Of a stretch of 64,000 bases of DNA, positions 1 to 64,000 are shown in pieces (within the stretch, counting starts at the first letter, position 1; each line of letters opens with the position of its first letter). This stretch comes from Halosimplex salinum (GTDB lineage Archaea; Halobacteriota; Halobacteria; Halobacteriales; Haloarculaceae). Made by a program: the position numbers and the translations under genes. The stretch lies in contig NZ_QWGG01000001.1 of the NCBI RefSeq assembly GCF_003730195.1, positions 992,001-1,056,000 on the forward strand, in the 5' to 3' direction. The notes below the pieces were generated by a model. That model had not been told where the DNA came from. It saw only the letters and a list, made by a program, of their open reading frames with translations, and searched no databases.

Positions 1-563
1 GCGCGGTATCGCCCGGCCGTCGAGAGGTTGTTCGACTCGTGGACGAGCTGGCCCTTGTTCGCCATCGCGACACTGTGGTTCCTCGCCATTCGGTTCAGAT
101 CGACGCTGAGGCTCCCGTTCGGGTTCGAGAACGGGTCGAGTCGCTGTTCCTCGCGCCAGTCGTTCAGCATCCTCCGGAGTTCGGTCTCGATCTCCGCCTC
201 GTCGAACCGACGCGGGAGCGTCGGCGTCCGCGTCCCGATCGGGGTCGCCGTGGGCGTGGCAGTCGGCGTCACGGTTGGCGTCGGTGTGGCTTCTGGAGTC
301 GGCGTGAGCGTCGGGAACGGCGTCTCTCCGGGCGTCGCGGTGCCGTTCACCGCGGTGCCGTTCACCGCGGTCCCGTTGGCGGCGGTTGTCGCCGCTGGCG
401 TCGGTGTCGGCGTCGCAGCCGACCCGTCGCTGGCGCCGTCCGAGTCGTCGGGCGTGTCCGTCGCGTCGTCGCCGCCGCCGAGGAGCATCGCGCCCGCGAT
501 CCCCCCGACCAGCATCACCCCGACTGCGACGGCGACGATGACGACGACTTTCCGGTCAACCAT
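1..563 (-). CDS. membrane-anchored CAP-domain protein, 3' part outside the window
   Basis: About 187 codons lie in the window; the gene runs off the left edge. The start is the ATG at 563, with a TTTAAG-like box about 25-30 nt upstream. The protein opens with one hydrophobic segment (residues about 5-27, VVVIVAVAVGVML), then an acidic stretch and a long Thr/Pro-rich spacer (TPTPT-type repeats, NGTAVNGTAV) of about 75 residues. It then enters what looks like a CAP/SCP-PR1 domain: an ELRRMLNDWRE helix followed by LNRMARNHSVAMANKG and LVHESNN. The Thr-rich spacer fits an O-glycosylated stalk holding the CAP domain outside the cell. The CAP assignment rests on the first 60 residues of the domain only; its remaining histidine and glutamate ligands are not visible. 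Confidence 0.72.
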   Translation of the reverse strand, partial: MVDRKVVVIVAVAVGVMLVGGIAGAMLLGGGDDATDTPDDSDGASDGSAATPTPTPAATTAANGTAVNGTAVNGTATPGETPFPTLTPTPEATPTPTVTPTATPTATPIGTRTPTLPRRFDEAEIETELRRMLNDWREEQRLDPFSNPNGSLSVDLNRMARNHSVAMANKGQLVHESNNLSTAGRYR

Positions 564-811
564 ATCATCCCGGTGCCGGAGTCGAGACTTAAATCTTCGC
601 AATAACCAACTAGTTGCTGACAGTATCTCGGGTAGTTGCAGACATCGAACGCCGTCCGGATCGACGGACAGGAGGTGAGTCGGCGGTATCTGTCGGAGAC
701 CGCTCGGCCGAGACGGCGGATCGATGCCCACCGATCCGACCGGGTCGGACCGTCAGTTCGGTCGCCGGTCTCGGCGAAGCTGTCCCGAGGCGCTGCGAGA
801 CGGTCGCGACC

Positions 812-1414
812 TCACTCGAAGCGGTCGACCGCAGTGTCGTAGCGGTCGGCCGGCTCCTCCCAGTCGACGACCTCGAAGAACGCGTCCACGAAGTCGCCGC
901 GGGCGGGGCCGTAGTCGTAGTAGTAGGAGTGCTCCCAGACGTCCAGCGCGAGGATCGGGTGGCCGCCCCAGATCGCGCCCTGGTCGTGCTTGTCCACGAC
1001 GACGTTGCGGAGTCGGCCGGCGAAGCTGTCGTACACCAGGAGCGCCCAGCCGGAGGCGTCGGACGCGGCGGCCTCGAACTCGCCCTTCCAGGCCTCGTAG
1101 GAGCCGAAGTCTTCCTCGATGCGCTCGCGGAGGTCGCCGCTCGGTTCGTCGCCGCCCTCTGGGCTCATGTTCTGCCAGAACAGCGAGTGCAGGATGTGCC
1201 CGGAGGAGTTGTGGGTCACCGAGCGGATCGCGGACCCGGAGTCGCCGAACTCGCCGGCCTCGCGGTTCTCGGCGAGGTCGTCCTCGGCGGTGTTCCAGCC
1301 GTCGACGTACCCCTGGTGGTGGGTGTCGTGGTGCCAGGTGAGCACCTGCTCGCTGACGTGCGGTTCCAGTGCGTCGTAGTCGTACGGCAACGGGTCGAGT
1401 TCGTAGTCAGACAT
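812..1414 (-). CDS. sod: superoxide dismutase, Mn/Fe family
   Basis: Encodes 200 aa, the usual length. The enzyme dismutates superoxide to oxygen and peroxide in the cytoplasm. Family landmarks are all present: LPYDYDALEPHVSEQ near the N terminus, WHHDTHHQGYV (first His ligand at residue 28), SGHILHSLFWQNMSP (second His ligand) and LDVWEHSYYYDY (Asp and His ligands). I start at MSDYELDP (1414) rather than the in-frame Met five codons earlier, because this gives the canonical N terminus. The gene stands alone; the 3' side faces the untranslated region before the truncated CAP gene. Haloarchaeal SODs mostly use manganese, but the metal cannot be settled from the sequence here. Confidence 0.97.
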   Translation of the reverse strand: MSDYELDPLPYDYDALEPHVSEQVLTWHHDTHHQGYVDGWNTAEDDLAENREAGEFGDSGSAIRSVTHNSSGHILHSLFWQNMSPEGGDEPSGDLRERIEEDFGSYEAWKGEFEAAASDASGWALLVYDSFAGRLRNVVVDKHDQGAIWGGHPILALDVWEHSYYYDYGPARGDFVDAFFEVVDWEEPADRYDTAVDRFE

Positions 1415-1630
1415 GCAACCGATCACGAGGACGGAATCGACTTGAGGCTAATCTGAAACCGATTTCCGTTGGGTTTCCGAGAGGTCCGGTGACCGTCACT
1501 GCGGACGCGAGGAGCCGGCGACCGTCACGGCGGACGGGCGAGGGGCCGACGAGCGCGACTGCCGGCACGCCGCGCCGGGACCGCAACGATTTCGGTCCCG
1601 ATGGGTGCAGGTAGCCGTATCGATCCACGC

Positions 1631-2656
1631 ATGCAGGACGACTACACGTCGGTGGCGCTGCACAACGTCGCCGAACTGGCCGACCCCGACTGGACCGAGA
1701 GCGGCGACGCGCTCCGGCGCGTCCCGACCGACGTGGCGGCGAACCTCAACGTCTCCGCGCGCGAGCGGGTTCGCCACCCGTCCGGGAGCGAGATCAGGTT
1801 CGTCCCCGACGGCGACGCGACCGTTCGCGTGACGCTCTCGGCGGCCGGAGCGACCGTCGTTCGTCCGTTCTGGGGGTCGTTCCAGGGCGAGGAGATTCTG
1901 GAGATCGGACCGGAGCCGACGACGGTCGAACTCTCTCCGCCCGACGCGCTGGCGGACCTCGACCGCGACGCGCCGGCCGCGACCGGCGCCGCGGACGCGT
2001 TCGACCCTCGGGTCTGTCGCCTGCGGTTCGAGCCGTGGGCGCCCGTCGCGCTCCACCGGATCGAGGGGTCGTGTCGCCCGCCCGAACCCGAGGAACTCCC
2101 CGACCACCGCTATCTGGCCTACGGGACCTCGATCACTGAGGGCGCGGCGGCGTCGGCGACCCACCTCAACTACGTCTCCCGCGTCGCGCGCGATCTCGGG
2201 CTCGACGCCGTGAACCTCGGCGTCTCCGGCGCGGCGTACTGCGAGCCCGCGATCGCCGACCACATCGCCGAGCGCGACGACTGGGACGTGGCGACGCTGT
2301 CGCTGTCGGTGAACATGGCGAATCGGGGGTTCACCGTCGCGCAGTTCCGCGACCGGGCGGCGAACCTCGTCGCCAGCGTCGCCGAGGCCGACCCCGACCG
2401 CCCCGTCGTCTGTGTCACGCTCTTCCCGTACCATGCGGACCTCCAACACGAGGGCGACCGCGAGCGTGCGAGGGCCTACCGGGAGGCGCTGGAAGGGGTC
2501 GTCACCGACTGCTCTGCCGAGAACGTCCACGTCGTCGACGGGAGCGAACTCGTCCCGGCGACCGGGCTGACGACGGACCTGTTGCACCCGGGGGACGCCG
2601 GCATGGAGGCCATCGCGGACGGCGTCGGCGCGGAACTTCGCGACGTGCTCGATTGA
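1631..2656 (+). CDS. SGNH/GDSL-type hydrolase with N-terminal beta domain
   Basis: Encodes 341 aa. The C-terminal half carries the SGNH blocks: block I YLAYGTSITEG (about 165-175, Ser nucleophile in GTSIT), block II NLGVSGAAY (about 195-203), block III SLSVNMANRGF (Asn), and block V DLLHPGDAG (Asp-x-x-His, about 316-324). Residues 40-150 look like a beta-sandwich, as found in carbohydrate-esterase-like SGNH proteins. There is no signal peptide, so the enzyme is probably cytoplasmic. The start at 1631 is preferred over an ATG 30 nt upstream because the extra residues are basic and unlike the rest. The substrate is unknown; an acyl- or acetyl-ester of a sugar is a guess from the family. Confidence 0.8.
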   Translation: MQDDYTSVALHNVAELADPDWTESGDALRRVPTDVAANLNVSARERVRHPSGSEIRFVPDGDATVRVTLSAAGATVVRPFWGSFQGEEILEIGPEPTTVELSPPDALADLDRDAPAATGAADAFDPRVCRLRFEPWAPVALHRIEGSCRPPEPEELPDHRYLAYGTSITEGAAASATHLNYVSRVARDLGLDAVNLGVSGAAYCEPAIADHIAERDDWDVATLSLSVNMANRGFTVAQFRDRAANLVASVAEADPDRPVVCVTLFPYHADLQHEGDRERARAYREALEGVVTDCSAENVHVVDGSELVPATGLTTDLLHPGDAGMEAIADGVGAELRDVLD

Positions 2657-2709
2657 GAGCGTGCGGTCGGAACGTCGGTCTTTTGCCGACGAAGCGAGTT
2701 CGCTCGTCC

Positions 2710-3306
2710 ATGTACGAGGTCGAGGTCAAGGTCCGCGCGGACCACGAGACCGTGGAGTCGGCGCTGGAGCGAGCAGACGCCGAGTTCGTCGACAGGGTCG
2801 TCCAGGAAGACACCTACTACGACGCCCCACACCGGAACTTCGCGGAGACGGACGAAGCACTGCGGATCCGTCGGGAGTGGACGGGGGGTGGGGACAGCGA
2901 CGGCGATGGAAGCGAAGACGCCGAGACCGGCGACGACGGCGCCGGCGCGACGCGGCTGACCTACAAGGGCCCGCTCCTCGAAGCCGAATCGAAGTCCCGA
3001 CAGGAACACGAGACTGCCGTCGACGACGACGCGGCGGCGACGGGCATCCTCGACGGCCTCGGGTTCGAACCGGCCGCCACGGTCAGGAAACACCGCGAGC
3101 ACTACCGGCTGGACGGCTACACCGTCACGCTCGACAGCGTCGACGGCCTCGGCGAGTTCGTCGAGGTCGAGACGGAGACGGACGACGAGACCATCGAAGC
3201 GGCCCGCGACGGCGCGCTCGCCGTCCTCGACACGCTCGACCTCGACCCCGACGAGCAGATACGGACCTCGTATCTCGGCCTGCTCCTCTCCGCTGATGCA
3301 GAGTAG
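2710..3306 (+). CDS. CYTH-domain protein (CyaB-like, class IV adenylate cyclase family)
   Basis: Encodes 198 aa. It starts with the CYTH signature EVEVKV (ExExK) and keeps the alternating charged strands of the triphosphate tunnel fold: DTYYDAP, ALRIRRE, LTYKGP, VRKHREHY, VTLDSVDGLGEFVEVE. CYTH proteins bind triphosphorylated substrates with divalent metals and act as adenylate cyclases, thiamine triphosphatases or inorganic triphosphatases; archaeal members are usually annotated CyaB but their activity is rarely tested. A low-complexity acidic insert (residues about 60-80) sits between strands. It lies 53 nt after the SGNH hydrolase on the same strand and ends 60 nt before the metK start, where a separate TATA box is visible. 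Confidence 0.85.
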   Translation: MYEVEVKVRADHETVESALERADAEFVDRVVQEDTYYDAPHRNFAETDEALRIRREWTGGGDSDGDGSEDAETGDDGAGATRLTYKGPLLEAESKSRQEHETAVDDDAAATGILDGLGFEPAATVRKHREHYRLDGYTVTLDSVDGLGEFVEVETETDDETIEAARDGALAVLDTLDLDPDEQIRTSYLGLLLSADAE

Positions 3307-3309
3307 TAA

Positions 3310-3316
3310 TTAAATA
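3310..3316 (+). promoter_or_regulatory. TATA box of the S-adenosylmethionine synthase gene
   Basis: TTAAATA in an AT-rich island (TAATTAAATATC) inside otherwise GC-rich DNA. It lies about 57 nt upstream of the chosen ATG at 3370, which implies a 5' untranslated region of about 30 nt. Confidence 0.6.
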
Positions 3317-3369
3317 TCGGCTTCTGGTTTCCGCAAGTTATACGGGTGGGGGTATCTAACCCGGATGCA

Positions 3370-4572
3370 ATGACGAACAGGAACGTCAACGTCCAACCGG
3401 CGGCCGGGCGGGCCGTCGAGGACCAGGCAGTGGAGATCGTCGAGCGCAAGGGGCTCGGCCACCCCGACTCGATCTGCGACGGGATCGCCGAGGCGGTCTC
3501 GCAGGCGCTCGCACAGACGTATCTCGACCGGGTGGGGAAAGTCCTCCACTACAACACCGACGAGACCCAGTTGGTCGCCGGCAACGCCGCGCCGGCGTTC
3601 GGCGGCGGCGAGGTCCAGGAGCCGATCTACCTGCTCATCGTCGGCCGCGCGACCAAGGAGTACGAGGGGACGAAGATCCCCGCCGAGACGATCGCGCTCG
3701 AAGCGGCGCGCGACTACCTCGCGGAGAACTTCCCGCACCTCGACCTCGGGACGGACGTGATCGTCGACGTGCGACTCGGCGAGGGCAGCGGCGACCTCCA
3801 GACCGTCTTCGGCGAGGAGGAAGCCGTGCCGATGGCCAACGACACGAGCTACGGCGTCGGGCACGCGCCGCTGACGGAGACCGAGGAGATCGTCCTGAAC
3901 GTCGAACGCCGACTGAACGGCGAGTACAGCGACGAGAACCCGGTCGTCGGGCAGGACATCAAGGTGATGGGCAAGCGCGAGGACGGTCAGGTCGACGTGA
4001 CGGTCGCCGCGGCCGCGGTCGACGAGTACGTCAGCGGACTCGACGAGTATCGCGACGCTATCGCGGGCGTCCGCGAGTACGTCGAGGGCGTGGCTCGCGA
4101 GTACACGGACCGTGACGTCACCGTCCACGTCAACACCGCCGACGACTACGACGACGGCGCCATCTACCTCACCACGACCGGCACCTCCGCCGAACAGGGC
4201 GACGATGGCTCCGTCGGCCGCGGCAACCGCGCCAACGGCCTCATCACCCCCAACCGGCCGATGAGCATGGAGGCCACGAGCGGGAAGAACCCGGTCAACC
4301 ACATCGGGAAGATCTACAACCTCCTGTCGACGGATATCGCGCAGTCGGTCGTCGCCGACGTCGACGGCATCCGACAGCTCCAGATCCGGCTGCTCAGCCA
4401 GATCGGGAGCCCCATCGACCAGCCGCACGTCGCCGACGCGACCGTGATCACCGAGGACGGCGTCTCCGTCGCGGACATCGAGGACGAAGTCGAGGCCGCC
4501 ATCGACGCCGAACTCGCCGACGTGACCGACATCACCCGTCGCGTCATCGACGGCGAACTCTCTACGTTCTAA
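3370..4572 (+). CDS. metK: S-adenosylmethionine synthase, archaeal type
   Basis: Encodes 400 aa, the usual length of the archaeal AdoMet synthetase family, which is very diverged from bacterial MetK. It makes S-adenosylmethionine from methionine and ATP. Recognisable family stretches are [18 protein letters not shown] near the N terminus, [33 protein letters not shown], and [19 protein letters not shown] near residue 290. I start at [10 protein letters not shown] (3370). A GTG 24 nt upstream is in frame but would add residues absent from the family. It is likely monocistronic with its own TATA box. Confidence 0.96.
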
Positions 4573-4644
4573 CTGCCGCTCGGCTGCCGACGGCGCACGT
4601 CGGGAGGACAAGCCGCAGTCGCGGCCGATCCGCTGCCGAAGCCT

Positions 4645-4652
4645 GTTTATAG
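4645..4652 (+). promoter_or_regulatory. TATA box of thiI
   Basis: GTTTATAG centred about 27 nt before the thiI ATG at 4675. This spacing predicts a leaderless thiI transcript. Confidence 0.6.
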
Positions 4653-4674
4653 CCCCGGTCGTCAACGGACAGCC

Positions 4675-5892
4675 ATGCAGCCCCCGGGCGCCGATCTGGT
4701 CGTAGTCCGTCACGGCGAGATCGGGACCAAGAGCCAGCACGTCAGCGCGAAGATGGAGCGCCAGCTCCGCGAGAACCTCGACGCGATGCTGGCCGACCGG
4801 GGCGTCGACGCGACCATCGAACAGCGGCGGTTCCGCCTCCTCGTCCACACCGACGACCCCGAGGGGGCGACCGCGGCCGCCGCCGACACGTTCGGCGTCG
4901 TCTCCGCCAGTCCCGCGACCCGCGTCGAACCGACGATCGAAGCCATCTGTGACGGACTGCGAACCACCGCTTGCGAGCACTACGACGGCGGGGCCTTCGC
5001 CGTCTCCGCGCGGCGCGCCGGCACGGAGTCCGCCCACCCCTTCTCCAGCACGGACATCGAGCGCGACGGCGGGAGTGCGGTCTGGGAAGCCGCCGAGGCG
5101 GCCGGCGTCGACCCCGAGGTCGACCTCGACGACCCCGACACCGAGTTCTTCGTCGACTGCCGCGAGGACGAGGCGTTCCTCTTCCTCGAGAAGCGGTCGG
5201 GGCCGGGCGGCCTCCCGCTCGGCACACAGGACCCGGTGGTCGCGCTGATGAGCGGTGGGATCGACTCGCCGGTCGCCGCCTGGGAACTGATGAAACGCGG
5301 GTCGCCGGTGATCCCGCTGTACGTCGCGCTCGGCGACTACGGCGGCGTCGACAACCAGGCTCGCGCGCTCTCGACGACCGAGACGCTGGCCGAGTACGCG
5401 CCCGACCGGGACCTGCGACTTCGGATCGCGCCCGGTGGCGACGCTATCGCGTCCATCGCCGACACGGTCGAGGTCGGTCGGATGCTCGTCGTGCGCCGGT
5501 TCATGTTCCAGGTCGCCGCCGCCGTCGCCGAAGACCGCGGCGCCGTCGGGATCGTGACCGGCGAGTCGATCGGGCAGAAGTCCAGCCAGACGACGGCGAA
5601 CCTCGCGGTGACCAGCGCCGCGGTCGACGTGCCGGTCCACCGGCCCCTGCTGACCGTCGACAAGACGGACATCACCCAGCGCGCCGGGGCGATCGGGACG
5701 TTCCACGAGTCGACGATCGCGGCGGGGTGTGAGCGGCTGGCTCCCGAGTACCCGGAGACCCGCGCGCGCCTCGGCGACATCGAAGACCGCGAGCCGGACG
5801 ACCTCGCCGAGCGGGCGCGAGCGGTCGCCGACCGGCTGGAAGTCGTCGACGACTCCGCGACCGGCGACACCGCGGAAGGCGAAACCGCTTAG
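4675..5892 (+). CDS. thiI: tRNA 4-thiouridine synthetase ThiI (no rhodanese domain)
   Basis: Encodes 405 aa. The order is a ferredoxin-like N-terminal region beginning DLVVVRHGEIGTKS, a THUMP domain (about 60-170), then the PP-loop adenylation domain with ALMSGGIDSPVAAW (SGGIDS at about 193-198) and GIVTGESIGQKSSQT. ThiI activates U8 of tRNA for sulfur transfer. Bacterial forms end in a rhodanese domain carrying the persulfide cysteine. This one stops about 60 residues after the PP-loop domain with an acidic tail, as in other archaeal ThiI proteins. It is followed after 24 nt by a small haloarchaeal gene, probably co-transcribed. Confidence 0.95.
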   Translation: MQPPGADLVVVRHGEIGTKSQHVSAKMERQLRENLDAMLADRGVDATIEQRRFRLLVHTDDPEGATAAAADTFGVVSASPATRVEPTIEAICDGLRTTACEHYDGGAFAVSARRAGTESAHPFSSTDIERDGGSAVWEAAEAAGVDPEVDLDDPDTEFFVDCREDEAFLFLEKRSGPGGLPLGTQDPVVALMSGGIDSPVAAWELMKRGSPVIPLYVALGDYGGVDNQARALSTTETLAEYAPDRDLRLRIAPGGDAIASIADTVEVGRMLVVRRFMFQVAAAVAEDRGAVGIVTGESIGQKSSQTTANLAVTSAAVDVPVHRPLLTVDKTDITQRAGAIGTFHESTIAAGCERLAPEYPETRARLGDIEDREPDDLAERARAVADRLEVVDDSATGDTAEGETA

Positions 5893-5916
5893 GGCCGCCC
5901 GGTTCACCCCACCAGT

Positions 5917-6504
5917 ATGACGCGGGTGTGTCTGGTCGGCGTCGAGGACGTGAACCTCCGCTACGAGTTGCTCTCTCGCGAGACCGCTCGCAACGCGCTG
6001 GCCACCTACGACCTCCGCGAACCCTTCGACAACGCGATCGGTCTCGAGACCGTGAGCCTCGGCGCCGCCGTCGCGCTCCTCAACGACCTCAACTGGTACC
6101 TGGTCCGCTTCGTCGACGAGGCGATGGTCCTCGAACCGAGCGTCAGCGAGACGGAGTGGCTCTCCCGAGACCTCGCCGCCGCCGTCCGCGACGACGAGGT
6201 GGCCCCGGACGAAGCCGCCCGCTTCCTGAAGGTCTACGGCCTCGAATCACAGGGCTCCGACGGCGAAGACGAAGACGAGACCGAAGCCACCCACGGACGG
6301 ACCGATGCCAGTGCCTCCGGCAACAGCGACTCCACGGACCGGACCGACGACGGCCAGTCGCGGGACGGCGACCCCGCGGGACGCAAGCGCCTCGTCGAAC
6401 CGATGTTCGTGACGCGGACCGGCGACGGCGTCCCGGACTACGACCTGCGGGACGTGGAGGAGACGCTCGTCGAACGCGTCACGGAATCGGAGTTCGGCGC
6501 CTGA
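5917..6504 (+). CDS. conserved haloarchaeal protein, DUF5804-like
   Basis: Encodes 195 aa. The first 105 residues (MTRVCLVGVEDVNLRYELLS, then SLGAAVALLNDLNWYLVRF) form a compact folded domain which I associate from memory with DUF5804, a haloarchaea-only family. Residues about 108-155 are a Ser/Asp/Glu/Thr-rich low-complexity insert. The last 40 residues (KRLVEPMFVTR, VPDYDLRDVEETLVERV) again look structured. There is no membrane segment, metal-binding cluster or known catalytic motif. Position 24 nt downstream of thiI suggests one operon and perhaps a link with tRNA modification, but that is inference from neighbourhood only. Confidence 0.8.
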   Translation: MTRVCLVGVEDVNLRYELLSRETARNALATYDLREPFDNAIGLETVSLGAAVALLNDLNWYLVRFVDEAMVLEPSVSETEWLSRDLAAAVRDDEVAPDEAARFLKVYGLESQGSDGEDEDETEATHGRTDASASGNSDSTDRTDDGQSRDGDPAGRKRLVEPMFVTRTGDGVPDYDLRDVEETLVERVTESEFGA

Positions 6505-6552
6505 ATCGCGGTCTCGAACCTCGGCGGGCGCCCCTGCGGAACCCGCCAGCAG

Positions 6553-6559
6553 TTTTATG
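6553..6559 (+). promoter_or_regulatory. TATA box fixing the GTG start at 6585
   Basis: TTTTATG is centred about 29 nt upstream of the GTG at 6585. In a leaderless transcript this favours that GTG over the in-frame GTG at 6567. Confidence 0.55.
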
Positions 6560-6584
6560 CGAACTCGTGACACACACTGCTAGT

Positions 6585-8129
6585 GTGTCATCTCGCCGAA
6601 CGGTCGCGGGCGTCGCGCTCCTGCTCGTCGTCGCGAGCGTCGTCCCGGGACTGGTCGGTGGCGCGACGGCCGACGCTGGCGACCGAGTCGACGCCCGCGC
6701 GCTCTCGGGAGTCGGGGCCGTGGCGGCCAACACCGGGAACGAGACCACGCCGGCGGTGGTCCAGACCGTGACCTACCGGCGAACCCCGAACGCGACGGGC
6801 ACGATCCGGGCGACCCAGCGGTATCGCGTTCGGGGGAACGTCTCGTCGCTCGTGGTGTACAACTACAGCCACGGGCGGGTCGTGAACGCGACGGGGTTCG
6901 GAGAGCGGGAGAACGGTCGCTGGCGGTGGGACCGCGAGACGAGCGAGCCGTCGGTGACGCTCCGGGTCGCGGTCAACCGGTCGAGTCGACAGTTCAGCGG
7001 CCTCCGGTGGGTCGACGTCGGCAACTGGTCGCTCGCGAACCCGCGGACCGACTTCGCCTATCGCGACGCCGACCGCGAGGAGTGGGTGTACTCCTGGCAG
7101 GAAACACCCCGCGTCGACCAGCGGAGTCGGGTTCGCTCGGACGACACGGGGTTCGCCGGCCCCGCTGTCGTCTACCTCGGCGAGTACGACTCGTTCACGA
7201 CGAACGCGACGAATCAGACGGTCCGACTCGTCCGACCGGCCGACGCCGACATGGCGACCGACCCCGACCGGGTGCTCGAAGTGCTCTCGACCGCGTCGCG
7301 CCAGCTCAGGGTCGGCGCGCGAGACGACGTGGTGAACGCGTTCGCCGGCCCGACGCCGCTGCGGTACGGCGGGACGACGGCGAACGCGCAGGGAGCGGCA
7401 CAGGACTTCTGGGTGTCGGCGAGCGCCGGCGCCGGCGGCCCGCCCAACACGTGGATCCACGAGTACGTCCACACCCGGCAGTCGTTCGTCCTCGGGCCGG
7501 AGATGACGTGGTTCCGCGAGGCCAGTGCGCACTACTACGCCGGCGTGCTCTCCCTGCGGACGGCACCGAGTCGGGCCGACGAGTTCGAACAGTTCATCGG
7601 AACGCTCCGCAGCGACCGGGGGTCGAACGCGACCCTGACCGAACAGTCCTCGTGGTCGACGACCTACGTCCCCTACGCGAAGGGGGCCCGCGCCCTCGCC
7701 GCACTCGACGGCCGCATTCGGAACGCGACCGACGGAAATCGAACGCTGCAGCACGTCTTCGGTCGGTTGAACGAGCACGACGGGCTCGTGACCTACGACG
7801 TGTTCGCGTCCGCCGTCGGGAACGTCAGCGGCGAGTCTCAGCGCGACTGGCTCGAAGCGCACGTCCGTGACGGCGCGGACGTCTCGCCGCCGGAGTCGCC
7901 CTACGCGTACACCGCGCCGACGGGCGACGTGGACGCTGACGCCGACGGTCTGGACGCGGCGGCCGAACGCAGGAACGGCACCCACCCGTTCGCCGCCGAC
8001 ACCGACGCCGACGGCGTCGCGGACGGTGCAGAACTCCGGCTCGGAACGGACCCGACAGACCCGTACTCGACGCCGGTCGCCGAGAACGCGACGGGAGCGA
8101 CCTCCGAGGCGAACGAGTCGGGCACGTAG
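6585..8129 (+). CDS. secreted gluzincin-like metalloprotease with calcium-binding tail
   Basis: Encodes 514 aa. A signal peptide is clear (SSRRTVAGVALLLVVASVVP, cleavage near residue 25-35). Many NxT/NxS sequons follow, suiting an exported haloarchaeal glycoprotein. The zinc motif HEYVH is at residues 292-296, followed 16 residues on by a candidate third ligand E312 in WFREASAHYYAG, which resembles the gluzincin ExxAxY helix. After residue about 445 the chain holds Asp-rich repeats of thrombospondin type-3/calcium-loop style (DADADGLDAAAE, DTDADGVADGAE). No membrane anchor is seen at the C terminus, so the protein is either released or held by the calcium domain. The start is GTG. Confidence 0.82.
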   Translation: MSSRRTVAGVALLLVVASVVPGLVGGATADAGDRVDARALSGVGAVAANTGNETTPAVVQTVTYRRTPNATGTIRATQRYRVRGNVSSLVVYNYSHGRVVNATGFGERENGRWRWDRETSEPSVTLRVAVNRSSRQFSGLRWVDVGNWSLANPRTDFAYRDADREEWVYSWQETPRVDQRSRVRSDDTGFAGPAVVYLGEYDSFTTNATNQTVRLVRPADADMATDPDRVLEVLSTASRQLRVGARDDVVNAFAGPTPLRYGGTTANAQGAAQDFWVSASAGAGGPPNTWIHEYVHTRQSFVLGPEMTWFREASAHYYAGVLSLRTAPSRADEFEQFIGTLRSDRGSNATLTEQSSWSTTYVPYAKGARALAALDGRIRNATDGNRTLQHVFGRLNEHDGLVTYDVFASAVGNVSGESQRDWLEAHVRDGADVSPPESPYAYTAPTGDVDADADGLDAAAERRNGTHPFAADTDADGVADGAELRLGTDPTDPYSTPVAENATGATSEANESGT

Positions 8130-8227
8130 ATCACTCGGGTGACGGCGGCCGGTTCGACCGCGCTCGCGGCGGCCGCCGACGCCGGCGGAGCGGCGCTTTC
8201 AAGGTATCGTCGCCCGGTTGTTCGGGT

Positions 8228-8986
8228 ATGACTACAGTCGCCGTGCTCGTCCGTCCGCCGGAGTCCGGGACCGTCCTGCCGACACTCGTCGACGCCGGTG
8301 CGGTGACCGCCGACGAGGCGCGCGACCTCTACGCGGCGATGGTTCGGGACACGTGCGCCGCCGTCGAATCCAGCGGCGGCGACCTACTCGTCAACTATCG
8401 ACCCGTCCACGCCGAGGACGAGACCGAAGCCACGGAGGACGAGGAAGCGCTCGACGCCGTCCGCTCTCTCCTCGACGGCGCGCTCGCCAACCCCGATAGC
8501 CACCGCTACGAGGTGCAGGTCGGATCGTCACTCTCTGCTCGCGTCGGCAACACCGTCACGCATCTCCTCGAACGCGAGGCAGTCAAGAGCGCGGCGGTCG
8601 TGCGCCCGACCGCGGCACTGCTGGAGCGTCGACACGTCGACAGCGCGGCGATGAAGCTCCGGCAGTCGGAGGTCGTCCTCGGTCCGGCGACCGACGGACT
8701 CGTCTCCTACGCGGCGTTCACGGAGCCGATCGACTTCGAGGACGCGTTCACGTCGCCCGAGGTGGAGACGCTGACCGACCGCGCGGTCGACGCGGGGCTG
8801 AGCGTCGATTTCCTCGAGATGCACCCGGTCGCCGAGACCGCGGGCGGACTCGCGACGCTCGTCTCGCAGATCCGAGCGCGACAGCGCGCGGACCTCCGCG
8901 TACCGCCGTACACCACCGCCGTCGTCGAGGACCTCGGGCTGCGAGCGACGGCGGTCGACGGCCATTTCGACGTCGGGCGGGACTGA
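8228..8986 (+). CDS. DUF2064-like protein (GT-A/nucleotide-diphospho-sugar transferase fold)
   Basis: Encodes 252 aa. The layout recalls DUF2064 (the TIGR04282 glycosyltransferase-like group): an N-terminal strand TTVAVLVRPP, a helix DLYAAMVRDTCAAVE, a strand LLVNYRP, then SEVVLGPATDGLVSYAAF, which matches the GPA-x-DGG-x-Y region of that family. The usual second glycine after the Asp is Leu here, so catalytic competence is uncertain. Cytoplasmic, with no membrane segment. Its TGA stop lies inside the first ACTGAGCGA unit of the hairpin array that follows, so the repeat forms its 3' end. Confidence 0.6.
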   Translation: MTTVAVLVRPPESGTVLPTLVDAGAVTADEARDLYAAMVRDTCAAVESSGGDLLVNYRPVHAEDETEATEDEEALDAVRSLLDGALANPDSHRYEVQVGSSLSARVGNTVTHLLEREAVKSAAVVRPTAALLERRHVDSAAMKLRQSEVVLGPATDGLVSYAAFTEPIDFEDAFTSPEVETLTDRAVDAGLSVDFLEMHPVAETAGGLATLVSQIRARQRADLRVPPYTTAVVEDLGLRATAVDGHFDVGRD

Positions 8987-9188
8987 GCGAAGCCGCAGGC
9001 TTCGCGAGGGTCGAGAGACGAACGGAGTGAGTCTCTCGGGACTGAGCGATGGCGTAGCCATCGCGATGGTCGCGAGGCGCGAAGCGCCTCGCGGAACTGA
9101 GCGACGACGGAGTCGTCGCGAGGGTTGCGGGACGCGAAGCGTCCCGCTGGACTGAGCGAAGCCGCAGTCGTATCTCGTAACTGAGCGA
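8982..9188 (+). repeat. tandem array of covarying hairpins spaced by ACTGAGCGA
   Basis: ACTGAGCGA recurs at 8982, 9041, 9096, 9151 and 9180 (spacings 59, 55, 55 and 29). The first three units each hold two palindromes. First type: GCGAAGCC/GGCTTCGC around gca (8987-9005), GCGATGGC/GCCATCGC around gta (9046-9064), GCGACGAC/GTCGTCGC around gga (9101-9119). Second type: GAGAGAC/GTCTCTC around an 11-nt loop (9013-9037), GCGAGGCGC/GCGCCTCGC around gaa (9072-9092), GCGGGACGC/GCGTCCCGC around gaa (9127-9147). Stem sequences differ between units but pairing is kept. The array begins at the stop codon of the upstream gene and ends about 40 nt before tRNA-Ser. Confidence 0.9.
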
Positions 9189-9228
9189 CCGACAGGTCTT
9201 AGGGCGGACGGGCGGTACGCTCGAACGC

Positions 9229-9312
9229 GGTGGGATAGCGAAGTGGCCTAACGCGCCTGCCTTGAGAGCAGGTGTCCTCACGGACCCAGGGGTTCGAATC
9301 CCCTTCCCACCG
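9229..9312 (+). tRNA. tRNA-Ser(UGA)
   Basis: An 84-nt class II tRNA read by eye. The acceptor stem is GGTGGGA (9229-9235) paired with TCCCACC (9305-9311), discriminator G9312. The anticodon stem-loop is CCTGC-CTTGAGA-GCAGG with anticodon TGA. There is a long variable arm, and the T arm is AGGGG-TTCGAAT-CCCCT (9288-9304). No CCA is encoded and no intron is seen. G at position 73 and the long variable arm both agree with serine identity. It reads UCA and related Ser codons. Confidence 0.95.
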
Positions 9313-9475
9313 TCTTCTGTCGCGACCGACCCGGCGAGCACCGCGTCGCGTGTGCTCGCGAACGGTCCGCGGGTCGTGGACAGACCGACAGGTGCCGACA
9401 CCCGAGAAACCTGCAACGAACTCGCTCGCAGGCCGAAACAGTACCGAAATGCCGCGCTCGCGTAGGTTCGTTTTC

Positions 9476-10642
9476 ATGACGACGGACACCCGGTTTCGAC
9501 AGGTCCACGACTACGCGCGTCACTCGGGCTTTCTCACGGGATTCCCGAACTTCCATCAGGCCGACTACGGACAGGGCGTGGTGTACGGCACCAAGCTCGT
9601 CCCGGAGAACTCGGGCGAATACAGGGACGTTCCACGGACACAGCTCGGTTCGAACCTCGCTCGACAGAACGTCGGCGACATGGTCAGAGCGGCGAACAGC
9701 TACGCCCAGGCCAACGGATACGCGGGTGCGCTCCCGACGTTTCACGAGGCGGACCACGGAAACGGAGTCGTCTACGGGCTCGTCCTGTACGACTCGCCGT
9801 CCGCGGAGTTCAGAGACGTCCCGGCGACGGAGCTCGGCAACCCCGATCTGAAGGACGTGGGCGCCACGTTCCGCTCGGCCAACGACTACGCGGGGAGACA
9901 GGGCTATTCGGCCGGATTTCCGACGTTCCATCAGGCGAACTACGGCGACGGCCGTGGCGTGGTCCGCGGCGTCGTCCTGTTGCGCCAGGGAGCGACGGAC
10001 GCACTCGACGTCCCCCAGACCGTCCTCGAACGCTACGCTCCGGAAACCGCGCCACAGCGGTCGGGGGGGTCGGGCGGCTTCTACGTGCCCAGATGGTTCA
10101 AGCAGATCCGTCACTACGCACGACGGAACGGGTTCGCCGGCGGGTTTCCGACCTTTCGGGAACGGCCACGGTATCAGGCCTTCGTCGAGTACGAGTTCCA
10201 GTTACTGCCCGGCTCCGTCGCCCGTCACATCATCCTCATGGAAGTCTCGCTGGGCTCGCTGCCAGATAACGCCGTCTCCAACGCGGGCGGCCAGCTTTCA
10301 CGTGCCGTGTCCGACTACGCCGCGCAGAACGGTCTCACGGGTGCGTTCCCCAGTTTCACCGAGGGTGACTTCTATTCCAGACGGGATTACGGTGTGACCC
10401 TCATCAGTCAGCGCGCGTTCCAGAGAGACGTGCCTGCCTATATCCTGGGGAACGTCGACGTAGACAACGTCCGGGAGATGTACTACGAAGCGAACCAGTA
10501 CGCAACCCGACACGGGTTCGCCGCGGCCGTCCCCACCTTCCATCAGGCGAACTACGGCGGCACCGTGGTCCGCGGCCTCGTCCTGTTCGATCCCGGCGCG
10601 ACGGAAGCCAGGTGGCTCACGATCCCCGAACTGAGGGCGTGA
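9476..10642 (+). CDS. protein made of six ~60-residue repeats with a GFPTFHxANYG core, unknown function
   Basis: Encodes 388 aa made almost wholly of six imperfect repeats. Each has a short helix (x-Y-A-x-x-N/H-G-F), then GFPTFHQANYGxG, then a hydrophobic strand (VVRGVVLL, VVYGLVLY), and often ends RDVPxTxLG. Core copies are GFPNFHQADYG, ALPTFHEADHG, GFPTFHQANYG, GFPTFRERPRY (diverged), AFPSFTEGDFY (diverged) and AVPTFHQANYG. There is no signal peptide or membrane segment. I do not recognise the family. The regular Phe/His/Asp/Tyr spacing suggests a beta-propeller, beta-trefoil-like or lectin-like repeat. It is less acidic than its neighbours and lies just after tRNA-Ser(UGA), which is compatible with acquisition by transfer. 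A start at 9449 is also possible. Confidence 0.75.
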   Translation: MTTDTRFRQVHDYARHSGFLTGFPNFHQADYGQGVVYGTKLVPENSGEYRDVPRTQLGSNLARQNVGDMVRAANSYAQANGYAGALPTFHEADHGNGVVYGLVLYDSPSAEFRDVPATELGNPDLKDVGATFRSANDYAGRQGYSAGFPTFHQANYGDGRGVVRGVVLLRQGATDALDVPQTVLERYAPETAPQRSGGSGGFYVPRWFKQIRHYARRNGFAGGFPTFRERPRYQAFVEYEFQLLPGSVARHIILMEVSLGSLPDNAVSNAGGQLSRAVSDYAAQNGLTGAFPSFTEGDFYSRRDYGVTLISQRAFQRDVPAYILGNVDVDNVREMYYEANQYATRHGFAAAVPTFHQANYGGTVVRGLVLFDPGATEARWLTIPELRA

Positions 10643-10714
10643 CGGACTCCCGACGAGGCGACGCCTCGACGTGTTCGGGACCGCTTCCCCGTTCCCGACC
10701 ACTACGGCACCGCC

Positions 10715-11041
10715 TCATTCGCGTTCCTGCAGTTCCCGGATCGCGTCCTCCTGCTCCTTGCGGGCGATCCCGCCGCTCTCGGCGTGTCGGCCGGTGTACT
10801 GCGAGTCCGGGATTCCAGACCAGACAGAAGACCCGTCGTCGCCGTCGCGGGCCCGCAGGAACCACGCCGCACAGAGAGCCGCGTAGACGGTGACTGCGAG
10901 CCCGACACCGAGAACGAAGCCGCTCTGGAGGACGGCGTCGAACAGCGCGGCGAACCCCGTCACGAACGCGCCGCCGATCAGGACGAACGCGACCAGGGCG
11001 TGAAACCACCTGGGGACCGAGAGGTCGACGCTCCGTGACAT
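10715..11041 (-). CDS. small membrane protein with two transmembrane helices
   Basis: Encodes 108 aa. After a short N terminus (MSRSVDLSVPRWFHA) there are two hydrophobic helices (about 14-37 and 42-65, with a GFAALFDAVLQSG loop), then a hydrophilic cytoplasmic tail with a Lys/Glu-rich end (ARKEQEDAIRELQERE) that looks helical. The ATG at 11041 is preferred over one 42 nt upstream, which would add an unlikely Arg-rich leader. No function can be named; many haloarchaea carry such proteins. It converges with the repeat-protein gene. Confidence 0.75.
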   Translation of the reverse strand: MSRSVDLSVPRWFHALVAFVLIGGAFVTGFAALFDAVLQSGFVLGVGLAVTVYAALCAAWFLRARDGDDGSSVWSGIPDSQYTGRHAESGGIARKEQEDAIRELQERE

Positions 11042-11116
11042 ACCCGGATCTCCACCGCCCAGCAGAAAAGGTCTTCTGGCCAACCAGTTCTCGGCAGGCC
11101 GACCCCGCCGCCGCGG

Positions 11117-11872
11117 TCACACTCGACGGTAGTCACCGAGTCGCGTCCCGTCGAGGAGGTACGCCTCGCCGTCGGCCAGTCCGTCGGGGAGAAACGGAGC
11201 GAGGAACTCCTGCCCGTCGACGTTGACCCACGTGCCGCCCGAGAGGTCGTTGAACCCCGGGAAGACCACGAGCTCGCCGTCGACGTCGAAGTCGGCGTCG
11301 TGGAACTCGTGGAACGGCTCCGAGTTCAGGTCGCCGCGGAGCCACACCCGTTCGACGCGGGCGCCGCCGACCTCGTCTTCGAGTCGGACCACCGGATGCT
11401 CGTGCCCGACGCAGACGACCTCTGCGGTGAGCACGTCCGGGCTCGGCCAGGTGTGGCCGTGGGCGAAGCCGACCTCACCGATGCGGACCCCGTGGCCGGG
11501 CGTTATCTCTACGGACTGGTCGACCCGCTCCAGAATCGCCTCCACGTCGCCGTCGTGATTCCCCTTCGCGAGCGTGACCGGCAGGTCGGCGGGGAGCGCG
11601 TCGAACAGCGCGAGCACCTCCTCCCGTTCGTCGCGCCCCGGGTCGCCGATAGCGTGGCCGAGGTCGCCGAGGACGAGCAGTCGGTCCGGCCGCTCCCGCT
11701 CGACGAGCGCGAGCAACGACTCGCGGCGGTCCGGGCTGTGGTCCGGGAGTTCGACGCCGTCTCTGCGGAGTCCGGCCTCGATGCCGGCGTGGTAGTCGGC
11801 GACGACGAGCACGCGCTCGCCGTCGCAGGTCGCGACCGCGGCGGGGTCGCCCGGGAGCGGTTCGACGCCCAT
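11117..11872 (-). CDS. rpe: calcineurin-like phosphoesterase of the RPA operon
   Basis: Encodes 251 aa. Metallophosphoesterase blocks are present: VVADYHAGIE (D-x-H, with Tyr between), LVLGDLGH (GD-x-x-x), KGNHDGD (GNHD), FAHGHTWPS and VCVGHEHPVV (GH-x-H). Its ATG overlaps the TAA of the upstream gene (TAATG), the third cistron of an RPA operon. In Haloferax volcanii a phosphoesterase gene named rpe occupies the same place after rpa1 and rpap1. The fold belongs to the ICC/MJ0037-type group whose substrate is unknown. A role at single-stranded DNA is suggested by the operon only. Confidence 0.87.
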   Translation of the reverse strand: MGVEPLPGDPAAVATCDGERVLVVADYHAGIEAGLRRDGVELPDHSPDRRESLLALVERERPDRLLVLGDLGHAIGDPGRDEREEVLALFDALPADLPVTLAKGNHDGDVEAILERVDQSVEITPGHGVRIGEVGFAHGHTWPSPDVLTAEVVCVGHEHPVVRLEDEVGGARVERVWLRGDLNSEPFHEFHDADFDVDGELVVFPGFNDLSGGTWVNVDGQEFLAPFLPDGLADGEAYLLDGTRLGDYRRV

Positions 11873-13659
11873 TAGATCGGCTTGTACACGTCGTCGTCGG
11901 GCTCGTAACACCGACCGTCCATCAGCGCGTCCTGGATGGCGTCGCGTACTTCGTCGTCCGGCGCGCCGGTGCTCCCCGTCACCGCGTCGACGATGTCGTC
12001 AGCGTGAGCGCCGTCGCCGTCGTCAAGGTCACGCATCGCGTCCATCACCGCGTCCTCGACGTCCACGTCTTCGGCCGGTTCGGCCTCGGCCTCCGGTTCG
12101 GCCGTTTCGCCGGAGGGTTCCGGTTCGGTCTCCTCGGCCGCTGGCTCGGCGGTCTCGGTGGCGGGTTCCGGTTCGGTCTCCTCGGCCGCTGGCTCGGGTT
12201 CGTCCGCGGCGGTGGCCTCGGAGTCGGTTCCGGCGGCTTCTTCCTCGGCGAGTTCGTCCGGGTCCGGCGTCTCGATGCCGGCCTCACCGGGTTCCCCGAC
12301 TTCGCTCCCGCTCTGGAACTCCGTGCCGTACTCCTCCTCGATCTCCTCGCGCTCGTCCTCGTCGAGTTCGAACTCGCCGGCGTCGAAGTCGTCGAGGTCG
12401 TCGGCGCCGGCCTCGTCGGCGGCCCCGTCCGTCCCCTCGGGACTCGTCTCGACCTGCGGGCCCGTCCCACCGGTCTCGTCCGTGCTGGCCGCGGCACCGC
12501 CCGTGTCGGCGGTGGCGGCGCCGCCCGTGGCGTCGGCCGTCGGCTCCGCTTCGACCGATTCTGTTTCGGCCGCGTCCGCGGCCGTCTCTGCCTCGTCCGC
12601 CGCCGTCTCTGGCTCGTCAGCCGTCGCGTCCGCTTCGACCGGTCCCGAGTCGGCGTCCGTCGCCGCGGATTCGGCGGACTCCGATCCGGTCTCGACTGTC
12701 TCCGTCTCGGCCGGTTGGGCGCTCTGCTCGGCCGACTCGCCCGAGGGGTCGGCCGTCGTCTCTGCGGTCGTGGTTCCCGCATCCGCGGTCGCGGTCTCGT
12801 CCTCGCTGTCGGTCGCGGTCGCCGCCGAGCCGCTGGCCCCGGACTCGTCGGCCGCCGCGGCAGGGGAGTCGTCGCCGAACGCAACGCCCAGATCGGCGCT
12901 CTCGCCCCCGACGTTCGGAGCCACGTTCAGCGAGGCGAGCGCGGCCAGATCGGCCTCGCCCGGGGCGTCCGGGGAGGCCGAGTGCGGGTCGACCTCGTCG
13001 CGTTCGTCGGCGACGACTTCGAGAGCCTGAACGGACGTGTTTCGTATCGCGTCGAGGTAGACGGGCGTCGTCCCGTAGTGGTCGATGCCCAGCGGGATCC
13101 CCGCGGCGAGCCCGGTGTCGACGCCAGCGGCTTCGAGCGCGTCGCGCAACTCGTCGCCGCGTTCGTCCATCCGGAGCGCGCTCGCCATCGTCCGCACGCG
13201 GTCGAGCGTCTGTCGGGCCGTCCCGACCGTCCAGCGGTCGCGCGTCTCCGCGTCGACCTCGTTGACGTTCTCCGGGCGGATCGACGTGTAGGTCACGTTC
13301 GAGTCGTCGGGCTGGAAGGTCCGGGCCTTCCCCGTGACCGCGACGAACATCGGCGGCTGGGCGCGCTCGAAGAACGCCTGCGCGTCGGGCTGGTACTGCC
13401 CGGCGTAGATCACGAACGCGCCCGTCGGGTCGACGACCCGCGCACGGAGCACGTCCTCGCTGGCGTTCTCGACCTCGGTGAGGACGCCGACGACGAACAA
13501 CCGGTTCACCCGGCCGCCGGTCGGCGACACCACGTAGTTCGGGGCGCGCTCCTCGTCGCTCTCGGAGTAGGAGAAGTCCGAGTCCTCGAACTCCGCGGCG
13601 AAGAGCCGATAGGCGACCTCGCGGCGGCCCGCGCCGCCCTGGTCCTCGGATCCGCTCAT
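11872..13659 (-). CDS. rpap1: RPA-associated protein (COG3390 OB fold) with long acidic linker and C-terminal winged helix
   Basis: Encodes 595 aa. Residues 1-235 hold the COG3390/RPAP region with an OB fold (NRLFVVGVLTEVE, VLRARVVDPTGAFVIYAGQY, MFVAVTGKARTF). Residues about 250-525 are an extreme Ala/Glu/Asp/Thr/Ser-rich linker with repeated AAEETEPEP units. The last 65 residues (VEDAVMDAMRDL, HADDIVDAV, DDEVRDAIQDALMDG, CYEPDDDVYKP) look like a winged helix. OB fold, linker and winged helix in that order echo eukaryotic RPA32. The ATG overlaps the RPA stop (ATGA) and the stop overlaps the phosphoesterase start, so the three proteins should be made together. Confidence 0.9.
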   Translation of the reverse strand: MSGSEDQGGAGRREVAYRLFAAEFEDSDFSYSESDEERAPNYVVSPTGGRVNRLFVVGVLTEVENASEDVLRARVVDPTGAFVIYAGQYQPDAQAFFERAQPPMFVAVTGKARTFQPDDSNVTYTSIRPENVNEVDAETRDRWTVGTARQTLDRVRTMASALRMDERGDELRDALEAAGVDTGLAAGIPLGIDHYGTTPVYLDAIRNTSVQALEVVADERDEVDPHSASPDAPGEADLAALASLNVAPNVGGESADLGVAFGDDSPAAAADESGASGSAATATDSEDETATADAGTTTAETTADPSGESAEQSAQPAETETVETGSESAESAATDADSGPVEADATADEPETAADEAETAADAAETESVEAEPTADATGGAATADTGGAAASTDETGGTGPQVETSPEGTDGAADEAGADDLDDFDAGEFELDEDEREEIEEEYGTEFQSGSEVGEPGEAGIETPDPDELAEEEAAGTDSEATAADEPEPAAEETEPEPATETAEPAAEETEPEPSGETAEPEAEAEPAEDVDVEDAVMDAMRDLDDGDGAHADDIVDAVTGSTGAPDDEVRDAIQDALMDGRCYEPDDDVYKPI

Positions 13660-14927
13660 GCGCGCACCTCCGTCAGCAGGTCGCTGGCACGGTCTGCCGG
13701 GTCGTCGTCGGTCTCGTCGAACGACCGGGCGTTGAGGTTGGCGCCGTACTCGTCGACCGAGAGCGACCCGCGGACGCGGTACTCGCGGCCGACGAGGTCC
13801 TCGCGGATGGCGTCGGCGACGGCCTCCTGGTCCATCTCCTCGCGGGCGTGCTCCTTCGCGGCCTCGATACCGCCGCCGTATATCTCCTCGGTGAGTTCGT
13901 CGTCGAGGATGGCTGTCACCGTGCCGGTGCCGTCGTCGAGAATCGCCTTGATCCGCAGGTCGTCGACGCCGTCGACGGCGCCGTGGGTGCGGCACTGGCC
14001 GTTCTGGACGACGCGACCGCACTCGGGACAGCGCTCGATGAGTCCCGAGCCGTCGCGGACCGCGATGACGTTCCCGACTAGTTCCACGTCGAACAGCCCG
14101 CCCGACTCGATGGCGTCGCGCACTGCGAGTCCCGGCGCTTCCTCGGTCGGTTCGACCGGTCGGTCGAGTTCCGTCACCACGGTGAACTCCGAGACGTTCA
14201 CGGAGGGGGCGCCGCGGAACTCGCGGACGAAGACGTCTTCGAGTCGGAGCGACGCGCCCTCGGTTATCGCGTCGTGGGGCTCCCAGTCGGTGAAGGGGAG
14301 TCGCGTCGTCTCGTCGGCGAGGATACCGCTGAGGATGTCCGTCTCGCCGTCGCGGCCGTCGATCGTCTTGGTCTCGACCTCTAACACTGTGACCTCGACG
14401 TCGATCCCGCGGTCCCCGGGTTCGAGTTCGACGAGGTCGGCGTCGCCGCCCACCTCGTAGTCGACGTCCAGTTCCTCGTCGGCCAGCTGGATGGTCGTGC
14501 TCTCGCCGAGGTTGAGTTCGGGGTCGCCCTCCCACTCGCGGATCCCGGCGTTGCCGGCGGTGATCGTCTGGCCGGCTTCGAGACCGAAGTCGTCCCACGC
14601 GGTGTAGGATATCTTCCCGGTCTCGTCGGCGATCTCGCCCTCGAAGATGACGTGGTCCGAGCCCTGGTAGCGGATCGACCGCTTGCCCGCTCGCAGGACC
14701 GTCCCGGTGACGGTGACGTTCGAGTCGCCGGTCGATATCTCGGCGATCGACTTGCTCGTCGGGGTGCCGTCGTCGCTGGACCCGTCGCCGTACTTCCGGC
14801 GGAGACTGTCCTTCGCTTCCTCGACGGGCACGCTGTACTCGACGAGGTTCTCCAGGTCGCGTTTGACCTCCGTTTTGTCGACGCCGAGGCTGGAGGCGAG
14901 TTCCTCGGCATGGTCGTCTAAGCTCAT
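13656..14927 (-). CDS. rpa1: replication protein A (single-stranded DNA-binding protein) with zinc finger
   Basis: Encodes 423 aa. The N-terminal helical region is followed by successive OB folds: about 62-150 (VTVTGTVLRAGKRSIR, ISYTAWDDFG), about 168-255 (DVEVTVLEVETKTI, LPFTDWEP) and about 285-410. A zinc finger CPECGRVVQNGQCRTHG sits in the last, typical of euryarchaeal RPA. It coats single-stranded DNA in replication and repair. The start at 14927 gives the conserved MSLDDHAEELASSLGV opening. Length, zinc finger and the downstream rpap and phosphoesterase genes match the Haloferax rpa1 locus; the numbering is my inference. Confidence 0.94.
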   Translation of the reverse strand: MSLDDHAEELASSLGVDKTEVKRDLENLVEYSVPVEEAKDSLRRKYGDGSSDDGTPTSKSIAEISTGDSNVTVTGTVLRAGKRSIRYQGSDHVIFEGEIADETGKISYTAWDDFGLEAGQTITAGNAGIREWEGDPELNLGESTTIQLADEELDVDYEVGGDADLVELEPGDRGIDVEVTVLEVETKTIDGRDGETDILSGILADETTRLPFTDWEPHDAITEGASLRLEDVFVREFRGAPSVNVSEFTVVTELDRPVEPTEEAPGLAVRDAIESGGLFDVELVGNVIAVRDGSGLIERCPECGRVVQNGQCRTHGAVDGVDDLRIKAILDDGTGTVTAILDDELTEEIYGGGIEAAKEHAREEMDQEAVADAIREDLVGREYRVRGSLSVDEYGANLNARSFDETDDDPADRASDLLTEVRA

Positions 14928-15035
14928 CACCGGACGTTCGGCTGGCCCCGGTAAAAATCGTTCCCGTCGAGCGGGTCGGCGGCCGACCGGCAGGTCGGCG
15001 GGCGGACCTGTCGCCTCGCCATCGGGACGGATCAG

Positions 15036-15043
15036 ATATTTAT
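15036..15043 (+). promoter_or_regulatory. TATA box of the gene at 15067
   Basis: ATATTTAT centred about 27 nt before the ATG at 15067, in the divergent region shared with the RPA operon. The spacing predicts a leaderless transcript. Confidence 0.6.
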
Positions 15044-15066
15044 CCGTCGACGGTAGAGTCGGGTGC

Positions 15067-15522
15067 ATGGAACCTCCGACGTTCCGGGGGAAGCCGTCGG
15101 ATTCACACGTGATCTGGCGGCGGTCGGGGGCTGGGGCAGACGCATCGAAGCGCTTCGACGAGAAGCACCTCCGCCGGTGGTGTTCGGCGCGCGGCGTCGA
15201 CTTCGAGACGGACAAACGAGTCGACCACGATCGCTCGGACCAGCCGCGCGAACAGTACCGCTGCGTGTTCGCCTGGTCCGACGCGGAGAGCGAGTCGTTC
15301 GACATGGGCGACGACGAGTGGGAGATCGCGACCCAGGAGACGCCCGAGACCTTCGTCGAGATCGACGACGCCGGCGAGGTTCGATTCAAGAGCTGGGACG
15401 ACGAGTTCGTCCTCGACGTCGAGGAACTGTGGCTCGACGGCGACGCCTTCGTCTTCCGGGCCGCCGAGTTCGACGGCGCGAAGCGTCTCGACGCGCGGAA
15501 GCTGAAGACTCGACCGGAGTGA
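15067..15522 (+). CDS. conserved haloarchaeal protein of unknown function
   Basis: Encodes 151 aa. It begins with a small basic region (RRSGAGADASKRFDEKHLRRWC) unusual for a haloarchaeal protein. It continues into alternating strands of beta type (YRCVFAWSDAES, TFVEIDDAGEVRFKSWDDEF, FVLDVEELWLDGDAFVFRA) and ends with ARKLKTRPE. The two cysteines (C39 and a later YRC) do not form a metal motif. There is no membrane segment. It is transcribed divergently from rpa1 with its own TATA box. I do not recognise the family; the basic ends could allow nucleic-acid contact. Confidence 0.75.
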   Translation: MEPPTFRGKPSDSHVIWRRSGAGADASKRFDEKHLRRWCSARGVDFETDKRVDHDRSDQPREQYRCVFAWSDAESESFDMGDDEWEIATQETPETFVEIDDAGEVRFKSWDDEFVLDVEELWLDGDAFVFRAAEFDGAKRLDARKLKTRPE

Positions 15523-15602
15523 CTCCCAAAATCGGGGCCCGGCGGAATCACCGGTGAGAGCGACATCGAAAGCGGTTTTCGGGAAAGCCCGCTTGATCCG
15601 GT

Positions 15603-16265
15603 ATGCACGTCGTCGTCAACGCCGCGATGAGCGCGGACGGGAAGCTGTCGACGCGGGAGCGCGAACAGGTCGCCATCAGCGGCCCGGACGACTTCGACCG
15701 CGTCGACGCGCTCCGCGCCGAGAGCGACGCCGTCATGGTCGGCGTCGGGACCGTCCTCGCCGACGACCCGTCGCTGACGGTCGACGACGACGCTCGCCGC
15801 GAACGTCGCCGTGACGGCGGGAAGCCCGAGAACCCGGCCCGGATCGTCGCCGACTCCAGGATCCGGACGCCGACGGACGCACGCGTGCTCGACGACCGGG
15901 CCGAGACCATCCTCCTGACCAGCGAGGCCGCACCGCAGGACTTCGTCGACGAGATCACCGACGCGGGCGCCGAGGTCATCTCCGCCGGCGAACAGCGGGT
16001 CGACCTCGAACGGACGCTGACGGAGCTCGAGTCGCGAGGCATCGACCGCCTGATGGTCGAAGGCGGCGGCGAACTCATCTTCTCGCTGTTCGCCACTGAC
16101 CTGGTGGACGAGCTCTCGACGTTCGTCGGACCGTCCGTCATCGGCGGCTGGAAGGCGCCGACGCTGGCCGACGGCGACGGTTTCGTCGAGGACTTCCCGG
16201 AGCTATCGCTTCGCGACGTGGATCAGGTCGACGACGGGGTCCTGATCCGCTGGGACGTGCCGTAG
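15603..16265 (+). CDS. arfC: 2,5-diamino-6-(ribosylamino)pyrimidinone 5'-phosphate reductase (RibD C-terminal type)
   Basis: Encodes 220 aa, the length of the stand-alone archaeal reductase (RIB7/ArfC, TIGR01508 group). It reduces the ribosylamino-pyrimidinone phosphate with NADPH, a step of riboflavin (and archaeal F420 chromophore) synthesis. The family pattern is clear: HVVVNAAMSADGKLST at the N terminus, DAVMVGVGTVLADDPSLTV, PARIVADSRIRTP, and the NADPH site RLMVEGGGELIFSLF. The 3' end carries an exact 28-bp tandem duplication that includes the stop codon. The next gene has its own TATA box. Confidence 0.93.
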   Translation: MHVVVNAAMSADGKLSTREREQVAISGPDDFDRVDALRAESDAVMVGVGTVLADDPSLTVDDDARRERRRDGGKPENPARIVADSRIRTPTDARVLDDRAETILLTSEAAPQDFVDEITDAGAEVISAGEQRVDLERTLTELESRGIDRLMVEGGGELIFSLFATDLVDELSTFVGPSVIGGWKAPTLADGDGFVEDFPELSLRDVDQVDDGVLIRWDVP

Positions 16266-16301
16266 CGGACGGCTCCGCTGGGACGTGCCGTAGCGGACGG
16301 C
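16246..16301 (+). repeat. perfect 28-bp tandem duplication across the arfC stop codon
   Basis: The 28-bp unit at 16246-16273, beginning TCCGCTGGGACG and ending TAGCGGACGGC, is repeated exactly at 16274-16301. The arfC stop TAG is in the first copy, so the protein is unaffected. A recent slippage event is the simplest origin. Confidence 0.93.
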
Positions 16302-16329
16302 TCCGATGGGCACTGCCGCGATGCGAGCA

Positions 16330-16336
16330 TTTATTA
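16330..16336 (+). promoter_or_regulatory. TATA box of the regulator gene at 16364
   Basis: TTTATTA about 31 nt upstream of the ATG at 16364, in a short AT-rich patch (CATTTATTAC). Confidence 0.5.
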
Positions 16337-16363
16337 CGGGTACTCCGGTCATACGTTCACTCG

Positions 16364-17161
16364 ATGGTCGATCCGATGGAGGCCGTCGATCAGATCGCCT
16401 TTCTCGCCCGGTCGAAGGCTCGGGTTCACGTGCTGGAGCAGTTGCGAGACCACGGCCCGGCGACACAGCGCGACCTCCGCGACCGACTGGACGCGTCCCG
16501 GTCGACGGTGACCCGGTCGCTCACGGCGCTCGAGGACCGCGGCTGGATCGAGCGAGACGACCGCTCCTATCGCCTGTCTCCGAAAGGTGAGGTCGTGACC
16601 GACGAGTTCCTGTCGCTACGCGACTCGGTCCGGGCGGTCGACGAGCTGTCTCCGTTCCTGCAGTGGTTCCCCTACGCGGAGTTCCCGCTCGACCTCTCGG
16701 CGCTCCGGGAGGCGGACATCACGTCCGCGGCGTCGCCCGACCCGTACGCCCCCGCCAGGAAACAGACGGAGCTGATCGAGACCGAGGACAGCTTTCGCGG
16801 ATTCCTCCCGTCGCTGGACATCGAGGGGACGAGAGTCGTCCACGAGCAGATCGTGAACGGCGGGTTCGAGGCGGAGGTCGTCGTCCCCGAGAGCGTGGAG
16901 CGGACTATCGCCTCCGGGGAGTACGCCGAGCTGTTCGGCGAACAGCTCGCGACCGGACGGCTGACCGTGTTCGTCCTCGACGACGACGTGCCGTTCTACC
17001 TCGGTCTGGCCGGTGACACCGTACAGATCGGCGTCGAAGACGACGAGGGGTTCCCCCGGGCACTGCTCGAGACGACGGCCGAATCGATCCGCGAGTGGGC
17101 GACCGACGTCTACGAGTCCCACCGCGAGCGGTCACGGGTCAAACCTGCCGACGACTTCTGA
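16364..17161 (+). CDS. winged-helix transcriptional regulator with FilR1/DUF1724-like sensor domain (COG4742 type)
   Basis: Encodes 265 aa. Residues about 8-80 form an ArsR/MarR-like winged helix (IAFLARSKARVHVLEQL, TQRDLRDRLDASRSTVTRSL for the recognition helix, WIERDDRSYRLSPKG for the wing). After a connecting helix, residues about 125-255 resemble the C-terminal domain of archaeal COG4742 regulators (RVVHEQIVNGGFEAEVVVPE, LTVFVLDDDVPFYLGLAGD, VQIGVEDDEGFPRAL). Such domains are thought to sense small ligands. It stands alone; the target genes are unknown. A second Met four codons in is an alternative start. Confidence 0.85.
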   Translation: MVDPMEAVDQIAFLARSKARVHVLEQLRDHGPATQRDLRDRLDASRSTVTRSLTALEDRGWIERDDRSYRLSPKGEVVTDEFLSLRDSVRAVDELSPFLQWFPYAEFPLDLSALREADITSAASPDPYAPARKQTELIETEDSFRGFLPSLDIEGTRVVHEQIVNGGFEAEVVVPESVERTIASGEYAELFGEQLATGRLTVFVLDDDVPFYLGLAGDTVQIGVEDDEGFPRALLETTAESIREWATDVYESHRERSRVKPADDF

Positions 17162-17209
17162 CCGGTTTCGAGCGTCCGTGCACGGGCTGCACAGATTTCA
17201 CGGGGTAAC

Positions 17210-17217
17210 GTAATACT
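17210..17217 (+). promoter_or_regulatory. TATA-like box upstream of the overlapping micro-genes at 17242
   Basis: GTAATACT centred about 28 nt upstream of the ATG at 17242, in the only AT-rich patch of this stretch. If used, transcription begins near 17242 and not at the GTG at 17349. Confidence 0.45.
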
Positions 17218-17241
17218 CCGTGCGACGTATCGTACCTGTGG

Positions 17242-17352
17242 ATGGGGTTCAGAGGGCCGCGCGGCGACGAAGCTGACAGCGGGGTCTGCCGACACGTCCC
17301 GGGCCAGCCACCGGTTCCGGGTGGGAGCGGTCTCCGCGGGGTGACACCGTGA
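17242..17352 (+). CDS. 36-codon leader-like micro-gene overlapping the zinc-ribbon gene
   Basis: An ATG at 17242 opens 36 codons (MGFRGPRGDEADSG at the start, GSGLRGVTP at the end). The TGA stop at 17350-17352 overlaps the GTG start of the next gene in a GTGA arrangement. With the TATA-like box at 17210 this would be the first, leaderless cistron, and the zinc-ribbon protein would be translated by coupling. Composition is Gly/Pro/Arg-rich and there is no recognisable domain, so chance or a regulatory leader remain possible. Confidence 0.4.
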   Translation: MGFRGPRGDEADSGVCRHVPGQPPVPGGSGLRGVTP

Positions 17353-17528
17353 CGTGCAGTAACTGCGGCGAGGGCGCGCTCGCGAGAGAGTACACGCTCC
17401 GGTTCACGCCGGATGGGGCACCGGACCGAGAACTCGACATGTTGCTCTGTACCGACTGCCTGCGCGACCTCAGTTCGGACTCGGCGGTCGAACTCGTCGA
17501 CGACCGGACGTTCGTCTCCTCGGAGTGA
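17349..17528 (+). CDS. 59-aa zinc-ribbon micro-protein
   Basis: GTG start. A CSNCGEGA knuckle at residues 3-6 and a CTDCLRDL knuckle near residue 34 form a four-cysteine zinc site separated by a beta-like stretch (REYTLRFTPDGAPDRELDMLL). The acidic C terminus (SDSAVELVDDRTFVSSE) is typical of haloarchaeal zinc-finger micro-proteins, which are abundant and mostly of unknown function. No in-frame ATG or GTG lies upstream before a stop at 17274-17276. The GTGA overlap with the preceding reading frame suggests translational coupling. Confidence 0.75.
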   Translation: MTCSNCGEGALAREYTLRFTPDGAPDRELDMLLCTDCLRDLSSDSAVELVDDRTFVSSE

Positions 17529-17586
17529 GTGTCCGGGTCGCTGTTTTCGTGTGGTTCGCGGAGAAAGTCCCGCGGCGTCGTTCCGT

Positions 17587-17877
17587 TTAGTGACTGTGAC
17601 CGGTGAGTTCGGCGAACGTGCGGCCGAATCGCTCCTCGAAGAGGTCGAGGGTTCGCTCCTCGGTCTCGGCGAGTCGCTCGTCGGGTTCTCCCTCCCCGTG
17701 GTGGGTCGCGCTGTGGATGCGCTGGGCGAACCCGAACATGGCGATGTCGCCGACGACCTCCGGGGCCGTCTCCTCGCCCTCCGCGAGCATGTCGAGCAGT
17801 TCGGTCGGGACTTCGAGTTCGTCCGTCGCCCCGTCCTCCGATTCGAGCGTCAGCGTGACCGTCTCGGCTTCTGCCAT
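17587..17877 (-). CDS. small acidic haloarchaeal protein, unknown function
   Basis: Encodes 96 aa from the ATG at 17877; two more in-frame Met codons at 17898 and 17901 exist, but the shorter form starts with the regular strand ETVTLTLESEDG. The N-terminal 35 residues are a beta-hairpin followed by ELEVPTELLDMLAEGEE. The remainder is helical with a His-rich centre (HSATHHGEG) and a terminal GHSH. The His clusters could bind metal but no defined motif is present. It is convergent with the zinc-ribbon gene, with about 60 nt between stops. Confidence 0.72.
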   Translation of the reverse strand: MAEAETVTLTLESEDGATDELEVPTELLDMLAEGEETAPEVVGDIAMFGFAQRIHSATHHGEGEPDERLAETEERTLDLFEERFGRTFAELTGHSH

Positions 17878-17987
17878 GGCCTCCGTAGGGAGAGCCATCA
17901 TATGGGTCTGGTGGATGCGTGTGCGAGCGCGAAAAACCGCTAGACGTCCGGGTCGGCCGCTGTCCGTCGACGCCGGCAGCCGCCCCG

Positions 17988-19046
17988 TCAGTCGTCCGCT
18001 TCCGCGGCCGCCTCCGCCTCGCCTTCCGCGGAGAGCTCGCGTTCGAGGTAGTCGTCGGCGTCCATCGCGGCCTTGCAGCCCATGCCGCCGGCGGTGATCG
18101 CCTGCTGGTAGTGGTGGTCGACGACGTCGCCGGCGGCGAACAGCCCCTCGACGCCGGTCGCGGTCTGGTCGGCGCCCTCGCCGCCGCCCCGACTGCCCTG
18201 CGTCATCACGTACCCCTCGCCGTCGAGTTCGACGGCGGTGTCTTCGAGATACTGCGTGTTCGGGGTGTGGCCGATGGCGACGAACACGGCGCCCACGTCG
18301 AAGTCGAACTGCTCGGTCTCGGCGTCGTCGAGGTTGTCCGACGGGTAGCCAGACTCGTTCTGCGCGAGCGTGACGTGGTCGACGCCGCCCTCCTGCGAGC
18401 CGTGGACCTCCAGCAGCTCGGTGTTTCGCATGATCTCGACGTCGCCGTCGTCGACTTTCTCCTGGAGTCGGTCAATCCAGTAGTCTTCCGCGCGGAACTC
18501 CTCGCGGCGGTGGGCGAGGTAGACCGTGTCGGCGAAGCGGGTGAGGAAGTCGGCCTCCTCGAAGGCGGCGTCGCCGCCGCCGACGACGAGCATGTCCTCG
18601 CCGCGGAAGAACGCGCCGTCACAGGTGGCACACGTCGAGACGCCGAAGCCCATCAGGTCGTCCTCGCCGGGGACGCCGAGCGTCCGCGCGCTCGCGCCGC
18701 TGGCGGCGATGAACGCGTCGGTCGTGTACGTGTCGCCGGTGTTGAGTTCGACCTCGAAGGGCGTGGCCTCGTCGTCCACGTCGACGACGATACCGTGCTC
18801 GATCTCGGCGCCGAACTGCTTTGCCTGCTCTTTCATGTTGTTCACGAGTTCGGTCCCGCCGACGCCGTCCGGGAAGCCCGGATAGTTCTCCACGTCGGTG
18901 GTCAGCGTGAGCTGTCCGCCCGGCTCGTCCCCTTCGAGGACGAGCGGGTCGAGGTTCGACCGCGCCGCGTAGATGGCGGCGGTCAGCCCCGCGATACCCG
19001 AACCCGCGATGATCAGCCGTCGATGGTCGACCGGCTCAGAACTCAT
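17988..19046 (-). CDS. trxB: thioredoxin reductase (NADPH/FAD)
   Basis: Encodes 352 aa. The N-terminal FAD-binding motif is LIIAGSGIAGLTAAIYAARS, with GGQLTLTTDVENYPGFP after it. The redox-active disulfide C139-A-T-C142 lies in FGVSTCATCDGAFF. The second GxGxxA-type NADPH motif is VVGGGDAAFEEADFL, and the FAD C-terminal motif is GLFAAGDVVDHHYQQAITA. It is about 30 residues longer than bacterial TrxB because of acidic inserts and an Ala/Glu-rich tail. It keeps thioredoxin-like proteins reduced. No thioredoxin gene is adjacent. Confidence 0.93.
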   Translation of the reverse strand: MSSEPVDHRRLIIAGSGIAGLTAAIYAARSNLDPLVLEGDEPGGQLTLTTDVENYPGFPDGVGGTELVNNMKEQAKQFGAEIEHGIVVDVDDEATPFEVELNTGDTYTTDAFIAASGASARTLGVPGEDDLMGFGVSTCATCDGAFFRGEDMLVVGGGDAAFEEADFLTRFADTVYLAHRREEFRAEDYWIDRLQEKVDDGDVEIMRNTELLEVHGSQEGGVDHVTLAQNESGYPSDNLDDAETEQFDFDVGAVFVAIGHTPNTQYLEDTAVELDGEGYVMTQGSRGGGEGADQTATGVEGLFAAGDVVDHHYQQAITAGGMGCKAAMDADDYLERELSAEGEAEAAAEADD

Positions 19047-19159
19047 TGCTACACGGTAATGGAGTATCCCGTATGTAGATTGCGCTGTCTCGTCGGCCCG
19101 TTACACGCCCGCTCGGGCCGACTGCCGCGACGTGTCCGGGAGTACGAACCGACTGCCGA

Positions 19160-19867
19160 TCACTCGTTTTTCCACTCGCCGATTTTCTCGCCGTGGATCT
19201 CTCCTTTCGCCTGGCGGTCGGTCGGCCACTTCGCCACGAGGAGGATGCAGAGGTAGAAGACGGCGAGCGCACCCGCCACGACCGGTCCCGGGACGCCGGG
19301 CAGTGCGGCCGTCTCCGTCCACTGCGACTCGGGCGTGAACAGCGTCACCTTCGCGACCCACGCGATGCCGACGACGAGGAACAGGAGGCCGTACGTCCGA
19401 CGGAGTCGCCGGGCGAGCGCCTCCAGCGTCGTGACCTTGAACGTCGGTGACCGGAGGTCCTTACTCAGTTTCTCGCGCCAGGCGGTGTCTTCGAGGCCGG
19501 TCGGCGACAGCGCGTTCGCGAAGAAGTTCTCCTGTACGATCCGGACGCGGGACCGATACACGTCGTAGAACCGGTAGCGCCGGACCTCGTAGGTGAGAAA
19601 TATCGAGAGCGCGACGACGCCGATCAGGAGCAGGTAGGCGGGCATCCGCGGGGTCGAGAACACCACCGACACCAGCGCCGCAAGCACCGTTATCGCCCAG
19701 TTCGTCGTGCGGTCCATCCGGTCCTGCGCGCCGGCGGCCTGGGTGACCTCGCTCCGGTAGAACTGCGGGAGCACGGAACTGAACCCGTCCGTGTCCCTCG
19801 CGATCTCGGCGCCGATCGCTTGGTCGTCCCGATCCAGCGGACTCTCGTTTCGGGCCTCGTCGTCCAT
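19160..19867 (-). CDS. DUF2270 family integral membrane protein
   Basis: Encodes 235 aa. The acidic cytoplasmic N terminus (residues 1-55) contains FSSVLPQFYRSEVTQAAG, a stretch I associate with DUF2270. Four hydrophobic helices follow: two close together (about 57-93, ITVLAALVSVVF and YLLLIGVVALSIFLT), then RRYRFYDVYRSRVRIVQENFFA, and two later ones (about 160-180 and 195-218). It ends in a Lys/Glu tail. The conserved RYxFYDVYRxRVRxxQ segment between membrane helices suggests a cytoplasmic functional loop. Function unknown; widespread in haloarchaea and some bacteria. Confidence 0.85.
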   Translation of the reverse strand: MDDEARNESPLDRDDQAIGAEIARDTDGFSSVLPQFYRSEVTQAAGAQDRMDRTTNWAITVLAALVSVVFSTPRMPAYLLLIGVVALSIFLTYEVRRYRFYDVYRSRVRIVQENFFANALSPTGLEDTAWREKLSKDLRSPTFKVTTLEALARRLRRTYGLLFLVVGIAWVAKVTLFTPESQWTETAALPGVPGPVVAGALAVFYLCILLVAKWPTDRQAKGEIHGEKIGEWKNE

Positions 19868-20022
19868 GCCCGCAGTTGGGCGGCCAGACCCAATACGTCT
19901 CAGACACCGTGTCTAACCCGCCAGTATCCCGAACACAGACGGAACGTACTAGGGGTGGGCCGGCCCCGTCCGGCGCGACCGCGGACCGAACGCTTAGGGC
20001 CACACCGGCGTTCGGTTCGACC

Positions 20023-20307
20023 ATGCCCGCCGACCTCGAGGAGAAGACCGACCGCTACGAGGGACTGCTCGCCGAAGCGCTCGACGCCGCCGAAGTCGCG
20101 CCGCCCGAGGGGACGCCCATGGCCGAGGCCGCCGGCGAGTGCGAGGAGATGGCCCGCTCGTACCTCGAAGACGGCCGCCACTTCCGAGACGACGACGACC
20201 CTGTGAACGCGCTCGCCTCCTTCTCCTACGGCCACGCGTGGCTCGACGCCGGCGCCCGCATCGGCCTGTTCGACGTGCCCGAGGAGGGACACCTGTTCAC
20301 CGTTTGA
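20023..20307 (+). CDS. DUF357 family protein
   Basis: Encodes 94 aa, all-helical. It matches the archaeal DUF357 pattern: EEKTDRYEGLLAEALDAAE, AGECEEMARSYLEDGRHF, and a C-terminal half DPVNALASFSYGHAWLDAG with aromatic residues packed as in HEPN-like four-helix bundles. No catalytic RxxxH motif is present. The start at 20023 gives the typical short N terminus. It is divergently arranged with the DUF2270 gene, with 155 nt between. Confidence 0.87.
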   Translation: MPADLEEKTDRYEGLLAEALDAAEVAPPEGTPMAEAAGECEEMARSYLEDGRHFRDDDDPVNALASFSYGHAWLDAGARIGLFDVPEEGHLFTV

Positions 20308-20390
20308 TCGCACGCGTTCGGAGCCATCAGGGCACCCGACACAGCGACCCGACGCCTCGCGAATTTCATCCGTGATTACTGGGGGTTCGA

Positions 20391-20397
20391 CTTTAAG
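20391..20397 (+). promoter_or_regulatory. TATA box of the pilus ATPase operon
   Basis: CTTTAAG about 50 nt before the ATG at 20443, predicting a short 5' leader of about 20-25 nt. Confidence 0.5.
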
Positions 20398-20442
20398 TGA
20401 CTCGCCGGGATACCTCGCGTAACACGCGGTCACGGACCCACT

Positions 20443-22074
20443 ATGTCACGCGAAGTCAGCGACGGGACGGGGAACGGGTGGAGCCTCGCGGCGTTCCAGC
20501 AGTGGCTCTCGCGTGCGGCGACGGCGCTGACCGGCACCCGGATCAACGTCCCCAACTACGACCCGGCGCGTCACGGCCGCCTCGTCGCCGACGACCCGCC
20601 GCCGGTCGGCCGCGAAGTCGAGCGCTACTGGCTCAACGCCCCCTTCGCGTACGTCTCGATCAGCTACGACGACGAGGAGAACGAACACCGCTACCACGTC
20701 GTCGAACCGTCCCTCGACGAGGGCGAACGCGACCTGCTCCACCGGGTGTTCGACGACATCCGCGACCCGCTCCTGTATCGCGACGACGTGAGCGACGACC
20801 CGACCGACGCGCTGCGCGAGGAACTGCGCCAGCGTCTCGAGGAGTACGGCGTCGACGTGGCGATGGAGACGTTCTACCGCCTCTTCTACTACCTCCACCG
20901 GTCGTTCCTGGGCTACGGGAAACTCGACCCGATAATGCACGACCCCGGCGTCGAGGACATCTCCTGTGACGGGACAGACCTCCCGATCTTCGTCTACCAC
21001 GAGGACTACACCGACGTGGAGACGAACGTCGCCTTCGCCCGCGACGAACTCGACGACTTCGTGATCCAGCTGGCCCAGCGGTCCGGGCGACACGTCAGCG
21101 TCAGCGACCCCGTCGTCTCGACGACGCTGCCCGACGGCTCGCGCATCGAACTGGCGCTGGGCGACGAGGTGACCCCGCGAGGGTCGGCCTTCACGATCCG
21201 GAAGTACGCCGACGAACCGCTGACGCCGGTCGACCTGCTGAACTACGGCACGTACGACGACCGGATGCTCGCCTTCCTCTGGCTCTGCATCGAGCACAAC
21301 AAGAGCCTCATTTTCGCCGGCGGGACGGCGGCCGGGAAGACCACCTCCATGAACGCCGTCTCGATGTTCATCCCGCCCCGCTCGAAGGTGATCACCATCG
21401 AGGACACACGCGAGCTGTCGCTCTACCACGAGAACTGGCTCTCCTCGGTCACCCGCGAGCGCATGGACGACGGCGACATCACGATGTACGACCTGTTGCG
21501 CTCGTCGCTCCGCCACCGGCCGGAGTACATCGTCGTCGGCGAAGTCCGCGGCGAGGAGGCGATCACGCTCTTCCAGGCGATGAACACCGGCCACACCACC
21601 TTCTCGACGCTCCACGCCGACTCCGTCCAGACGGTCATCAACCGGCTGGAGAACGAACCGATCAACGTGCCGCGGCCGATGGTGCAGTCGCTCGACGTGC
21701 TCAGCGTCCAGGTGTTGACCCGCTCGGGCGGCGAGCGCGTCCGACGGGCGAAGGCGATCTCGGAGATCGAGGGTATCGACCAGCGGACCGGCGACCTCGA
21801 CTACTCGAACACCTACTCCTGGGACGGCACCGCGGACACGTTCTCCCGGAACAACAGCGAGCTACTGGAGGAGATCCGCGAGGAACAGGGCTGGACGCGC
21901 GCCGAACTGGTCCGCGAGTTCCGCAACCGACGGCGCTTTCTCACCTACCTCCAGGAGGAGGGGATCACCGACTTCCGGCGGTTCACCGCGATGGTCAACA
22001 AGTACTACGCCGACCCCGCCGAGGTCGTCGACACGATCGACGACGCCGCGGTGACCGTCGACACCGACCAATGA
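20443..22074 (+). CDS. type II/IV secretion system ATPase (archaeal PilB/TadA family)
   Basis: Encodes 543 aa. The N-terminal domain (1-170) precedes the secretion-ATPase core: Walker A GGTAAGKT at residues 293-300, the Asp box ITIEDTRELSLYHENW, Walker B YIVVGEVRGEEAITLF, and the His box GHTTFSTLHADSVQTVI. Hexamers of such ATPases drive assembly of archaeal type IV pili or related secreted filaments. Its stop overlaps the start of the membrane platform gene (ATGA), so the two form a minimal pilB-pilC type pair. No prepilin or prepilin peptidase gene is near, so the filament subunit must be encoded elsewhere. Confidence 0.95.
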   Translation: MSREVSDGTGNGWSLAAFQQWLSRAATALTGTRINVPNYDPARHGRLVADDPPPVGREVERYWLNAPFAYVSISYDDEENEHRYHVVEPSLDEGERDLLHRVFDDIRDPLLYRDDVSDDPTDALREELRQRLEEYGVDVAMETFYRLFYYLHRSFLGYGKLDPIMHDPGVEDISCDGTDLPIFVYHEDYTDVETNVAFARDELDDFVIQLAQRSGRHVSVSDPVVSTTLPDGSRIELALGDEVTPRGSAFTIRKYADEPLTPVDLLNYGTYDDRMLAFLWLCIEHNKSLIFAGGTAAGKTTSMNAVSMFIPPRSKVITIEDTRELSLYHENWLSSVTRERMDDGDITMYDLLRSSLRHRPEYIVVGEVRGEEAITLFQAMNTGHTTFSTLHADSVQTVINRLENEPINVPRPMVQSLDVLSVQVLTRSGGERVRRAKAISEIEGIDQRTGDLDYSNTYSWDGTADTFSRNNSELLEEIREEQGWTRAELVREFRNRRRFLTYLQEEGITDFRRFTAMVNKYYADPAEVVDTIDDAAVTVDTDQ

Positions 22075-24494
22075 GTTCGGTGCTCGGTCTCGCGCCGCTC
22101 CTCGTGGCCCTCGGACTGGTCGCGCTCCTCCCGCTCGCGCCGCTCCACGACGGCCTGCGCACGCAGTTGACTCGCGCGGCTCGCCGGTACTTCGGCCGAT
22201 ATGTCCCCGACGGGGCGCCCGACCGACGGCGGCGACTGCAGGAGGCGTACGTGGACCAGACCTACCGCGCCTACGCCGCCGAGACCTACCTCGTGACGGC
22301 CCTGACCGCGGCGGCGGGCGCTATCGTCGGCGTCTACGTCTTCGGCGGGATCCTCCTGATCCTCCCCGCGGTCGGCGACTTCATCAACCAGTTGCCGAAT
22401 GCGATGGCGGGCGCGCTGGGCCGACCGGAACTCGAACCCGAACTCGCGCCGAACCAGGTGTTCGCCGTCCTGACCGCCGGCGGCGCGGTCACGGGCCTCG
22501 TCACTGCGGGGTTCACCTACTGGTATCGCTGGGAGCGCCCGCGCAGTCACGCGGAGGTGCGCCGGCGCGGTATCAACGAGGGCCTCCCACGGACGGTCGC
22601 GTTCGTCTACGCGCTCTCCCGTGGCGGGATGGCGACGCCGGAGGTGTTGCGGACGCTGGCGCATAACCGCGACGTGTACGGGCACGGCGCCGACGAGATC
22701 TCCGTCGCCGTCCGCGAGATGGACCTGTTCGGCCGTGACATCATCACGGCCGTCCGCAACACCTCGAAGCGGACGCCGAGCGAGCAGTTCAAGACCTTCA
22801 GCGAGAACTTCGCGAGCGTCCTCCAGAGCGGGCAGAACCTCCCGGGATTCCTGCGCGAGCAGTACGACCGCTACCAGGACGAGGCCGTCGACCGACAGGA
22901 GGACATCCTCGAACTGCTGGCGACCATCGCGGAGGCGTACGTCACCATCCTCGTCGCCGGCACCCTCTTCCTGATGACGATCCTCCTCGTGTTCGGGCTG
23001 ACGACCACGCAGACGATCGGCTTCCTCCGTCTGCTCGCCTATCTGATGATCCCGCTCGGCAACGTCCTGTTCATGCTGTATCTCGACGGGAAACTCGACA
23101 TGCTCGGGGTCGCGAGCGGGAGCGAGACCGGCGCGCTCGCCGAGTCGATGCGGGGGGCCGGCGGCGTCCCGGAGCCCGACCCGGACGGTCCGGTGACCGA
23201 CGGCGGCTACGCCGCGGCCGACAGCCGCCAGCTGGCCGCGTACGACTCGCTCGAACGGGTCCGCGCGGTGCTCAGCCAGCCGACGCGGACGCTGCTCGAA
23301 CGACCGACCGCGATCCTCTACGTGACGGTCCCGGTCGCGGTGCTGTGGATCGCGCTCCGGGCCCCCGCGGCGTTCGCGACCGGCGGCGTGCAGCCCCGCA
23401 TCCTGGACGACGTGCTCATCCAGGCGTTCCTGTTCGTCGTCGGCACGTTCGCGATCGTCTGGGAGCTGTACAGCCGGCGGATCGCCCGCATGGAGGCCGC
23501 GCTCCCCGAGTTGCTGGAACGCCTCGCGAGCCTGAACGACGCCGGGATGTCCGTCGTCGAGGGGTTCGAGCGGGTCCGCGAGAGCGACCTCGGGATCCTC
23601 TCGGTCGAGGTCGACCGGATCTGCCGGGACCTCACCTACGGGGCCAACGTCGACGACGCGCTCCGCCGGTTCGGTCTCCGCGTCCGCACGACCGCGACGA
23701 CCCGCGTCGTGACGCTGCTGACGAACGCGCTCCGGGCCAGCGGAAACCTCGCGCCGGTACTGCGGATCGCCGGGGAACAGGCCTCGGCGGAGATCAAGCT
23801 CCGTCGGAAACGCCGCCAGCAGATGTTCACCTACCTCGTCGTCATCTACATCTCCTTCGTCGTCTTCCTCGTGATCATCATCGCGGTCCAGGAGGTGCTG
23901 GTGCCGAGCCTCCCGAACAACGTCCCGACGCCGGACGGGACGAACAGCCTCGCCGTCAACGTCGACCAGTTCGCCCGCTTCGGCCAGGTGGACAAAGCCG
24001 CCTACACGCTCGTCTTCTTCCACACTGCGATACTACAGGCCGTCCTCTCGGGGTTCATCGGCGGCCAGCTCGGCGAGGGGTCGCTCAAGGACGGCGCCAA
24101 ACACGCCGCGATCATGCTGGCGGTCGCCTACGGCGCGTTCGTCCTGCTGTCGTCGCCGGTCGCCCAGGTCACCCTCGACGACCAGACGATGACCGCCGAC
24201 ACCGTCACCGTCGACTCCGCGTCGCTCTCCGAGGGCGGGTACGTCGCGATCCGCGCGCGGAGTCCGGACGGCGAGATCGTCGGCCACAGCGAGTACCTCG
24301 TCGCCGGCGAGCACGAGAACGTCAGGATACGACTCGAATCGACCTACGGCGAGGAGATGGATCTGTACGCGGTGCCGCACCTCGACACCGACGGCGACGA
24401 GCGGTTCGGCTACACCGGCGGGTCCGTCGACCGCACGTACCCCGACGACCGCTCGCAGATCTACGACGTCGCGCAGATCCAGCGCGGCGACTGA
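22071..24494 (+). CDS. type II secretion system F-type membrane platform (TadC/PilC-like) with extra C-terminal DUF7282-like domain
   Basis: Encodes 807 aa. It has two T2SF modules, each a helical cytoplasmic bundle followed by membrane helices (first bundle about 160-290 with RGGMATPEVLRTLAHNRDVY, helices about 290-345; second bundle about 470-590 with ERLASLNDAGMSVVEGFERV, helices about 590-620 and 640-695). After the last helix a beta-rich domain (about 700-807: VTVDSASLSEGGYVAIRARS, HSEYLVAGEHENVRIRLES, VPHLDTDGDERFGY) matches what I know as DUF7282, a domain of haloarchaeal surface proteins. It should face outward. This fusion is unusual for a platform protein. Confidence 0.9.
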   Translation: MSSVLGLAPLLVALGLVALLPLAPLHDGLRTQLTRAARRYFGRYVPDGAPDRRRRLQEAYVDQTYRAYAAETYLVTALTAAAGAIVGVYVFGGILLILPAVGDFINQLPNAMAGALGRPELEPELAPNQVFAVLTAGGAVTGLVTAGFTYWYRWERPRSHAEVRRRGINEGLPRTVAFVYALSRGGMATPEVLRTLAHNRDVYGHGADEISVAVREMDLFGRDIITAVRNTSKRTPSEQFKTFSENFASVLQSGQNLPGFLREQYDRYQDEAVDRQEDILELLATIAEAYVTILVAGTLFLMTILLVFGLTTTQTIGFLRLLAYLMIPLGNVLFMLYLDGKLDMLGVASGSETGALAESMRGAGGVPEPDPDGPVTDGGYAAADSRQLAAYDSLERVRAVLSQPTRTLLERPTAILYVTVPVAVLWIALRAPAAFATGGVQPRILDDVLIQAFLFVVGTFAIVWELYSRRIARMEAALPELLERLASLNDAGMSVVEGFERVRESDLGILSVEVDRICRDLTYGANVDDALRRFGLRVRTTATTRVVTLLTNALRASGNLAPVLRIAGEQASAEIKLRRKRRQQMFTYLVVIYISFVVFLVIIIAVQEVLVPSLPNNVPTPDGTNSLAVNVDQFARFGQVDKAAYTLVFFHTAILQAVLSGFIGGQLGEGSLKDGAKHAAIMLAVAYGAFVLLSSPVAQVTLDDQTMTADTVTVDSASLSEGGYVAIRARSPDGEIVGHSEYLVAGEHENVRIRLESTYGEEMDLYAVPHLDTDGDERFGYTGGSVDRTYPDDRSQIYDVAQIQRGD

Positions 24495-24576
24495 CGGTGC
24501 GGTCGCGAACGGCAGTCCCCGGGCCCGCCCGGGGGTCGTCACCTTTTAGACCAGTGGCCGACCTACCGACGAGGCG

Positions 24577-26295
24577 ATGGAGTTGGCCGCCTTCGCCGAG
24601 CGCGCACGGGCGATCGAAGCAGAGAGCGCCGACGGCGAGATACGCGAGCGCGTGACCGACCTGCTGACGGCGGCGAACGACGACCTGCCCGTCGTCGCCC
24701 GGTACGTCCAGGGCCGCGTGTTCCCCGCACACGACTCGACGAAACTCGACATCGGCCCGTCGCTGTGTTACGAGGCCATCGCGAAGGCGGCCGGCCGGAA
24801 CGTCGCTGCCGACGACGTGGAAGCGCGGGTGGCCGACGTAGGCGACGTGGGCGAAGTCGCCGCGAACTACGACTTCGGCGGCCAGCAGGGTCTCGCCGCG
24901 TTCGGGGCGGGCGGCGGACAGTCCGACGACGACGGCCTCACCGTCGCCGAGGTTGACGCCGACCTCCGGGACCTCGCCGCGGTGGAGGGATCGGGAAGCA
25001 CTGACACGAAACGGGACATCCTGTTTTCCCTCTTCAACCGCTCGGAGGGCGACGAAGCGCGGTATCTCGCCAGACTCGTCCTCTCGGAGATGCGCATCGG
25101 CGTGGGCGAGGGCGCCGTCCGAGACGCGATCGCCGACGCCTTCGACGTGCCGGTCGAGGCGGTCGAACGCGCCCTGCAGGTGACCAACGACTACGGCGAA
25201 GTCGCCGTCGTCGCCCGCGAAGAGGGCGGTTCCGGCCTGGAGTCCCTCGGACTCGAGATCGGCCGACCGGTCGGCGCGATGCTCGCACAGGCCGGGACCG
25301 TCACCGACGCGCTCGACGACTGGGAGACGGCCGCCGTCGAGTGGAAGTACGACGGCGCGCGGGTCCAGGTGCACCACGACCCGGCCGGGGGCGTGGGGGA
25401 CGGAGCGGGAGAGAGCGACGGCCCGAACGACCGAACCCGCCTCTTCTCCCGGAACATGGAGGACGTGACCGACCCGCTCCCGGAGATCGTCGAGTTCGTC
25501 GAGGACGCGCTGGACGCGCCCGCCATCCTCGACGGCGAGGTCGTCGCCGTCGCCGACGACGGGTCGCCGCTCCCCTTCCAGGAGGTGTTGCGCCGGTTCC
25601 GCCGGAAACACGACGTGGCGAAGGCCCGCGAGGACGTGACCGTCGAGTTCCGCGCGTTCGACTGCCTGCACGCCGCGGGCGACGACCTGCTCGACGACCC
25701 GCTGGTCGACCGCCACGACCGGCTCGAAGCGGTGCTGGGCGAGGCGGGCGCCCCGGCGCTCTCGCCGCTCCACCTGTCCGACGACCCCGACGAGATCGCC
25801 GATATCGACGCCGAAGCGCTCGACGCCGGCCACGAGGGGATCATGCTGAAGAACCCCGAGTCGGCGTACACCCCCGGCCGGCGCGGGAAGAACTGGTTGA
25901 AGCGAAAGCCCGACGTCGAGACGCTCGACCTCGTGGTGACCGGTGCCGAGTGGGGCGAGGGGCGGCGGGCTGAGCTCCTCGGCACCTTCCTGCTGTCGGC
26001 CCGTACCGACGACGGCTTCGAGACGCTCGGGAAGGTCGCGACCGGCATCACGGACGAGGAACTCGAAGCCCTCTCGGACCTGCTCGAACCGCACGTCCTG
26101 TCGGAGGACGGCGCGGACGTGGACGTCGAACCCGCCGTCGTCTTCGAGGTGGGCTACGAGGAGATCCAGCCCTCGCCTACCTACTCGTCGGGCTACGCCC
26201 TCCGGTTCCCGCGCTTTCTCGGCGTCCGCGAGGACAAGGACCCCGACGACGCCGACTCGCTGGAGCGCGTCGAGCGGCTGGCCGAGCGGCAGTGA
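24577..26295 (+). CDS. ligA: ATP-dependent DNA ligase, archaeal type
   Basis: Encodes 572 aa. An N-terminal DNA-binding domain (1-215, KRDILFSLFNRSEGDEARYL, VRDAIADAF) precedes the adenylation domain with motif I WKYDGARVQVHH, in which K257 is the residue expected to carry AMP. Further motifs are LFSRNMEDVTDPLPE (III-like), AILDGEVVA (IIIa/IV region), HEGIMLKNP (IV) and NWLKRKPDVETLDLVV (V). The OB-fold C terminus ends in DADSLERVERLAERQ. It seals nicks in replication and repair. An acidic low-complexity insert (about 110-140) and another after motif I are halophile additions. Confidence 0.96.
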   Translation: MELAAFAERARAIEAESADGEIRERVTDLLTAANDDLPVVARYVQGRVFPAHDSTKLDIGPSLCYEAIAKAAGRNVAADDVEARVADVGDVGEVAANYDFGGQQGLAAFGAGGGQSDDDGLTVAEVDADLRDLAAVEGSGSTDTKRDILFSLFNRSEGDEARYLARLVLSEMRIGVGEGAVRDAIADAFDVPVEAVERALQVTNDYGEVAVVAREEGGSGLESLGLEIGRPVGAMLAQAGTVTDALDDWETAAVEWKYDGARVQVHHDPAGGVGDGAGESDGPNDRTRLFSRNMEDVTDPLPEIVEFVEDALDAPAILDGEVVAVADDGSPLPFQEVLRRFRRKHDVAKAREDVTVEFRAFDCLHAAGDDLLDDPLVDRHDRLEAVLGEAGAPALSPLHLSDDPDEIADIDAEALDAGHEGIMLKNPESAYTPGRRGKNWLKRKPDVETLDLVVTGAEWGEGRRAELLGTFLLSARTDDGFETLGKVATGITDEELEALSDLLEPHVLSEDGADVDVEPAVVFEVGYEEIQPSPTYSSGYALRFPRFLGVREDKDPDDADSLERVERLAERQ

Positions 26296-26388
26296 CTCGG
26301 CCCGACTGCGACAACTGACCGACGCTCCGTCACGGACGGATCCGCCGCAAACCCAATCCCTTTCACCGCGAGGGCGGGAGTTCAGGGT

Positions 26389-27135
26389 ATGACAGTTCGA
26401 CACGACGGCCTGACGGTCGACTGGCTCGGCTACGCCACCCTGCGCATCGAGGGCGACGACACCGTGGTGTACTTCGACCCCGGTCGCTACGGCACGCTCA
26501 CCGGCGAGTGGGAGCCCGATACCCCCGGCGTCGGCCACCCGCCCGCGCAGGACTACGACGCGCAAGACGGCGACGTGGTCTGCGTGACCCACATCCACCA
26601 CTACGACAGCGACGGCGTCGAGCGCGTCGCCAAGGACGACGCCACGGTCGTCGCCTTCGAAGGCATCGACGTGACCGACACCGACCGCGACCTGACGCCG
26701 GTCGACGAACTCCCCTACGAAGTGGTCGAGGTCGGGATGGAGGACGAACTCGTCGTGGACGACGTGCCGATCATGACCGTCCCGGCGTACAACGACCCCG
26801 ACGGGAAGAACGTGAACGAGGACGGCACGCCGATCCACCCGCGGGGGATCGGCTGTGGCTTCGTCGCCTCGGTCGACGACACGAGCGTCTTCTGGACGGG
26901 CGACTCCGACGCCCTCGACGGGCACGAGGAACTCGACGCGTCGCTGTTCGTCCCCTCCATCTCGCAGTCGTACACGATGGACCGCCACTCGGCCGCCGAC
27001 CTCGCCGAGGCGATGGACCCGGACCTCGTCCTCCCGATCCACTACAACACGTTCGAAGCGCTCGAAGCAGACAGCGGTGCGTTCGCCGAAGACGTAGCGA
27101 AGCGCAGCGTCCCGGTCGTGCTGGACGAGCACTGA
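26389..27135 (+). CDS. metallo-beta-lactamase-fold hydrolase, UPF0173-like
   Basis: Encodes 248 aa. MBL-fold landmarks are VDWLGYATLRIEGDDTVVYFDP (first strands), VTHIHHYDSDGVERV (the HxHxDH loop, here H-x-H-H-Y-D-S-D-G), VFWTGDSDALDGHEEL (metal-bridging Asp) and VLPIHYNTFEALE (last His). The standard HxHxDH is modified, with Tyr-Asp in place of x-Asp, so metal occupancy may differ. Such UlaG/UPF0173-like enzymes are annotated as metal-dependent hydrolases with unknown substrates. It lies 93 nt after the ligase gene and converges with top6A. Confidence 0.85.
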   Translation: MTVRHDGLTVDWLGYATLRIEGDDTVVYFDPGRYGTLTGEWEPDTPGVGHPPAQDYDAQDGDVVCVTHIHHYDSDGVERVAKDDATVVAFEGIDVTDTDRDLTPVDELPYEVVEVGMEDELVVDDVPIMTVPAYNDPDGKNVNEDGTPIHPRGIGCGFVASVDDTSVFWTGDSDALDGHEELDASLFVPSISQSYTMDRHSAADLAEAMDPDLVLPIHYNTFEALEADSGAFAEDVAKRSVPVVLDEH

Positions 27136-27181
27136 GAACTGAGCCGTCTGGCCGCAACAGCAGCAAAAAGGCGAGTACCGA

Positions 27182-28273
27182 TTACAGGATGCCCATCTCT
27201 TCGAGCCGTTCGGGGAGATAGGTGTCGGTCACGAAGTCGAGCCCGTAGGACGCCAGGCTCTGCTGTTCGGACTTCTTCCCGATGTCGAGCTGGAGTTCGA
27301 TCTGTTCCTCCCAGTAGTCGGTCTGGAAGCGCGGGTCCTCCAGTTCGCTCTCCAGCGCGTTCACGTCGGAGTCGCTGAGCGGGTCGGTCGGCAGGTCGTA
27401 CTCGACGATGTCCTCGGGCTGGATGCCGATGTACTGGGCCTCGGGCGTCGCGAGGTACTCCGAGAGGTGCGCGCTCTTGATGGAACCGTAGGCGACGGAG
27501 CCGTAGATGCGGTACGACCACGGGTCACCGTCAGCGAAGACCACGACCGGCAGGTCGAGTTCGTCGTGGAGTCGCTTCGTGATCCGGCGGGTCGCCCGCG
27601 CGGGCTGGCCGCCGAGGTGGACGACGAGCGCGTCGTACTCGTCGTCGAAGCCGTTCTCGACCAGTCGGTCGCGCATACCACCGGTCTCCACGCACAGGAC
27701 GAACTCCGCGTCGTTGTCGAGGAACTCGATGGTGTCCGGGTTGTTCGGGATCTGGTAGCCGCCCTGCCCGACGTCGTCCTGACAGTGGATCTCCCGATCG
27801 CCGCGGTTGGTCTGCTCGCGGAGGAGCAGCGGGCCCATTATCTTCGCCCCGGACTCCTCCGGGCGCATGTGGAAGTCCTCGCGCTTGACCTCGGAGACGA
27901 TCTCGAGGTCCTCGATGAGGTTGTTCGACTCGTCCTGGCTGTTGAACTGCGCCTCGTCGAGGTCCCAGGACTCGCTCAGGTAGTACAGCTCACGCAGGGT
28001 GGACGAGCGGTCGTCGTCGAGCTGACCGGCGAGGAAGTCGATGGTGTAGGTCGCCTTCAGCAGCTTCTCCGCGCCCGAGATGGTCTTGGCCGTCCGCGTG
28101 CTCTCGCGGTCGCCGTACACCCAGACGTTCTTGTCCTCGTCGTACTCGATGTTGGACTTCGTCCGGGTGGGGATCTGCATCGTCGGCACGTCGCCGTCCT
28201 CGAACTGCTCGTAGAACTCCTCGGCCAGGTCGATCAGCTGTTCTCTCGCGTCCGCGTCTGTGTCAGTGCTCAT
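27182..28273 (-). CDS. top6A: DNA topoisomerase VI subunit A (Spo11-like)
   Basis: Encodes 363 aa. It contains the 5Y-CAP region with the catalytic tyrosine in [13 protein letters not shown] and the Toprim domain with [12 protein letters not shown] (Glu) and [16 protein letters not shown] (DxD-type metal site). It cuts both strands to relax supercoils and decatenate DNA, together with subunit B. The start is only two nucleotides after the top6B stop, so both are translated from one message. The chosen ATG at 28273 gives the usual [18 protein letters not shown] opening; longer in-frame extensions are Arg-rich and unlikely. Confidence 0.97.
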
Positions 28274-28275
28274 TG

Positions 28276-30711
28276 TTAGGCGTCGATAGTGAGCCGCTCG
28301 GATTCGAGACCCTCGACTGAGATCTCGAACTCCGCGTCGTCGCCGACGTCGTACTCCAGCGTGGTCTCGTCGCCGCTCGACACCGACGTCGACCACTTGA
28401 CGAACCACTCGCCGTCCATCTCGACGACGCTCGCGTCGCCGTTGGCCAGGACCGGCTCGCTCCCGGCGACGATGTCCGTGATCTCGACGTCCGCCGCGCG
28501 GTCGGAGTTGTTCTCGATGGTGAGTCGGACCGTGTCGCCGTCGCGCTCGCGCTCGACGAGGACGTTGTTCATGATCCGCGCGAGCGTGTCGTCGATGTCC
28601 AGCTCGTCGCTGCCGGTGACCTGCGTGAGCTTCTCGGCCATCTCCGGCAGGATCGTCGCCAGCTTGTCCTGTTTCTCCCGGCGCTGTTGCATCGAGCGTC
28701 GCTTCTTGAGGAAGGACTTCAGCTCGCGGGCCGCCTCGCGCATCGCGAGTTCGATCTCCGATTCGAGTTCGGGGACGTTCGCGACGGCGTCCTTGGACTC
28801 GCTCGTGAACGGCACGTTCGTCGAGGCGATGTGGACCATGATGACGACCGGGCCGTTGGGGATGCCCGAACCGCCCGGCTGGTCGAGGTTGTAGTTGCGC
28901 CAGTTGATGTTCTTGACCACGTCGGTGGTCGCACAGGCGCCGCGCTGATAGACGAGCGGGACGCGGTTGGCGAAGCGCATCACCTCGGCTTTGCCCTCGG
29001 CCTCGACGTCGCCGCCGTAGGCGAGGCCCGCCTCGACGATGAACGGGTCGCCGCCGTGGACGGACGCGTCGCGGGTCGAGGCGGCGAAGAAGTCCGCGTC
29101 GTACTCCTTTCGCAGCCCCTCCTCGATGAGTTCGGCGTTGATCGGCGCCAGACAGTCCGTCGGCGGCGAGATGATGTCCGTCTCCCGCATCGCTTCCATC
29201 AGCTGACTGGAGACGTCGCGGTCGTCACCGATCTCGTTCACGTTCGGCGGCTCGTCCGGCACGCGTTCGGCCGCCTCCCAGATTATCTCGACGACGTTCT
29301 CGCGAGCCGTCTCGCCGAAGGTCGCGTCGTCGTACTCCTCGGTCGCGTCCGCCGCTCGGCGGACGAACTCGCGGATCTCGTCGCGAGTGAAGCGGTGTCG
29401 GTGGTCCTCGGCGTCGCCGAACTTCGGCGCGAGCCTGTCGGCGAGCCCCTGGATCGTCGCGTCGTCTTTCTGCGTCGTCGTCACCTCGTCGATCATCCCG
29501 TAGAGGTCCGCACGGAGGCGCTCGTACTCCTGATCGTCGGCCGCGTCGACACCGTTACCGGCACCGACGACGGCGTTCCAGCCGGCCTCGACGGCGTTCT
29601 CGCGGACCGTCGAGCCGAACGTCGTGTCGTGTTTCTCCTCGACGTCGTCGGCGACGTCGTCGACGAGCGCGGCGAGTTCGTGGTGAGCGACGCGCTCGTA
29701 GCCGTCGAGGGCGTCGGAGACGCGGTCGGCGAACTCGGCGGTGGCGTCGGCGCCCTTGTTGGCGACGGCGGCGTCGAGCGCGCGTGCCACGTCCGCGTCC
29801 TCGTGGGCCTTCGGCGGCGTCCAGGCCATCTCGCGGCCGTAGTGGCGGTCTCTGAAGTTGTCGATGACGGAGTCGGCGGTTTTGCCGCCGACGCGGGTGA
29901 ACTCGCCCTGGAGGAAGCCCGACACCGAGTAGGAGTCCGTGGCGTCGAGCATCTTGATGAGCGTCCCGAGTTCGACCCCGTGAGGGTGGGGTCGGATCTC
30001 CTCGGTCTCCTCGGGGAGCTGGTCGGTCACCCGCTCGTACTTCATGTGCTCGCTGGGCTCGCGCAGTTCGATGCGAGCGTGCGGGTTGACGACGGCGGTG
30101 TGTTTGATGTAGTCGTGGAGCTGGTTGCGAGCGCGCATGTTCGCCTCCATCTCCAGTTCGATGCGCGTGCCGTGGGGCCGCTCCCACGAGGTGGTCTCCT
30201 CGACGTCGATCTCTGGCTCGTTGGTGTCCGTGTCGATGATGAGCTCGAAGTACTCCGCGTCGGCGCTCCCCTGCGTCCGGGAGGTGACCTTCGCGGGCTT
30301 GCCGGAGGTGAGCTGCGAGTACAGCACCGCCGCGGAGATCCCGATCCCCTGCTGACCGCGGTTCTGCTCGCGCTTGTGGAAGCGTGACCCGTAGAGCAGT
30401 TTCCCGAACACCTTGGGGAGTTGCTCCTTGGTGATCCCCGGCCCGTTGTCCTCGACGATGAGCCGGTAGTAGTCGCCCGCTTCCTGTATCTCGACGTAGA
30501 CGTCGGGTGCGATGCCCGCCTCTTCGCAGGCGTCCAGCGCGTTGTCGACCGCCTCCTTGACGGCGGTCACGAGTCCCCGGGCTCCGCTGTCGAACCCGAG
30601 CATGTGCTTGTTCTTCTCGAAGAACTCGGCGATGGAGATCGACCGCTGGCTCTCCGCCAGCTCCTCGGCGATCCCCTCACTCCCGCCGAGTTGCGACTGA
30701 TGCGATGTCAT
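28276..30711 (-). CDS. top6B: DNA topoisomerase VI subunit B
   Basis: Encodes 811 aa, longer than the 530-620 aa of most archaea but normal for haloarchaea. The GHKL ATPase domain is N-terminal ([35 protein letters not shown] with the N-box, [31 protein letters not shown]). A charged insertion of about 170 residues (about 290-470) interrupts the H2TH/transducer region. The transducer keeps [33 protein letters not shown] and [20 protein letters not shown]-terminal Ig-like domain follows (about 710-811). It supplies ATP-driven gating to Top6A and is divergent from gyrB. Confidence 0.97.
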
Positions 30712-30736
30712 CCGTGAAACCCCCTACTGGCGGGCA

Positions 30737-30745
30737 GGTTAAAAG
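30737..30745 (-). promoter_or_regulatory. TATA box of the top6B-top6A operon
   Basis: On the minus strand CTTTTAACC is centred about 30 nt from the top6B ATG at 30711. A nearly leaderless transcript is expected. Confidence 0.6.
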
Positions 30746-30939
30746 GCGTTCGCCGGCGGAGTGAAAGTGAAACCCCCGCCTCGAACGCGCCGGCGGCGGT
30801 TTGACACCGGCTCCGACGCGCGGCGTGTCGGTCGACTGTGACGACCGCGGCGCGTAGCTGGGACGGGCTCCGAGCCGCCCGATATGACGGGTGAGCGCCA
30901 CTCTCCGTGGGCGGTTTCGCGCTCGCGCGCGTGCGAGAG

Positions 30940-30947
30940 CTTTAAGG
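30940..30947 (+). promoter_or_regulatory. TATA box of the gyrB-gyrA operon
   Basis: CTTTAAGG about 34 nt before the gyrB ATG at 30978. A short GC palindrome (CTCGC/GCGAG around GCGCGT) lies just upstream. About 195 bp separate it from the top6B TATA box, so the two divergent promoters share one intergenic region. Confidence 0.55.
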
Positions 30948-30968
30948 GGGCCGCTGTACTACCGGTAG

Positions 30969-32897
<1,929 letters not shown>

Positions 32898-32923
32898 AAC
32901 GCGACGCGACTTCGATTCGAGAC

Positions 32924-32933
32924 GGAGAGGTGA
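32924..32933 (+). promoter_or_regulatory. strong ribosome-binding site of gyrA
   Basis: GGAGAGGTGA ends 4 nt before the gyrA ATG at 32938. A good Shine-Dalgarno sequence fits a downstream cistron, in contrast with the leaderless first genes of most operons here. Confidence 0.65.
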
Positions 32934-32937
32934 CACT

Positions 32938-35493
<2,556 letters not shown>

Positions 35494-35720
35494 CACCGCG
35501 AGCGCGCCGCAAGCGCGTCTCGGTTGGCCCGTGAGTCGAGCGAACGGGGCCACGTCAGAGCTTTGCTCTGACGCTTTTTTGGTCCAGATTTTTTGGCCGA
35601 TGGTGCCCGCAGTGAGCGCGAGGTCGACCGAAGGGAGACCTCGATACGAACGGGGAGCGGAGCGACCCGTGAGCGGAGCGAACGAGGACACCGGAGGCGA
35701 AAAAAGGTGGTAGCGGGGTG
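35494..35720 (+). mobile_element. hairpin-rich insert between two copies of the gyrA 3' end
   Basis: The 227 nt after the gyrA stop have no credible gene. They hold at least four palindromes: GGCCCGT/ACGGgGCC around an 11-nt loop (35526-35551, one bulged G), CGTCAGAGC/GCTCTGACG followed by six T (35553-35580), CGAGGTC/GACCTCG around gaccgaaggga (35619-35643) and ACGGG/CCCGT around gagcggagcga (35650-35670). A further loop-like GAGCGGAGCGA is at 35671. Because the block is flanked by two gyrA 3' ends, I read it as an inserted element, but no transposase or clear terminal repeats are seen. Confidence 0.55.
35553..35580 (+). terminator. perfect 9-bp hairpin with T6 tract after gyrA
   Basis: CGTCAGAGC (35553-35561), loop TTT, GCTCTGACG (35565-35573), then C and six T (35575-35580). 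A second six-T run follows at 35589-35594. T tracts terminate archaeal transcription, so this is a probable terminator of the gyrBA message. The same stem recurs at 42690-42709. Confidence 0.7.
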
Positions 35721-35843
35721 GTCGTGATGAAACTGGAGTCGGGCGACCAGGTCGCAAGCGTCGACGCGATCCCCGCCTCTGTCGGCGACATCGACGCGGA
35801 CGAGGCGGAAGCGGCCGCCGAAGCCGCCGAAGACGACGACTGA
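35721..35843 (+). pseudogene. gyrA: duplicated 3' end of gyrA (41 codons including stop)
   Basis: From 35721 the sequence repeats gyrA 35404-35488 with 82 of 85 positions identical, in the same frame. The three differences (35463 C/T, 35472 T/C, 35487 A/G) are all third-codon-position and synonymous. It then continues beyond the point where gyrA stops, encoding DEAEAAAEAAEDDD and a TGA at 35841. The long acidic Ala/Glu tail looks like a normal haloarchaeal GyrA terminus. There is no start codon or ribosome-binding site at its left end, so it is most likely an untranslated remnant. Confidence 0.88.
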
Positions 35844-35977
35844 CGGCCGTTTCCCCGTAGTTTCTCCTTTTTCGATTCTCACCGTCGAGCCGTGCGCTCC
35901 ACGGCGAATCGTCACAAGAACTTTGCCACTGGTCCGAACAGTACCACCCAACGACGGGGAACCGTCACTCGATTACG
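35844..35977. other. spacer with T-rich tract before the surface-protein gene
   Basis: A pyrimidine/T-rich stretch (TTTCTCCTTTTTCG at about 35862-35875) right after the duplicated gyrA end may be the original gyrA terminator. The remainder carries the promoter region of the next gene without a clear TATA box. No gene seen. Confidence 0.5.
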
Positions 35978-38113
35978 ATGTTAGACAGACGCGCAGTTTC
36001 GACGTACGGTGTACTGGTCGTTCTCGCGGTCGCGGTCGTCGGTGCGACGGGGGCGCCGGCGGTCGCGCTCGGGGGAACGGACTCGCCGACGGCGGGATCG
36101 GCCGCCAGCGGCGATGCGACGGCGTGTTCGATCGCCGGACCGGCGGGGAGTGGGTCGGTCGGCGCGGCGGCGACAGCGAGCGGACACTCGCGGGAGAGTT
36201 ACCCCGACGCGCCCCACATGGACGTCGCGCGCGGCGACATCGCGGCTATCGAGACCGGCATCCTGCGGGGACGGACCGGGACGGTCCGGATCGAGTCGGT
36301 CGGCGGCGAGTTCAACGTGAGCCTGACGTTCGCGAACAACGACGGTCGGAAGCCGGCGACGCTCTACGTGAACACCTACCTCGCCGGGAACGAGTCGGCG
36401 GTCGACGACCTGGCGTACACCGCGGGCGACGGCGACCGCGTCTCCGTCGACGGCCGTTCCTCGGTCTCGGGGGCGCCGATGCCGACCGGCGCCTACGACG
36501 TGACCGTCGAGAAGAAGTCCGGGACGGAGCGAGAGCGGTTGACCATCGACGACCCGTCGGTCGACGACTTCACGCTCCTCCGTGCACCCGGCGACCGCTT
36601 CGAGAATCTCAGTACCGAGCGCGCCGTCAACGAGGGTCTCCGGTCGGGCGTCGTGTCGGACCCGCCGCGGATCTCGGGCGGCGACCGGGCCGCCGCGCTC
36701 GGCGACACGATGGTGTACAGGCTGAACGCCAGCGGCCTCTACGGCCTGCTGGCCGCACAGGGCGGCGGATCCGTCGGTGAGAACTTCCTCGCCATCGAGG
36801 GAGACGATGCGACGCGGGCGCTGGACCTGGGTATCACCCGCGGCGACGGCTGTCCGCCGTCCGTCGACGTGCCCGCCAGCGTCGGTGACGGGACGATGCA
36901 CGTCATCCCGGATTCGACGAACGAGACCCTGTATCTCGCGACCGACCTCCGACGGGCGGCACTGACGGGGAGTAGCGGGTGGGACAGCGCCACTGCACGG
37001 GCCAGCGTGTCCGTCTTCGACCGCACGCACCTCTCCGATTCCAACGTGACCAGATCGCTCGAATACGAGATCCTCGACCGCGAGATCGACTACGACCCCG
37101 CCGGAGAGGCCATCCGGCGCCAGGCGGCGTCCGGCCAGCGGATCGGCGGCGAGACGACGCTCGCGCCCGGCAGTCGGCTCACGCTCGACGTCACTGCCTA
37201 CGACGGCGACTACGAGACGCAGGCGGTGACAGAGGTCGACGACGACGGGACCTTCGACACGACGGTGAACCTCTCCGAAGCGCCGGACGACGCGCGACTG
37301 ACGCTCTCCGTCGCGGAGGTCGACGGGTCGATCACGCTCCTGACGACCGGTAACGCCCCCGAGACGGCCGTCTGGTTCCAGGAGTACGAGAGCCCCAGCA
37401 CGGAGGAGGCGACCACGATAGACGGCGTGCGCGTCGCGCTGGACGACCCCGGATTCGTCGCGGCGTACGCGGTCCCGCCGGACGAGCAGGTCACCCACGC
37501 GGATGTGATCGGACGCTCGGCGTACCTCCAGTCGGGGGTCCACACCACTGCGGTCGACCTCGACCGACCGCTGACCGACAGCAGAACGGTCGTCCTCGCG
37601 GTGCACCGTGACGACGACGGCGACGGGCAGTTCGACTACCCGGCCGACGACAGCCCGGTCCGCGTCGACGACGAGGCGGTGTACACGGCGGGGAGAGTCC
37701 TCCTGAGCGGCGACGGGTCGTCGCCGCCGATGGACCCGGAGTATCTGCGCGTCAGCCTGCTGCCGGCCGACGAGATAGAGGGGACGCCGGTCCCGACGGC
37801 GACGCCGACCGACGAACCGACCGCGACGCCGACCCCCTCGCCGACGGCCGAACCGGTCGGGACGACCGAACTCCCGCCGCCGACGCTCCGCGGCGAGGAG
37901 ACGCCCACGCCCGACCAGTCGGGGACGGACGCACCGAACGGGACGGCCGTCTCACCGACCGTGAACGGCACCGTCGGTCCGAACGGGACGGCGGCTGCCA
38001 ACGTCACTGACGGCGACGGACCGACAGAAGGGTTCGGACCCGGATTCGGCCCCGGTGCGGTGCTCGTCGCCGTCGCGGTGCTGGTCGGCGCCGCGCTCGT
38101 CCGACGGTCCTGA
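35978..38113 (+). CDS. large secreted surface protein with PGF-CTERM-like anchor
   Basis: Encodes 711 aa. The signal peptide is TYGVLVVLAVAVVGATGAPA. Residues about 85-190 (VARGDIAAIETGILRGRTG, FNVSLTFANND, STEVT-type strands) resemble the DUF7827/BGTF domain of haloarchaeal S-layer-like proteins. Residues about 480-575 (VRVALDDPGFVAAYAVPPDE, LAVHRDDDGDGQFDYP) match the DUF7282-like domain also found on the pilus platform protein at 22071-24494. A Thr/Pro-rich stalk (about 590-690) with NGT sequons precedes FGPGFGPGAVLVAVAVLVGA plus ALVRRS, a PGF-CTERM-type archaeosortase signal. The mature protein should be lipid-linked at the cell surface. Function unknown. Confidence 0.85.
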   Translation: MLDRRAVSTYGVLVVLAVAVVGATGAPAVALGGTDSPTAGSAASGDATACSIAGPAGSGSVGAAATASGHSRESYPDAPHMDVARGDIAAIETGILRGRTGTVRIESVGGEFNVSLTFANNDGRKPATLYVNTYLAGNESAVDDLAYTAGDGDRVSVDGRSSVSGAPMPTGAYDVTVEKKSGTERERLTIDDPSVDDFTLLRAPGDRFENLSTERAVNEGLRSGVVSDPPRISGGDRAAALGDTMVYRLNASGLYGLLAAQGGGSVGENFLAIEGDDATRALDLGITRGDGCPPSVDVPASVGDGTMHVIPDSTNETLYLATDLRRAALTGSSGWDSATARASVSVFDRTHLSDSNVTRSLEYEILDREIDYDPAGEAIRRQAASGQRIGGETTLAPGSRLTLDVTAYDGDYETQAVTEVDDDGTFDTTVNLSEAPDDARLTLSVAEVDGSITLLTTGNAPETAVWFQEYESPSTEEATTIDGVRVALDDPGFVAAYAVPPDEQVTHADVIGRSAYLQSGVHTTAVDLDRPLTDSRTVVLAVHRDDDGDGQFDYPADDSPVRVDDEAVYTAGRVLLSGDGSSPPMDPEYLRVSLLPADEIEGTPVPTATPTDEPTATPTPSPTAEPVGTTELPPPTLRGEETPTPDQSGTDAPNGTAVSPTVNGTVGPNGTAAANVTDGDGPTEGFGPGFGPGAVLVAVAVLVGAALVRRS

Positions 38114-38146
38114 CGGGCGTCGGCCGGTCGTAGCGGGGAGACAGCG

Positions 38147-39058
38147 TCAGAGAATCCGTTTTCCGAGCGCGCTGGCGACGAGTTCGACTCCCAGTTCGGC
38201 GGTCCGGTTGTGGTCGTCGAGGATCGGGTTGACTTCGACGATCTCCAGCGACGCGAGGTCCTCGCCTGCGGTGCGTGAGACGATCTCCATGGCGGTGTGG
38301 CCTTCGCGATAGGAGGCCCCGCCGCGGACGGGCGTCCCCACGCCGGGCGCCTCGGCCGGGTCGAGGAAGTCCATGTCGAGGCTGACGTGGATCCCGTCCG
38401 TCCCGTCCGCCGCGACCGCGAGCGCGTCGCGCGTCACGTCGGGGAGCCCGCGCTGGTCGACGTCGGTCATCGTGTACGTCGTCACGCCGCTCTCCCGGAG
38501 TGCCCGACCCTCTTCGTCGTCGACGTCTCTGAGGCCGACGATAGCGACGTTTTCGGGGTCGACGGCGGGTGCTTCGGCCCAGCCGCCGGCGAACGACCCG
38601 CTGCCGAGTATGGCGGCGACGGACATCCCGTGGACGTTGCCGCTGGGCGTCGTGGCGGGGGTGTTGAAGTCGGCGTGGGCGTCGAACCAGACGACGCCGA
38701 GGTCGCGGTCGCGCGCGACGCCGCCGACGGTACCGATGGCGATAGAGTGGTCGCCGCCGAGCACGAGCGGGAAGTGACCGTCCTCGACGGCCGCGGCCAC
38801 GTCGTCGGCGAGTTCGCGGCACACCCGTTCGGTCGCGCCGAGGTACTTCGCGCGCCCCTCGGACGGCTGCCCCTCCGTCGGGTCGGTCGTCACCGGACTC
38901 GGCACGGAGACGTCGCCGCCGTCGTCGCAGGTGAGTCCGAGCGAGTCGAGTTCGGCCGTGAGGCCCGCGTACCGGAGCGCTGAGGGACCCATGTCGACGC
39001 CGCGTCTGTCCGCGCCGAGGTCCATCGGGACGCCGAACACGCGCACTGGTCGGTTCAT
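38147..39058 (-). CDS. arginase family ureohydrolase
   Basis: Encodes 303 aa. Manganese-site motifs of arginase/agmatinase are present: LVLGGDHSIAIGT, VVWFDAHADFNTP, HVSLDMDFLDPAEAPGVGTP and LEIVEVNPILDDHNRTA. The opening RVFGVPMDLGADRRGVDMGP and the DDGGD motif favour arginase (arginine to ornithine and urea) over agmatinase, but speB-like activity cannot be excluded. The start is the ATG at 39058; longer upstream extensions are not conserved in style. It converges with the surface-protein gene, leaving 33 nt between stops. Confidence 0.9.
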   Translation of the reverse strand: MNRPVRVFGVPMDLGADRRGVDMGPSALRYAGLTAELDSLGLTCDDGGDVSVPSPVTTDPTEGQPSEGRAKYLGATERVCRELADDVAAAVEDGHFPLVLGGDHSIAIGTVGGVARDRDLGVVWFDAHADFNTPATTPSGNVHGMSVAAILGSGSFAGGWAEAPAVDPENVAIVGLRDVDDEEGRALRESGVTTYTMTDVDQRGLPDVTRDALAVAADGTDGIHVSLDMDFLDPAEAPGVGTPVRGGASYREGHTAMEIVSRTAGEDLASLEIVEVNPILDDHNRTAELGVELVASALGKRIL

Positions 39059-39131
39059 GCGACGGCGTTGGAGACCGAACGGGAAAACGGTCGGGGCTAC
39101 CGGCCCGGCGGCGTCGGTCTCCGCCGACTCG

Positions 39132-39599
39132 TCAGAATTTGAAGGTAGGCGGGTTCTGCCCCGGGGGGACGGCGAACCGCCGGACGACGGTCCCGACCCC
39201 ACCCCCCACCGCACCGACGAAGCCGAACAGCGGACCGAGGACCACCAGAGCCACGCCGGAGAACAGCGCCCTGAACAGGGAGTACTCCCCCGTTTGAACG
39301 AACCACAGGAGCAACAGTCCAGCCGTGACCACGACCGCCGATACCGCCAGACCGAGTACGACCGCGCGGAAGGCGGCCACGGCGCCTTCGAACCACTCGC
39401 GGCCCAGCGAGAGCCCGGTGAGAACGCCGGCGAGCGCGACGACCGCGAGCCCCGTCGGCCCGATAGTCGCTGACAGTCCGTCGAAGAACACCCCGGCGAA
39501 AAACAGGGCGACAGTCGCGGTCGCACCGAACACGACCTGTCGCGGATAGTCCCCGAGTAACGACTGCTGACCGCGACCGAACCTGTCTCTGACCTTCAT
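39132..39599 (-). CDS. four-helix membrane protein, unknown function
   Basis: Encodes 155 aa. A charged N terminus (MKVRDRFGRGQQSLLGDYPR) is followed by hydrophobic segments at about 22-42, 46-64, 75-100 and 110-135 (FGATATVALFFAGVFF, GLAVVALAGVLTGLSLG, VLGLAVSAVVVTAGLLLLW, ALFSGVALVVLGPLFGFVG). The tail VVRRFAVPPGQNPPTFKF is basic and probably cytoplasmic. No conserved polar residue in the helices suggests a substrate. I cannot name a family. Confidence 0.75.
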   Translation of the reverse strand: MKVRDRFGRGQQSLLGDYPRQVVFGATATVALFFAGVFFDGLSATIGPTGLAVVALAGVLTGLSLGREWFEGAVAAFRAVVLGLAVSAVVVTAGLLLLWFVQTGEYSLFRALFSGVALVVLGPLFGFVGAVGGGVGTVVRRFAVPPGQNPPTFKF

Positions 39600-39645
39600 G
39601 CCGGGCGTTCACATGTATGTCTGATAAATGTACTGTCAGTCTGGG

Positions 39646-40566
39646 CTACTCGTACTGGCTGCAGACGCGTTCGACCCCTTCGTCGAAGGATATCTCGGGT
39701 TCCCAGCCGGTCGCCTCGCGCATCTTGGTGGCGTCGGCCATGGTATCGTGGACGTACACGTCCTCGGGGATCGGGTTCTCCGCGTAGACGGGTTCGACGT
39801 CGGTGCCGAGGTGGTCATTCAGCACTTCGACGAGGTGGTCGAAGCTGTACTGCTCGCCGGTGCCGAGGTTGTAGACGCCGGTGAGTTCGTGGTCGGCGGC
39901 GAGTTCGAGGCCGCGCACGATGTCGTCGACGTGCGTGAAGTCTCGAGTCTGCGAGCCGTCGCCCCAGATCTCCGGGTTGCGGCCGTTCGCGATATCGTCG
40001 GCGAACTGCGCGATGAGATTTGCGTACTCCCCCTTGTGCTCCTCCGCGCCGTCCTCCATCCCCTGGTACACCGAGAAGAAGCGCATCCCGGCCATCGACA
40101 TGTCGTAGTGGTTGCCGAAGTACTCCGCGTACTTCTCGCGCGCGAGTTTCGACGCCTCGTAGCCGGTGTTTACCGTCACGGGCATGTCCTCCGGCGACGG
40201 TTCCGTGCGGTCGCCGTAGATCGAAGACGTGGAGGCGTAGACGACGGTGTCACAGCCGTCCTGTCGGGCCTGGTCGACCGTGTTGACGAACCCCTCGACG
40301 TTCACGCGCGCGCCGCGAGTCGGGTCCTCCTCGTGCATCGCGTACGAGGAGAGCGCGGCGATGTGGAAGACGACGTCCACGTCCGTCGGGAGGTCGTCGT
40401 CGAGGACGCTTCCCTGCACGAACTCGACCGTCTCGTCGAGGTTGTCGGGCGTCCCGAGATAGCAATCGTCCAGGGCGACCACGTCGTTGTCTGTCGCCAG
40501 GTGGTTCGCGAGGTTCGACCCGATGAAGCCCGCGCCGCCAGTGACCAGCACTCGTTGTCCTTGCAT
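39646..40566 (-). CDS. NAD-dependent nucleotide-sugar epimerase/dehydratase (extended SDR, GalE-like)
   Basis: Encodes 306 aa. The Rossmann NAD motif is RVLVTGGAGFIGSNLANHL. The active-site region is VVYASTSSIYGDR (Ser) and TGYEASKLAREKYAE (YxxxK). Substrate-domain motifs are GMRFFSVYQGME, DGSQTRDFTHVDDIVRG and GVYNLGTGEQYS. It belongs with UDP-glucose 4-epimerases and related haloarchaeal epimerases that supply sugars for glycoproteins. The chosen ATG at 40566 is about 30 nt downstream (in the direction of transcription) of a good TATA box and gives MQGQRVLVTGG. Confidence 0.92.
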   Translation of the reverse strand: MQGQRVLVTGGAGFIGSNLANHLATDNDVVALDDCYLGTPDNLDETVEFVQGSVLDDDLPTDVDVVFHIAALSSYAMHEEDPTRGARVNVEGFVNTVDQARQDGCDTVVYASTSSIYGDRTEPSPEDMPVTVNTGYEASKLAREKYAEYFGNHYDMSMAGMRFFSVYQGMEDGAEEHKGEYANLIAQFADDIANGRNPEIWGDGSQTRDFTHVDDIVRGLELAADHELTGVYNLGTGEQYSFDHLVEVLNDHLGTDVEPVYAENPIPEDVYVHDTMADATKMREATGWEPEISFDEGVERVCSQYE

Positions 40567-40592
40567 ACGCGACGATGCCGTCCGGCGGATAC

Positions 40593-40600
40593 ATAAATAG
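40593..40600 (-). promoter_or_regulatory. TATA box of the epimerase gene
   Basis: On the minus strand CTATTTAT, centred 30 nt from the ATG at 40566; this predicts a leaderless or near-leaderless message. Confidence 0.6.
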
Positions 40601-40712
40601 GCGCCTTTTAATGTCGACTGTCGAACTTGTCGTCCCGTCACGTGATAACAGACTACTCGCGCGTAGCTCGGAGACGGCGGATTTTCCCCGGCGACGGCCG
40701 TCCACCGCCGGC

Positions 40713-40720
40713 TTTAATAA
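40713..40720 (+). promoter_or_regulatory. TATA box of the regulator gene at 40743
   Basis: TTTAATAA centred 27 nt from the ATG at 40743, predicting a leaderless transcript. It excludes the longer reading frame that opens at 40575. Confidence 0.65.
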
Positions 40721-40742
40721 ATTCAACGACGAATACCTCGGT

Positions 40743-41276
40743 ATGTCATCAATCGAGTTGACGCCCAGCCAGAAAAACATCCTGCAGGAACTCGTCAATC
40801 TCTATCGGGAGTCCGAGAGCGCCGTGAAAGGGGAGGACATCGCCGACAAGGTCGACCGGAACCCTGGTACGATCCGAAACCAGATGCAGAGTCTCAAAGC
40901 CCTCCAGCTCGTCGAAGGCGTCCCCGGCCCGAAAGGGGGGTACAAGCCGACGGCGACGGCTTACGACGCCCTCCAGATCCAGGACATGGACCAGGCCGCG
41001 GACGTACCGCTGGCCCACAACGGTGACGACATCCCCGATGCGAACGTCGAGGAGATCGACCTCACCAGCGTCCACCACCCCGAGCAGTGTCGCGCCGAGA
41101 TCCAGCTGCAGGGGTCTATCGCCGACTTCCACGAGGGCGACACCATCACGGTGGGTCCGACGCCGCTCTCGAAGCTCCAGATCATCGGCACGCTCGAGGG
41201 GAAAGACGACACCAACAACAAGCTCATCCTCACCATCGACGACATGCGCGCGCCCGCCGGCGAACCCGAACACTGA
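40743..41276 (+). CDS. haloarchaeal HTH regulator, Rrf2/MarR-like winged helix with C-terminal beta domain
   Basis: Encodes 177 aa. Residues about 6-65 form a winged helix: LTPSQKNILQELVNLYRESE, VKGEDIADKVDRNPGTIRNQ (turn and recognition helix), MQSLKALQLVEGVPGPKGGY. Residues 95-177 form a compact beta domain (EEIDLTSVHHPEQCRAEIQL, FHEGDTITVGPTPLSKLQI) whose HHPEQC segment could bind a metal. Close relatives are annotated Rrf2-family or simply HTH regulators. It is divergent from the epimerase gene across 176 nt, so it may control that promoter. That is inference. Confidence 0.85.
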   Translation: MSSIELTPSQKNILQELVNLYRESESAVKGEDIADKVDRNPGTIRNQMQSLKALQLVEGVPGPKGGYKPTATAYDALQIQDMDQAADVPLAHNGDDIPDANVEEIDLTSVHHPEQCRAEIQLQGSIADFHEGDTITVGPTPLSKLQIIGTLEGKDDTNNKLILTIDDMRAPAGEPEH

Positions 41277-41438
41277 CCGAACACCCCGTTCGACTCCCTT
41301 CTACACTGTCGAACGTTCTCTCTCGGTGACTCGATAGCGCCCGTCGATCCTGTACGTTCGTGATAGACAGCGGCGGATGCGGCCGATACTCGGCACGGAT
41401 TCAAAGGGTTTGTATCACCCGCCTACAGAGTCCCCGGC

Positions 41439-42602
41439 ATGAACGAGAACGTCGTCGTGCTCGGGTCCGGATACGCGGGCGCGGGCGCGGTCAAGAGCCT
41501 CGAATCCCACCTCGACGGTCGGGCGAACGTCACCTGGGTCTCCGACGTCGACTACCACCTCGTGCTCCACGAGTCCCACCGGTGCATCCGTGACCCCAGC
41601 GTCCGAGAGAAGGTCACGATCCCCGTCGACGAGATCAAAGAGCCCTCGACGACGTTCCGCCAGGGGACGGTCGAGAACGTCGACACGGACGAGCGCGTCG
41701 TCGAACTCGCCGACGGTGCCGACGTCGAGTACGACTACCTCCTCGTCGGGATCGGCTCGCGAACCGCCTTCTTCGGCATCGAAGGCCTCCGGGAGTACGC
41801 GCACACGCTCAAGAGCCTCGACGACGCGCTCGCGATCCACGACGCCGTCTCCGAGGCGGCGGCGGCCGCGACACGCGACGAGCCAGCGACGGTCGTCGTC
41901 GGCGGCGCCGGTCTCTCGGGCATCCAGACCGCCGGCGAGATCGCCGAGTACCGCGACGACTACGGCGCGAACCTCGACATCGAACTCGTCGAGGGGCTCG
42001 ACCGTATCCTGCCGAACAGCGACCCGCAGCTCCAGGGCGCGCTCCGCAAGCGGCTCGAACAGGCCGACGTGAACATCCACACCAGCGAGTTCATCGGCGA
42101 GGTCGACGAGGAGACCGTCTACATCGGCGACGAGATCGAGATGGACTACGACGTGCTCGTCTGGACCGGCGGCATCACGGGCCGCGAGGCCATCGAGAAC
42201 GCCAACGTCGACAAGGACGACCGCAGCAACCGCATCTTCGCCGACCAGACCTTCGAGACCGACGACGACCGCGTCTTCTCCATCGGCGACGCCGCCATCG
42301 TCGACCAGCCCGGCGACGACCCCGCCCCGCCGACCGCACAGGCCGCCTGGCAGGCCGCCGAGGTCGCCGGCAAGAACCTCGCGCGCCGCGTCAAGGGCCA
42401 GCCGCTCACCACCTGGACCTACGACGACAAGGGCACCGTCGTCTCCGTCGGCGAGAAGGCCGTCGCCCACGACGTGAAGTTCTTCCCGCTCTCGACTTTC
42501 GGCGGCAAGCCCGCCGAGCTGCTCAAGAAGGGCATCGCCGCCCGCTGGATCGCCGACGTCTCCGGCGTCGGCAACGCGCTCGACGCCTGGCCCGACATGT
42601 AG
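41439..42602 (+). CDS. NDH-2-like FAD/NAD(P)-dependent oxidoreductase
   Basis: Encodes 387 aa. The first dinucleotide-binding motif is VVVLGSGYAGAGAVKSLE. The second is TVVVGGAGLSGIQTAGEIAE, and the FAD C-terminal motif is RVFSIGDAAIVDQPGDDPAPP followed by TAQAAWQAAEVAGKNLARR. The pattern is that of type II NADH dehydrogenases and sulfide:quinone-reductase relatives. The Cys pair of sulfide:quinone reductases is absent, so an NADH:quinone role is more likely. The C-terminal amphipathic stretch (AELLKKGIAARWIADVSGVG) could hold it on the membrane. A T5 tract and a dense palindrome block begin right after its stop. Confidence 0.87.
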   Translation: MNENVVVLGSGYAGAGAVKSLESHLDGRANVTWVSDVDYHLVLHESHRCIRDPSVREKVTIPVDEIKEPSTTFRQGTVENVDTDERVVELADGADVEYDYLLVGIGSRTAFFGIEGLREYAHTLKSLDDALAIHDAVSEAAAAATRDEPATVVVGGAGLSGIQTAGEIAEYRDDYGANLDIELVEGLDRILPNSDPQLQGALRKRLEQADVNIHTSEFIGEVDEETVYIGDEIEMDYDVLVWTGGITGREAIENANVDKDDRSNRIFADQTFETDDDRVFSIGDAAIVDQPGDDPAPPTAQAAWQAAEVAGKNLARRVKGQPLTTWTYDDKGTVVSVGEKAVAHDVKFFPLSTFGGKPAELLKKGIAARWIADVSGVGNALDAWPDM

Positions 42603-42619
42603 GAGCCGTCTTTTTCGCC

Positions 42620-42665
42620 GGTGGATGTCCTCACGCGCTCTACGAGCGCGCTACGGGCACCCACC
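42620..42665 (+). repeat. nested hairpin after the NDH-2-like gene
   Basis: An outer stem pairs GGTGG-x-TGTCC with GGGCA-x-CCACC and encloses a perfect inner hairpin CGCGCTC-tac-GAGCGCG (42634-42650). It follows a TTTTT tract at 42611-42615. Confidence 0.75.
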
Positions 42666-42689
42666 GACCAAAAACATGGGTGAAAACAC

Positions 42690-42795
42690 CGTCAGAGCAA
42701 GCTCTGACGATGTGTCGTTCGCTCCGCTCACGACACAGGCCGCATCTCGGCCTTCGGCCTCGATGCGGTCAACCGCGCTCGCTTCGCTCGCGCGG
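42690..42795 (+). repeat. run of four hairpins with the 11-nt loop family
   Basis: In order: CGTCAGAGC-aa-GCTCTGACG (42690-42709), the same stem as the gyrA terminator; GTGTCGT/ACGACAC around tcgctccgctc (42712-42736); CGCATC/GATGCG enclosing GGCC-ttc-GGCC (42741-42767); CCGCGC/GCGCGG around tcgcttcgctc (42773-42795). The two 11-nt loops are the reverse complements of gagcggagcga and gagcgaagcga, so the block is in inverse orientation to the one after gyrA. Confidence 0.85.
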
Positions 42796-42839
42796 ATGCT
42801 CTGTACAGGTAACCTACTCAGCAAATTGCGGTGGCGCGC

Positions 42840-42867
42840 GCTGTCGCGCCGTTTATGGCGCGACAGC
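42840..42867 (+). repeat. perfect 11-bp stem hairpin
   Basis: GCTGTCGCGCC (42840-42850), loop GTTTAT, GGCGCGACAGC (42857-42867). This is the longest uninterrupted stem in the window. It has no T tract after it, so it is not an ordinary terminator. Confidence 0.85.
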
Positions 42868-43273
42868 ATCGTGCGAGGGATGAGCGAAGGAACGAAGTGA
42901 CTGAGTGAATCGGCTGGGGAGGTATGAGGCGCGGTGCTGTGCAGTTCCTGGTGAACTGAAAGGGCGAGGCGCGCTCGCACCGTAGGGCAGTCGCTGGTCC
43001 GGCACTATCTGAGTGAGCGGAGCGAACGAATATATCCGGGCCAGCGGCCGCGAGCGGACCGAGGGCTTTCAGCGCATGCTGTCGACTCTGATCGCGTTCG
43101 TTCAGCGCCCTTTCACAACACTGGAACCAGAAACGACTGATCAACGAGCACGCGAAGTAATCGGACGCCGACCAGCATTTAGCCGTCGAAGCCACCACCG
43201 TTAACGGCACCCCCTTCCTACGGAGTGGCATGCATCAGACACGCCGCCAGAGAACGCGGACGCGGAGAAGACG

Positions 43274-44650
43274 ATGGTAGACCTCCTGTTCTCGGTCGGG
43301 CGGTTGTTCGCCGCGCTATTTCTGGTCGCGCTGAACGGCTTCTTCGTCGCCTCGGAGTTCGCCTACGTCCGGGTCCGGTCGAGCGCCGTCGACCAGATGG
43401 TCGCGGAGGGGCGGAGCGGCGCGAAGTTGCTCCGGAACGCCCTCGACAACCTCGACGACTACCTCGCGGTGACCCAACTCGGGATCACCCTCGCGTCGCT
43501 GAGCCTCGGGTGGATCGGCGAACCGGCTATCGCGGCGCTGATTGACCCGGTGCTGGGCGCTGTGTTCCCCAACGCCCCGATCCATCTCATCGCCATCGGG
43601 ATCGGGTTCTCGATCATCACGTTCCTGCACGTCGTCTTCGGGGAACTCGCACCGAAGACCATCGCCATCGCTCGGGCCGAACAGATCGCGCTGTTCGTCT
43701 CGCCGCCGATGAAGTTCTTCTACTACATCTTCGTCCCGGGGCTGATCGTCCTCAACGGGACGGCGAACTACTTCACGCGGATGATCGGCATCCCACCGGC
43801 CTCCGAGACCGAGGAGACGCTCTCCGAGGAGGAGATCCTGACCGTCCTCACCCGCTCGGGCACCGAGGGCCACGTCGACGCCGGCGAGGTCGAGATGATC
43901 GAGAGCGTCTTCGAACTGGACGACATCTCCGTCCGGGAGGTGATGGTGCCGCGACCGGACGTGGTGAGCGTCTCGGCCGACACGCCGCTCTCCGCGCTCC
44001 GGACCCAGATCATCGAAGAGGGACACACGCGCTATCCCGTCCTCGAGGCGGACGACGAGGACCAGGTCGTCGGGTTCCTGGACGTGAAGGACGTCCTGCG
44101 AGCGAGCGAGACGGCCGACGACGACGCCTCGATCACCGCGGGGGACCTCGCGCGCGAGATGCCGCTGGTCCCCGAGACCGGCCGAGTCGACGACCTCCTG
44201 ACGGAGTTCCAGACCGAACAGAGCCAGATGGCCGGCGTGATCGACGAGTGGGGCTCCTTCGAGGGCGTCGCGACCGTCGAGGACGTCGTCGAACAGGTCG
44301 TCGGCGACATCCGCGACGAGTTCGACGTCGACGAGCGCGAGCCGTCGATCGACCGCGAAGCCGACGGCACGTACCGTATCGACGGGGCCGTCGTGCTCTC
44401 CGAGGTCGAGGACGAACTCGACGTCGAGTTCGACTCCGTCGACGTCGGCACGGTGGGCGGGTACATCCTCGACAGACTGGGACGCGCCCCGGAGGTGGGC
44501 GACCAGGTGGCCGTCGACGGCTACCAGTTCACCGTCGAGACGGTCGACGGCGCCCGGATCGACGACGTCGAAGTGCGAGAGACGGGGCCCGACGAGACGG
44601 CTGAAACCGACGGACACGATTCGCCACCGGCAGAGGACGACGCCGAGTGA
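43274..44650 (+). CDS. CNNM/CorC-family membrane protein (DUF21, two CBS, CorC_HlyC)
   Basis: Encodes 458 aa. The DUF21/CNNM membrane domain (about 1-200) has hydrophobic helices at about 4-25, 70-90, 98-125 and 135-160, with the conserved LNGFFVASEFAYVRVR and LHVVFGELAPKTIAI. Two CBS domains (about 215-330: REVMVPRPDVVSVSADTPL, YPVLEADDEDQVVGFLDVKD) bind adenine nucleotides in relatives. A CorC_HlyC domain ends the protein (about 350-435: DEREPSIDREADGTYRIDG, VGGYILDRLGRAPEVGD). The family exports or regulates Mg2+ or other cations, though members are often mislabelled hemolysins. GGAGAAG lies 4 nt before the ATG. Confidence 0.93.
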   Translation: MVDLLFSVGRLFAALFLVALNGFFVASEFAYVRVRSSAVDQMVAEGRSGAKLLRNALDNLDDYLAVTQLGITLASLSLGWIGEPAIAALIDPVLGAVFPNAPIHLIAIGIGFSIITFLHVVFGELAPKTIAIARAEQIALFVSPPMKFFYYIFVPGLIVLNGTANYFTRMIGIPPASETEETLSEEEILTVLTRSGTEGHVDAGEVEMIESVFELDDISVREVMVPRPDVVSVSADTPLSALRTQIIEEGHTRYPVLEADDEDQVVGFLDVKDVLRASETADDDASITAGDLAREMPLVPETGRVDDLLTEFQTEQSQMAGVIDEWGSFEGVATVEDVVEQVVGDIRDEFDVDEREPSIDREADGTYRIDGAVVLSEVEDELDVEFDSVDVGTVGGYILDRLGRAPEVGDQVAVDGYQFTVETVDGARIDDVEVRETGPDETAETDGHDSPPAEDDAE

Positions 44651-44680
44651 ACGCTTCGGTGACTCGTTCGCGATCGCGTC

Positions 44681-45556
44681 TCACTCCGCGCCGAGCCCGA
44701 TCCCCGGATGCCAGCGGTCGACGCCGGCCTCGTCGGCGGCGGCGTCCATGTCCGCGAGCACGGAGACGGCCTCGCTGGCGACCTTCGCCGCCTTCCGCTC
44801 GCCTTCCGTGCGGAACTCGCCGGTGACGCGGTTCGCGTACACTGTACAGACTGCCCCCGCGCGGAGGCCGTAGAGGTTCGCGAGCGTCAGGATCGACGCG
44901 GCTTCCATCTCGAAATTGAGGACGTTCGCCGCCCGGAGGTCCTCGACCAGTTCGTCGCTCCCGGCGGCCTCGAACCCGTCGAACCCGGGACGGCCCTGTC
45001 CGGCGTAGAAGCTGTCGGTGCTGGCGGTGACGCCGACGTGGTAGTCGTAGCCGAGGCGCTCGGCGGCGGTGACCAGCGCGGCGACCACGCGGTCGTCCGC
45101 GCTCGCGGGGTAGTCCTCGCGGACGTACTCCTTGCTCGTCCCCTCCTGCCGGACGGCGCCGGTCGTGATGACCAGGTCGCCGACCGAGGCCTCCTCGCGG
45201 ATGGCGCCGCAGGAGCCGACCCGGAGGAGCGTGTCGGCGCCGACGCGGGCGAGTTCCTCGACCGCGATAGCAGCCGACGGCGACCCGATCCCCGTGGAAG
45301 TGACCGAGATGGGCGTCTCGTCGTAGGTGCCCGTCGCCGTGCGGTACTCGCGGTGCTCGGCGACCACCTCCGACGCGTCCCAGCCGTCGGTGACCTTCTC
45401 GACGCGTTCGGGGTTTCCGGGGAGGAGGACGCTCTCGGCGACGTCCCCCCGGCCGACTTCGAGGTGGTACTGCTCAGCGTCCTCGTTCGGGTCTTCGCTC
45501 GCGGGCGTTTCGCCGGTGGCGTCCGCGTCGTCCGCGGCGGGCCCGTCCTCACTCAT
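44681..45556 (-). CDS. udp: uridine phosphorylase family nucleoside phosphorylase
   Basis: Encodes 291 aa. PNP/UDP family motifs are SVLLPGNPERVEKV (phosphate site), TSTGIGSPSAAIAVEEL, LLRVGSCGAIREEASVGDLV, and LNFEMEAASILTLANLYGLR, whose Glu binds the ribose. The family cleaves nucleosides with phosphate to a base and ribose-1-phosphate; GSCGAI and the spacing favour uridine phosphorylase. Its first 30 residues are an acidic, disordered extension. Its ATG lies inside the end of the cytidine deaminase gene (8-nt overlap), so cytidine to uridine to uracil can be handled by one operon. Confidence 0.9.
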   Translation of the reverse strand: MSEDGPAADDADATGETPASEDPNEDAEQYHLEVGRGDVAESVLLPGNPERVEKVTDGWDASEVVAEHREYRTATGTYDETPISVTSTGIGSPSAAIAVEELARVGADTLLRVGSCGAIREEASVGDLVITTGAVRQEGTSKEYVREDYPASADDRVVAALVTAAERLGYDYHVGVTASTDSFYAGQGRPGFDGFEAAGSDELVEDLRAANVLNFEMEAASILTLANLYGLRAGAVCTVYANRVTGEFRTEGERKAAKVASEAVSVLADMDAAADEAGVDRWHPGIGLGAE

Positions 45557-45941
45557 CCTGGACCATCTCCCGCGTGATCGTGTCCGGCAGGAGTTCGCCG
45601 AGCGTGGACTCGACCGGCCCGTCCGCGCCCTCGCGGACGACGACGAACGACTCCTCGCAGAACTCCGCGAGCGACTGGCGACACATCCCGCAGGGCGTCA
45701 CGCCGTCCGCCGCGGCCGAGGAGACGGCGATGCGGTCGAACTCGCGGTGGCCGTCCCTGACCGCCGCCCCCAGAGCCACCTCCTCCGCGTGGAGACTGTT
45801 GCTGTAGTTGGCGTTCTCGATGTTACAGCCCGTGTAGACGCTCCCGTCGGCGGTCCGCAGTGCCGCGCCCACCTGGTAGTCCGAGTAGGGGGCGTACGCG
45901 GCGTCGACGGCCTCGCGCGCCTGATCGAGTAGTTCACTCAT
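45549..45941 (-). CDS. cdd: cytidine deaminase
   Basis: Encodes 130 aa, the tetrameric short type. The zinc site is given by LHAEEVALGAA (residue C-like position replaced: the catalytic glutamate is in H51-A-E-E) and by PCGMCRQ with C84 and C87; C39 in TGCNIENANYSN provides the third cysteine. It deaminates cytidine and deoxycytidine in salvage. The start at 45941 (MSELLDQAREAV) is preferred over an ATG four codons upstream. It overlaps udp by 8 nt and is the first gene of the pair. Confidence 0.94.
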   Translation of the reverse strand: MSELLDQAREAVDAAYAPYSDYQVGAALRTADGSVYTGCNIENANYSNSLHAEEVALGAAVRDGHREFDRIAVSSAAADGVTPCGMCRQSLAEFCEESFVVVREGADGPVESTLGELLPDTITREMVQDE

Positions 45942-45978
45942 GCTCTGTGGCACGGCCGGACGCGACTAATAGCCGGGG

Positions 45979-46018
45979 GACGTGAGCGCGAGGGCGGAGA
46001 CGTGAGCGCGAGGGCGGA
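45979..46018 (+). repeat. perfect 20-bp tandem duplication
   Basis: GACGTGAGCGCGAGGGCGGA occurs twice, at 45979-45998 and 45999-46018, then continues into a degenerate third unit (GACGGAAGCGGGAGG). It lies upstream of cdd and downstream of the phosphomutase gene, both of which are on the minus strand. Confidence 0.92.
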
Positions 46019-46059
46019 GACGGAAGCGGGAGGAGGGAAGAACGAGCGGACGCAGTCGG

Positions 46060-47412
46060 TCAGGCGTCCTCGACCGCCCCGCGAACGACGGCGGTGACCG
46101 TGTCCACCAGGTCGTCCACGTCGTCGCTCTCGGCGTAGACCCGGACGTACGGCTCCGTGCCGCTGGGCCTGACGAGCGTCCACGAGCCGTCCGGCCGTTC
46201 GATCCTGACGCCGTACTCCGTGTCGACGGTCGCGTCGGGGAACTCCCCCGGCAGGCGTGCTTCGACCAGTTGCATCGCGTCCGCTTTCCGGTCGTCGGGG
46301 CAGTCGACGCTCACCTTCCGGTACGGTCGTTCCGTGATCGGGTCCCGCAGGACGGCGAGCCCGGGTCCGGCGACGAGGCGGGCGAGGACGGCCGCGCTCG
46401 CCACCGCGTCGATCCAGCCCCCGAAGGCGGTGTGGATATGCTTCCACGGCTCCGCGGCGAAGACGACCTCGGTCTCCTCGCTCCCGCCCTCGCGGGCCGC
46501 GGCGATACCCTCGTGAAGCGCTCCGAGTCGGACGCGCTCGACGCGCCCGCCCGCCGCACGGACTCGTTCGTCGATGCGGGCCGAGGCGTTGGGCGTCGTC
46601 ACGACGACCGGATCCCCGGCCTCACTCTCCGCCGTGTAGTGCTCCGCGAGGATGGCGACGACGGTGTCTTCGTGGACCACCTCGCCGTCGGCGTCGACGA
46701 CGACGATCCGGTCGCCGTCGCCGTCGTGACCGAGCCCGAGGACGGCGTCGCTGTCCGCGACGTACGATCGCAGGTCCCGGAGGCTCTCGGCGGTCGGCTT
46801 GCTCTCGCGGCCGGGGAAGTGCCCGTCGACGTTCGCGTGGATCGCCGTCACGTCCGCGCCCAGTTCACGGAGCACCTGCGGCGTCGCGACGCCGGCCACC
46901 CCGTTTCCGCAGTCGACGGCGACCGGGAGTCCGTCGAGTGGCGCGCCGTGACCGCGGGCGAATCCCGCGACCGCGTCCCGATACGCGCCGAGCACGTCGG
47001 CGCGCTCGCTCGTCCCCCACTCGTCCCAGGCGACCGGATCCGGGTCGTCCGCGACGCGTGCTTCGATCCGCGCTTCGCTCGCGTCGTCGTACTCCCGGCC
47101 GTCCGCGAAGAGTTTGATCCCGTTGTCCGTCGGCGGGTTGTGACTCGCCGTCAGCATCACACCGCGGCGCTGCTGGGCGGCGTAGGCCAGCGCCGGTGTC
47201 GGCACCTGCCCGATCCTGGTGACGTCCGCGCCGGCGCTCAACAGCCCCGCCTCGACCGCGGCGGCGAGGCCCTCGCCCGTGGTCCGCCCGTCGCGGCCGA
47301 CGACGAACGAGTCACCGTCCGCGCCCGCCGCGCGGCCGACCGCCAGTGCGAGTTCCGGCGTCACCTTCGACTGCGCGTCGCCGCGGATACCCGCGGTTCC
47401 GAAGAGGTCCAT
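46060..47412 (-). CDS. phosphoglucomutase/phosphomannomutase family enzyme (GlmM-like)
   Basis: Encodes 450 aa, the length of the archaeal PGM/PMM/GlmM family. The N-terminal MDLFGTAGIRGDAQ, the phosphoserine loop TASHNPP (Ser90), the metal loop LGHDGDGDRIVVV, the sugar-specificity loop VVFAAEPWKHIHTAFGG, and the phosphate-binding RPSGTEPYVRVYAES are all present. The sugar-loop EPWKH differs from the GEQSGH (glucosamine) and GEMSGH (mannose) forms of well-studied enzymes, so the substrate cannot be read. It probably feeds nucleotide-sugar synthesis for surface glycans. It is monocistronic. Confidence 0.93.
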   Translation of the reverse strand: MDLFGTAGIRGDAQSKVTPELALAVGRAAGADGDSFVVGRDGRTTGEGLAAAVEAGLLSAGADVTRIGQVPTPALAYAAQQRRGVMLTASHNPPTDNGIKLFADGREYDDASEARIEARVADDPDPVAWDEWGTSERADVLGAYRDAVAGFARGHGAPLDGLPVAVDCGNGVAGVATPQVLRELGADVTAIHANVDGHFPGRESKPTAESLRDLRSYVADSDAVLGLGHDGDGDRIVVVDADGEVVHEDTVVAILAEHYTAESEAGDPVVVTTPNASARIDERVRAAGGRVERVRLGALHEGIAAAREGGSEETEVVFAAEPWKHIHTAFGGWIDAVASAAVLARLVAGPGLAVLRDPITERPYRKVSVDCPDDRKADAMQLVEARLPGEFPDATVDTEYGVRIERPDGSWTLVRPSGTEPYVRVYAESDDVDDLVDTVTAVVRGAVEDA

Positions 47413-47533
47413 ACCCGTTTCACGGCGTGACCACCAATAATCGTAGTGGCACGCGTCCGCGAGAACAGGCGATGCTCGCCCGTCGCCGTCGCTCTCCGTG
47501 AGAGAAGACGAGAGAACGGAGTCGCGGTGCGCG

Positions 47534-48265
47534 TTACTCGGCGCCGTCGAAGTTCGGGAAGTCCTCGATCTCGACGCCCTCCTCGGTGACCTCGGCGACC
47601 CAGACGCCGTTGCCGGAGCCGGTGTCGCGCTCGGCGGCCGCGCGGACGCCAGCGATGGCGGCGCTGCGGGCCTCGTCGAGGTCCATGCCGTCCTCGTAGC
47701 GGTCCTCGAGGGTCCCGTAGGCGACGGTGAGCCCGGAGCCGGTGACGGTGTAGTCGTCTTCCATGACGCCCCCAGCGGGGTCGATGGAGTAGACGTGCGA
47801 CCCTTCGTCGTCGATGCCGCCGAGGATCGGGTTGATGGCGAAGAACGGACCGCCGCGGGCGAAGTTGCCCGCCAGCGTCGAGAGGGCGGTCATGCTCATG
47901 TCCTCGCCGCGGCGAGCCTCGTGGAGGTCGACCTCGGCGCGGAGCGAGCGGATGAACGACTGGGCGCCGCCGACGGAACCGACGAGGGTCAGGGCTGCCG
48001 TCGGGTGGATCTGCTCGACCTTCTGGACGTGCTTGTTGGAGACGAAACGGCCGCCCAGCGAGGCGCGCATGTCCGTGGCGATGATGACGCCGTCCTCGGC
48101 GGTGATCCCGATCGTCGTCGTCCCGGTCTCGACGACCTTGTTCTGGTCGCCCTGCGGGGACTCGTCCGGGAACGAGCCGATCTCCGGCTCCGTCGGGTCC
48201 GGGATCCCGGCGTCGTGGCGCTGCAGATTTTGCGAAAACTCCGAGTCGGCGAATGGGTCGCGCAT
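47534..48265 (-). CDS. psmB: proteasome subunit beta
   Basis: Encodes 243 aa. The propeptide runs to G48, and autocleavage before T49 (VVETG/TTTIGITAEDG) exposes the catalytic threonine. The catalytic lysine lies in ATDMRASLGGRFVSNKHVQKV (haloarchaeal form). SVGGAQSFIRSLRAEV and YTVTGSGLTVAYGTLEDRY are family stretches. It forms the inner rings of the 20S proteasome. A TATA box on the minus strand about 29 nt upstream indicates a leaderless message. No alpha subunit is in the window. Confidence 0.97.
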   Translation of the reverse strand: MRDPFADSEFSQNLQRHDAGIPDPTEPEIGSFPDESPQGDQNKVVETGTTTIGITAEDGVIIATDMRASLGGRFVSNKHVQKVEQIHPTAALTLVGSVGGAQSFIRSLRAEVDLHEARRGEDMSMTALSTLAGNFARGGPFFAINPILGGIDDEGSHVYSIDPAGGVMEDDYTVTGSGLTVAYGTLEDRYEDGMDLDEARSAAIAGVRAAAERDTGSGNGVWVAEVTEEGVEIEDFPNFDGAE

Positions 48266-48290
48266 GGTAGACGGCTATCAGTCCTGTGCT

Positions 48291-48297
48291 GATAAAA
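48291..48297 (-). promoter_or_regulatory. TATA box of psmB
   Basis: On the minus strand TTTTATC, centred 29 nt from the ATG at 48265. Confidence 0.6.
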
Positions 48298-48393
48298 CCA
48301 CCTTTTCGATCGCTGCTCGTACCGATTGCGTCCCGCGAACGACGCCGCTCGAGGAGCGAGGCGAACGACGGATAGGCGGCGAAAAGCGACCGT

Positions 48394-48573
48394 TCAGGCG
48401 GTTCGCGTGTCCATCTCCTCGTACGTCTCGTTGACGCGACTGACGGCGCGGTGGACCGGAATCGTGACCCCGACTTTCCGCATCGCGACCGCCAGCGGGA
48501 ACAGCAGGATGCCGGCGAAGAGGGTCAGCTGATACAGCGCGAACACGGTTGCACGGTTGAGAGTCGAACGCAT
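48394..48573 (-). CDS. 59-aa single-pass membrane micro-protein
   Basis: Starts at the ATG at 48573 (MRSTLNRATVFALYQLTL) and has one hydrophobic helix (about 9-32, ending LLFPLAVAMRK). A soluble C-terminal part follows (VTIPVHRAVSRVNETYEEMD). Composition, positive residues flanking the helix and a proper TATA box support a real gene. I recall near-identical short proteins in other haloarchaea (a Leu-rich helix followed by a VxxPVHR motif). The function is unknown. It is upstream of psmB on the same strand, with 128 nt and a separate promoter between. Confidence 0.8.
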   Translation of the reverse strand: MRSTLNRATVFALYQLTLFAGILLFPLAVAMRKVGVTIPVHRAVSRVNETYEEMDTRTA

Positions 48574-48995
48574 CGTGGTGTGCTCTGTTCTCCAGCAGTC
48601 GCAGTATATAAGCCTTCCCCACGGCTCCGGGGTGTGTAGTGAACGATCGTGACGTAGTACACCGCCGCGGTCATGCGATTACGCTCATCGCGGGTTCGGC
48701 GCGAGCGTGACCCCGTTCTTCGGGTCCGAGTCGGTAAGGGGCCGCTTGGTGAGCAACGGAGTCGCCATAACTTATGAGCACCTTTCGGGTTACGTGCGCG
48801 CCTGTCGAGAGGCCGCCGAGCGGGCGGCTCGAACACCGGTCGCGGAATCCGTCGAACGGAACCGGTCTGACGGAACCGGTCTGACGGAACCGGTCGCACG
48901 GGTCGACCAGCCGCGTTCGGAGCGACCGTGCGAGCGAGCGACGGGAGGAACTGCGGACCAAAAACCGGATTACGGAGAAAGGCGGAGTAGCGTGT
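48574..48995. other. 422-nt divergent intergenic region with direct repeats
   Basis: Holds the minus-strand TATA box TATATA at 48605-48610 (for the micro-protein) and, nearer the right end, a series of CGGAACCGGTCTGA direct repeats. Reading frames on both strands are Arg/Ser-rich and lack haloarchaeal acidic character, so I see no gene. Confidence 0.6.
48857..48898 (+). repeat. 14-bp direct repeats containing ACCGGT
   Basis: CGGAACCGGTCTGA at 48857-48870 and 48871-48884 (exact), then CGGAACCGGTCGCA at 48885-48898. Each holds the palindrome ACCGGT, and a further ACCGGT is at 48836-48841. They lie about 100-140 nt upstream of the DUF555 gene. Confidence 0.85.
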
Positions 48996-49355
48996 ATGAA
49001 CTACATCGTAGTGATGGAAGCCGCCTGGTTGGTTCACGACGTGGAGAACATCGACGACGCCATCGGGGTGGCCATCAGCGAGGCCGGCAAGCGCCTCAAC
49101 CAGAAGGACATGGACTACGTCGAGGTCGGCGTCGGCGCGACGAACTGTCCCGCCTGCGGCGAGCCGTTCGACTCCGCGTACATCGCCGCCGACACGGCGC
49201 TGGTCGGCCTCGTCCTCGAGATGGACGTGTTCAACGCGGAGAGCGAAGAACACGCCCAGCGCATCGCCAAGAGCGACGTGGGCGGCGCCCTGCGCGACGT
49301 CCCGCTCGACGTCATCGCGACGGAACCCACCGGAGAAGAAGACGACGACGAGTAG
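48996..49355 (+). CDS. UPF0212/DUF555 family protein
   Basis: Encodes 119 aa. The N-terminal [18 protein letters not shown] and [14 protein letters not shown], and the zinc knuckle [17 protein letters not shown], match the archaeal DUF555 family. Only one CxxC pair is present, so zinc may be bound between two subunits. The rest ([20 protein letters not shown]) is alpha/beta. The family is broadly conserved in euryarchaea and its function is unknown. The ATG at 48996 gives the canonical N terminus. Confidence 0.9.
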
Positions 49356-49371
49356 CGCCGCGAGCCCCCGC

Positions 49372-50274
49372 TCACTGCGCCGCGAGGCGCGTCCCCGTGT
49401 CCGCACTGACGAGTAGTTCGGCCACTCGCTCGACGGCCTCCGTGACTTCCGGTTCGCTTCTCAGGAGGACGGTTTCGCTCGGGAACAGGTGTTCGCCGAC
49501 GGTCAGCCCGTGGTCTCTCGCCGTCCCGCCCGAGACGGTGAGGTAGACGCCGATCCCGGCCTCAGCGATGGCCGCCTCCTCCTCCTGCCCGTCGGCCGGG
49601 TAACAGAAGTCGATCCCCTCGATGGCCTCCGTCCCGAGCACGCCTTCGACCAGCCGCTCGTAGCGCGGCGAGATGCAGAACTGACCCTCGTAGCCGTCGA
49701 CGAACTCCCTGGTCAGGTCGACGTCCTGCTCGCCGGCGACCTCGCGGGTCGCGAGCAGGGAGTGCCACACCGTATCGCCGAGGCCGGCGACCAGTCGAAC
49801 GTCCGTGTCGTGCGGGTCGACGCGGTCGTTGACCTCGGCGAGTTCGGCCAGCGGTTCGGGCCTGAGCTCGACGACCTCTTCGAGGAAGAGGTCGGCGCTG
49901 TCGAACCCGAGCGGCATCTCGTGTTTTCGCAGGGCCCGGAACGGCTCCTCGCGGCCGACCAGACGCAGTTCGAGGTCCTCGTCGACCGGAACGGTCACGC
50001 TGTCGAAGACGATCCGGCGAGGCATCTCGGCGCGGTCGTCCCTGACGAGCGTGTACTCCGGCGCGGTCGGGTCGGTCTCGTCGCTGTACGTCGCGAGGCG
50101 CTCGTAGACGTCGCCGGTCGCCGACTGCTCGCCCTTCGTGACTGCCTTCTCGTATCTGAGCGTCGAGGCGATGTCGTCGGACAGCCCGGCCGTCCCCGTC
50201 TCGTCGGCCAGTCGGTCGAGGACCGCTTCCAGGGGCCGCCCCTTTCGCGGCACCGCGACGCTGACGGTCGTCAT
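49372..50274 (-). CDS. HisG-like (periplasmic-binding-fold) protein of unknown function
   Basis: Encodes 300 aa. The opening TTVSVAVPRKGRPLEAVLDRL resembles the start of ATP phosphoribosyltransferase HisG (strand, then PxKGR, then helix). PRRIVFDSVTVPVDEDLELRLVG could be the next strand pair. The remaining HisG motifs, notably the phosphoribosyl-diphosphate loop with DGIVDLV-type sequence, are not apparent. The C-terminal third (GIGVYLTVSGGTARDHGLTVG, LRSEPEVTEAVERVAELL) is alpha/beta. I regard it as a diverged homologue rather than the histidine enzyme. Converges with the DUF555 gene with 16 nt between stops. Confidence 0.6.
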   Translation of the reverse strand: MTTVSVAVPRKGRPLEAVLDRLADETGTAGLSDDIASTLRYEKAVTKGEQSATGDVYERLATYSDETDPTAPEYTLVRDDRAEMPRRIVFDSVTVPVDEDLELRLVGREEPFRALRKHEMPLGFDSADLFLEEVVELRPEPLAELAEVNDRVDPHDTDVRLVAGLGDTVWHSLLATREVAGEQDVDLTREFVDGYEGQFCISPRYERLVEGVLGTEAIEGIDFCYPADGQEEEAAIAEAGIGVYLTVSGGTARDHGLTVGEHLFPSETVLLRSEPEVTEAVERVAELLVSADTGTRLAAQ

Positions 50275-50353
50275 TGGTATTCGGCACGAAAGCGGACGGT
50301 AAAACGAGTCCGATCTCCGGCTGTCGGAGCCGCTGGTTCGCGGTCGTCGCCCG

Positions 50354-51544
50354 TTAGCTGCCGCCGATGACCGAGGAGAGCTGCTCGCGCCACTCCTTGA
50401 GCTCCTCGATCTCGTCGTAGATGTCTTCGATGTCCGACTTCACGTCCTCCACGTCGATGTCGCCGACCTGTTCTTCGAGGTCGTCGAGGTCGCCCTCGAC
50501 CTCCTCGACGGTCCCCTCGACGCTGTCCACGTCGCTCTGGACCGATTCGACGTCGTCGAGTACCTCGCTCATGTCCGACTGGAGGTCGTCCATCGAGGAC
50601 TCGACCGAGTCGACAGTCTCCTCGACGCTCGACAGCGACTCCTCGTGGCCGGAGGCCATCTCCTGGACCTCCTGGAGGTCGGACTCGAAGGACTCCACCT
50701 GCCCGCGGAACTCCTCGAGCATCTCGTCGCCGGTGCCGTTCTCGTCGAGGAACTCCTCCAGCGCGCCCGTGTAGGCGAGGAGGTCCGAGACCTCCGTCTG
50801 GAGGTGCTGGATGCGCGCGTCGACGCTGCCGCCGTTGTCGTCGGCGAGGTCGAACGCCTTGCGGAGGAGCTTGACGTCCTCGGCGTCGACGTTCTGGTTG
50901 CGGATCTCCGAGGCGAGCGCGCCGACCAGCGAGTCCACGTCCGCGTCCTCGACCGCGACGCTCCCGCCGGATCCGCCGCCGGACGACCCGCCACCGCCGG
51001 AGCTACTGCTCGCGTCCGCGGGTTCGTTCGGGTCTTTCAGGTTGAGCGTCTCCACGTCCTCGTCGGTCGCCTCGCCGTTGTCGTCGTCGTCGAGTCCCGG
51101 GACGGCGTCGCTGTCGCCCGAGATCACGTCGCGGACCACGTCGCTGCCCTGCTCGTCGACGACCGGACCGTCGTCGTCGAGCGGCGGGTCGACGTTCTCG
51201 ATGGTCGGCGTGGTGAGGAACTGTTCGACGTTGTCGGTCCCGGTCGCCCGGATCCCGTACACCGTCGTGTAGTCCGCACCGGCCTCCAGTTCGCGCTCGA
51301 AGGTGATCTGGTCCTCGTCGATGGTCCAGTACTCGCTCCCGTACTCGGGGTGGAACCCCAGGTCCTCGACCTCCACGTCCTCGGGCACCCGGTCGACGAT
51401 CGTCACGGTCACCGTCTCGGACCGCGCCGACTGGATCTCGAAGGCGATCGCGGGTACCGGGAACTCGTCCTCCTCGAACCGCTTGTCCACCGTCACCCCG
51501 TCCGAAGAAACGGACACCTTTTCGTATTGCTGTGAATCGCTCAT
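50354..51544 (-). CDS. acidic coiled-coil protein with N-terminal beta domain
   Basis: Encodes 396 aa. Residues 1-125 form a beta-rich domain (EKVSVSSDGVTVDKRFEEDE, SETVTVTIVDRVPEDVEVED, ITFERELEAGADYTTVYGIR). Then comes a disordered acidic segment and a Ser/Gly hinge (SSSSGGGGSSGGGSGG). Residues about 205-255 are helical, and residues about 255-390 are a long coiled coil with repeated SVxSDVDSVEGTVEEVEGDL-like heptads rich in Val, Leu and Asp. There is no signal peptide or membrane helix. The plan suggests a scaffold or tether; no family name can be given. Confidence 0.75.
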   Translation of the reverse strand: MSDSQQYEKVSVSSDGVTVDKRFEEDEFPVPAIAFEIQSARSETVTVTIVDRVPEDVEVEDLGFHPEYGSEYWTIDEDQITFERELEAGADYTTVYGIRATGTDNVEQFLTTPTIENVDPPLDDDGPVVDEQGSDVVRDVISGDSDAVPGLDDDDNGEATDEDVETLNLKDPNEPADASSSSGGGGSSGGGSGGSVAVEDADVDSLVGALASEIRNQNVDAEDVKLLRKAFDLADDNGGSVDARIQHLQTEVSDLLAYTGALEEFLDENGTGDEMLEEFRGQVESFESDLQEVQEMASGHEESLSSVEETVDSVESSMDDLQSDMSEVLDDVESVQSDVDSVEGTVEEVEGDLDDLEEQVGDIDVEDVKSDIEDIYDEIEELKEWREQLSSVIGGS

Positions 51545-51684
51545 GTGTTCTCTCTCGTTTAGCGACCAACTTAATGATACTTATTGTCCGCAGTTCGTCA
51601 TTTCAAGCGAGAGGAGTGAACGAACGCGGTTTTCGGCGGATCCGGAACGCCAGTTCGGGACTCCGTGTGCGCCCGTCGACCGGG

Positions 51685-52518
51685 CTAGAGGTCGAACCGG
51701 TCGCCGATCTCGACGACCTCCAGCGTCTCCGGGTAGTCGAAGCTCGCCGCGTGGTTGTGGAGGACGGTCGGCTCGGTCGTCATGCCCTTCCACATGTCCC
51801 AGTGGCTCGGCACGAGCGTGTCCAGCTGGAGCTCGTTGGCCGCCTCGACGATCATGTTCTCGTCGCTGTACCACCGCGTGCGGACGTCTTCGCCGGTCTC
51901 CTTGTCCGGGATGTTCCCGACGGCCCCGAACGCGAGGACACCGACGTCGATGTCGTACGTCTCGCCGACCTGCTCGAACTCCCCCGGGCGCGCGTCGCCG
52001 CCGTGGAAGAACGTCCCCGCCTCGTGCTCGAACACGAGCGACACCGGATGGATCGCGTCAGGGTCGTTGGCGGGTTCGACGTGGACGGTCAGTTCGCCGA
52101 GTTCGATCGTGTCGCCCTCCTCGATCTCTTCGAGTTGGTCCTCACTCACGTCCCACTCGCCCGTCCAGTCCTGCTCCGCGATCACGTCGTGGCCCGAATC
52201 GGACGTGTAGTAGTCGGCCCCGGTGTTTTCGAGGATCGGCGCCTGACTCGGCCCGTGGACGTGGTCGATGTGCTCGTGCGTGCCGAACACCGCGTCGGCC
52301 TCCTCGACGTCCTCGGGGTCGAACGGCACCGGGATCATCCGAACCGTCCGCGGCGGGTCGCCGATGCCCAGGTACGGGTCGATGTAGACGGTCGTCCCGT
52401 CGCTCGCTTTCAGGATGAACCCGTTACAGCCGAGGTACCAGACGGCCAGCGTGTCCGGCGATGCGTCCTCCACCGCGCGCGGGAGCCAGTCGCCCCAGTC
52501 GCTGCCTGCTGCTGTCAT
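51685..52518 (-). CDS. MBL-fold hydrolase, UlaG-like
   Basis: Encodes 277 aa. MBL landmarks: VWYLGCNGFILKASDGTTVYIDP, GTHEHIDHVHG (HxHxDH), HPVSLVFEHEAGTFFHGGDARPG (metal His/Asp) and LVPSHWDMWKGMTTEP (SHWDMW as in L-ascorbate-6-phosphate lactonase UlaG). The long interval between the first metal loop and HPVS is typical of UlaG relatives. The real substrate in haloarchaea is unknown; no other ascorbate-utilisation gene is nearby. It is a second, distinct MBL protein besides that at 26389. Confidence 0.85.
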   Translation of the reverse strand: MTAAGSDWGDWLPRAVEDASPDTLAVWYLGCNGFILKASDGTTVYIDPYLGIGDPPRTVRMIPVPFDPEDVEEADAVFGTHEHIDHVHGPSQAPILENTGADYYTSDSGHDVIAEQDWTGEWDVSEDQLEEIEEGDTIELGELTVHVEPANDPDAIHPVSLVFEHEAGTFFHGGDARPGEFEQVGETYDIDVGVLAFGAVGNIPDKETGEDVRTRWYSDENMIVEAANELQLDTLVPSHWDMWKGMTTEPTVLHNHAASFDYPETLEVVEIGDRFDL

Positions 52519-52600
52519 ACGACTGTCTGCTCGTACCAGCGGCTAAGTAGTTGCGTTTTCACGCCGTCGAGACGAAGTGGCGGGCCGAAAACGGCGAGAT

Positions 52601-52999
52601 TCAGTCCTCGCAGCAGCCGCCGGCTTTGCCGCCGAAGTCCACCGTCAACGGCTCCGAGATGATCTCGTTGAGTTCCTGCAGGCGTAGTTCGAGTTCGTTC
52701 TGCACTTCGAGGTACTCGGACATCTTCGGCTTCTCGTGGAGGTCCTCCTGTGCGTCCTGGAGGGTGCGCAGATCCTCGCGAGTGGCCTCGCCGGTCTGGC
52801 GCGCGAGCATGAACTCCTCGCGGATCTGCTCGAACTCGCGGATCTCCTCCTGGAGCTCCTCGTCGGCCTCGACCTCCTCTTTGGCCGCCTGGTAGCGCTC
52901 GTAGAGGGGCATCTCGGCGATCGTGTCGCCGAGCTCGCGGGCCAGCGCGTCCACGTCCTCGCTCGCCTCGCTCCGCGTCGCGTCGGTCTCGATGCTCAT
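52601..52999 (-). CDS. YlbF/YmcA family protein with C-terminal Cys pair
   Basis: Encodes 132 aa, helical throughout. It matches the YlbF/YmcA pattern: VDALARELGDTIAEMPLYER, YQAAKEEVEADEELQEEIRE, FEQIREEFMLARQTGEATRE, YLEVQNELELRLQELNEIIS. In Bacillus such proteins act with YaaT in RNase Y and sporulation control; the archaeal role is untested. The C terminus VDFGGKAGGCCED adds a Cys-Cys pair that could bind a metal or an iron-sulfur cluster, as the Bacillus complex does. Confidence 0.85.
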   Translation of the reverse strand: MSIETDATRSEASEDVDALARELGDTIAEMPLYERYQAAKEEVEADEELQEEIREFEQIREEFMLARQTGEATREDLRTLQDAQEDLHEKPKMSEYLEVQNELELRLQELNEIISEPLTVDFGGKAGGCCED

Positions 53000-53080
53000 T
53001 CTACTCTCGTTTGGTGCCTCGCGGTTTTCAAGGTGCCGACTCCATGCGACCCGGGGGCTCTCGCGCCCGGAACAGCGGCC

Positions 53081-53512
53081 TCAGCGCCACTCCGAGTCGG
53101 TCGCGTCGAGCGGGCGGAAGCCGAGTCGCCGTCGCACTCGATCCCTGAACGCCGCGGCGACCGCGACGGGATAGGCGACCGCGAGGACGGCCGAGCGAGC
53201 GACGACCGTGGACGGGAGCGGAATCTCGACCGACTGGAGGAGCGCGAGCCCGGCGAGCCCGGCCGCCCCGCTGACGACGTAGAGGGCGACGACGAACACG
53301 GCGAGGCGGCGGGACGACCAGTCGCCGGCGACGAACGGGTAGCTCCCGCCGACCGCGACGACTAGCGCGGCTGTCTGTGGCGGCCCCGCGAACAGGTCCG
53401 CGCCCGTGAACAGCGCCCACGCGACCGAGAACGCGGGAAAGAGCGCCAGATAGAGGCCGAGCGCGGCCAGCACGAAGGCGGCCGTCGCGTCGGCCCACGA
53501 ACGAGCGGACAT
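53081..53512 (-). CDS. membrane protein with four helices
   Basis: Encodes 143 aa from the ATG at 53512 (MSARSWADATAAF). Hydrophobic helices lie at about 7-32, 42-60, 64-90 and 98-122 (FVLAALGLYLALFPAFSVAW, TAALVVAVGGSYPFVAG, LAVFVVALYVVSGAAGLAGL, VARSAVLAVAYPVAVAAAF). A short basic tail (RDRVRRRLGFRPLDATDSEW) is probably cytoplasmic. No catalytic or binding motif is seen. It follows a similar small membrane gene on the same strand by 41 nt, probably one operon. Confidence 0.75.
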   Translation of the reverse strand: MSARSWADATAAFVLAALGLYLALFPAFSVAWALFTGADLFAGPPQTAALVVAVGGSYPFVAGDWSSRRLAVFVVALYVVSGAAGLAGLALLQSVEIPLPSTVVARSAVLAVAYPVAVAAAFRDRVRRRLGFRPLDATDSEWR

Positions 53513-53553
53513 GTCCGTGTCTGCGTCCGCGAGGACGATAGTCCCGGCGACGG

Positions 53554-53838
53554 TCAGCCGAGGAACAACACTTCGATGATGGCGAGGTAGACGAGCGTCG
53601 ACCCGAAGAAGGCGACCACGAGCACGAAGAAGGGATTGAACCCGCCGTACGTCTCCCGGTCGGCCTGGCTCGGCGGGCGGCCGTGCCACGTCTCCGGCGC
53701 GCTCTCGCGCTCCTCGAAGAACCGCGTGCGGGCCGCGAGGCGGGCGGCGACGATGGCCGTCGGCAACGCGAGGACGAACGCGAGGAGGCTAGCCGGATCC
53801 CCACCTGCGGCGTCGAGGATCGGTAACTGGAGGGGCAT
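53554..53838 (-). CDS. small two-helix membrane protein
   Basis: Encodes 94 aa. The first hydrophobic helix is at about 16-35 (SLLAFVLALPTAIVAARLAA) and the second at about 70-92 (FFVLVVAFFGSTLVYLAIIE). The cytoplasmic or external loop between (RFFEERESAPETWHGRPPSQ) is charged and ends TYGGFNPF. The ATG at 53838 gives the most natural N terminus; longer extensions are Arg-rich. Function unknown. Confidence 0.75.
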   Translation of the reverse strand: MPLQLPILDAAGGDPASLLAFVLALPTAIVAARLAARTRFFEERESAPETWHGRPPSQADRETYGGFNPFFVLVVAFFGSTLVYLAIIEVLFLG

Positions 53839-53936
53839 CGCTCGGTCGTACCGCCGGCTATCCCGTAAACGCTCACCCGCTGCGGCCGGGCACACGCCTC
53901 CCGAGGGCTTTTCCGGCGTGCCCCCGAAGGCCAGAT

Positions 53937-54071
53937 ATGGTCTCTGAACTAGTCGTCGGTGGGCTGCTCGCGTTTCTGGTGTTCGGCTTCCTCCGATTCC
54001 AGGACAGCATCGTCTCCGCGCTGACCCGCGCACGGGGCGGCGACGAGCGCGTCGTCGTCGAAGACCCCTGA
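53937..54071 (+). CDS. 44-aa single-helix membrane micro-protein
   Basis: An ATG at 53937 opens 44 codons: one hydrophobic helix (SELVVGGLLAFLVFGFLRF) followed by a short amphipathic and acidic tail (QDSIVSALTRARGGDERVVV). The clean helix with a terminal acidic end is unlikely to arise by chance in this GC-rich sequence, but no start signal is strong. Divergent from the minus-strand membrane gene at 53838 and upstream of dph2. Confidence 0.55.
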   Translation: MVSELVVGGLLAFLVFGFLRFQDSIVSALTRARGGDERVVVEDP

Positions 54072-54151
54072 CCGAGGGCGCCGTCGGTTCTGCCGGTCTC
54101 GACAGTCGCCGAGCGACTGCAGTGTGACGCCGAGACGGGACCGGTCCGTAC

Positions 54152-54171
54152 CGCGGGGGTTTTACCCCGCG
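54152..54171 (+). promoter_or_regulatory. dph2 TATA region inside a 7-bp palindrome
   Basis: CGCGGGG (54152-54158), GTTTTA (54159-54164), CCCCGCG (54165-54171). GTTTTA is the only TATA-like hexamer and is centred about 28 nt before the dph2 ATG at 54190. The palindrome could be an operator covering the TATA box. Confidence 0.5.
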
Positions 54172-54189
54172 AGCCGATACGAGAGCCTA

Positions 54190-55245
54190 ATGAGCCAGGA
54201 ATCGCAGGATAGGACCGAAGGCGACCTCACGAAGACCGGCATGTCCCTCCGGCACGACCGCGAGTGGGACTACGAACTCGACCGCATCGTCGACGCCGTC
54301 GAAGAGCGGGACGCCGAGACCGTCGGCCTGCAGTTCCCCGAGGGGCTGAAGCGACGCGGGCCGCGCGTCGCCGACGACCTCCGATCGGAACTCCCCGACG
54401 ACGTCAGCGTCATGCTGTCCGGCCAGCCGTGTTACGGCGCCTGTGACCTCGACACCTACCTGATGCGCCGGACGGACGTGTTCGTTCACTTCGGCCACAG
54501 CCCGATGAAGGAGTCGGACAAGATCATCTACGTCCCTCTCTTCTCGAACGTCGACGTCTTCCCGATCATGGAGCGCGCGGTCGACGAGCAGTTGGCGCCG
54601 GCCGAGGAGGACCCCGACGTGGGCCTCGTCACGACCGCCCAGCACATGAACAAGTTCGACGAGATGCGCTCGTGGCTCGAAGAGCGCGGCTACACCGTCC
54701 ACACGCGCAAGGGCGACGACCGCCTGACCCACGAGGGGCAGGTCCTGGGTTGCAACTACGCCAGCGCGGACGTGGACGCCGACCAGATGCTGTACGTCGG
54801 CGGCGGCAAGTTCCACCCGCTCGGGCTCGCGATGGAACACCCCGACAAGAACGTCGTCATCGCCGACCCGGTCAACAACGCCGTCTCCGTGGCGGACACT
54901 GAGAAGTTCATGAAACAGCGCTACGGCGCGGTCCACCGCGCGATGGACGCCGAGGAGTGGGGCGTCATCTTCTGCACCAAGATCGGACAGGGTCGCTGGG
55001 ACAAAGCCCAGGAGATCGTCCAGAACAACGAGAACGCCTACCTCCTCACGATGGACGAGGTGACCCCGGACCGCCTGACGAACTTCGGGCTCGACGCGTA
55101 CGTCAACACCGGCTGTCCGCGTATCACGACTGACGACGGCCCGCAGTTCAAACAGCCGATGCTCACCCCGCAGGAGTACCACATCGCGATCGGCGAAGAG
55201 CCGCTCGAGGCCCTCGAGTTCGACACCTTCCACGACACCTGGTGA
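54190..55245 (+). CDS. dph2: diphthamide biosynthesis enzyme Dph2 (radical SAM-like 3-amino-3-carboxypropyltransferase)
   Basis: Encodes 351 aa. It transfers the 3-amino-3-carboxypropyl group of SAM to a histidine of elongation factor 2. The three cysteines that hold the noncanonical 4Fe-4S cluster are visible, one per domain: C85 in QPCYGACDLDTY, C188 in LGCNYAS and C309 in NTGCPRITTD. Other landmarks are VGLQFPEGLKRR and FVHFGHSP. The chosen start at 54190 is about 28 nt after a TATA-like box, and an in-frame upstream start would add an Arg-rich leader. Confidence 0.94.
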   Translation: MSQESQDRTEGDLTKTGMSLRHDREWDYELDRIVDAVEERDAETVGLQFPEGLKRRGPRVADDLRSELPDDVSVMLSGQPCYGACDLDTYLMRRTDVFVHFGHSPMKESDKIIYVPLFSNVDVFPIMERAVDEQLAPAEEDPDVGLVTTAQHMNKFDEMRSWLEERGYTVHTRKGDDRLTHEGQVLGCNYASADVDADQMLYVGGGKFHPLGLAMEHPDKNVVIADPVNNAVSVADTEKFMKQRYGAVHRAMDAEEWGVIFCTKIGQGRWDKAQEIVQNNENAYLLTMDEVTPDRLTNFGLDAYVNTGCPRITTDDGPQFKQPMLTPQEYHIAIGEEPLEALEFDTFHDTW

Positions 55246-55656
55246 GCCGGATCCGTCGCGGTTCGACCGCCGATGGACGGGGCATCGGCCGCGATAACAG
55301 GTGGCACAACCGTACACCACTGGACACGGAGTGTCGCGTATGCATCGGTCCACGAACGAGAGTGGGAACCGTCCGCCGGCCGGTGCTCGGCGCTCGGCGG
55401 CGGCCTCCGACGCGGGTCCCGACGGATACGTCGCGTACGAGGGAACCGGGAACGGAGACGGGCACAGCGCCGGACGACCCGGAACACGTCGGCCACGCCG
55501 AGACCATCCACGACTGGATCGAACTCCCGCTGGCCTGAGCCGGTCGGGATTACTACCGATCATTCAACAACGTTTTTGCATACGCAGTAGATATTGTCAC
55601 GGGATGAGTGGCACGGCACGTCGGACCGACGGAGCGGCGATTCGTCGGGGGAAGAC
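55246..55656. other. 411-nt region between dph2 and the methyltransferase gene
   Basis: No intact gene is convincing. A possible decayed small gene (55340-55538) is listed separately. Around 55559-55600 the sequence turns AT-rich (CATTCAACAACGTTTTTGCATACGCAG), which probably contains the promoter of the gene at 55657. Confidence 0.5.
55340..55538 (+). pseudogene. possible frameshifted small haloarchaeal gene
   Basis: From the ATG at 55340 one frame gives a plausible acidic-aromatic stretch PDGYVAYEGTGNGDG. Near 55460 a one-base change of frame gives TAPDDPEHVGHAETIHDWIE and the stop at 55536-55538. Each half looks like real protein and the two are in different frames, so a frameshift is the simplest reading. 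The upstream part is Arg/Ala-rich and weakens the case. Confidence 0.3.
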
Positions 55657-56292
55657 ATGAGCACGAAGACGCGTCTCGCACAGCAACTGGGCGTCGTGGC
55701 CGGGTTCGAGAACCCGCGAGTGGACCTGGAACAGTACCGGACGCCGCCCGATATCGCTGCGCACCTGATCCACACGGCCGACCTGCAGGGCGATATCGAG
55801 GACCGCGTGGTCGTCGACCTCGGGACCGGGACCGGGATGCTCGCGCTGGGGGCGGTGCTCCGCGGACCGAAGCGGGTCGTCGGTGTCGACCTCGACCCGG
55901 ACCCGCTTGCGACCGCGCGGGCCAACGAGCGCCGCGTCGCGGCGGCCGCCGACGTGGAGTGGGTCCGCGGCGACGCCACGCAGGTTCCGCTCGCGCCCAA
56001 AGAGCCGACGACAGTCGTGATGAACCCGCCCTTCGGCGCCCAGTCCGGCAACGAACACGCCGACCGCGGCTTCCTCGCCACCGCCGCCGCGATCAGCGAG
56101 GTCTCCTACTCCATCCACAACGCCGGCAGCGAGGAGTTCGTCGAGTCGTTCGCCGGCGACAACGGCGGGACCGTGACCCACGCCTTCGCCGCCGAACTCG
56201 ACTTGCCCCACCAGTTCGACTTCCACGACGCCGAACGACAGACCATCGACGTCGAGGTCTTCCGGATCGCCTGGGACGGCGCGGAGACGTAG
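55657..56292 (+). CDS. METTL5-like SAM-dependent N6-adenine methyltransferase
   Basis: Encodes 211 aa. The SAM site is VVVDLGTGTGMLALGAVLRG with the acidic DLDPDP after the second strand. The catalytic NPPF motif is VVMNPPFGAQSGNEHADRGF, typical of N6-adenine methyltransferases. The N-terminal EQYRTPPDIAAHLIHTA is characteristic of the METTL5/archaeal COG2263 group. The eukaryotic relative modifies 18S rRNA with TRMT112 as partner. An rRNA target is a family-based guess. The ATG at 55657 matches the family start. Confidence 0.9.
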   Translation: MSTKTRLAQQLGVVAGFENPRVDLEQYRTPPDIAAHLIHTADLQGDIEDRVVVDLGTGTGMLALGAVLRGPKRVVGVDLDPDPLATARANERRVAAAADVEWVRGDATQVPLAPKEPTTVVMNPPFGAQSGNEHADRGFLATAAAISEVSYSIHNAGSEEFVESFAGDNGGTVTHAFAAELDLPHQFDFHDAERQTIDVEVFRIAWDGAET

Positions 56293-56315
56293 CACGAACG
56301 ACGACGGCCCCGCCC

Positions 56316-58016
56316 CTAGTCCCGCTGTGCCCGCGGAACGACCTTGTTCGCGACGCGGACCCGCGTCCTGTCCCGGACCGCGAACAGGTCCTGTCCCGAC
56401 CGTTCGAGGGTCAGCCCGGCGACGCTCGTCCCGTTCGACTTGACCGGGACCGGTGCACGGCCGAGCACAGACCCGTTCCGCGTCACGACCACCTCGAACC
56501 CCTCCTCGACCGGCGCGATAGACACGTTCCGGCCGTCGATCACCGGTTCGGCGCGGACCCGCTCCGTCGCGTAGGCGAGTCGCTCCTGTTCTCCTTCCGC
56601 ACGGAGGGTCACTTTGTACGCGGACCCGTTGCCGACCAGTGACCACCCCTCCCGGTTCGCGTACACGGATTCTCGCCAGCCGAGGCCGCCGACGCGGACG
56701 GTGGCCCGCCCCCGGTGGGCCAGGTTACCCTTCGAGACCTCCTGTATCCAGAGGCTACGACGCTCGCTGAAGACGACGACGCCGCTGGAGCGGATCTGCC
56801 GGGCGTCGTCGTAGAGGTAGTCGTTGACCAGCGAGACGTACTGGTCGGGCGCGCCCTCGACGTACGTGACGGTGTAGTCGCGGATCTCCACTGTCCGGGC
56901 GTCGTCGGGGAGGTCGCCCGACACGGTCGTCAGTCCGAACGGGACCGCGACGGCGCTGAGCACGACCAGGACCACGACGAGGACGCGCACCCCAGTCCCG
57001 CGAGTCGGTCGGCCGAGCGACGGAACCAGCCGGCGGTCACTGGCGGTGACGCCGTTCGCGACGAGCGCGGCGAACAGGAACATCAGCCCGACCCCGACCG
57101 CCCGGTAGAGGACGTACGTGTTCGAGCCGACGGGGGCGTAGATCGCCCACAGCGACTGCCGGATCCCGAATATCAGGGCCGCGAACCACAGGTACAGCGG
57201 GTCGGGATACTCGTTCCGACGCGCGAGGAGGGCGATCCCGAGCACGGCGCCGAACAGGATACCGATGGCGTGGCCCTGGATAGCGATGTCGGCCCACCAC
57301 GGGGAGTAGAAGCTCGGTCCGGGCTCCCGCGTGATGAGCGGGTTCCGAAGGGCGCGGTAGAGGAGGTCGACCACGCGCTCGCTCACGAGGACCAGTACGG
57401 CGAGGAGCGGGCGCGTGACCACGGCAAAGCCGATGTAGGCGTAGACGACGCCGGAGAAGCCGATGACCGGTCCCAGCGAGAAGAGCCCCGTGAACACGCC
57501 GGCGACGAGCGACCCGGCCGGAACCGCGAGGACCCGGACGAACGGATTGGTCAGCGGCGACGCGAACGACTCGGAACCGCGCTCTCTGGGGTAGTGGCCG
57601 ACGTAGTACTCGACGACCGGTGCGAACAGGAGGGTGCCCGTCAGGTTGCCCGTGATGTGGCCGACGCCGTTGTGGGCGAACCCAGCGACGAGCGTCCCCA
57701 GCGGGTAGAAGTACGACCACGAGCGGAACGGGATCACCAGCGGGTTGTTGGGGTGCTCCCAGCCGCCTTGGACGACCCAGTAGACGAGCACGACGCCGAA
57801 CATCGTCAGGAGCGTCCCCCACGGGACCCCGAGGACGAAGCGGCGGCGCAAGCGGTCACCCCACCGTCGGTCGGTCGGCGTCAGCGAGCGCGCGACCGCC
57901 AGCGACAGGAGGACGGCGACCACCAGGAAGAGCTGCTGCAGGGGGAGGACCTCGGCGACCGTTCGGGCGCGTTCGAGGACCGCCCGGAGGAGCGATTCTG
58001 GGACCGACTGCGACAT
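56316..58016 (-). CDS. rhomboid intramembrane serine protease with C-terminal ectodomain
   Basis: Encodes 566 aa from the ATG at 58016. Rhomboid landmarks: H120-I-T-G-N124 in GVGHITGNLTGTLLF (HxxxN), the nucleophile S188 in GPVIGFSGVVYAYI (GxSG), and the catalytic H249 in IAIQGHAIGILFGAVLG. About eight hydrophobic segments occupy residues 25-370. After the last one (VLVVVLVVLSAVAVPFGLTT, about 350-370), about 195 residues of beta-rich sequence follow (VEIRDYTVTYVEGAPDQYVS, SVYANREGWSLVGNGSAYKV) with sequons, probably outside the cell. It cuts membrane-anchored substrates. A GTG 9 nt upstream is an alternative start. Confidence 0.9.
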   Translation of the reverse strand: MSQSVPESLLRAVLERARTVAEVLPLQQLFLVVAVLLSLAVARSLTPTDRRWGDRLRRRFVLGVPWGTLLTMFGVVLVYWVVQGGWEHPNNPLVIPFRSWSYFYPLGTLVAGFAHNGVGHITGNLTGTLLFAPVVEYYVGHYPRERGSESFASPLTNPFVRVLAVPAGSLVAGVFTGLFSLGPVIGFSGVVYAYIGFAVVTRPLLAVLVLVSERVVDLLYRALRNPLITREPGPSFYSPWWADIAIQGHAIGILFGAVLGIALLARRNEYPDPLYLWFAALIFGIRQSLWAIYAPVGSNTYVLYRAVGVGLMFLFAALVANGVTASDRRLVPSLGRPTRGTGVRVLVVVLVVLSAVAVPFGLTTVSGDLPDDARTVEIRDYTVTYVEGAPDQYVSLVNDYLYDDARQIRSSGVVVFSERRSLWIQEVSKGNLAHRGRATVRVGGLGWRESVYANREGWSLVGNGSAYKVTLRAEGEQERLAYATERVRAEPVIDGRNVSIAPVEEGFEVVVTRNGSVLGRAPVPVKSNGTSVAGLTLERSGQDLFAVRDRTRVRVANKVVPRAQRD

Positions 58017-58188
58017 GACCGCCACAATGGAGCGCGGTAAGTTAGCGTTGGTGGCCGGACGCCCGTCGTGTCGGGCGGTCGTGCCGGACGGTCGCGTCGC
58101 CGGGCCGGCGATAACGGACGGGCCGCTGTCGGACAGCGGACTACGCGAGCCACAGGATTTTCGGACCTCGGCGCCGTTGTCTCCGCCA

Positions 58189-58518
58189 ATGGGAGTTCGG
58201 CCACCGTCGAACGACGTGGACGAGGAACCGGACGTCGTCGAGTTCGGTATCGCGGCACTCGACGCGCGACTGGCCGACGCGGCAATCGAGTTCCCCGTCG
58301 CGACCGAGGAACTCGAAGAGCGCTTCGGGGACGCGACAGTGCCCTACGACGCCGCCGGCAACGAGATGCCGCTCGCCGAAGCGCTCGCCGAGACCGACCG
58401 TCGGTCCTTCGACTCCGAGGACGACCTGCTCAACGCGCTCCACCCCGTCTTCGAGCGCAAACGGCGCGCGGCCTCGACGAGCCTCCTCTCACAGCTCCGG
58501 GCGCTCGTCCCCTTCTGA
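58189..58518 (+). CDS. DUF5789-like small acidic protein
   Basis: Encodes 109 aa from the ATG at 58189. The centre (ALDARLADAAIEFPVATEEL, EERFGDATVPYDAAGNEMPL, RRSFDSEDDLLNALHPVFER) fits the haloarchaeal DUF5789 pattern: a helix, a short beta hairpin, then a helix. The first 20 residues are disordered and acidic. A basic patch near the end (FERKRRAASTSLLSQL) is out of keeping with the acidic body. Function unknown. It is convergent with aglJ with 18 nt between stops. Confidence 0.8.
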   Translation: MGVRPPSNDVDEEPDVVEFGIAALDARLADAAIEFPVATEELEERFGDATVPYDAAGNEMPLAEALAETDRRSFDSEDDLLNALHPVFERKRRAASTSLLSQLRALVPF

Positions 58519-58536
58519 GTCTCCCCGCGCGAGCGG

Positions 58537-59598
58537 TCAGTCCGACCGACTGCTGGTGGGCGAGGGCTCGCGCTCCGCCTCTGCCTCCGCCTCGTCGGCC
58601 GCGCCGACCGACTCCTCGCCAGCGGCGGGGCCGTCGGCTGCTGGCCCGACGCCGTCCGCCGGGGGCTCGTCGCTCAGTCGCTCCGCGAGGTCCTCCAGTT
58701 GCCGTGTCTGCTCGCGATTGAGCGTGACGATCATGTCCGAGAGGACGCCGAACATCAGGAGCTGGACGCCGAAGAGGATCGCGGAGGCGCCGAGGACGGC
58801 TATCACCTCGTGAGAAGTCTTCGGGACCGTGATCCACTCGTAGGCGACGTACGCGCCGAGGACGACGCCGACGATCGTGCTGACGGCGCCCACGCTCCCG
58901 AAGTAGAACAGCGGGTTGTTCGTCTTCGCCATCTTGTACAGCGTGAGGATGATGTCGGCGCCGTCCCGGAACGGGCGGAGGTTGGTCTCCGACTCGTCGG
59001 GACGGGCCAGGTACCGGATCGGGACGACCTCCGTCCTGACGTTGTGTTTCACGCACTCGACGGCCATCTCGGTCTCGACGCCGAAGTGGTCCTCCGTCAG
59101 CGAGATGCGCTCGATCGCCTCGCGAGTGAGCGCACGGTAGCCGCTGAGGATGTCCTGATAGTCGCGCCCGTGGATGAGCGCGAAGGCGCGGTTGATGACG
59201 CCGTTACCGAACTGGTTGAGGCGAGTCATCGCGCCCGACTCCATGTCCGCGAAGCGGTCGCCGATGACGTGCTCTGCCCGGCCGTCGAAGATCGGTTCGA
59301 GCATCGCCTTCGCGTCCTCCGCCCGGTAGGTCTGGTCGCCGTCGAGCATGAGGACGATCGGGGCGTCTGTCAGTTCGAACCCTTCCTGCAGGGCCTGTCC
59401 CTTGCCTTTCGAACCGCGCTGCTGGACGACCCGTGCGCCCTTCTCCTCGGCGATCGACGGGGTGCCGTCGGTCGATCCGCCGTCGATGACGAGGATGTCG
59501 TCGAACCCCTCCGCGCTGAACGACTCGACGACCGGTCCGATCGTCTCGGACTCGTTGAGCGTGGGCACCAGCACGCAGACGTCGTCGTACTCTCCCAT
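58537..59598 (-). CDS. aglJ: dolichol-phosphate glycosyltransferase AglJ-like (N-glycosylation)
   Basis: Encodes 353 aa. The GT-A family 2 domain has VCVLVPTLNESETIGPVVES, ILVIDGGSTDGTPSIAEEKG, MLDGDQTYRAEDAKAMLEP (DxD-like DGDQ) and DILSGYRALTREAIERI. Two membrane helices follow (about 248-270 VSTIVGVVLGAYVAYEWI and about 282-305 VIAVLGASAILFGVQLLMFG), then a disordered acidic tail. This is the layout of AglJ, which adds the first sugar to dolichol phosphate for S-layer glycoprotein N-glycosylation in Haloferax. The start at 59598 (MGEYDDVCV) gives the conserved N terminus. It marks the edge of a surface-glycan region. Confidence 0.92.
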   Translation of the reverse strand: MGEYDDVCVLVPTLNESETIGPVVESFSAEGFDDILVIDGGSTDGTPSIAEEKGARVVQQRGSKGKGQALQEGFELTDAPIVLMLDGDQTYRAEDAKAMLEPIFDGRAEHVIGDRFADMESGAMTRLNQFGNGVINRAFALIHGRDYQDILSGYRALTREAIERISLTEDHFGVETEMAVECVKHNVRTEVVPIRYLARPDESETNLRPFRDGADIILTLYKMAKTNNPLFYFGSVGAVSTIVGVVLGAYVAYEWITVPKTSHEVIAVLGASAILFGVQLLMFGVLSDMIVTLNREQTRQLEDLAERLSDEPPADGVGPAADGPAAGEESVGAADEAEAEAEREPSPTSSRSD

Positions 59599-59721
59599 CG
59601 TCCCCGTTTCGACACTCCGAGAGAAAAAGGTTCCCTGTTGGACCCGCTCACTGCCGCGTGTGACCCGTCTCGTCACCGTTCGATCCACATCGGTCGAGAG
59701 CCTCGACCGCGGACGCGTCCG

Positions 59722-59874
59722 TCAGTCGTCGGCGCGCTGCTCGCTCAGGTGCTCCCAGATCTCCGTACAGCCGCAGCCGTCGGCGACCTCCTCCAGGTGC
59801 TCGTCGGCTGCGTGCTCGTCGTCCGCGCGTTCCTCGTCACCGAGATCGTCGTCCGCGTTGTCGAGCTCGACCAT
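59722..59874 (-). CDS. 50-aa acidic micro-protein with CGC motif
   Basis: Starts at the ATG at 59874 (MVELDNADDDLGDEERADDE). It ends with a helix-Cys-helix pattern: EHLEEVADGCGCTEIWEHLS then EQRADD. The CGC pair in an ADGCGCTEIWEHLSE context is one I recall in short haloarchaeal proteins. The cysteines may bind metal or form a disulfide. A perfect 21-bp palindrome sits two nucleotides upstream of its start codon. Confidence 0.75.
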   Translation of the reverse strand: MVELDNADDDLGDEERADDEHAADEHLEEVADGCGCTEIWEHLSEQRADD

Positions 59875-59875
59875 A

Positions 59876-59896
59876 GTTACTCAGCTTGTGAGTAAC
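59876..59896. promoter_or_regulatory. perfect palindromic operator candidate
   Basis: GTTACTCA (59876-59883), spacer GCTTG, TGAGTAAC (59889-59896). It lies next to the start codon of the micro-protein gene and about 67-87 nt upstream of the TrmB-like regulator start. The AT-rich arms stand out in GC-rich DNA and suit a dimeric HTH protein. Confidence 0.65.
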
Positions 59897-59930
59897 CAAG
59901 GCGTGATAGGATAAGTACCTTTCGGGGGCA

Positions 59931-59938
59931 TTTTAAAT
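59931..59938 (+). promoter_or_regulatory. TATA box of the TrmB-like regulator gene
   Basis: TTTTAAAT inside the palindrome GCATTTTAAATGC, centred about 29 nt before the ATG at 59963. It predicts a leaderless message. Confidence 0.65.
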
Positions 59939-59962
59939 GCGGGCGCCGATTGTGACGGTGAC

Positions 59963-60823
59963 ATGAGTGGCGAGGACACCGGGTGGTTCGACACGCTGGG
60001 GTTGACAGAGTACGAGGCGACGGCCCTGCGGAAACTGCTGACGCTCGGCCGAACGACGGCGCCCAACCTCGCGGAAGCGACCGACATCCCCAAGGCGCGG
60101 ATCTACGGCGTCCTCGAGTCGCTCTCGGACCGGGGGTTCATCAAGATCATCCCGGGCCGCCCGAAGGAGTACCAGCCCAAACCGCCCGAGGCGATCCTCG
60201 ACCGCGCCGTCGAGAACCGCCGGCAGGACTTCGAACAGTTCGCCGGCACCGTCGGGGAGTTCCGCGAGGAGTTCCTCGCTGAGTTCCGCCCTCGCTACGA
60301 ACAGGCGAGCGAGGACATCACGCCAACCGAGGAACTGTTCCACGTCGTCGACGTCGGCGAACCGAGCGAACGCGAGACCCGCCGGCTCTACCACGAGGCG
60401 ACCGACTCGATCCACGTCGTCACCAAGAGCTTCGAGTACTTCGACTCCGTCGAGCCCGCCTTCGCCGACGCGCTGGACAGGGGCGTCGACATCTCGATCC
60501 TGATGCTCGTCCCCGAGTTCCTCTCGACGGAACCGCGCGACGAGCCCGCGATCCAGCGCGAGATCGTCGAGGGGATCCGCGCGGAGTACCCCTCGGTCGA
60601 GATCCGGTTCTCGACCGGCAAGCTCCCCTTCCGCGGCAACGTCGCCGACCCGAGCCTCGACTACGACACCGGGTCGGCCATCCTGCTCGTCGAGGAGGAG
60701 GACGTGCCCAACCACATGCGTCAGGCCGCGATCACCGACAACGCGTCCTTCGTCGCCGGCCTCAAGCGGTACTTCGACCTGATCTGGGAGTACGAGAGCG
60801 AATCGGCCGACATCCTGGAGTAG
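59963..60823 (+). CDS. TrmB-family transcriptional regulator
   Basis: Encodes 286 aa. The N-terminal winged helix (about 8-78) is TrmB-like: LGLTEYEATALRKLLTLGRT, TAPNLAEATDIPKARIYGVL, ESLSDRGFIKIIPGRPKEYQ. A helical linker (about 80-115) leads to a C-terminal domain (about 120-286) with SIHVVTKSFEYFDSVEPAFA and VDISILMLVPEFLS. Classical TrmB proteins sense sugars here. It is placed among glycosyltransferase and sulfatase-like genes with a palindrome nearby, so regulation of that region or of itself is plausible, but unproven. Confidence 0.88.
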   Translation: MSGEDTGWFDTLGLTEYEATALRKLLTLGRTTAPNLAEATDIPKARIYGVLESLSDRGFIKIIPGRPKEYQPKPPEAILDRAVENRRQDFEQFAGTVGEFREEFLAEFRPRYEQASEDITPTEELFHVVDVGEPSERETRRLYHEATDSIHVVTKSFEYFDSVEPAFADALDRGVDISILMLVPEFLSTEPRDEPAIQREIVEGIRAEYPSVEIRFSTGKLPFRGNVADPSLDYDTGSAILLVEEEDVPNHMRQAAITDNASFVAGLKRYFDLIWEYESESADILE

Positions 60824-60934
60824 CGAGCCGGTGCGGCGGCGCGGCCGATGGTCGCCCCCGCCGACGAGAGCGAAAGCGAATCTTCTTTGCGCCACCCCCG
60901 GAAGCGAGGGGCGATCACTGGTGACCATCACTCC

Positions 60935-61843
60935 ATGATTGCCGACTCGTCAGTCGCCCTCGGCGTCCCCGTCTACGAGCGCACAGAGAAGCTCCGGAAC
61001 CTCCTCGAATCGGCCGGACACGTGCCGATCGACACCGTCTACGTCGCCGACAACGGCCACACCGAGGAGCGCGAGGCGGTGTACGACACCGACTACGAGT
61101 TCGACCTCGTCGTCCTCGACGTCGAGTACGACTCCGGACTCGGCAACTGCCGGCGGACCGTCGTCGACAGTCTGGAGGAGGACTACCTGGTCATCGCCGA
61201 CAGCGACCACACTATCCCGGAGAACGTGGACACCCTCGTCCACCAGCTCGAGGCTCGACCGGCGTTCGGCGGGATCTGCGGACTCCTGTTCGAGCACGGG
61301 GGCCTCCGGGGCACCTGCCACGACCTCTACGAGAAAGACGACGTCCTGATCCGCGACATCCGCGGCAAGGACGCCGAACTCGTCGCCGGCCAGCCGCTGT
61401 TCGAGTTCGACTTCCTCCAGAACGTCGCCGCGTTCCGCCGCGAGTGCGTCGAGGAGTACGCCTGGGACCCGAACCTCCAGCAGGGCAAACCCCACCTCGA
61501 CTTCTACGTCGGCCACAAGCGCCGGACGGACTGGCGCTTCGGCTGCTGTCCCGCGGTGCAGTTCCCGCACTACCCCGGCGGCAGCAGCTCCTACACGGCC
61601 AACCGGAACAAGCGCGAGCGGCTGATGGACGCCCGCGAGTACTTCCTCGACAAGTGGGGGTACCGTCAGATCGTCTACGGTCAGCTGGAGTGGCTGGAGA
61701 CGCAGGACCGATTGCCGTCCGACGGGCGCGTCGCGGAACTGCTCGCGAAGCGAGTGCTCACACGCCTGCCGGTCGACGTGCAAGCCAAGGTGACCGACGC
61801 TCGCCAGTTCGCGCGCCGCCTCACCAACAGACCGCCGCTTTGA
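60935..61843 (+). CDS. GT-A family glycosyltransferase
   Basis: Encodes 302 aa. Family 2-like features: SVALGVPVYERTEKLRNLLE at the start, DTVYVADNGHTEEREAVYDT, GLGNCRRTVVDSLEEDYLVI, and the DxD site IADSDHTIPENVDTLVHQL (DSD). Later motifs, such as FDFLQNVAAFRRECVEEYAW and HLDFYVGHKRRTDWRFGCCP, are typical of haloarchaeal glycosyltransferases in glycan clusters. There is no membrane helix, so it works at the cytoplasmic face. The donor and acceptor are unknown. It starts 111 nt after the regulator, with no clear TATA box, and may be co-transcribed with it. Confidence 0.88.
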   Translation: MIADSSVALGVPVYERTEKLRNLLESAGHVPIDTVYVADNGHTEEREAVYDTDYEFDLVVLDVEYDSGLGNCRRTVVDSLEEDYLVIADSDHTIPENVDTLVHQLEARPAFGGICGLLFEHGGLRGTCHDLYEKDDVLIRDIRGKDAELVAGQPLFEFDFLQNVAAFRRECVEEYAWDPNLQQGKPHLDFYVGHKRRTDWRFGCCPAVQFPHYPGGSSSYTANRNKRERLMDAREYFLDKWGYRQIVYGQLEWLETQDRLPSDGRVAELLAKRVLTRLPVDVQAKVTDARQFARRLTNRPPL

Positions 61844-61886
61844 GCGGCGTTCACGACCGCCACAATCCGCGGTCGGCCGCCTCCTC

Positions 61887-63227
61887 CTACACGTATCCGA
61901 GTTCTGCGAGCCGGTCCTGAACGTCCTCCGGCACGTCCTGGTTCGCACCCAGGTCCACGTCCCGGACGTCGAGCGTGTCGACGATCTCGTCGATGGCCGC
62001 CCGGATCGTCTCCTCGTCCGCGCCGTTCCACGTGCCGAACCCGTTCCGGGTCTCGCAGCCGAAGGAGCCGTCCTCGACGACCGCCCCGCGGAGTGTCGCG
62101 TCGTACTGCTCGATGACCTCGTCCGAGTAACCCTGGTTCTGGAGGTGCGAGATACGCTCGCTGCGGAGGCCGTGGCGCTCGCTGAGGTAGGACCGCGAAT
62201 CGCGACTCGCCCGGAGGTCACGGCCGCGCGCCTCGTCGTCGGAGACGCCCGCCGCGGCCAGGACCGTCCGGTAGACGTCGAGCAGGCCGACTGTCTCCTC
62301 CCGGACCGTCACCTCGTCGCCGCCGTCCCAGACCGAGAGGGGGACGTGCGTCAGCTCCGGGTAGAGACCGTGACTGTGGCCCCAGACGTCGTCCTCCCCG
62401 AACATCTCGCCGTGGTCCGACAGCGTCACGACGACGTCGAACTCCGCGCGGAGTTCCGCGAAGATGTCGCGGTAGACGTCCGAGAGGTAGCGCACGCAGT
62501 CGTCGTACGCCTGCCGCACGTCCGCTGTGTCCGCTTCCGGGCCGTCGCCCACGGTCTCCTCGAAACTCGGGTTCGCGGAGACGTCGACCGTCCGGTAGTC
62601 CTCGGGGGCGTTGTAGGGCCCGTGGGCCTCCATCAGGTTGCAGAAGAAGAACTCGTCGTCGCCGAAGTCGGTCGACTCGATCATCTCGAGCGCCTCGCTG
62701 GCGCCGTCGTCCGCCCCCGCGATGGACGTGATACCCAGGTCGCGGGCTTTCATCTTCACCCCGAACGCGAGCGACTCGACAGTGTTCACGTCTGACGCGA
62801 AACAGCGCTTGACGGCCTTGAGGAAGCGCGTCGGTCCCTCGCCGCGCGTCTCGGAGATGAACTCCGCCCAGTCGACGATGTCCGGGTCGCGGCGTCGTCC
62901 CCGCCAGCTGTGGCGGAACTCGTCGAACCCGCGCGTGAAGTCGAACACGTCCGCGATGTTGGCGTTCGCGCTGAACCCGCGCGTGGTGTAGCCCGCCTCG
63001 GAGAGGTGCTCCGCGAGGACCGTCTTCTCGCAGTCGAGCGCCGTCGCCTTCGCGTAGACGCCCAGTTCGCTCGGGTAGCGCCCGCCGAACAGCGTGCCGT
63101 GGACCGGGACGGTCCACCCGCCGACCGACCACGCGTTCTCGTATCTCGTCCCGGGCAGCCAGTCGAAGTGCTCGTCGAACGAGTCCTTCCTGAGCGTGTC
63201 CAGCACGACCACCGCGACGTTCGTCAT
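61887..63227 (-). CDS. sulfatase-like hydrolase (alkaline phosphatase superfamily)
   Basis: Encodes 446 aa. The N-terminal metal site is VAVVVLDTLRKDSFDEH (second Asp of DD replaced). The nucleophile region GGWTVPVHGTLFGGRYPSEL has Thr where arylsulfatases have Cys/Ser, as in phosphotransferases of this superfamily. The second metal site is VVTLSDHGEMFGEDDVWGHS, followed by HSHGLYPELTHVPLSVWDGG. It ends VQDRLAELGYV. There is no signal peptide. In glycan clusters such proteins may modify or trim charged glycans. It lies 13 nt after a second superfamily member on the same strand. Confidence 0.85.
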   Translation of the reverse strand: MTNVAVVVLDTLRKDSFDEHFDWLPGTRYENAWSVGGWTVPVHGTLFGGRYPSELGVYAKATALDCEKTVLAEHLSEAGYTTRGFSANANIADVFDFTRGFDEFRHSWRGRRRDPDIVDWAEFISETRGEGPTRFLKAVKRCFASDVNTVESLAFGVKMKARDLGITSIAGADDGASEALEMIESTDFGDDEFFFCNLMEAHGPYNAPEDYRTVDVSANPSFEETVGDGPEADTADVRQAYDDCVRYLSDVYRDIFAELRAEFDVVVTLSDHGEMFGEDDVWGHSHGLYPELTHVPLSVWDGGDEVTVREETVGLLDVYRTVLAAAGVSDDEARGRDLRASRDSRSYLSERHGLRSERISHLQNQGYSDEVIEQYDATLRGAVVEDGSFGCETRNGFGTWNGADEETIRAAIDEIVDTLDVRDVDLGANQDVPEDVQDRLAELGYV

Positions 63228-63240
63228 TCGTCCTCCATGG

Positions 63241-64000
63241 TTACATGTACCCGAGATCCTCGAGCTGTTCTTTCACGCGTTCGCCGCCGTCGCCGCCGTC
63301 GCCCGTCTCGCTCCGGTGGGTCGGCGCTCCCGCGTGGTCGCGCCGGTCGAGTTCCGCTTCGATCGCCGCCCGGACGTCCGTGACGCCCTCGATCGAGTCG
63401 ACGAGCGAGGCGTCCGTCGCCGCGACCATCGCCTCGTCGGTGTGGACACCGTCCTGGAGCCCGTGGTCGCTGACGAGGAGCAGTTCGTCGTCCGGCCCGA
63501 GGTCGTCGCGGAGTTCGCCGACGAACTCGTCGATCTCCTCGTAGGCGGCCCGCTGGAGGGCCGGGCGGTCGTAGCTCACGTGTCCGATCAGGTCGAGCCC
63601 GCTCGTGTAGGAAAAGACGAGTTCGTAGCGGCCGCCGCGGTAGGCCCGCCGCGTCCGCGCGATACGGATCATCGCCATCTCCAGGCACTGCTCGTAGAAC
63701 GTCTCCGGGTCCGAGGAGGTGTGTCCGCCGGTCGCCTCGGGGTCGCGTTCGAAGAGGTCGCCGAGGCTCCGGCGGAGAACGTGTTCGCGGTCCTCGCTGT
63801 CCGGGTCGAGGACGTAGTTCGGGACGCCGATCGCGTCGGACGCCCGTCCGTCGAAGACGGTGGTGAGGTCGTTGTCCGCGTAGTACGTGGCCGGCGTCCG
63901 GAACGCGTCGGTGTCCGTGTTCGTCAGGAGCCAGGCGCCGATGCGCGACTGGAGTCCGTCGGGGATCACGTAGTCGGCGACGCGGCTGCCGGCGTTCAAC
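63241..64000 (-). CDS. alkaline phosphatase superfamily (phosphodiesterase-like) protein, 5' part outside the window
   Basis: At least 252 codons are in the window and the gene continues past the right edge; the start is not seen. The visible part has ELVFSYTSGLDLIGHVSYDR (metal Asp and His of type I phosphodiesterases) and DELLLVSDHGLQDGVHTDEA (second Asp-His). The N-terminal metal site and nucleophile are missing because of truncation. The chain ends VKEQLEDLGYM, like the end of its neighbour (VQDRLAELGYV). It probably acts with the adjacent sulfatase-like protein in surface-glycan or lipid-head-group processing. That is inference from location. Confidence 0.82.
   Translation of the reverse strand, partial: LNAGSRVADYVIPDGLQSRIGAWLLTNTDTDAFRTPATYYADNDLTTVFDGRASDAIGVPNYVLDPDSEDREHVLRRSLGDLFERDPEATGGHTSSDPETFYEQCLEMAMIRIARTRRAYRGGRYELVFSYTSGLDLIGHVSYDRPALQRAAYEEIDEFVGELRDDLGPDDELLLVSDHGLQDGVHTDEAMVAATDASLVDSIEGVTDVRAAIEAELDRRDHAGAPTHRSETGDGGDGGERVKEQLEDLGYM

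Follow-up and report, generated by a model that had tools for sequence, protein, structure and literature searches.

Stacked double-hairpin units between a DUF2064 gene and tRNA-Ser(UGA) in Halosimplex salinum, probably mobile elements of a dispersed haloarchaeal family

The Locus and Its Array

The window analyzed here is a stretch of 64,000 nucleotides from Halosimplex salinum (contig NZ_QWGG01000001.1, positions 992,001 to 1,056,000). Within it, a gene for a DUF2064 protein is followed by a gene for tRNA-Ser(UGA), and between these two lies a head-to-tail array of hairpin-forming units. The features are as follows.

8228 to 8986, plus strand: DUF2064 protein gene (252 aa; PF09837), ending ...GRD-TGA; its GGGACTGA terminus is the putative insertion target
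8979 to 8982, plus strand: left GGGA junction, read from the sequence as the host target; uninterrupted CGGGACTGACCGACA in the congener G004 and at locus L154
8983 to 9041, plus strand: unit 1 (59 bp), with CTGA, hairpin 1 (8987-9005), a linker, hairpin 2 (9012-9038) and a GGGA end
9042 to 9096, plus strand: unit 2 (55 bp), with hairpin 1 (9046-9064), hairpin 2 (9071-9093) and a GGAA end
9097 to 9151, plus strand: unit 3 (55 bp), with hairpin 1 (9101-9119), hairpin 2 (9127-9147) and a TGGA end
9152 to 9180, plus strand: unit 4, truncated; of hairpin 1 it keeps the 5' arm and the loop (CTGAGCGAAGCCGCAG, the same in unit 1), and TCGTATCTCGTAA follows; a direct repeat
9181 to 9188, plus strand: CTGAGCGA of the fifth 9-mer, which is right host flank and not unit; the relative G006 reads CTGACCGA
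9189 to 9203, plus strand: CCGACAGGTCTTAGG, promoter-like element (BRE/TATA) of tRNA-Ser, adjoining the array and outside it
9228 to 9314, plus strand: tRNA-Ser(UGA), also matched by Rfam

The 9-mer ACTGAGCGA marks the array. It occurs five times (starts 8982, 9041, 9096, 9151 and 9180; spacings 59, 55, 55 and 29, just as the original prediction had them), and the plus strand of the window holds no further copy. These copies were thought to delimit units of two hairpins each. This is so for the three complete units of 55-59 bp; the fourth unit is truncated, and the fifth copy is host flank with one base altered (ACTGAGCGACCGACAGGTCTTAGG here versus ACTGACCGACCGACAGGTCTTAGG in G006). The first hairpins of units 1 to 3 are, as described, perfect 8-bp stems with 3-nt loops. 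The second hairpins have 9-10 bp in units 2 and 3, and 8-9 bp with a long loop in unit 1. Folding the array, a check suggested with the prediction, gives z = -5.8 as RNA and z = -5.9 as DNA.

Elsewhere in the window, two hairpins with an identical stem (CGTCAGAGC...GCTCTGACG) lie about 7 kb apart, at 35553-35573 and 42690-42709.

The Same Site in Relatives

The history of the array can be approached through the same intergene in eight Halosimplex genomes. Here, no unit is found in G004 or G005, while G003, G006 and G007 each have one. G002 holds a broken unit, G001 an unrelated hairpin, and the genome under study (G000) three units plus the truncated one. The array is, therefore, not static, and the suggestion of a growing repeat, for which a comparison of copy number had been proposed, is supported by this variation at an orthologous site.

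Relatives that lack units keep the gene order, and their DUF2064 gene ends in the same GGGACTGA/GGGAGTGA terminus. In other genera of the family, where the DUF2064/tRNA-Ser order is often kept, the uninterrupted site reads GGGACTGACCGACA, with the TGA stop already there. Some of these unit-free sites, L137 and L154 among them, read GGGA(C/G)TGACCGACA and then continue into the promoter-like motif of the tRNA. This, in turn, implies that stop codon and promoter motif came first, and that the units were inserted between them later. Thus, the first unit does not supply the stop codon of the upstream gene, as had been supposed. Loss is conceivable for the unit-free sites of G004 and G005; the outgroup genera favor insertion. 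The element CCGACAGGTCTTAGG is itself retained in most congeners and in other genera, with units present or absent, and probably serves as the promoter of tRNA-Ser.

A Dispersed Family Associated with tRNA T-Arms

A covariance model (R1) built from five copies scores the complete units at 78.2, 80.8 and 80.6 bits, respectively, and detects both orthologous and dispersed copies, down to E = 4e-20. The genome has about 13 good copies at eight loci, six of them no more than 400 bp from a tRNA (chance 6e-12) and two at the ends of protein genes. Among 40 genomes of relatives, 24 have matches; of 194 haloarchaeal genomes, 75 do, from 35 of 65 genera. In a phylum-wide sample, every match fell within the same order.

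Seventy-two distinct copies were read together with their flanks. The consensus is GGGA|(C/G)TGAGCGA-hairpin1-GAnGGTC-hairpin2-GGGA|, 55-63 bp long and starting GGGA|CTGAGCGA. The left end is GGGA in 58 of the 72, a figure that is partly model-driven; the right end is GGGA in 43 and GGAA in 13. Beyond the right end, and outside the model, 46 of the 72 copies run into tRNA T-loop sequence (TTYGAAC). Where a copy is associated with a tRNA, its left flank usually matches the acceptor end of that neighboring tRNA. Together, these flanks place the element within a copied tRNA 3' end, at the TCCC of the T-arm. The element is antisense to the tRNA in every case examined. The T-arm of the nearest tRNA carries GGGA in nearly all cases examined, against 16 of the 30 tRNAs of the genome itself; tRNAs with other T-arms likewise have trailing copies.

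A longer form is found at tRNA-Ala, tRNA-Arg and tRNA-Gly. Here, the acceptor end of the tRNA itself forms the arms of hairpin 2, which leaves the tRNA gene whole and puts the partial copy beyond the element. Many of these tRNA-spanning copies have the tRNA 3' end as a direct repeat on both sides (about 9-13 nt plus GGGA), a repeat that is missing at gene ends and in short copies.

Trailing copies are a wider phenomenon. Behind many tRNA genes of haloarchaea stand tandem cassettes of 85-150 nt, each ending in the last 18-28 nt of the same tRNA (L178-L207 and L232-L251; for example, L232, L182 and L190). By a strict test, 12 of the 30 tRNAs of this genome have such copies, and more do if interrupted copies are counted. 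The hairpin modules of the cassettes recur, each with inverted T-arm sequence at its borders (GGGATTTGAACC...GGTTCAAATCCC), and are common to different tRNAs and species. A module of the type seen behind other tRNAs (TTCTGTCGCGAC...GCGAGCACCGCGTCGCGTGTGCTCGC) also follows tRNA-Ser in the window, at 9315-9383, without a trailing tRNA copy.

Stems: DNA or RNA

Compensatory change between neighboring copies was part of the original prediction, and it extends to the family. All 17 stem pairs show double-sided changes among the aligned copies, and 96.4% of the cells are paired, in an alignment that was fitted to the model and so leans towards structure. Of the non-Watson-Crick cells, about 27 of 80 are G-T for the elements versus 36 of 41 for the tRNA stems of the same loci, a control that required mostly standard pairs and somewhat favors G-U. 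The share in the elements, about a third, is roughly that expected from unselected mutation. Covariation without a preference for G-T fits folding as DNA, or recopying of one arm from the other, better than it fits selection on RNA, and it points to hairpins that act as DNA. A structured RNA family was also considered and set aside; G-T is not favored, and the only Rfam match above the gathering score is the tRNA.

Insertion and Growth of the Array

In two further pairs of empty and filled sites, one unit has been inserted cleanly next to GGGA (TCCC on the opposite strand). In a copy of the tRNA-Asp 3' end, G003 has an empty site, ...GGTTCAAATCCC-GCCTCGGGCG (L233), whereas a closely similar cassette in this genome (L232) carries a 57-bp insertion at TCCC|GCC, with a second TCCC at its end. 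At another protein-gene end, a unit is present in G002 and absent from G003, G004 and G007. The GGGA on both sides may reflect either duplication of a 4-bp target or a tetranucleotide at which both ends are cleaved; the junctions within the array read GGGA, GGAA and TGGA.

How, then, did one unit become several? Unit 1 scores 39 against copies from elsewhere in this genome or from a different genome, versus 28 and 26 against its neighbors in the array. Unit 3 scores 37 against copies elsewhere, versus 31 and 26 against its neighbors, and unit 2 ties at 31. Because the units resemble distant copies at least as well as they resemble each other, repeated insertion is the probable way in which the array grew. 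Insertion at a regenerated GGGACTGA junction would fit better than local duplication, and an old tandem duplication followed by divergence is less well supported.

Interpretation

The array is best read as stacked mobile DNA elements, non-coding and belonging to one dispersed haloarchaeal family, a reading to which we assign a probability of about 0.75. An element would insert next to the tetranucleotide GGGA (TCCC on the opposite strand) and leave GGGA on both sides, and so present the same junction to the next element. Its usual target would be the T-arm TCCC in the copies of tRNA 3' ends found behind tRNA genes. At the locus described here, the target would instead be GGGACTGA at the DUF2064 stop, and different members of the family would have entered it on at least three occasions. 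The idea of a recombination landing site beside a tRNA is thus half right: the family does enter tRNA T-arms, but the target here appears to be at a gene end. Speaking against mobile elements, the copies are far more diverged than is typical of active ones. For the host, no function of the array is evident; at most, it spaces the 3' end of the upstream gene from the tRNA promoter.

The elements would presumably move in the form of folded single-stranded DNA, with an enzyme acting in trans to cut it. The leading guess, a tentative one that falls somewhat short of an even bet, is an enzyme of the IS200/IS605 (HUH, Y1) type. The guess is drawn by analogy from the fixed tetranucleotide at both ends, the hairpins near the ends, the lack of terminal inverted repeats, the single orientation and the head-to-tail stacking, set against the account of such transposition in PMC6006769 and PMC3119063. 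A search of 20 Y1 transposase (Y1_Tnp) loci with R1 found no convincing ends of this type; the best match (27.7 bits, at L172) lacks GGGA ends, and the others are weak. In G005 and G027, elements are present and Y1_Tnp was not detected.

Replication provides another way to multiply palindromes. Template switching or slippage at the hairpins might spread the units without any transposase, recopying the arms as it does so. This would suit the stems well, since nearly all changes are double-sided, one-sided intermediates are few and G-T is not favored; recopying of arms also accounts for double changes, and no enzyme was found among the Y1_Tnp loci. As the source of the array, however, replication error is unlikely. 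It does not account for units scattered over numerous loci and species, for a GGGA junction that is nearly constant, for the confinement to T-arms with TCCC, or for the clean single-unit insertions distant from any donor. It may, of course, still be the cause of stem evolution after insertion. Rather more doubtful is the view that the units are cassettes of a haloarchaeal SNJ2-type tyrosine integrase, which puts small circles at tRNA 3' ends, with the hairpins as inverted-repeat core sites. The att sites of SNJ2-type integrases, about 13 bp in length, lie at tRNA 3' ends (PMC8371274), and the copies at tRNA-Ala, tRNA-Arg and tRNA-Gly are indeed flanked on either side by roughly the final 14 nt of the tRNA. 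Where units lie at protein-gene ends or within tRNA copies, however, the two sides have only GGGA (or GGGACTGA) in common, which is too short for the core of a tyrosine recombinase, and the head-to-tail elements have no long core.

Strong hairpins between a stop codon and a tRNA promoter invite a functional reading as well, namely as a 5'-leader regulator of tRNA-Ser (one of the original suggestions), an insulator or a terminator held by selection. We consider this very improbable, as the array is missing in two congeners and in other genera with identical gene order, the conserved promoter-like CGACAGGTCTTAG lies outside it, no T-run stands behind the hairpins, most of the family is found elsewhere, and Rfam reports the tRNA only. 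As for chance, or a background driven by base composition, the genome is GC-rich, and the window holds 41 perfect hairpins of at least 8 bp versus 10-32 in shuffles. Yet the 216 nt of the array hold five perfect hairpins of at least 8 bp with 3-nt loops, and five copies of the 9-mer, where none of 5000 dinucleotide shuffles gives more than one of either. With copies found down to E = 4e-20 by a five-copy model, and with dispersal and copy-number variation already refuting it, this background explanation retains next to no probability.

Relation to Known Systems

Gene-less palindromic repeats are, of course, already known from bacteria and from Haloquadratum. Mitochondrial hairpin-forming and double-hairpin repeats (e.g., PMC2800124), too, are gene-less and invade intergenic regions, and they may resemble the units here. 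They are organellar and have no known relation to the units.

The nearest described systems are the PATEs (palindrome-associated transposable elements) of Haloquadratum walsbyi and the terminal-only 52-bp remnants of IS605 in that species (PMC3119063). By that account, PATEs are, like the units, haloarchaeal and non-coding, with palindromes near both ends and no terminal inverted repeats; their shortest forms are about 50 bp, and strain comparison shows them to be mobile. The units share with PATEs and IS200/IS605-type elements the palindromes near both termini, the lack of terminal inverted repeats, a size that excludes a transposase, and a fixed short target next to one end (GGGA, with which the empty sites agree). 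PATE ends, however, are related to the ends of IS605 transposons in the same account (PMC3119063), whereas ends matching those of the units were not found on a transposase-bearing element at the 20 Y1_Tnp loci. Targeting of T-arms and hairpins that carry tRNA sequence are unreported for PATEs in the accessible text of PMC3119063. The units have both, plus compensated variation of the stems, and these three traits are what is new relative to PATEs and IS605 remnants.

The small mobile repeats SMR-A and SMR-B of Haloquadratum (80-110 bp; PMC3119063) are likewise non-coding, with a strong target preference in SMR-A and with an enzyme that is likewise unassigned; they show no target duplication. 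Unlike the units, they have terminal inverted repeats, and they target PATEs, IS605 and other mobile elements. The REP/BIME/REPIN sequences and their RAYT (TnpA-REP) enzymes offer short intergenic hairpins, double-hairpin forms, tandem stacking and a tetranucleotide foot (PMC6006769; PMC3733652). The foot of the units is CTGA/GGGA, not GTAG/CGTC, and their copy number is low (about 13). Archaeal TnpA is reported to be of subclass 1.1 (IS200-type) only, with no TnpA-REP (PMC6006769), and the units were not assigned to the REP/RAYT group. Casposon-like insertion involves a 14-15-bp target duplication and a casposase (Cas1) in trans; here, repeats of ~14 nt occur in the tRNA-spanning copies only.

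The literature on haloarchaeal palindromic, partial-tRNA and double-hairpin repeats, as covered by a mostly open-access collection, yielded no description of the family, PATEs and SMRs being nearest. We give roughly even odds that the elements form an undescribed haloarchaeal class: gene-less, two-hairpin and mobile, entering beside TCCC in the T-arm, either of a tRNA gene or of the copies that trail it, sometimes restoring the invaded tRNA through an acceptor-end hairpin, and occasionally stacking at stop codons. If this is true, a minimal mobile element would have become fitted to a safe site in compact genomes, homing on T-arms, maintaining its stems by compensated DNA changes and able to spare the tRNA that it invades. 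The family also goes some way towards accounting for the long runs of partial tRNA copies that follow haloarchaeal tRNA genes, and its clean empty and filled sites give a starting point for an enzyme search.

A Second Array

A second array of three head-to-tail units lies at another protein-gene end in the same genome (L016, G000:C21:274591-274771). The sequence past the end of that gene diverges widely among congeners. Downstream of the same gene in G004 (L209) and G002 (L214), the final stretch of the coding end is duplicated some 150-200 nt away, around other hairpins, as if gene tails, like tRNA ends, were also being copied.

What the first reader, a model, noticed from the sequence alone, without database searches (positions are those of the whole stretch)
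9476..10642. Six-repeat protein with a GFPTFHxANYG core next to tRNA-Ser
The 388-aa product is almost entirely six repeats of about 60 residues with a conserved Phe-Pro-Thr-Phe-His...Asn-Tyr-Gly core, two of them decayed at the His/Tyr positions (repeats 4 and 5). I cannot assign the fold. It lacks a signal peptide, is less acidic than its neighbours, and sits directly after a tRNA gene, all hinting at acquisition. A new beta-repeat binding protein is possible.
Basis: partly seen in the sequence, partly recalled or inferred. Interest (0 to 1): 0.6.

Follow-up and report, generated by a model that had tools for sequence, protein, structure and literature searches.

The report
Rare bacterial repeat protein in haloarchaeon
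This salt-loving archaeon carries a six-repeat protein of a family that none of the protein-family libraries we scanned describes, found very sparsely in unrelated bacteria and apparently acquired beside a tRNA gene; its repeats look like ligand-binding modules that bacteria attach to proteases and other effector domains, but the ligand is unknown.

Summary
The 388-aa product has six ~60-aa repeats; a model built only from bacterial repeats finds all six. It has no accepted match in Pfam, NCBIfam, PHROGs, PADLOC or PDB sequences.

It is not an orphan. Relatives sit in 13 bacterial loci across about seven phyla and one other haloarchaeon (2 of 391 class genomes, own included). In bacteria, repeat arrays precede HExxHxxGxxH proteases (4 loci), a cytolysin-type domain, PASTA, or fascin-like/PPPDE domains.

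Acquisition is well supported. All 7 other genomes of the genus lack the gene. One has 24 bp where the window has 1,359 bp. GC3 and acidity lie outside all 33 window genes compared.

AlphaFold gives a confident beta-alpha-beta-beta unit (pLDDT 94 for two repeats), not an all-beta one. The most suggestive solved fold is Microcystis viridis lectin (Z 4.1-4.3, tied with RNA polymerase tip domains in one search), without sequence support.

Best reading: a horizontally acquired, multivalent, probably cytoplasmic binding protein; glycan as the ligand is a guess.

The parts
9476..10642 (+). gene of the six-repeat protein, 388 aa
9479..9655 (+). repeat 1 (aa 2-60), FPNFHQADYG core
   Evidence: i-E 6.3e-27
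9668..9847 (+). repeat 2 (aa 65-124), LPTFHEADHG core
   Evidence: i-E 6.7e-25
9854..10039 (+). repeat 3 (aa 127-188), FPTFHQANYG core; end of the part that matches bacterial protease-linked triplets in order
   Evidence: (i-E 2.9e-22)
10040..10081 (+). linker aa 189-202, mostly low confidence in the model
   Evidence: aa 190-201 pLDDT under 50
10082..10228 (+). repeat 4 (aa 203-251), core decayed
   Evidence: i-E 2.2e-6
10289..10459 (+). repeat 5 (aa 272-328), core decayed
   Evidence: i-E 1.4e-8
10466..10636 (+). repeat 6 (aa 331-387), VPTFHQANYG core
   Evidence: i-E 3.1e-15
9228..9314 (+). tRNA-Ser (TGA), upstream edge of the variable spot
   Evidence: the same tRNA in 7 of 7 same-genus loci
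9360..10718 (.). extra DNA relative to genome G007, where 24 bp stand in its place
10715..11083 (-). gene of a small 122-aa protein, downstream edge of the spot, kept in most relatives

Best explanation
P0001 belongs to an unannotated, very sparsely distributed family of ~60-aa repeats of bacterial origin. An ancestor of the three-repeat kind that Chloroflexota and Actinomycetota fuse to metzincin-like proteases reached haloarchaea by horizontal transfer. There it carries a second set of three repeats, two of them decayed in this genome, instead of an enzyme. In this genome it lies at an exchangeable spot next to tRNA-Ser(TGA). It probably works as a soluble multivalent binding protein: each intact repeat forms a small beta-alpha-beta-beta unit that shows the conserved Asn/Thr-Phe-His...Asp/Asn-Tyr-Gly patch to a ligand, and the string of units gives avidity. 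The ligand is most likely a sugar chain, as with Microcystis viridis lectin. Shown: repeats, family, patchy distribution, absence of the gene at this place in sisters, fusions. Predicted: fold. Inferred: direction of transfer, binding. Guessed: that the ligand is a glycan.
For: Six repeats. Relatives in 12 loci of genome contigs (12 of 25 pattern matches confirmed) and on one Paenibacillus plasmid. Haloarchaea: 2 of 391 of the class, 1 of 170 in G354's family, 1 of 59 relatives. The two haloarchaeal proteins are sisters (100/100), weakly grouped with L010, L011, L012 (76/82). Repeats 1-3 match repeats 1-3 of G354, L010, L011 and L005 better in that order than in any other. Fusions: HExxHxxGxxH in L005, L006, L010, L011, PF01289 in L007, PASTA in L012, fascin/DUF7910 and PPPDE in L013. 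Empty site: G007 has 24 bp between the flanks. Composition outlier. Model of two repeats: pLDDT 94.0, pTM 0.85. MVL ranks first for the whole model (Z 4.3, rmsd 3.4, 50 aa) and fifth, tied, for the two-repeat model (Z 4.1, rmsd 3.0, 54 aa, MVL residues 1-54).
Against: No binding has been measured. The MVL similarity is weak: Z under 5, tied with RpoE/Rpb7 tip domains (up to 4.9) and below the level the tool calls telling. Foldseek has no match at E 0.001. Profile comparison with 7 MVL repeats is at the level of shuffled columns (81 of 100 shuffles reach it). Pfam's MVL model does not hit P0001 (5). Most N-termini show no clear signal peptide (clear hydrophobic stretch in 2 of 11, L007 and L009; L004 borderline; the start of L006 is uncertain), so most members may stay in the cell, where glycan targets are few. 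Two of six repeats are decayed, which could mean loss of function. Deep branches of the tree are poorly supported.
Confidence: 0.4

Rival explanations
1. The repeats bind protein, not sugar: in bacteria they are N-terminal substrate-recognition or inhibitory pro-domains of proteases, and the haloarchaeal copies are the same module without the protease.
For: The repeats that match in order are those placed before proteases (L005, L010, L011), and L010 and L011 have no clear signal peptide.
Against: The same repeats stand before a cytolysin-type domain, PASTA and fascin-like domains, or alone, so they are not specific to proteases. There is no conserved cysteine in the repeat columns for a cysteine switch.
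Confidence: 0.25
2. A passenger: an acquired gene without present function that is decaying, seen before it is lost.
For: One of eight genomes of the genus has it; repeats 4 and 5 are decayed; composition is still foreign.
Against: The frame is open over 388 codons. Aa 1-190 keep 57% identity (109 of 190) to G354, against 36% (69 of 190) for the second half, so the first half looks conserved. GC3 of 0.817 is already high.
Confidence: 0.25
3. A true remote homologue of the MVL lectin family (PF12151), diverged beyond profile recognition.
For: Same order of elements, tandem units of ~54-60 aa, top or tied structural match over the whole MVL unit (73, 99).
Against: No profile support, no PF12151 hit. 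The QW-T motif of the MVL repeats seen is absent. Beta-alpha-beta-beta is a common small arrangement: one search also lists polymerase subunits and small cysteine-rich peptides.
Confidence: 0.1

Closest known systems
Microcystis viridis lectin, MVL (PF12151; PDB 1zhq)
   Same: Predicted beta-alpha-beta-beta unit of about 54-60 aa in tandem; first or tied structural match. PMC11203576 (passages) describes MVL as 113 aa with two tandem 54-residue carbohydrate-binding domains.
   Different: No profile similarity above shuffles, no Pfam MVL hit, a different core motif; sugar binding unknown.
RNA polymerase RpoE/Rpb7 N-terminal tip domain
   Same: Comparable structural score (Z 4.3-4.9 for four archaeal chains, 55-59 aa).
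   Different: No sequence similarity (5-6% identity in those rows), single rather than tandem, unrelated context.
Fungal chimerolectins (MOA type: lectin module plus protease)
   Same: Analogy only: a repeat module in front of a protease, apparently without signal peptide. Seen as search listing and abstract starts; part of the MOA architecture is recalled.
   Different: Different folds (recalled) and kingdom; no homology claimed; P0001 itself has no enzyme part.

Membership tests
Repeat family defined here (alignment A4) | ~60-aa units with a P-[NT]-F-H-x-A-[DN]-Y-G-like core and V-Y-G | tested here: met
   a bacteria-only profile finds six units in P0001; R1, R2, R3 and R6 keep the core or nearly so
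MVL mannan-binding lectin (PF12151) | match to the family's sequence profile | tested here: not met
   no PF12151 row for P0001 (HMMER filters on); hhalign score within shuffles
MVL mannan-binding lectin (PF12151) | beta-alpha-beta-beta unit in tandem | tested here: inconclusive
   Z 4.3 and 4.1, tied with unrelated folds
MVL mannan-binding lectin (PF12151) | binds oligomannose | not testable with these tools
   needs protein
DUF5130 (PF17174) | profile score over the curated cut-off | tested here: not met
   15.3 bits against 27, over aa 267-299 only
tRNA-targeted integrative element | duplicated tRNA 3' end at the far edge | tested here: not met
   single copy in the window at up to 3 mismatches; partial copies exist in relatives G001, G003, G005
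tRNA-targeted integrative element | integrase gene inside the insertion | tested here: not met
   the 1,359-bp extra stretch is filled by this one gene

The most novel reading that the evidence does not exclude
A new class of multivalent glycan-binding repeat, unrelated by sequence to known lectins. Bacteria of many phyla use it as the targeting part of proteases and of a pore-former-like protein, as fungi do with chimerolectins, and haloarchaea acquired it as a free-standing cytoplasmic lectin.
Probability: 0.2. Interest if true: 0.65.

Novelty: new variant of a known kind. Interest (0 to 1): 0.45.

Why it matters
It defines a repeat domain without a match in the family libraries scanned here, yet spread thinly over many bacterial phyla and two haloarchaea and fused to several effector-type domains. 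If the repeat binds a ligand, one binding assay would give a meaning to all of those fusions. It is also a clear case of single-gene transfer into haloarchaea, with an empty site in a sister species.

Tried and rejected
All-beta repeat: rejected by the models. Known family: Pfam, NCBIfam, PHROGs, PADLOC and PDB sequence scans gave nothing over cut-off for P0001; relatives or their profile gave nothing over cut-off within the repeats. Viral origin: no match in phages and none confirmed in IMG/VR in three scans (the last two gave 38 and 36 pattern matches, none confirmed). Conserved gene neighbourhood: 14 flanking genes of bacterial and G354 loci scanned, no shared family. Two Actinomycetota matches at E 6e-4 and 8.4e-4 were dropped as chance: they lie in long frames that look like aldehyde dehydrogenases (recognised by eye). 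En-bloc duplication of repeats 1-3 into 4-6: the best order within P0001, but not within G354, so undecided. The core motif as text in papers: 0 papers. Folds not listed are not excluded.

Rows dropped: alignment A1 was out of register by one repeat and was not used for conclusions. For hhalign 8 of 34 rows were dropped, because no repeat precedes them or they are cut short. The tree left out L009, L013 and L014 (short or broken); L003 and L015 were not in its source alignment.

Full report
Observation. The frame at 9476-10642 gives 388 aa with six ~60-aa units. To avoid circularity I built a profile from 35 repeats of bacterial relatives only. It finds six units in P0001 (total E 1.4e-104; weakest unit 2.2e-6), while the best of 1000 shuffles gives E 0.22. 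The tRNA-Ser(TGA) lies at 9228-9314 (3).

Known families. P0001 has no accepted match in Pfam (only DUF5130, 15.3 bits against a cut-off of 27), NCBIfam, PHROGs, PADLOC or PDB sequences. Eight relatives scanned against Pfam and NCBIfam and three proteins show families over cut-off only outside the repeats.

Distribution. A tblastn of plasmids finds one Paenibacillus peoriae plasmid (2 repeats, 139 aa). One scan of 84,980 species genomes confirmed 12 of 25 pattern matches: cyanobacteria (L004, L009, L015), Actinomycetota (L005, L006, L011), Bacteroidota (L007), Planctomycetota (L008), Chloroflexota (L010), Bacillota (L012, L013) and a Desulfocapsa MAG (L014); the phyla of L009, L013, L014 and L015 are my reading of the record titles. 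The scan used one strict peptide pattern, so it undercounts. Samples searched with the profile: 2 of 391 genomes of the window's class, own included; 1 of 170 in G354's family (102); 2 of 244 cyanobacteria, both already known; 3 of 346 Actinomycetota, two of them chance; 1 of 251 Chloroflexota; 2 of 26 of the genus of L006 (103). All but the class sample were centred on a genome already known to be positive, so their counts include it. The family is rare everywhere.

Other haloarchaeon. G354, of another family in the same order, has a 574-aa relative with six repeats followed by about 190 aa of other sequence. First halves are 57% identical (109 of 190), second halves 36% (69 of 190). Its surroundings differ from the window's, and there is no tRNA in the 20 kb fetched. 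Its GC3 is 0.74 and its pI 9.2, even less haloarchaeal.

Acquisition. None of the 7 other genomes of the genus has the gene. Comparison of 8228-11911 with them shows the tRNA-Ser in 7 of 7. In G007 the positions that match 9359 and 10719 are 24 bp apart, so 9360-10718 is extra in the window or lost there; absence in all seven favours gain. G005 also lacks the gene between the tRNA and the gene of the 122-aa protein; G001 lacks both. In G003, G004 and G006 the same place holds a 487- to 491-aa frame; that of G003 was scanned and matches DAO/Mqo oxidoreductases, the other two look alike by eye. In G002 the spot holds a 407-aa PQQ-type propeller protein. The spot is thus exchangeable. Partial copies of the tRNA 3' end lie downstream in G001, G003 and G005 (62, 65, 66, 68) but not in the window, so integration through the tRNA is possible but not shown.

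Architecture and order. In L010 and L011 the triplet starts near the N-terminus and is followed by HEMGHEFGLDH or HEIGHALGLGH; L005 and L006 carry HEMMHCAGYSH. NCBIfam's M6 domain matches L010 and L011 at 27.7 and 32.7 bits, below its cut-off of 110.8 (28), so 'metzincin-like' rests on the motif. L007 carries PF01289 (E 1e-13) and L012 PASTA (1.7e-6); the frame after a broken L013 array carries DUF7910/fascin and PPPDE. P0001 repeats 1-3 score best in the order 1-2-3 against G354, L010, L011 and L005, but not against L004, L007, L008 and L012 (116). This ties the haloarchaeal triplet to the protease-linked kind; the tree agrees only weakly (76/82).

Structure. AlphaFold on P0001 with 12 relatives: mean pLDDT 83.6, pTM 0.59. 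On aa 46-172 with 10 relatives: 94.0 and 0.85. Each unit, read from the third strand of the preceding repeat, is strand-helix-strand-strand. Strongly conserved residues (of 41 rows: P 38, V 37, G 36, A 35, H 33) lie mostly on the first strand after the helix, the turn and the next strand. Foldseek finds nothing at E 0.001 in PDB or viral models. VIA-align puts MVL first for the full model (Z 4.3) and fifth for the two-repeat model (Z 4.1, tied with RpoE/Rpb7 tip domains at up to 4.9). hhalign of 26 repeats with 7 MVL repeats scores 6.9, reached by 81 of 100 shuffles. I therefore do not file the family under MVL; I only say that it may work like it.

Mechanism. Shown: repeats, family, fusions, rarity, absence in sisters. 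Predicted: fold. Inferred: a binding role, from fusion to several effector-type domains, tandem design and a conserved polar-aromatic patch. Guessed: sugar as ligand, which rests on the weak structural resemblance alone. Of 11 N-termini inspected, L007 and L009 have a clear hydrophobic stretch, L004 is borderline, and the start of L006 is uncertain, so members may act on either side of the membrane.

Verdict. A real, rare repeat family without a name in the libraries scanned; horizontally acquired here; function open. The core motif strings occur in no paper of the library (48, one search of six strings), which does not prove that the family is undescribed.

Noticed in passing
window 9314-10719; L074 to L080: The place downstream of tRNA-Ser(TGA) is an exchangeable spot in the genus: without insert in three genomes, an Mqo/DAO-like frame in three, a PQQ-type propeller gene in one, the repeat gene here.
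   Followed up: yes
G005 C1:4557775-4557880 and C1:3632791-3632876: In G005 the upstream gene is followed by only the first part of tRNA-Ser, while the complete tRNA with the downstream genes lies about 0.9 Mb away, which suggests a rearrangement inside the tRNA gene.
   Followed up: no
window about 8976-9180: A stretch with repeated ACTGAGCGA and small palindromes; part of it matches many places in this and sister genomes (best E about 1e-9), so it looks like a dispersed repeat.
   Followed up: no
L007 6857-9049: Runella limosa protein with these repeats and a PF01289 thiol-activated cytolysin domain (E 1e-13), an unusual pairing.
   Followed up: partly
L081, L082: Cyanobacterial proteins that join one MVL lectin unit to a long domain that looks like an endonuclease/phosphatase (by eye).
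   Followed up: no
L013 6980-8568: The Paenibacillus array appears frame-shifted, with a DUF7910/fascin and PPPDE part in the second frame and a SpoIISA toxin gene nearby.
   Followed up: no
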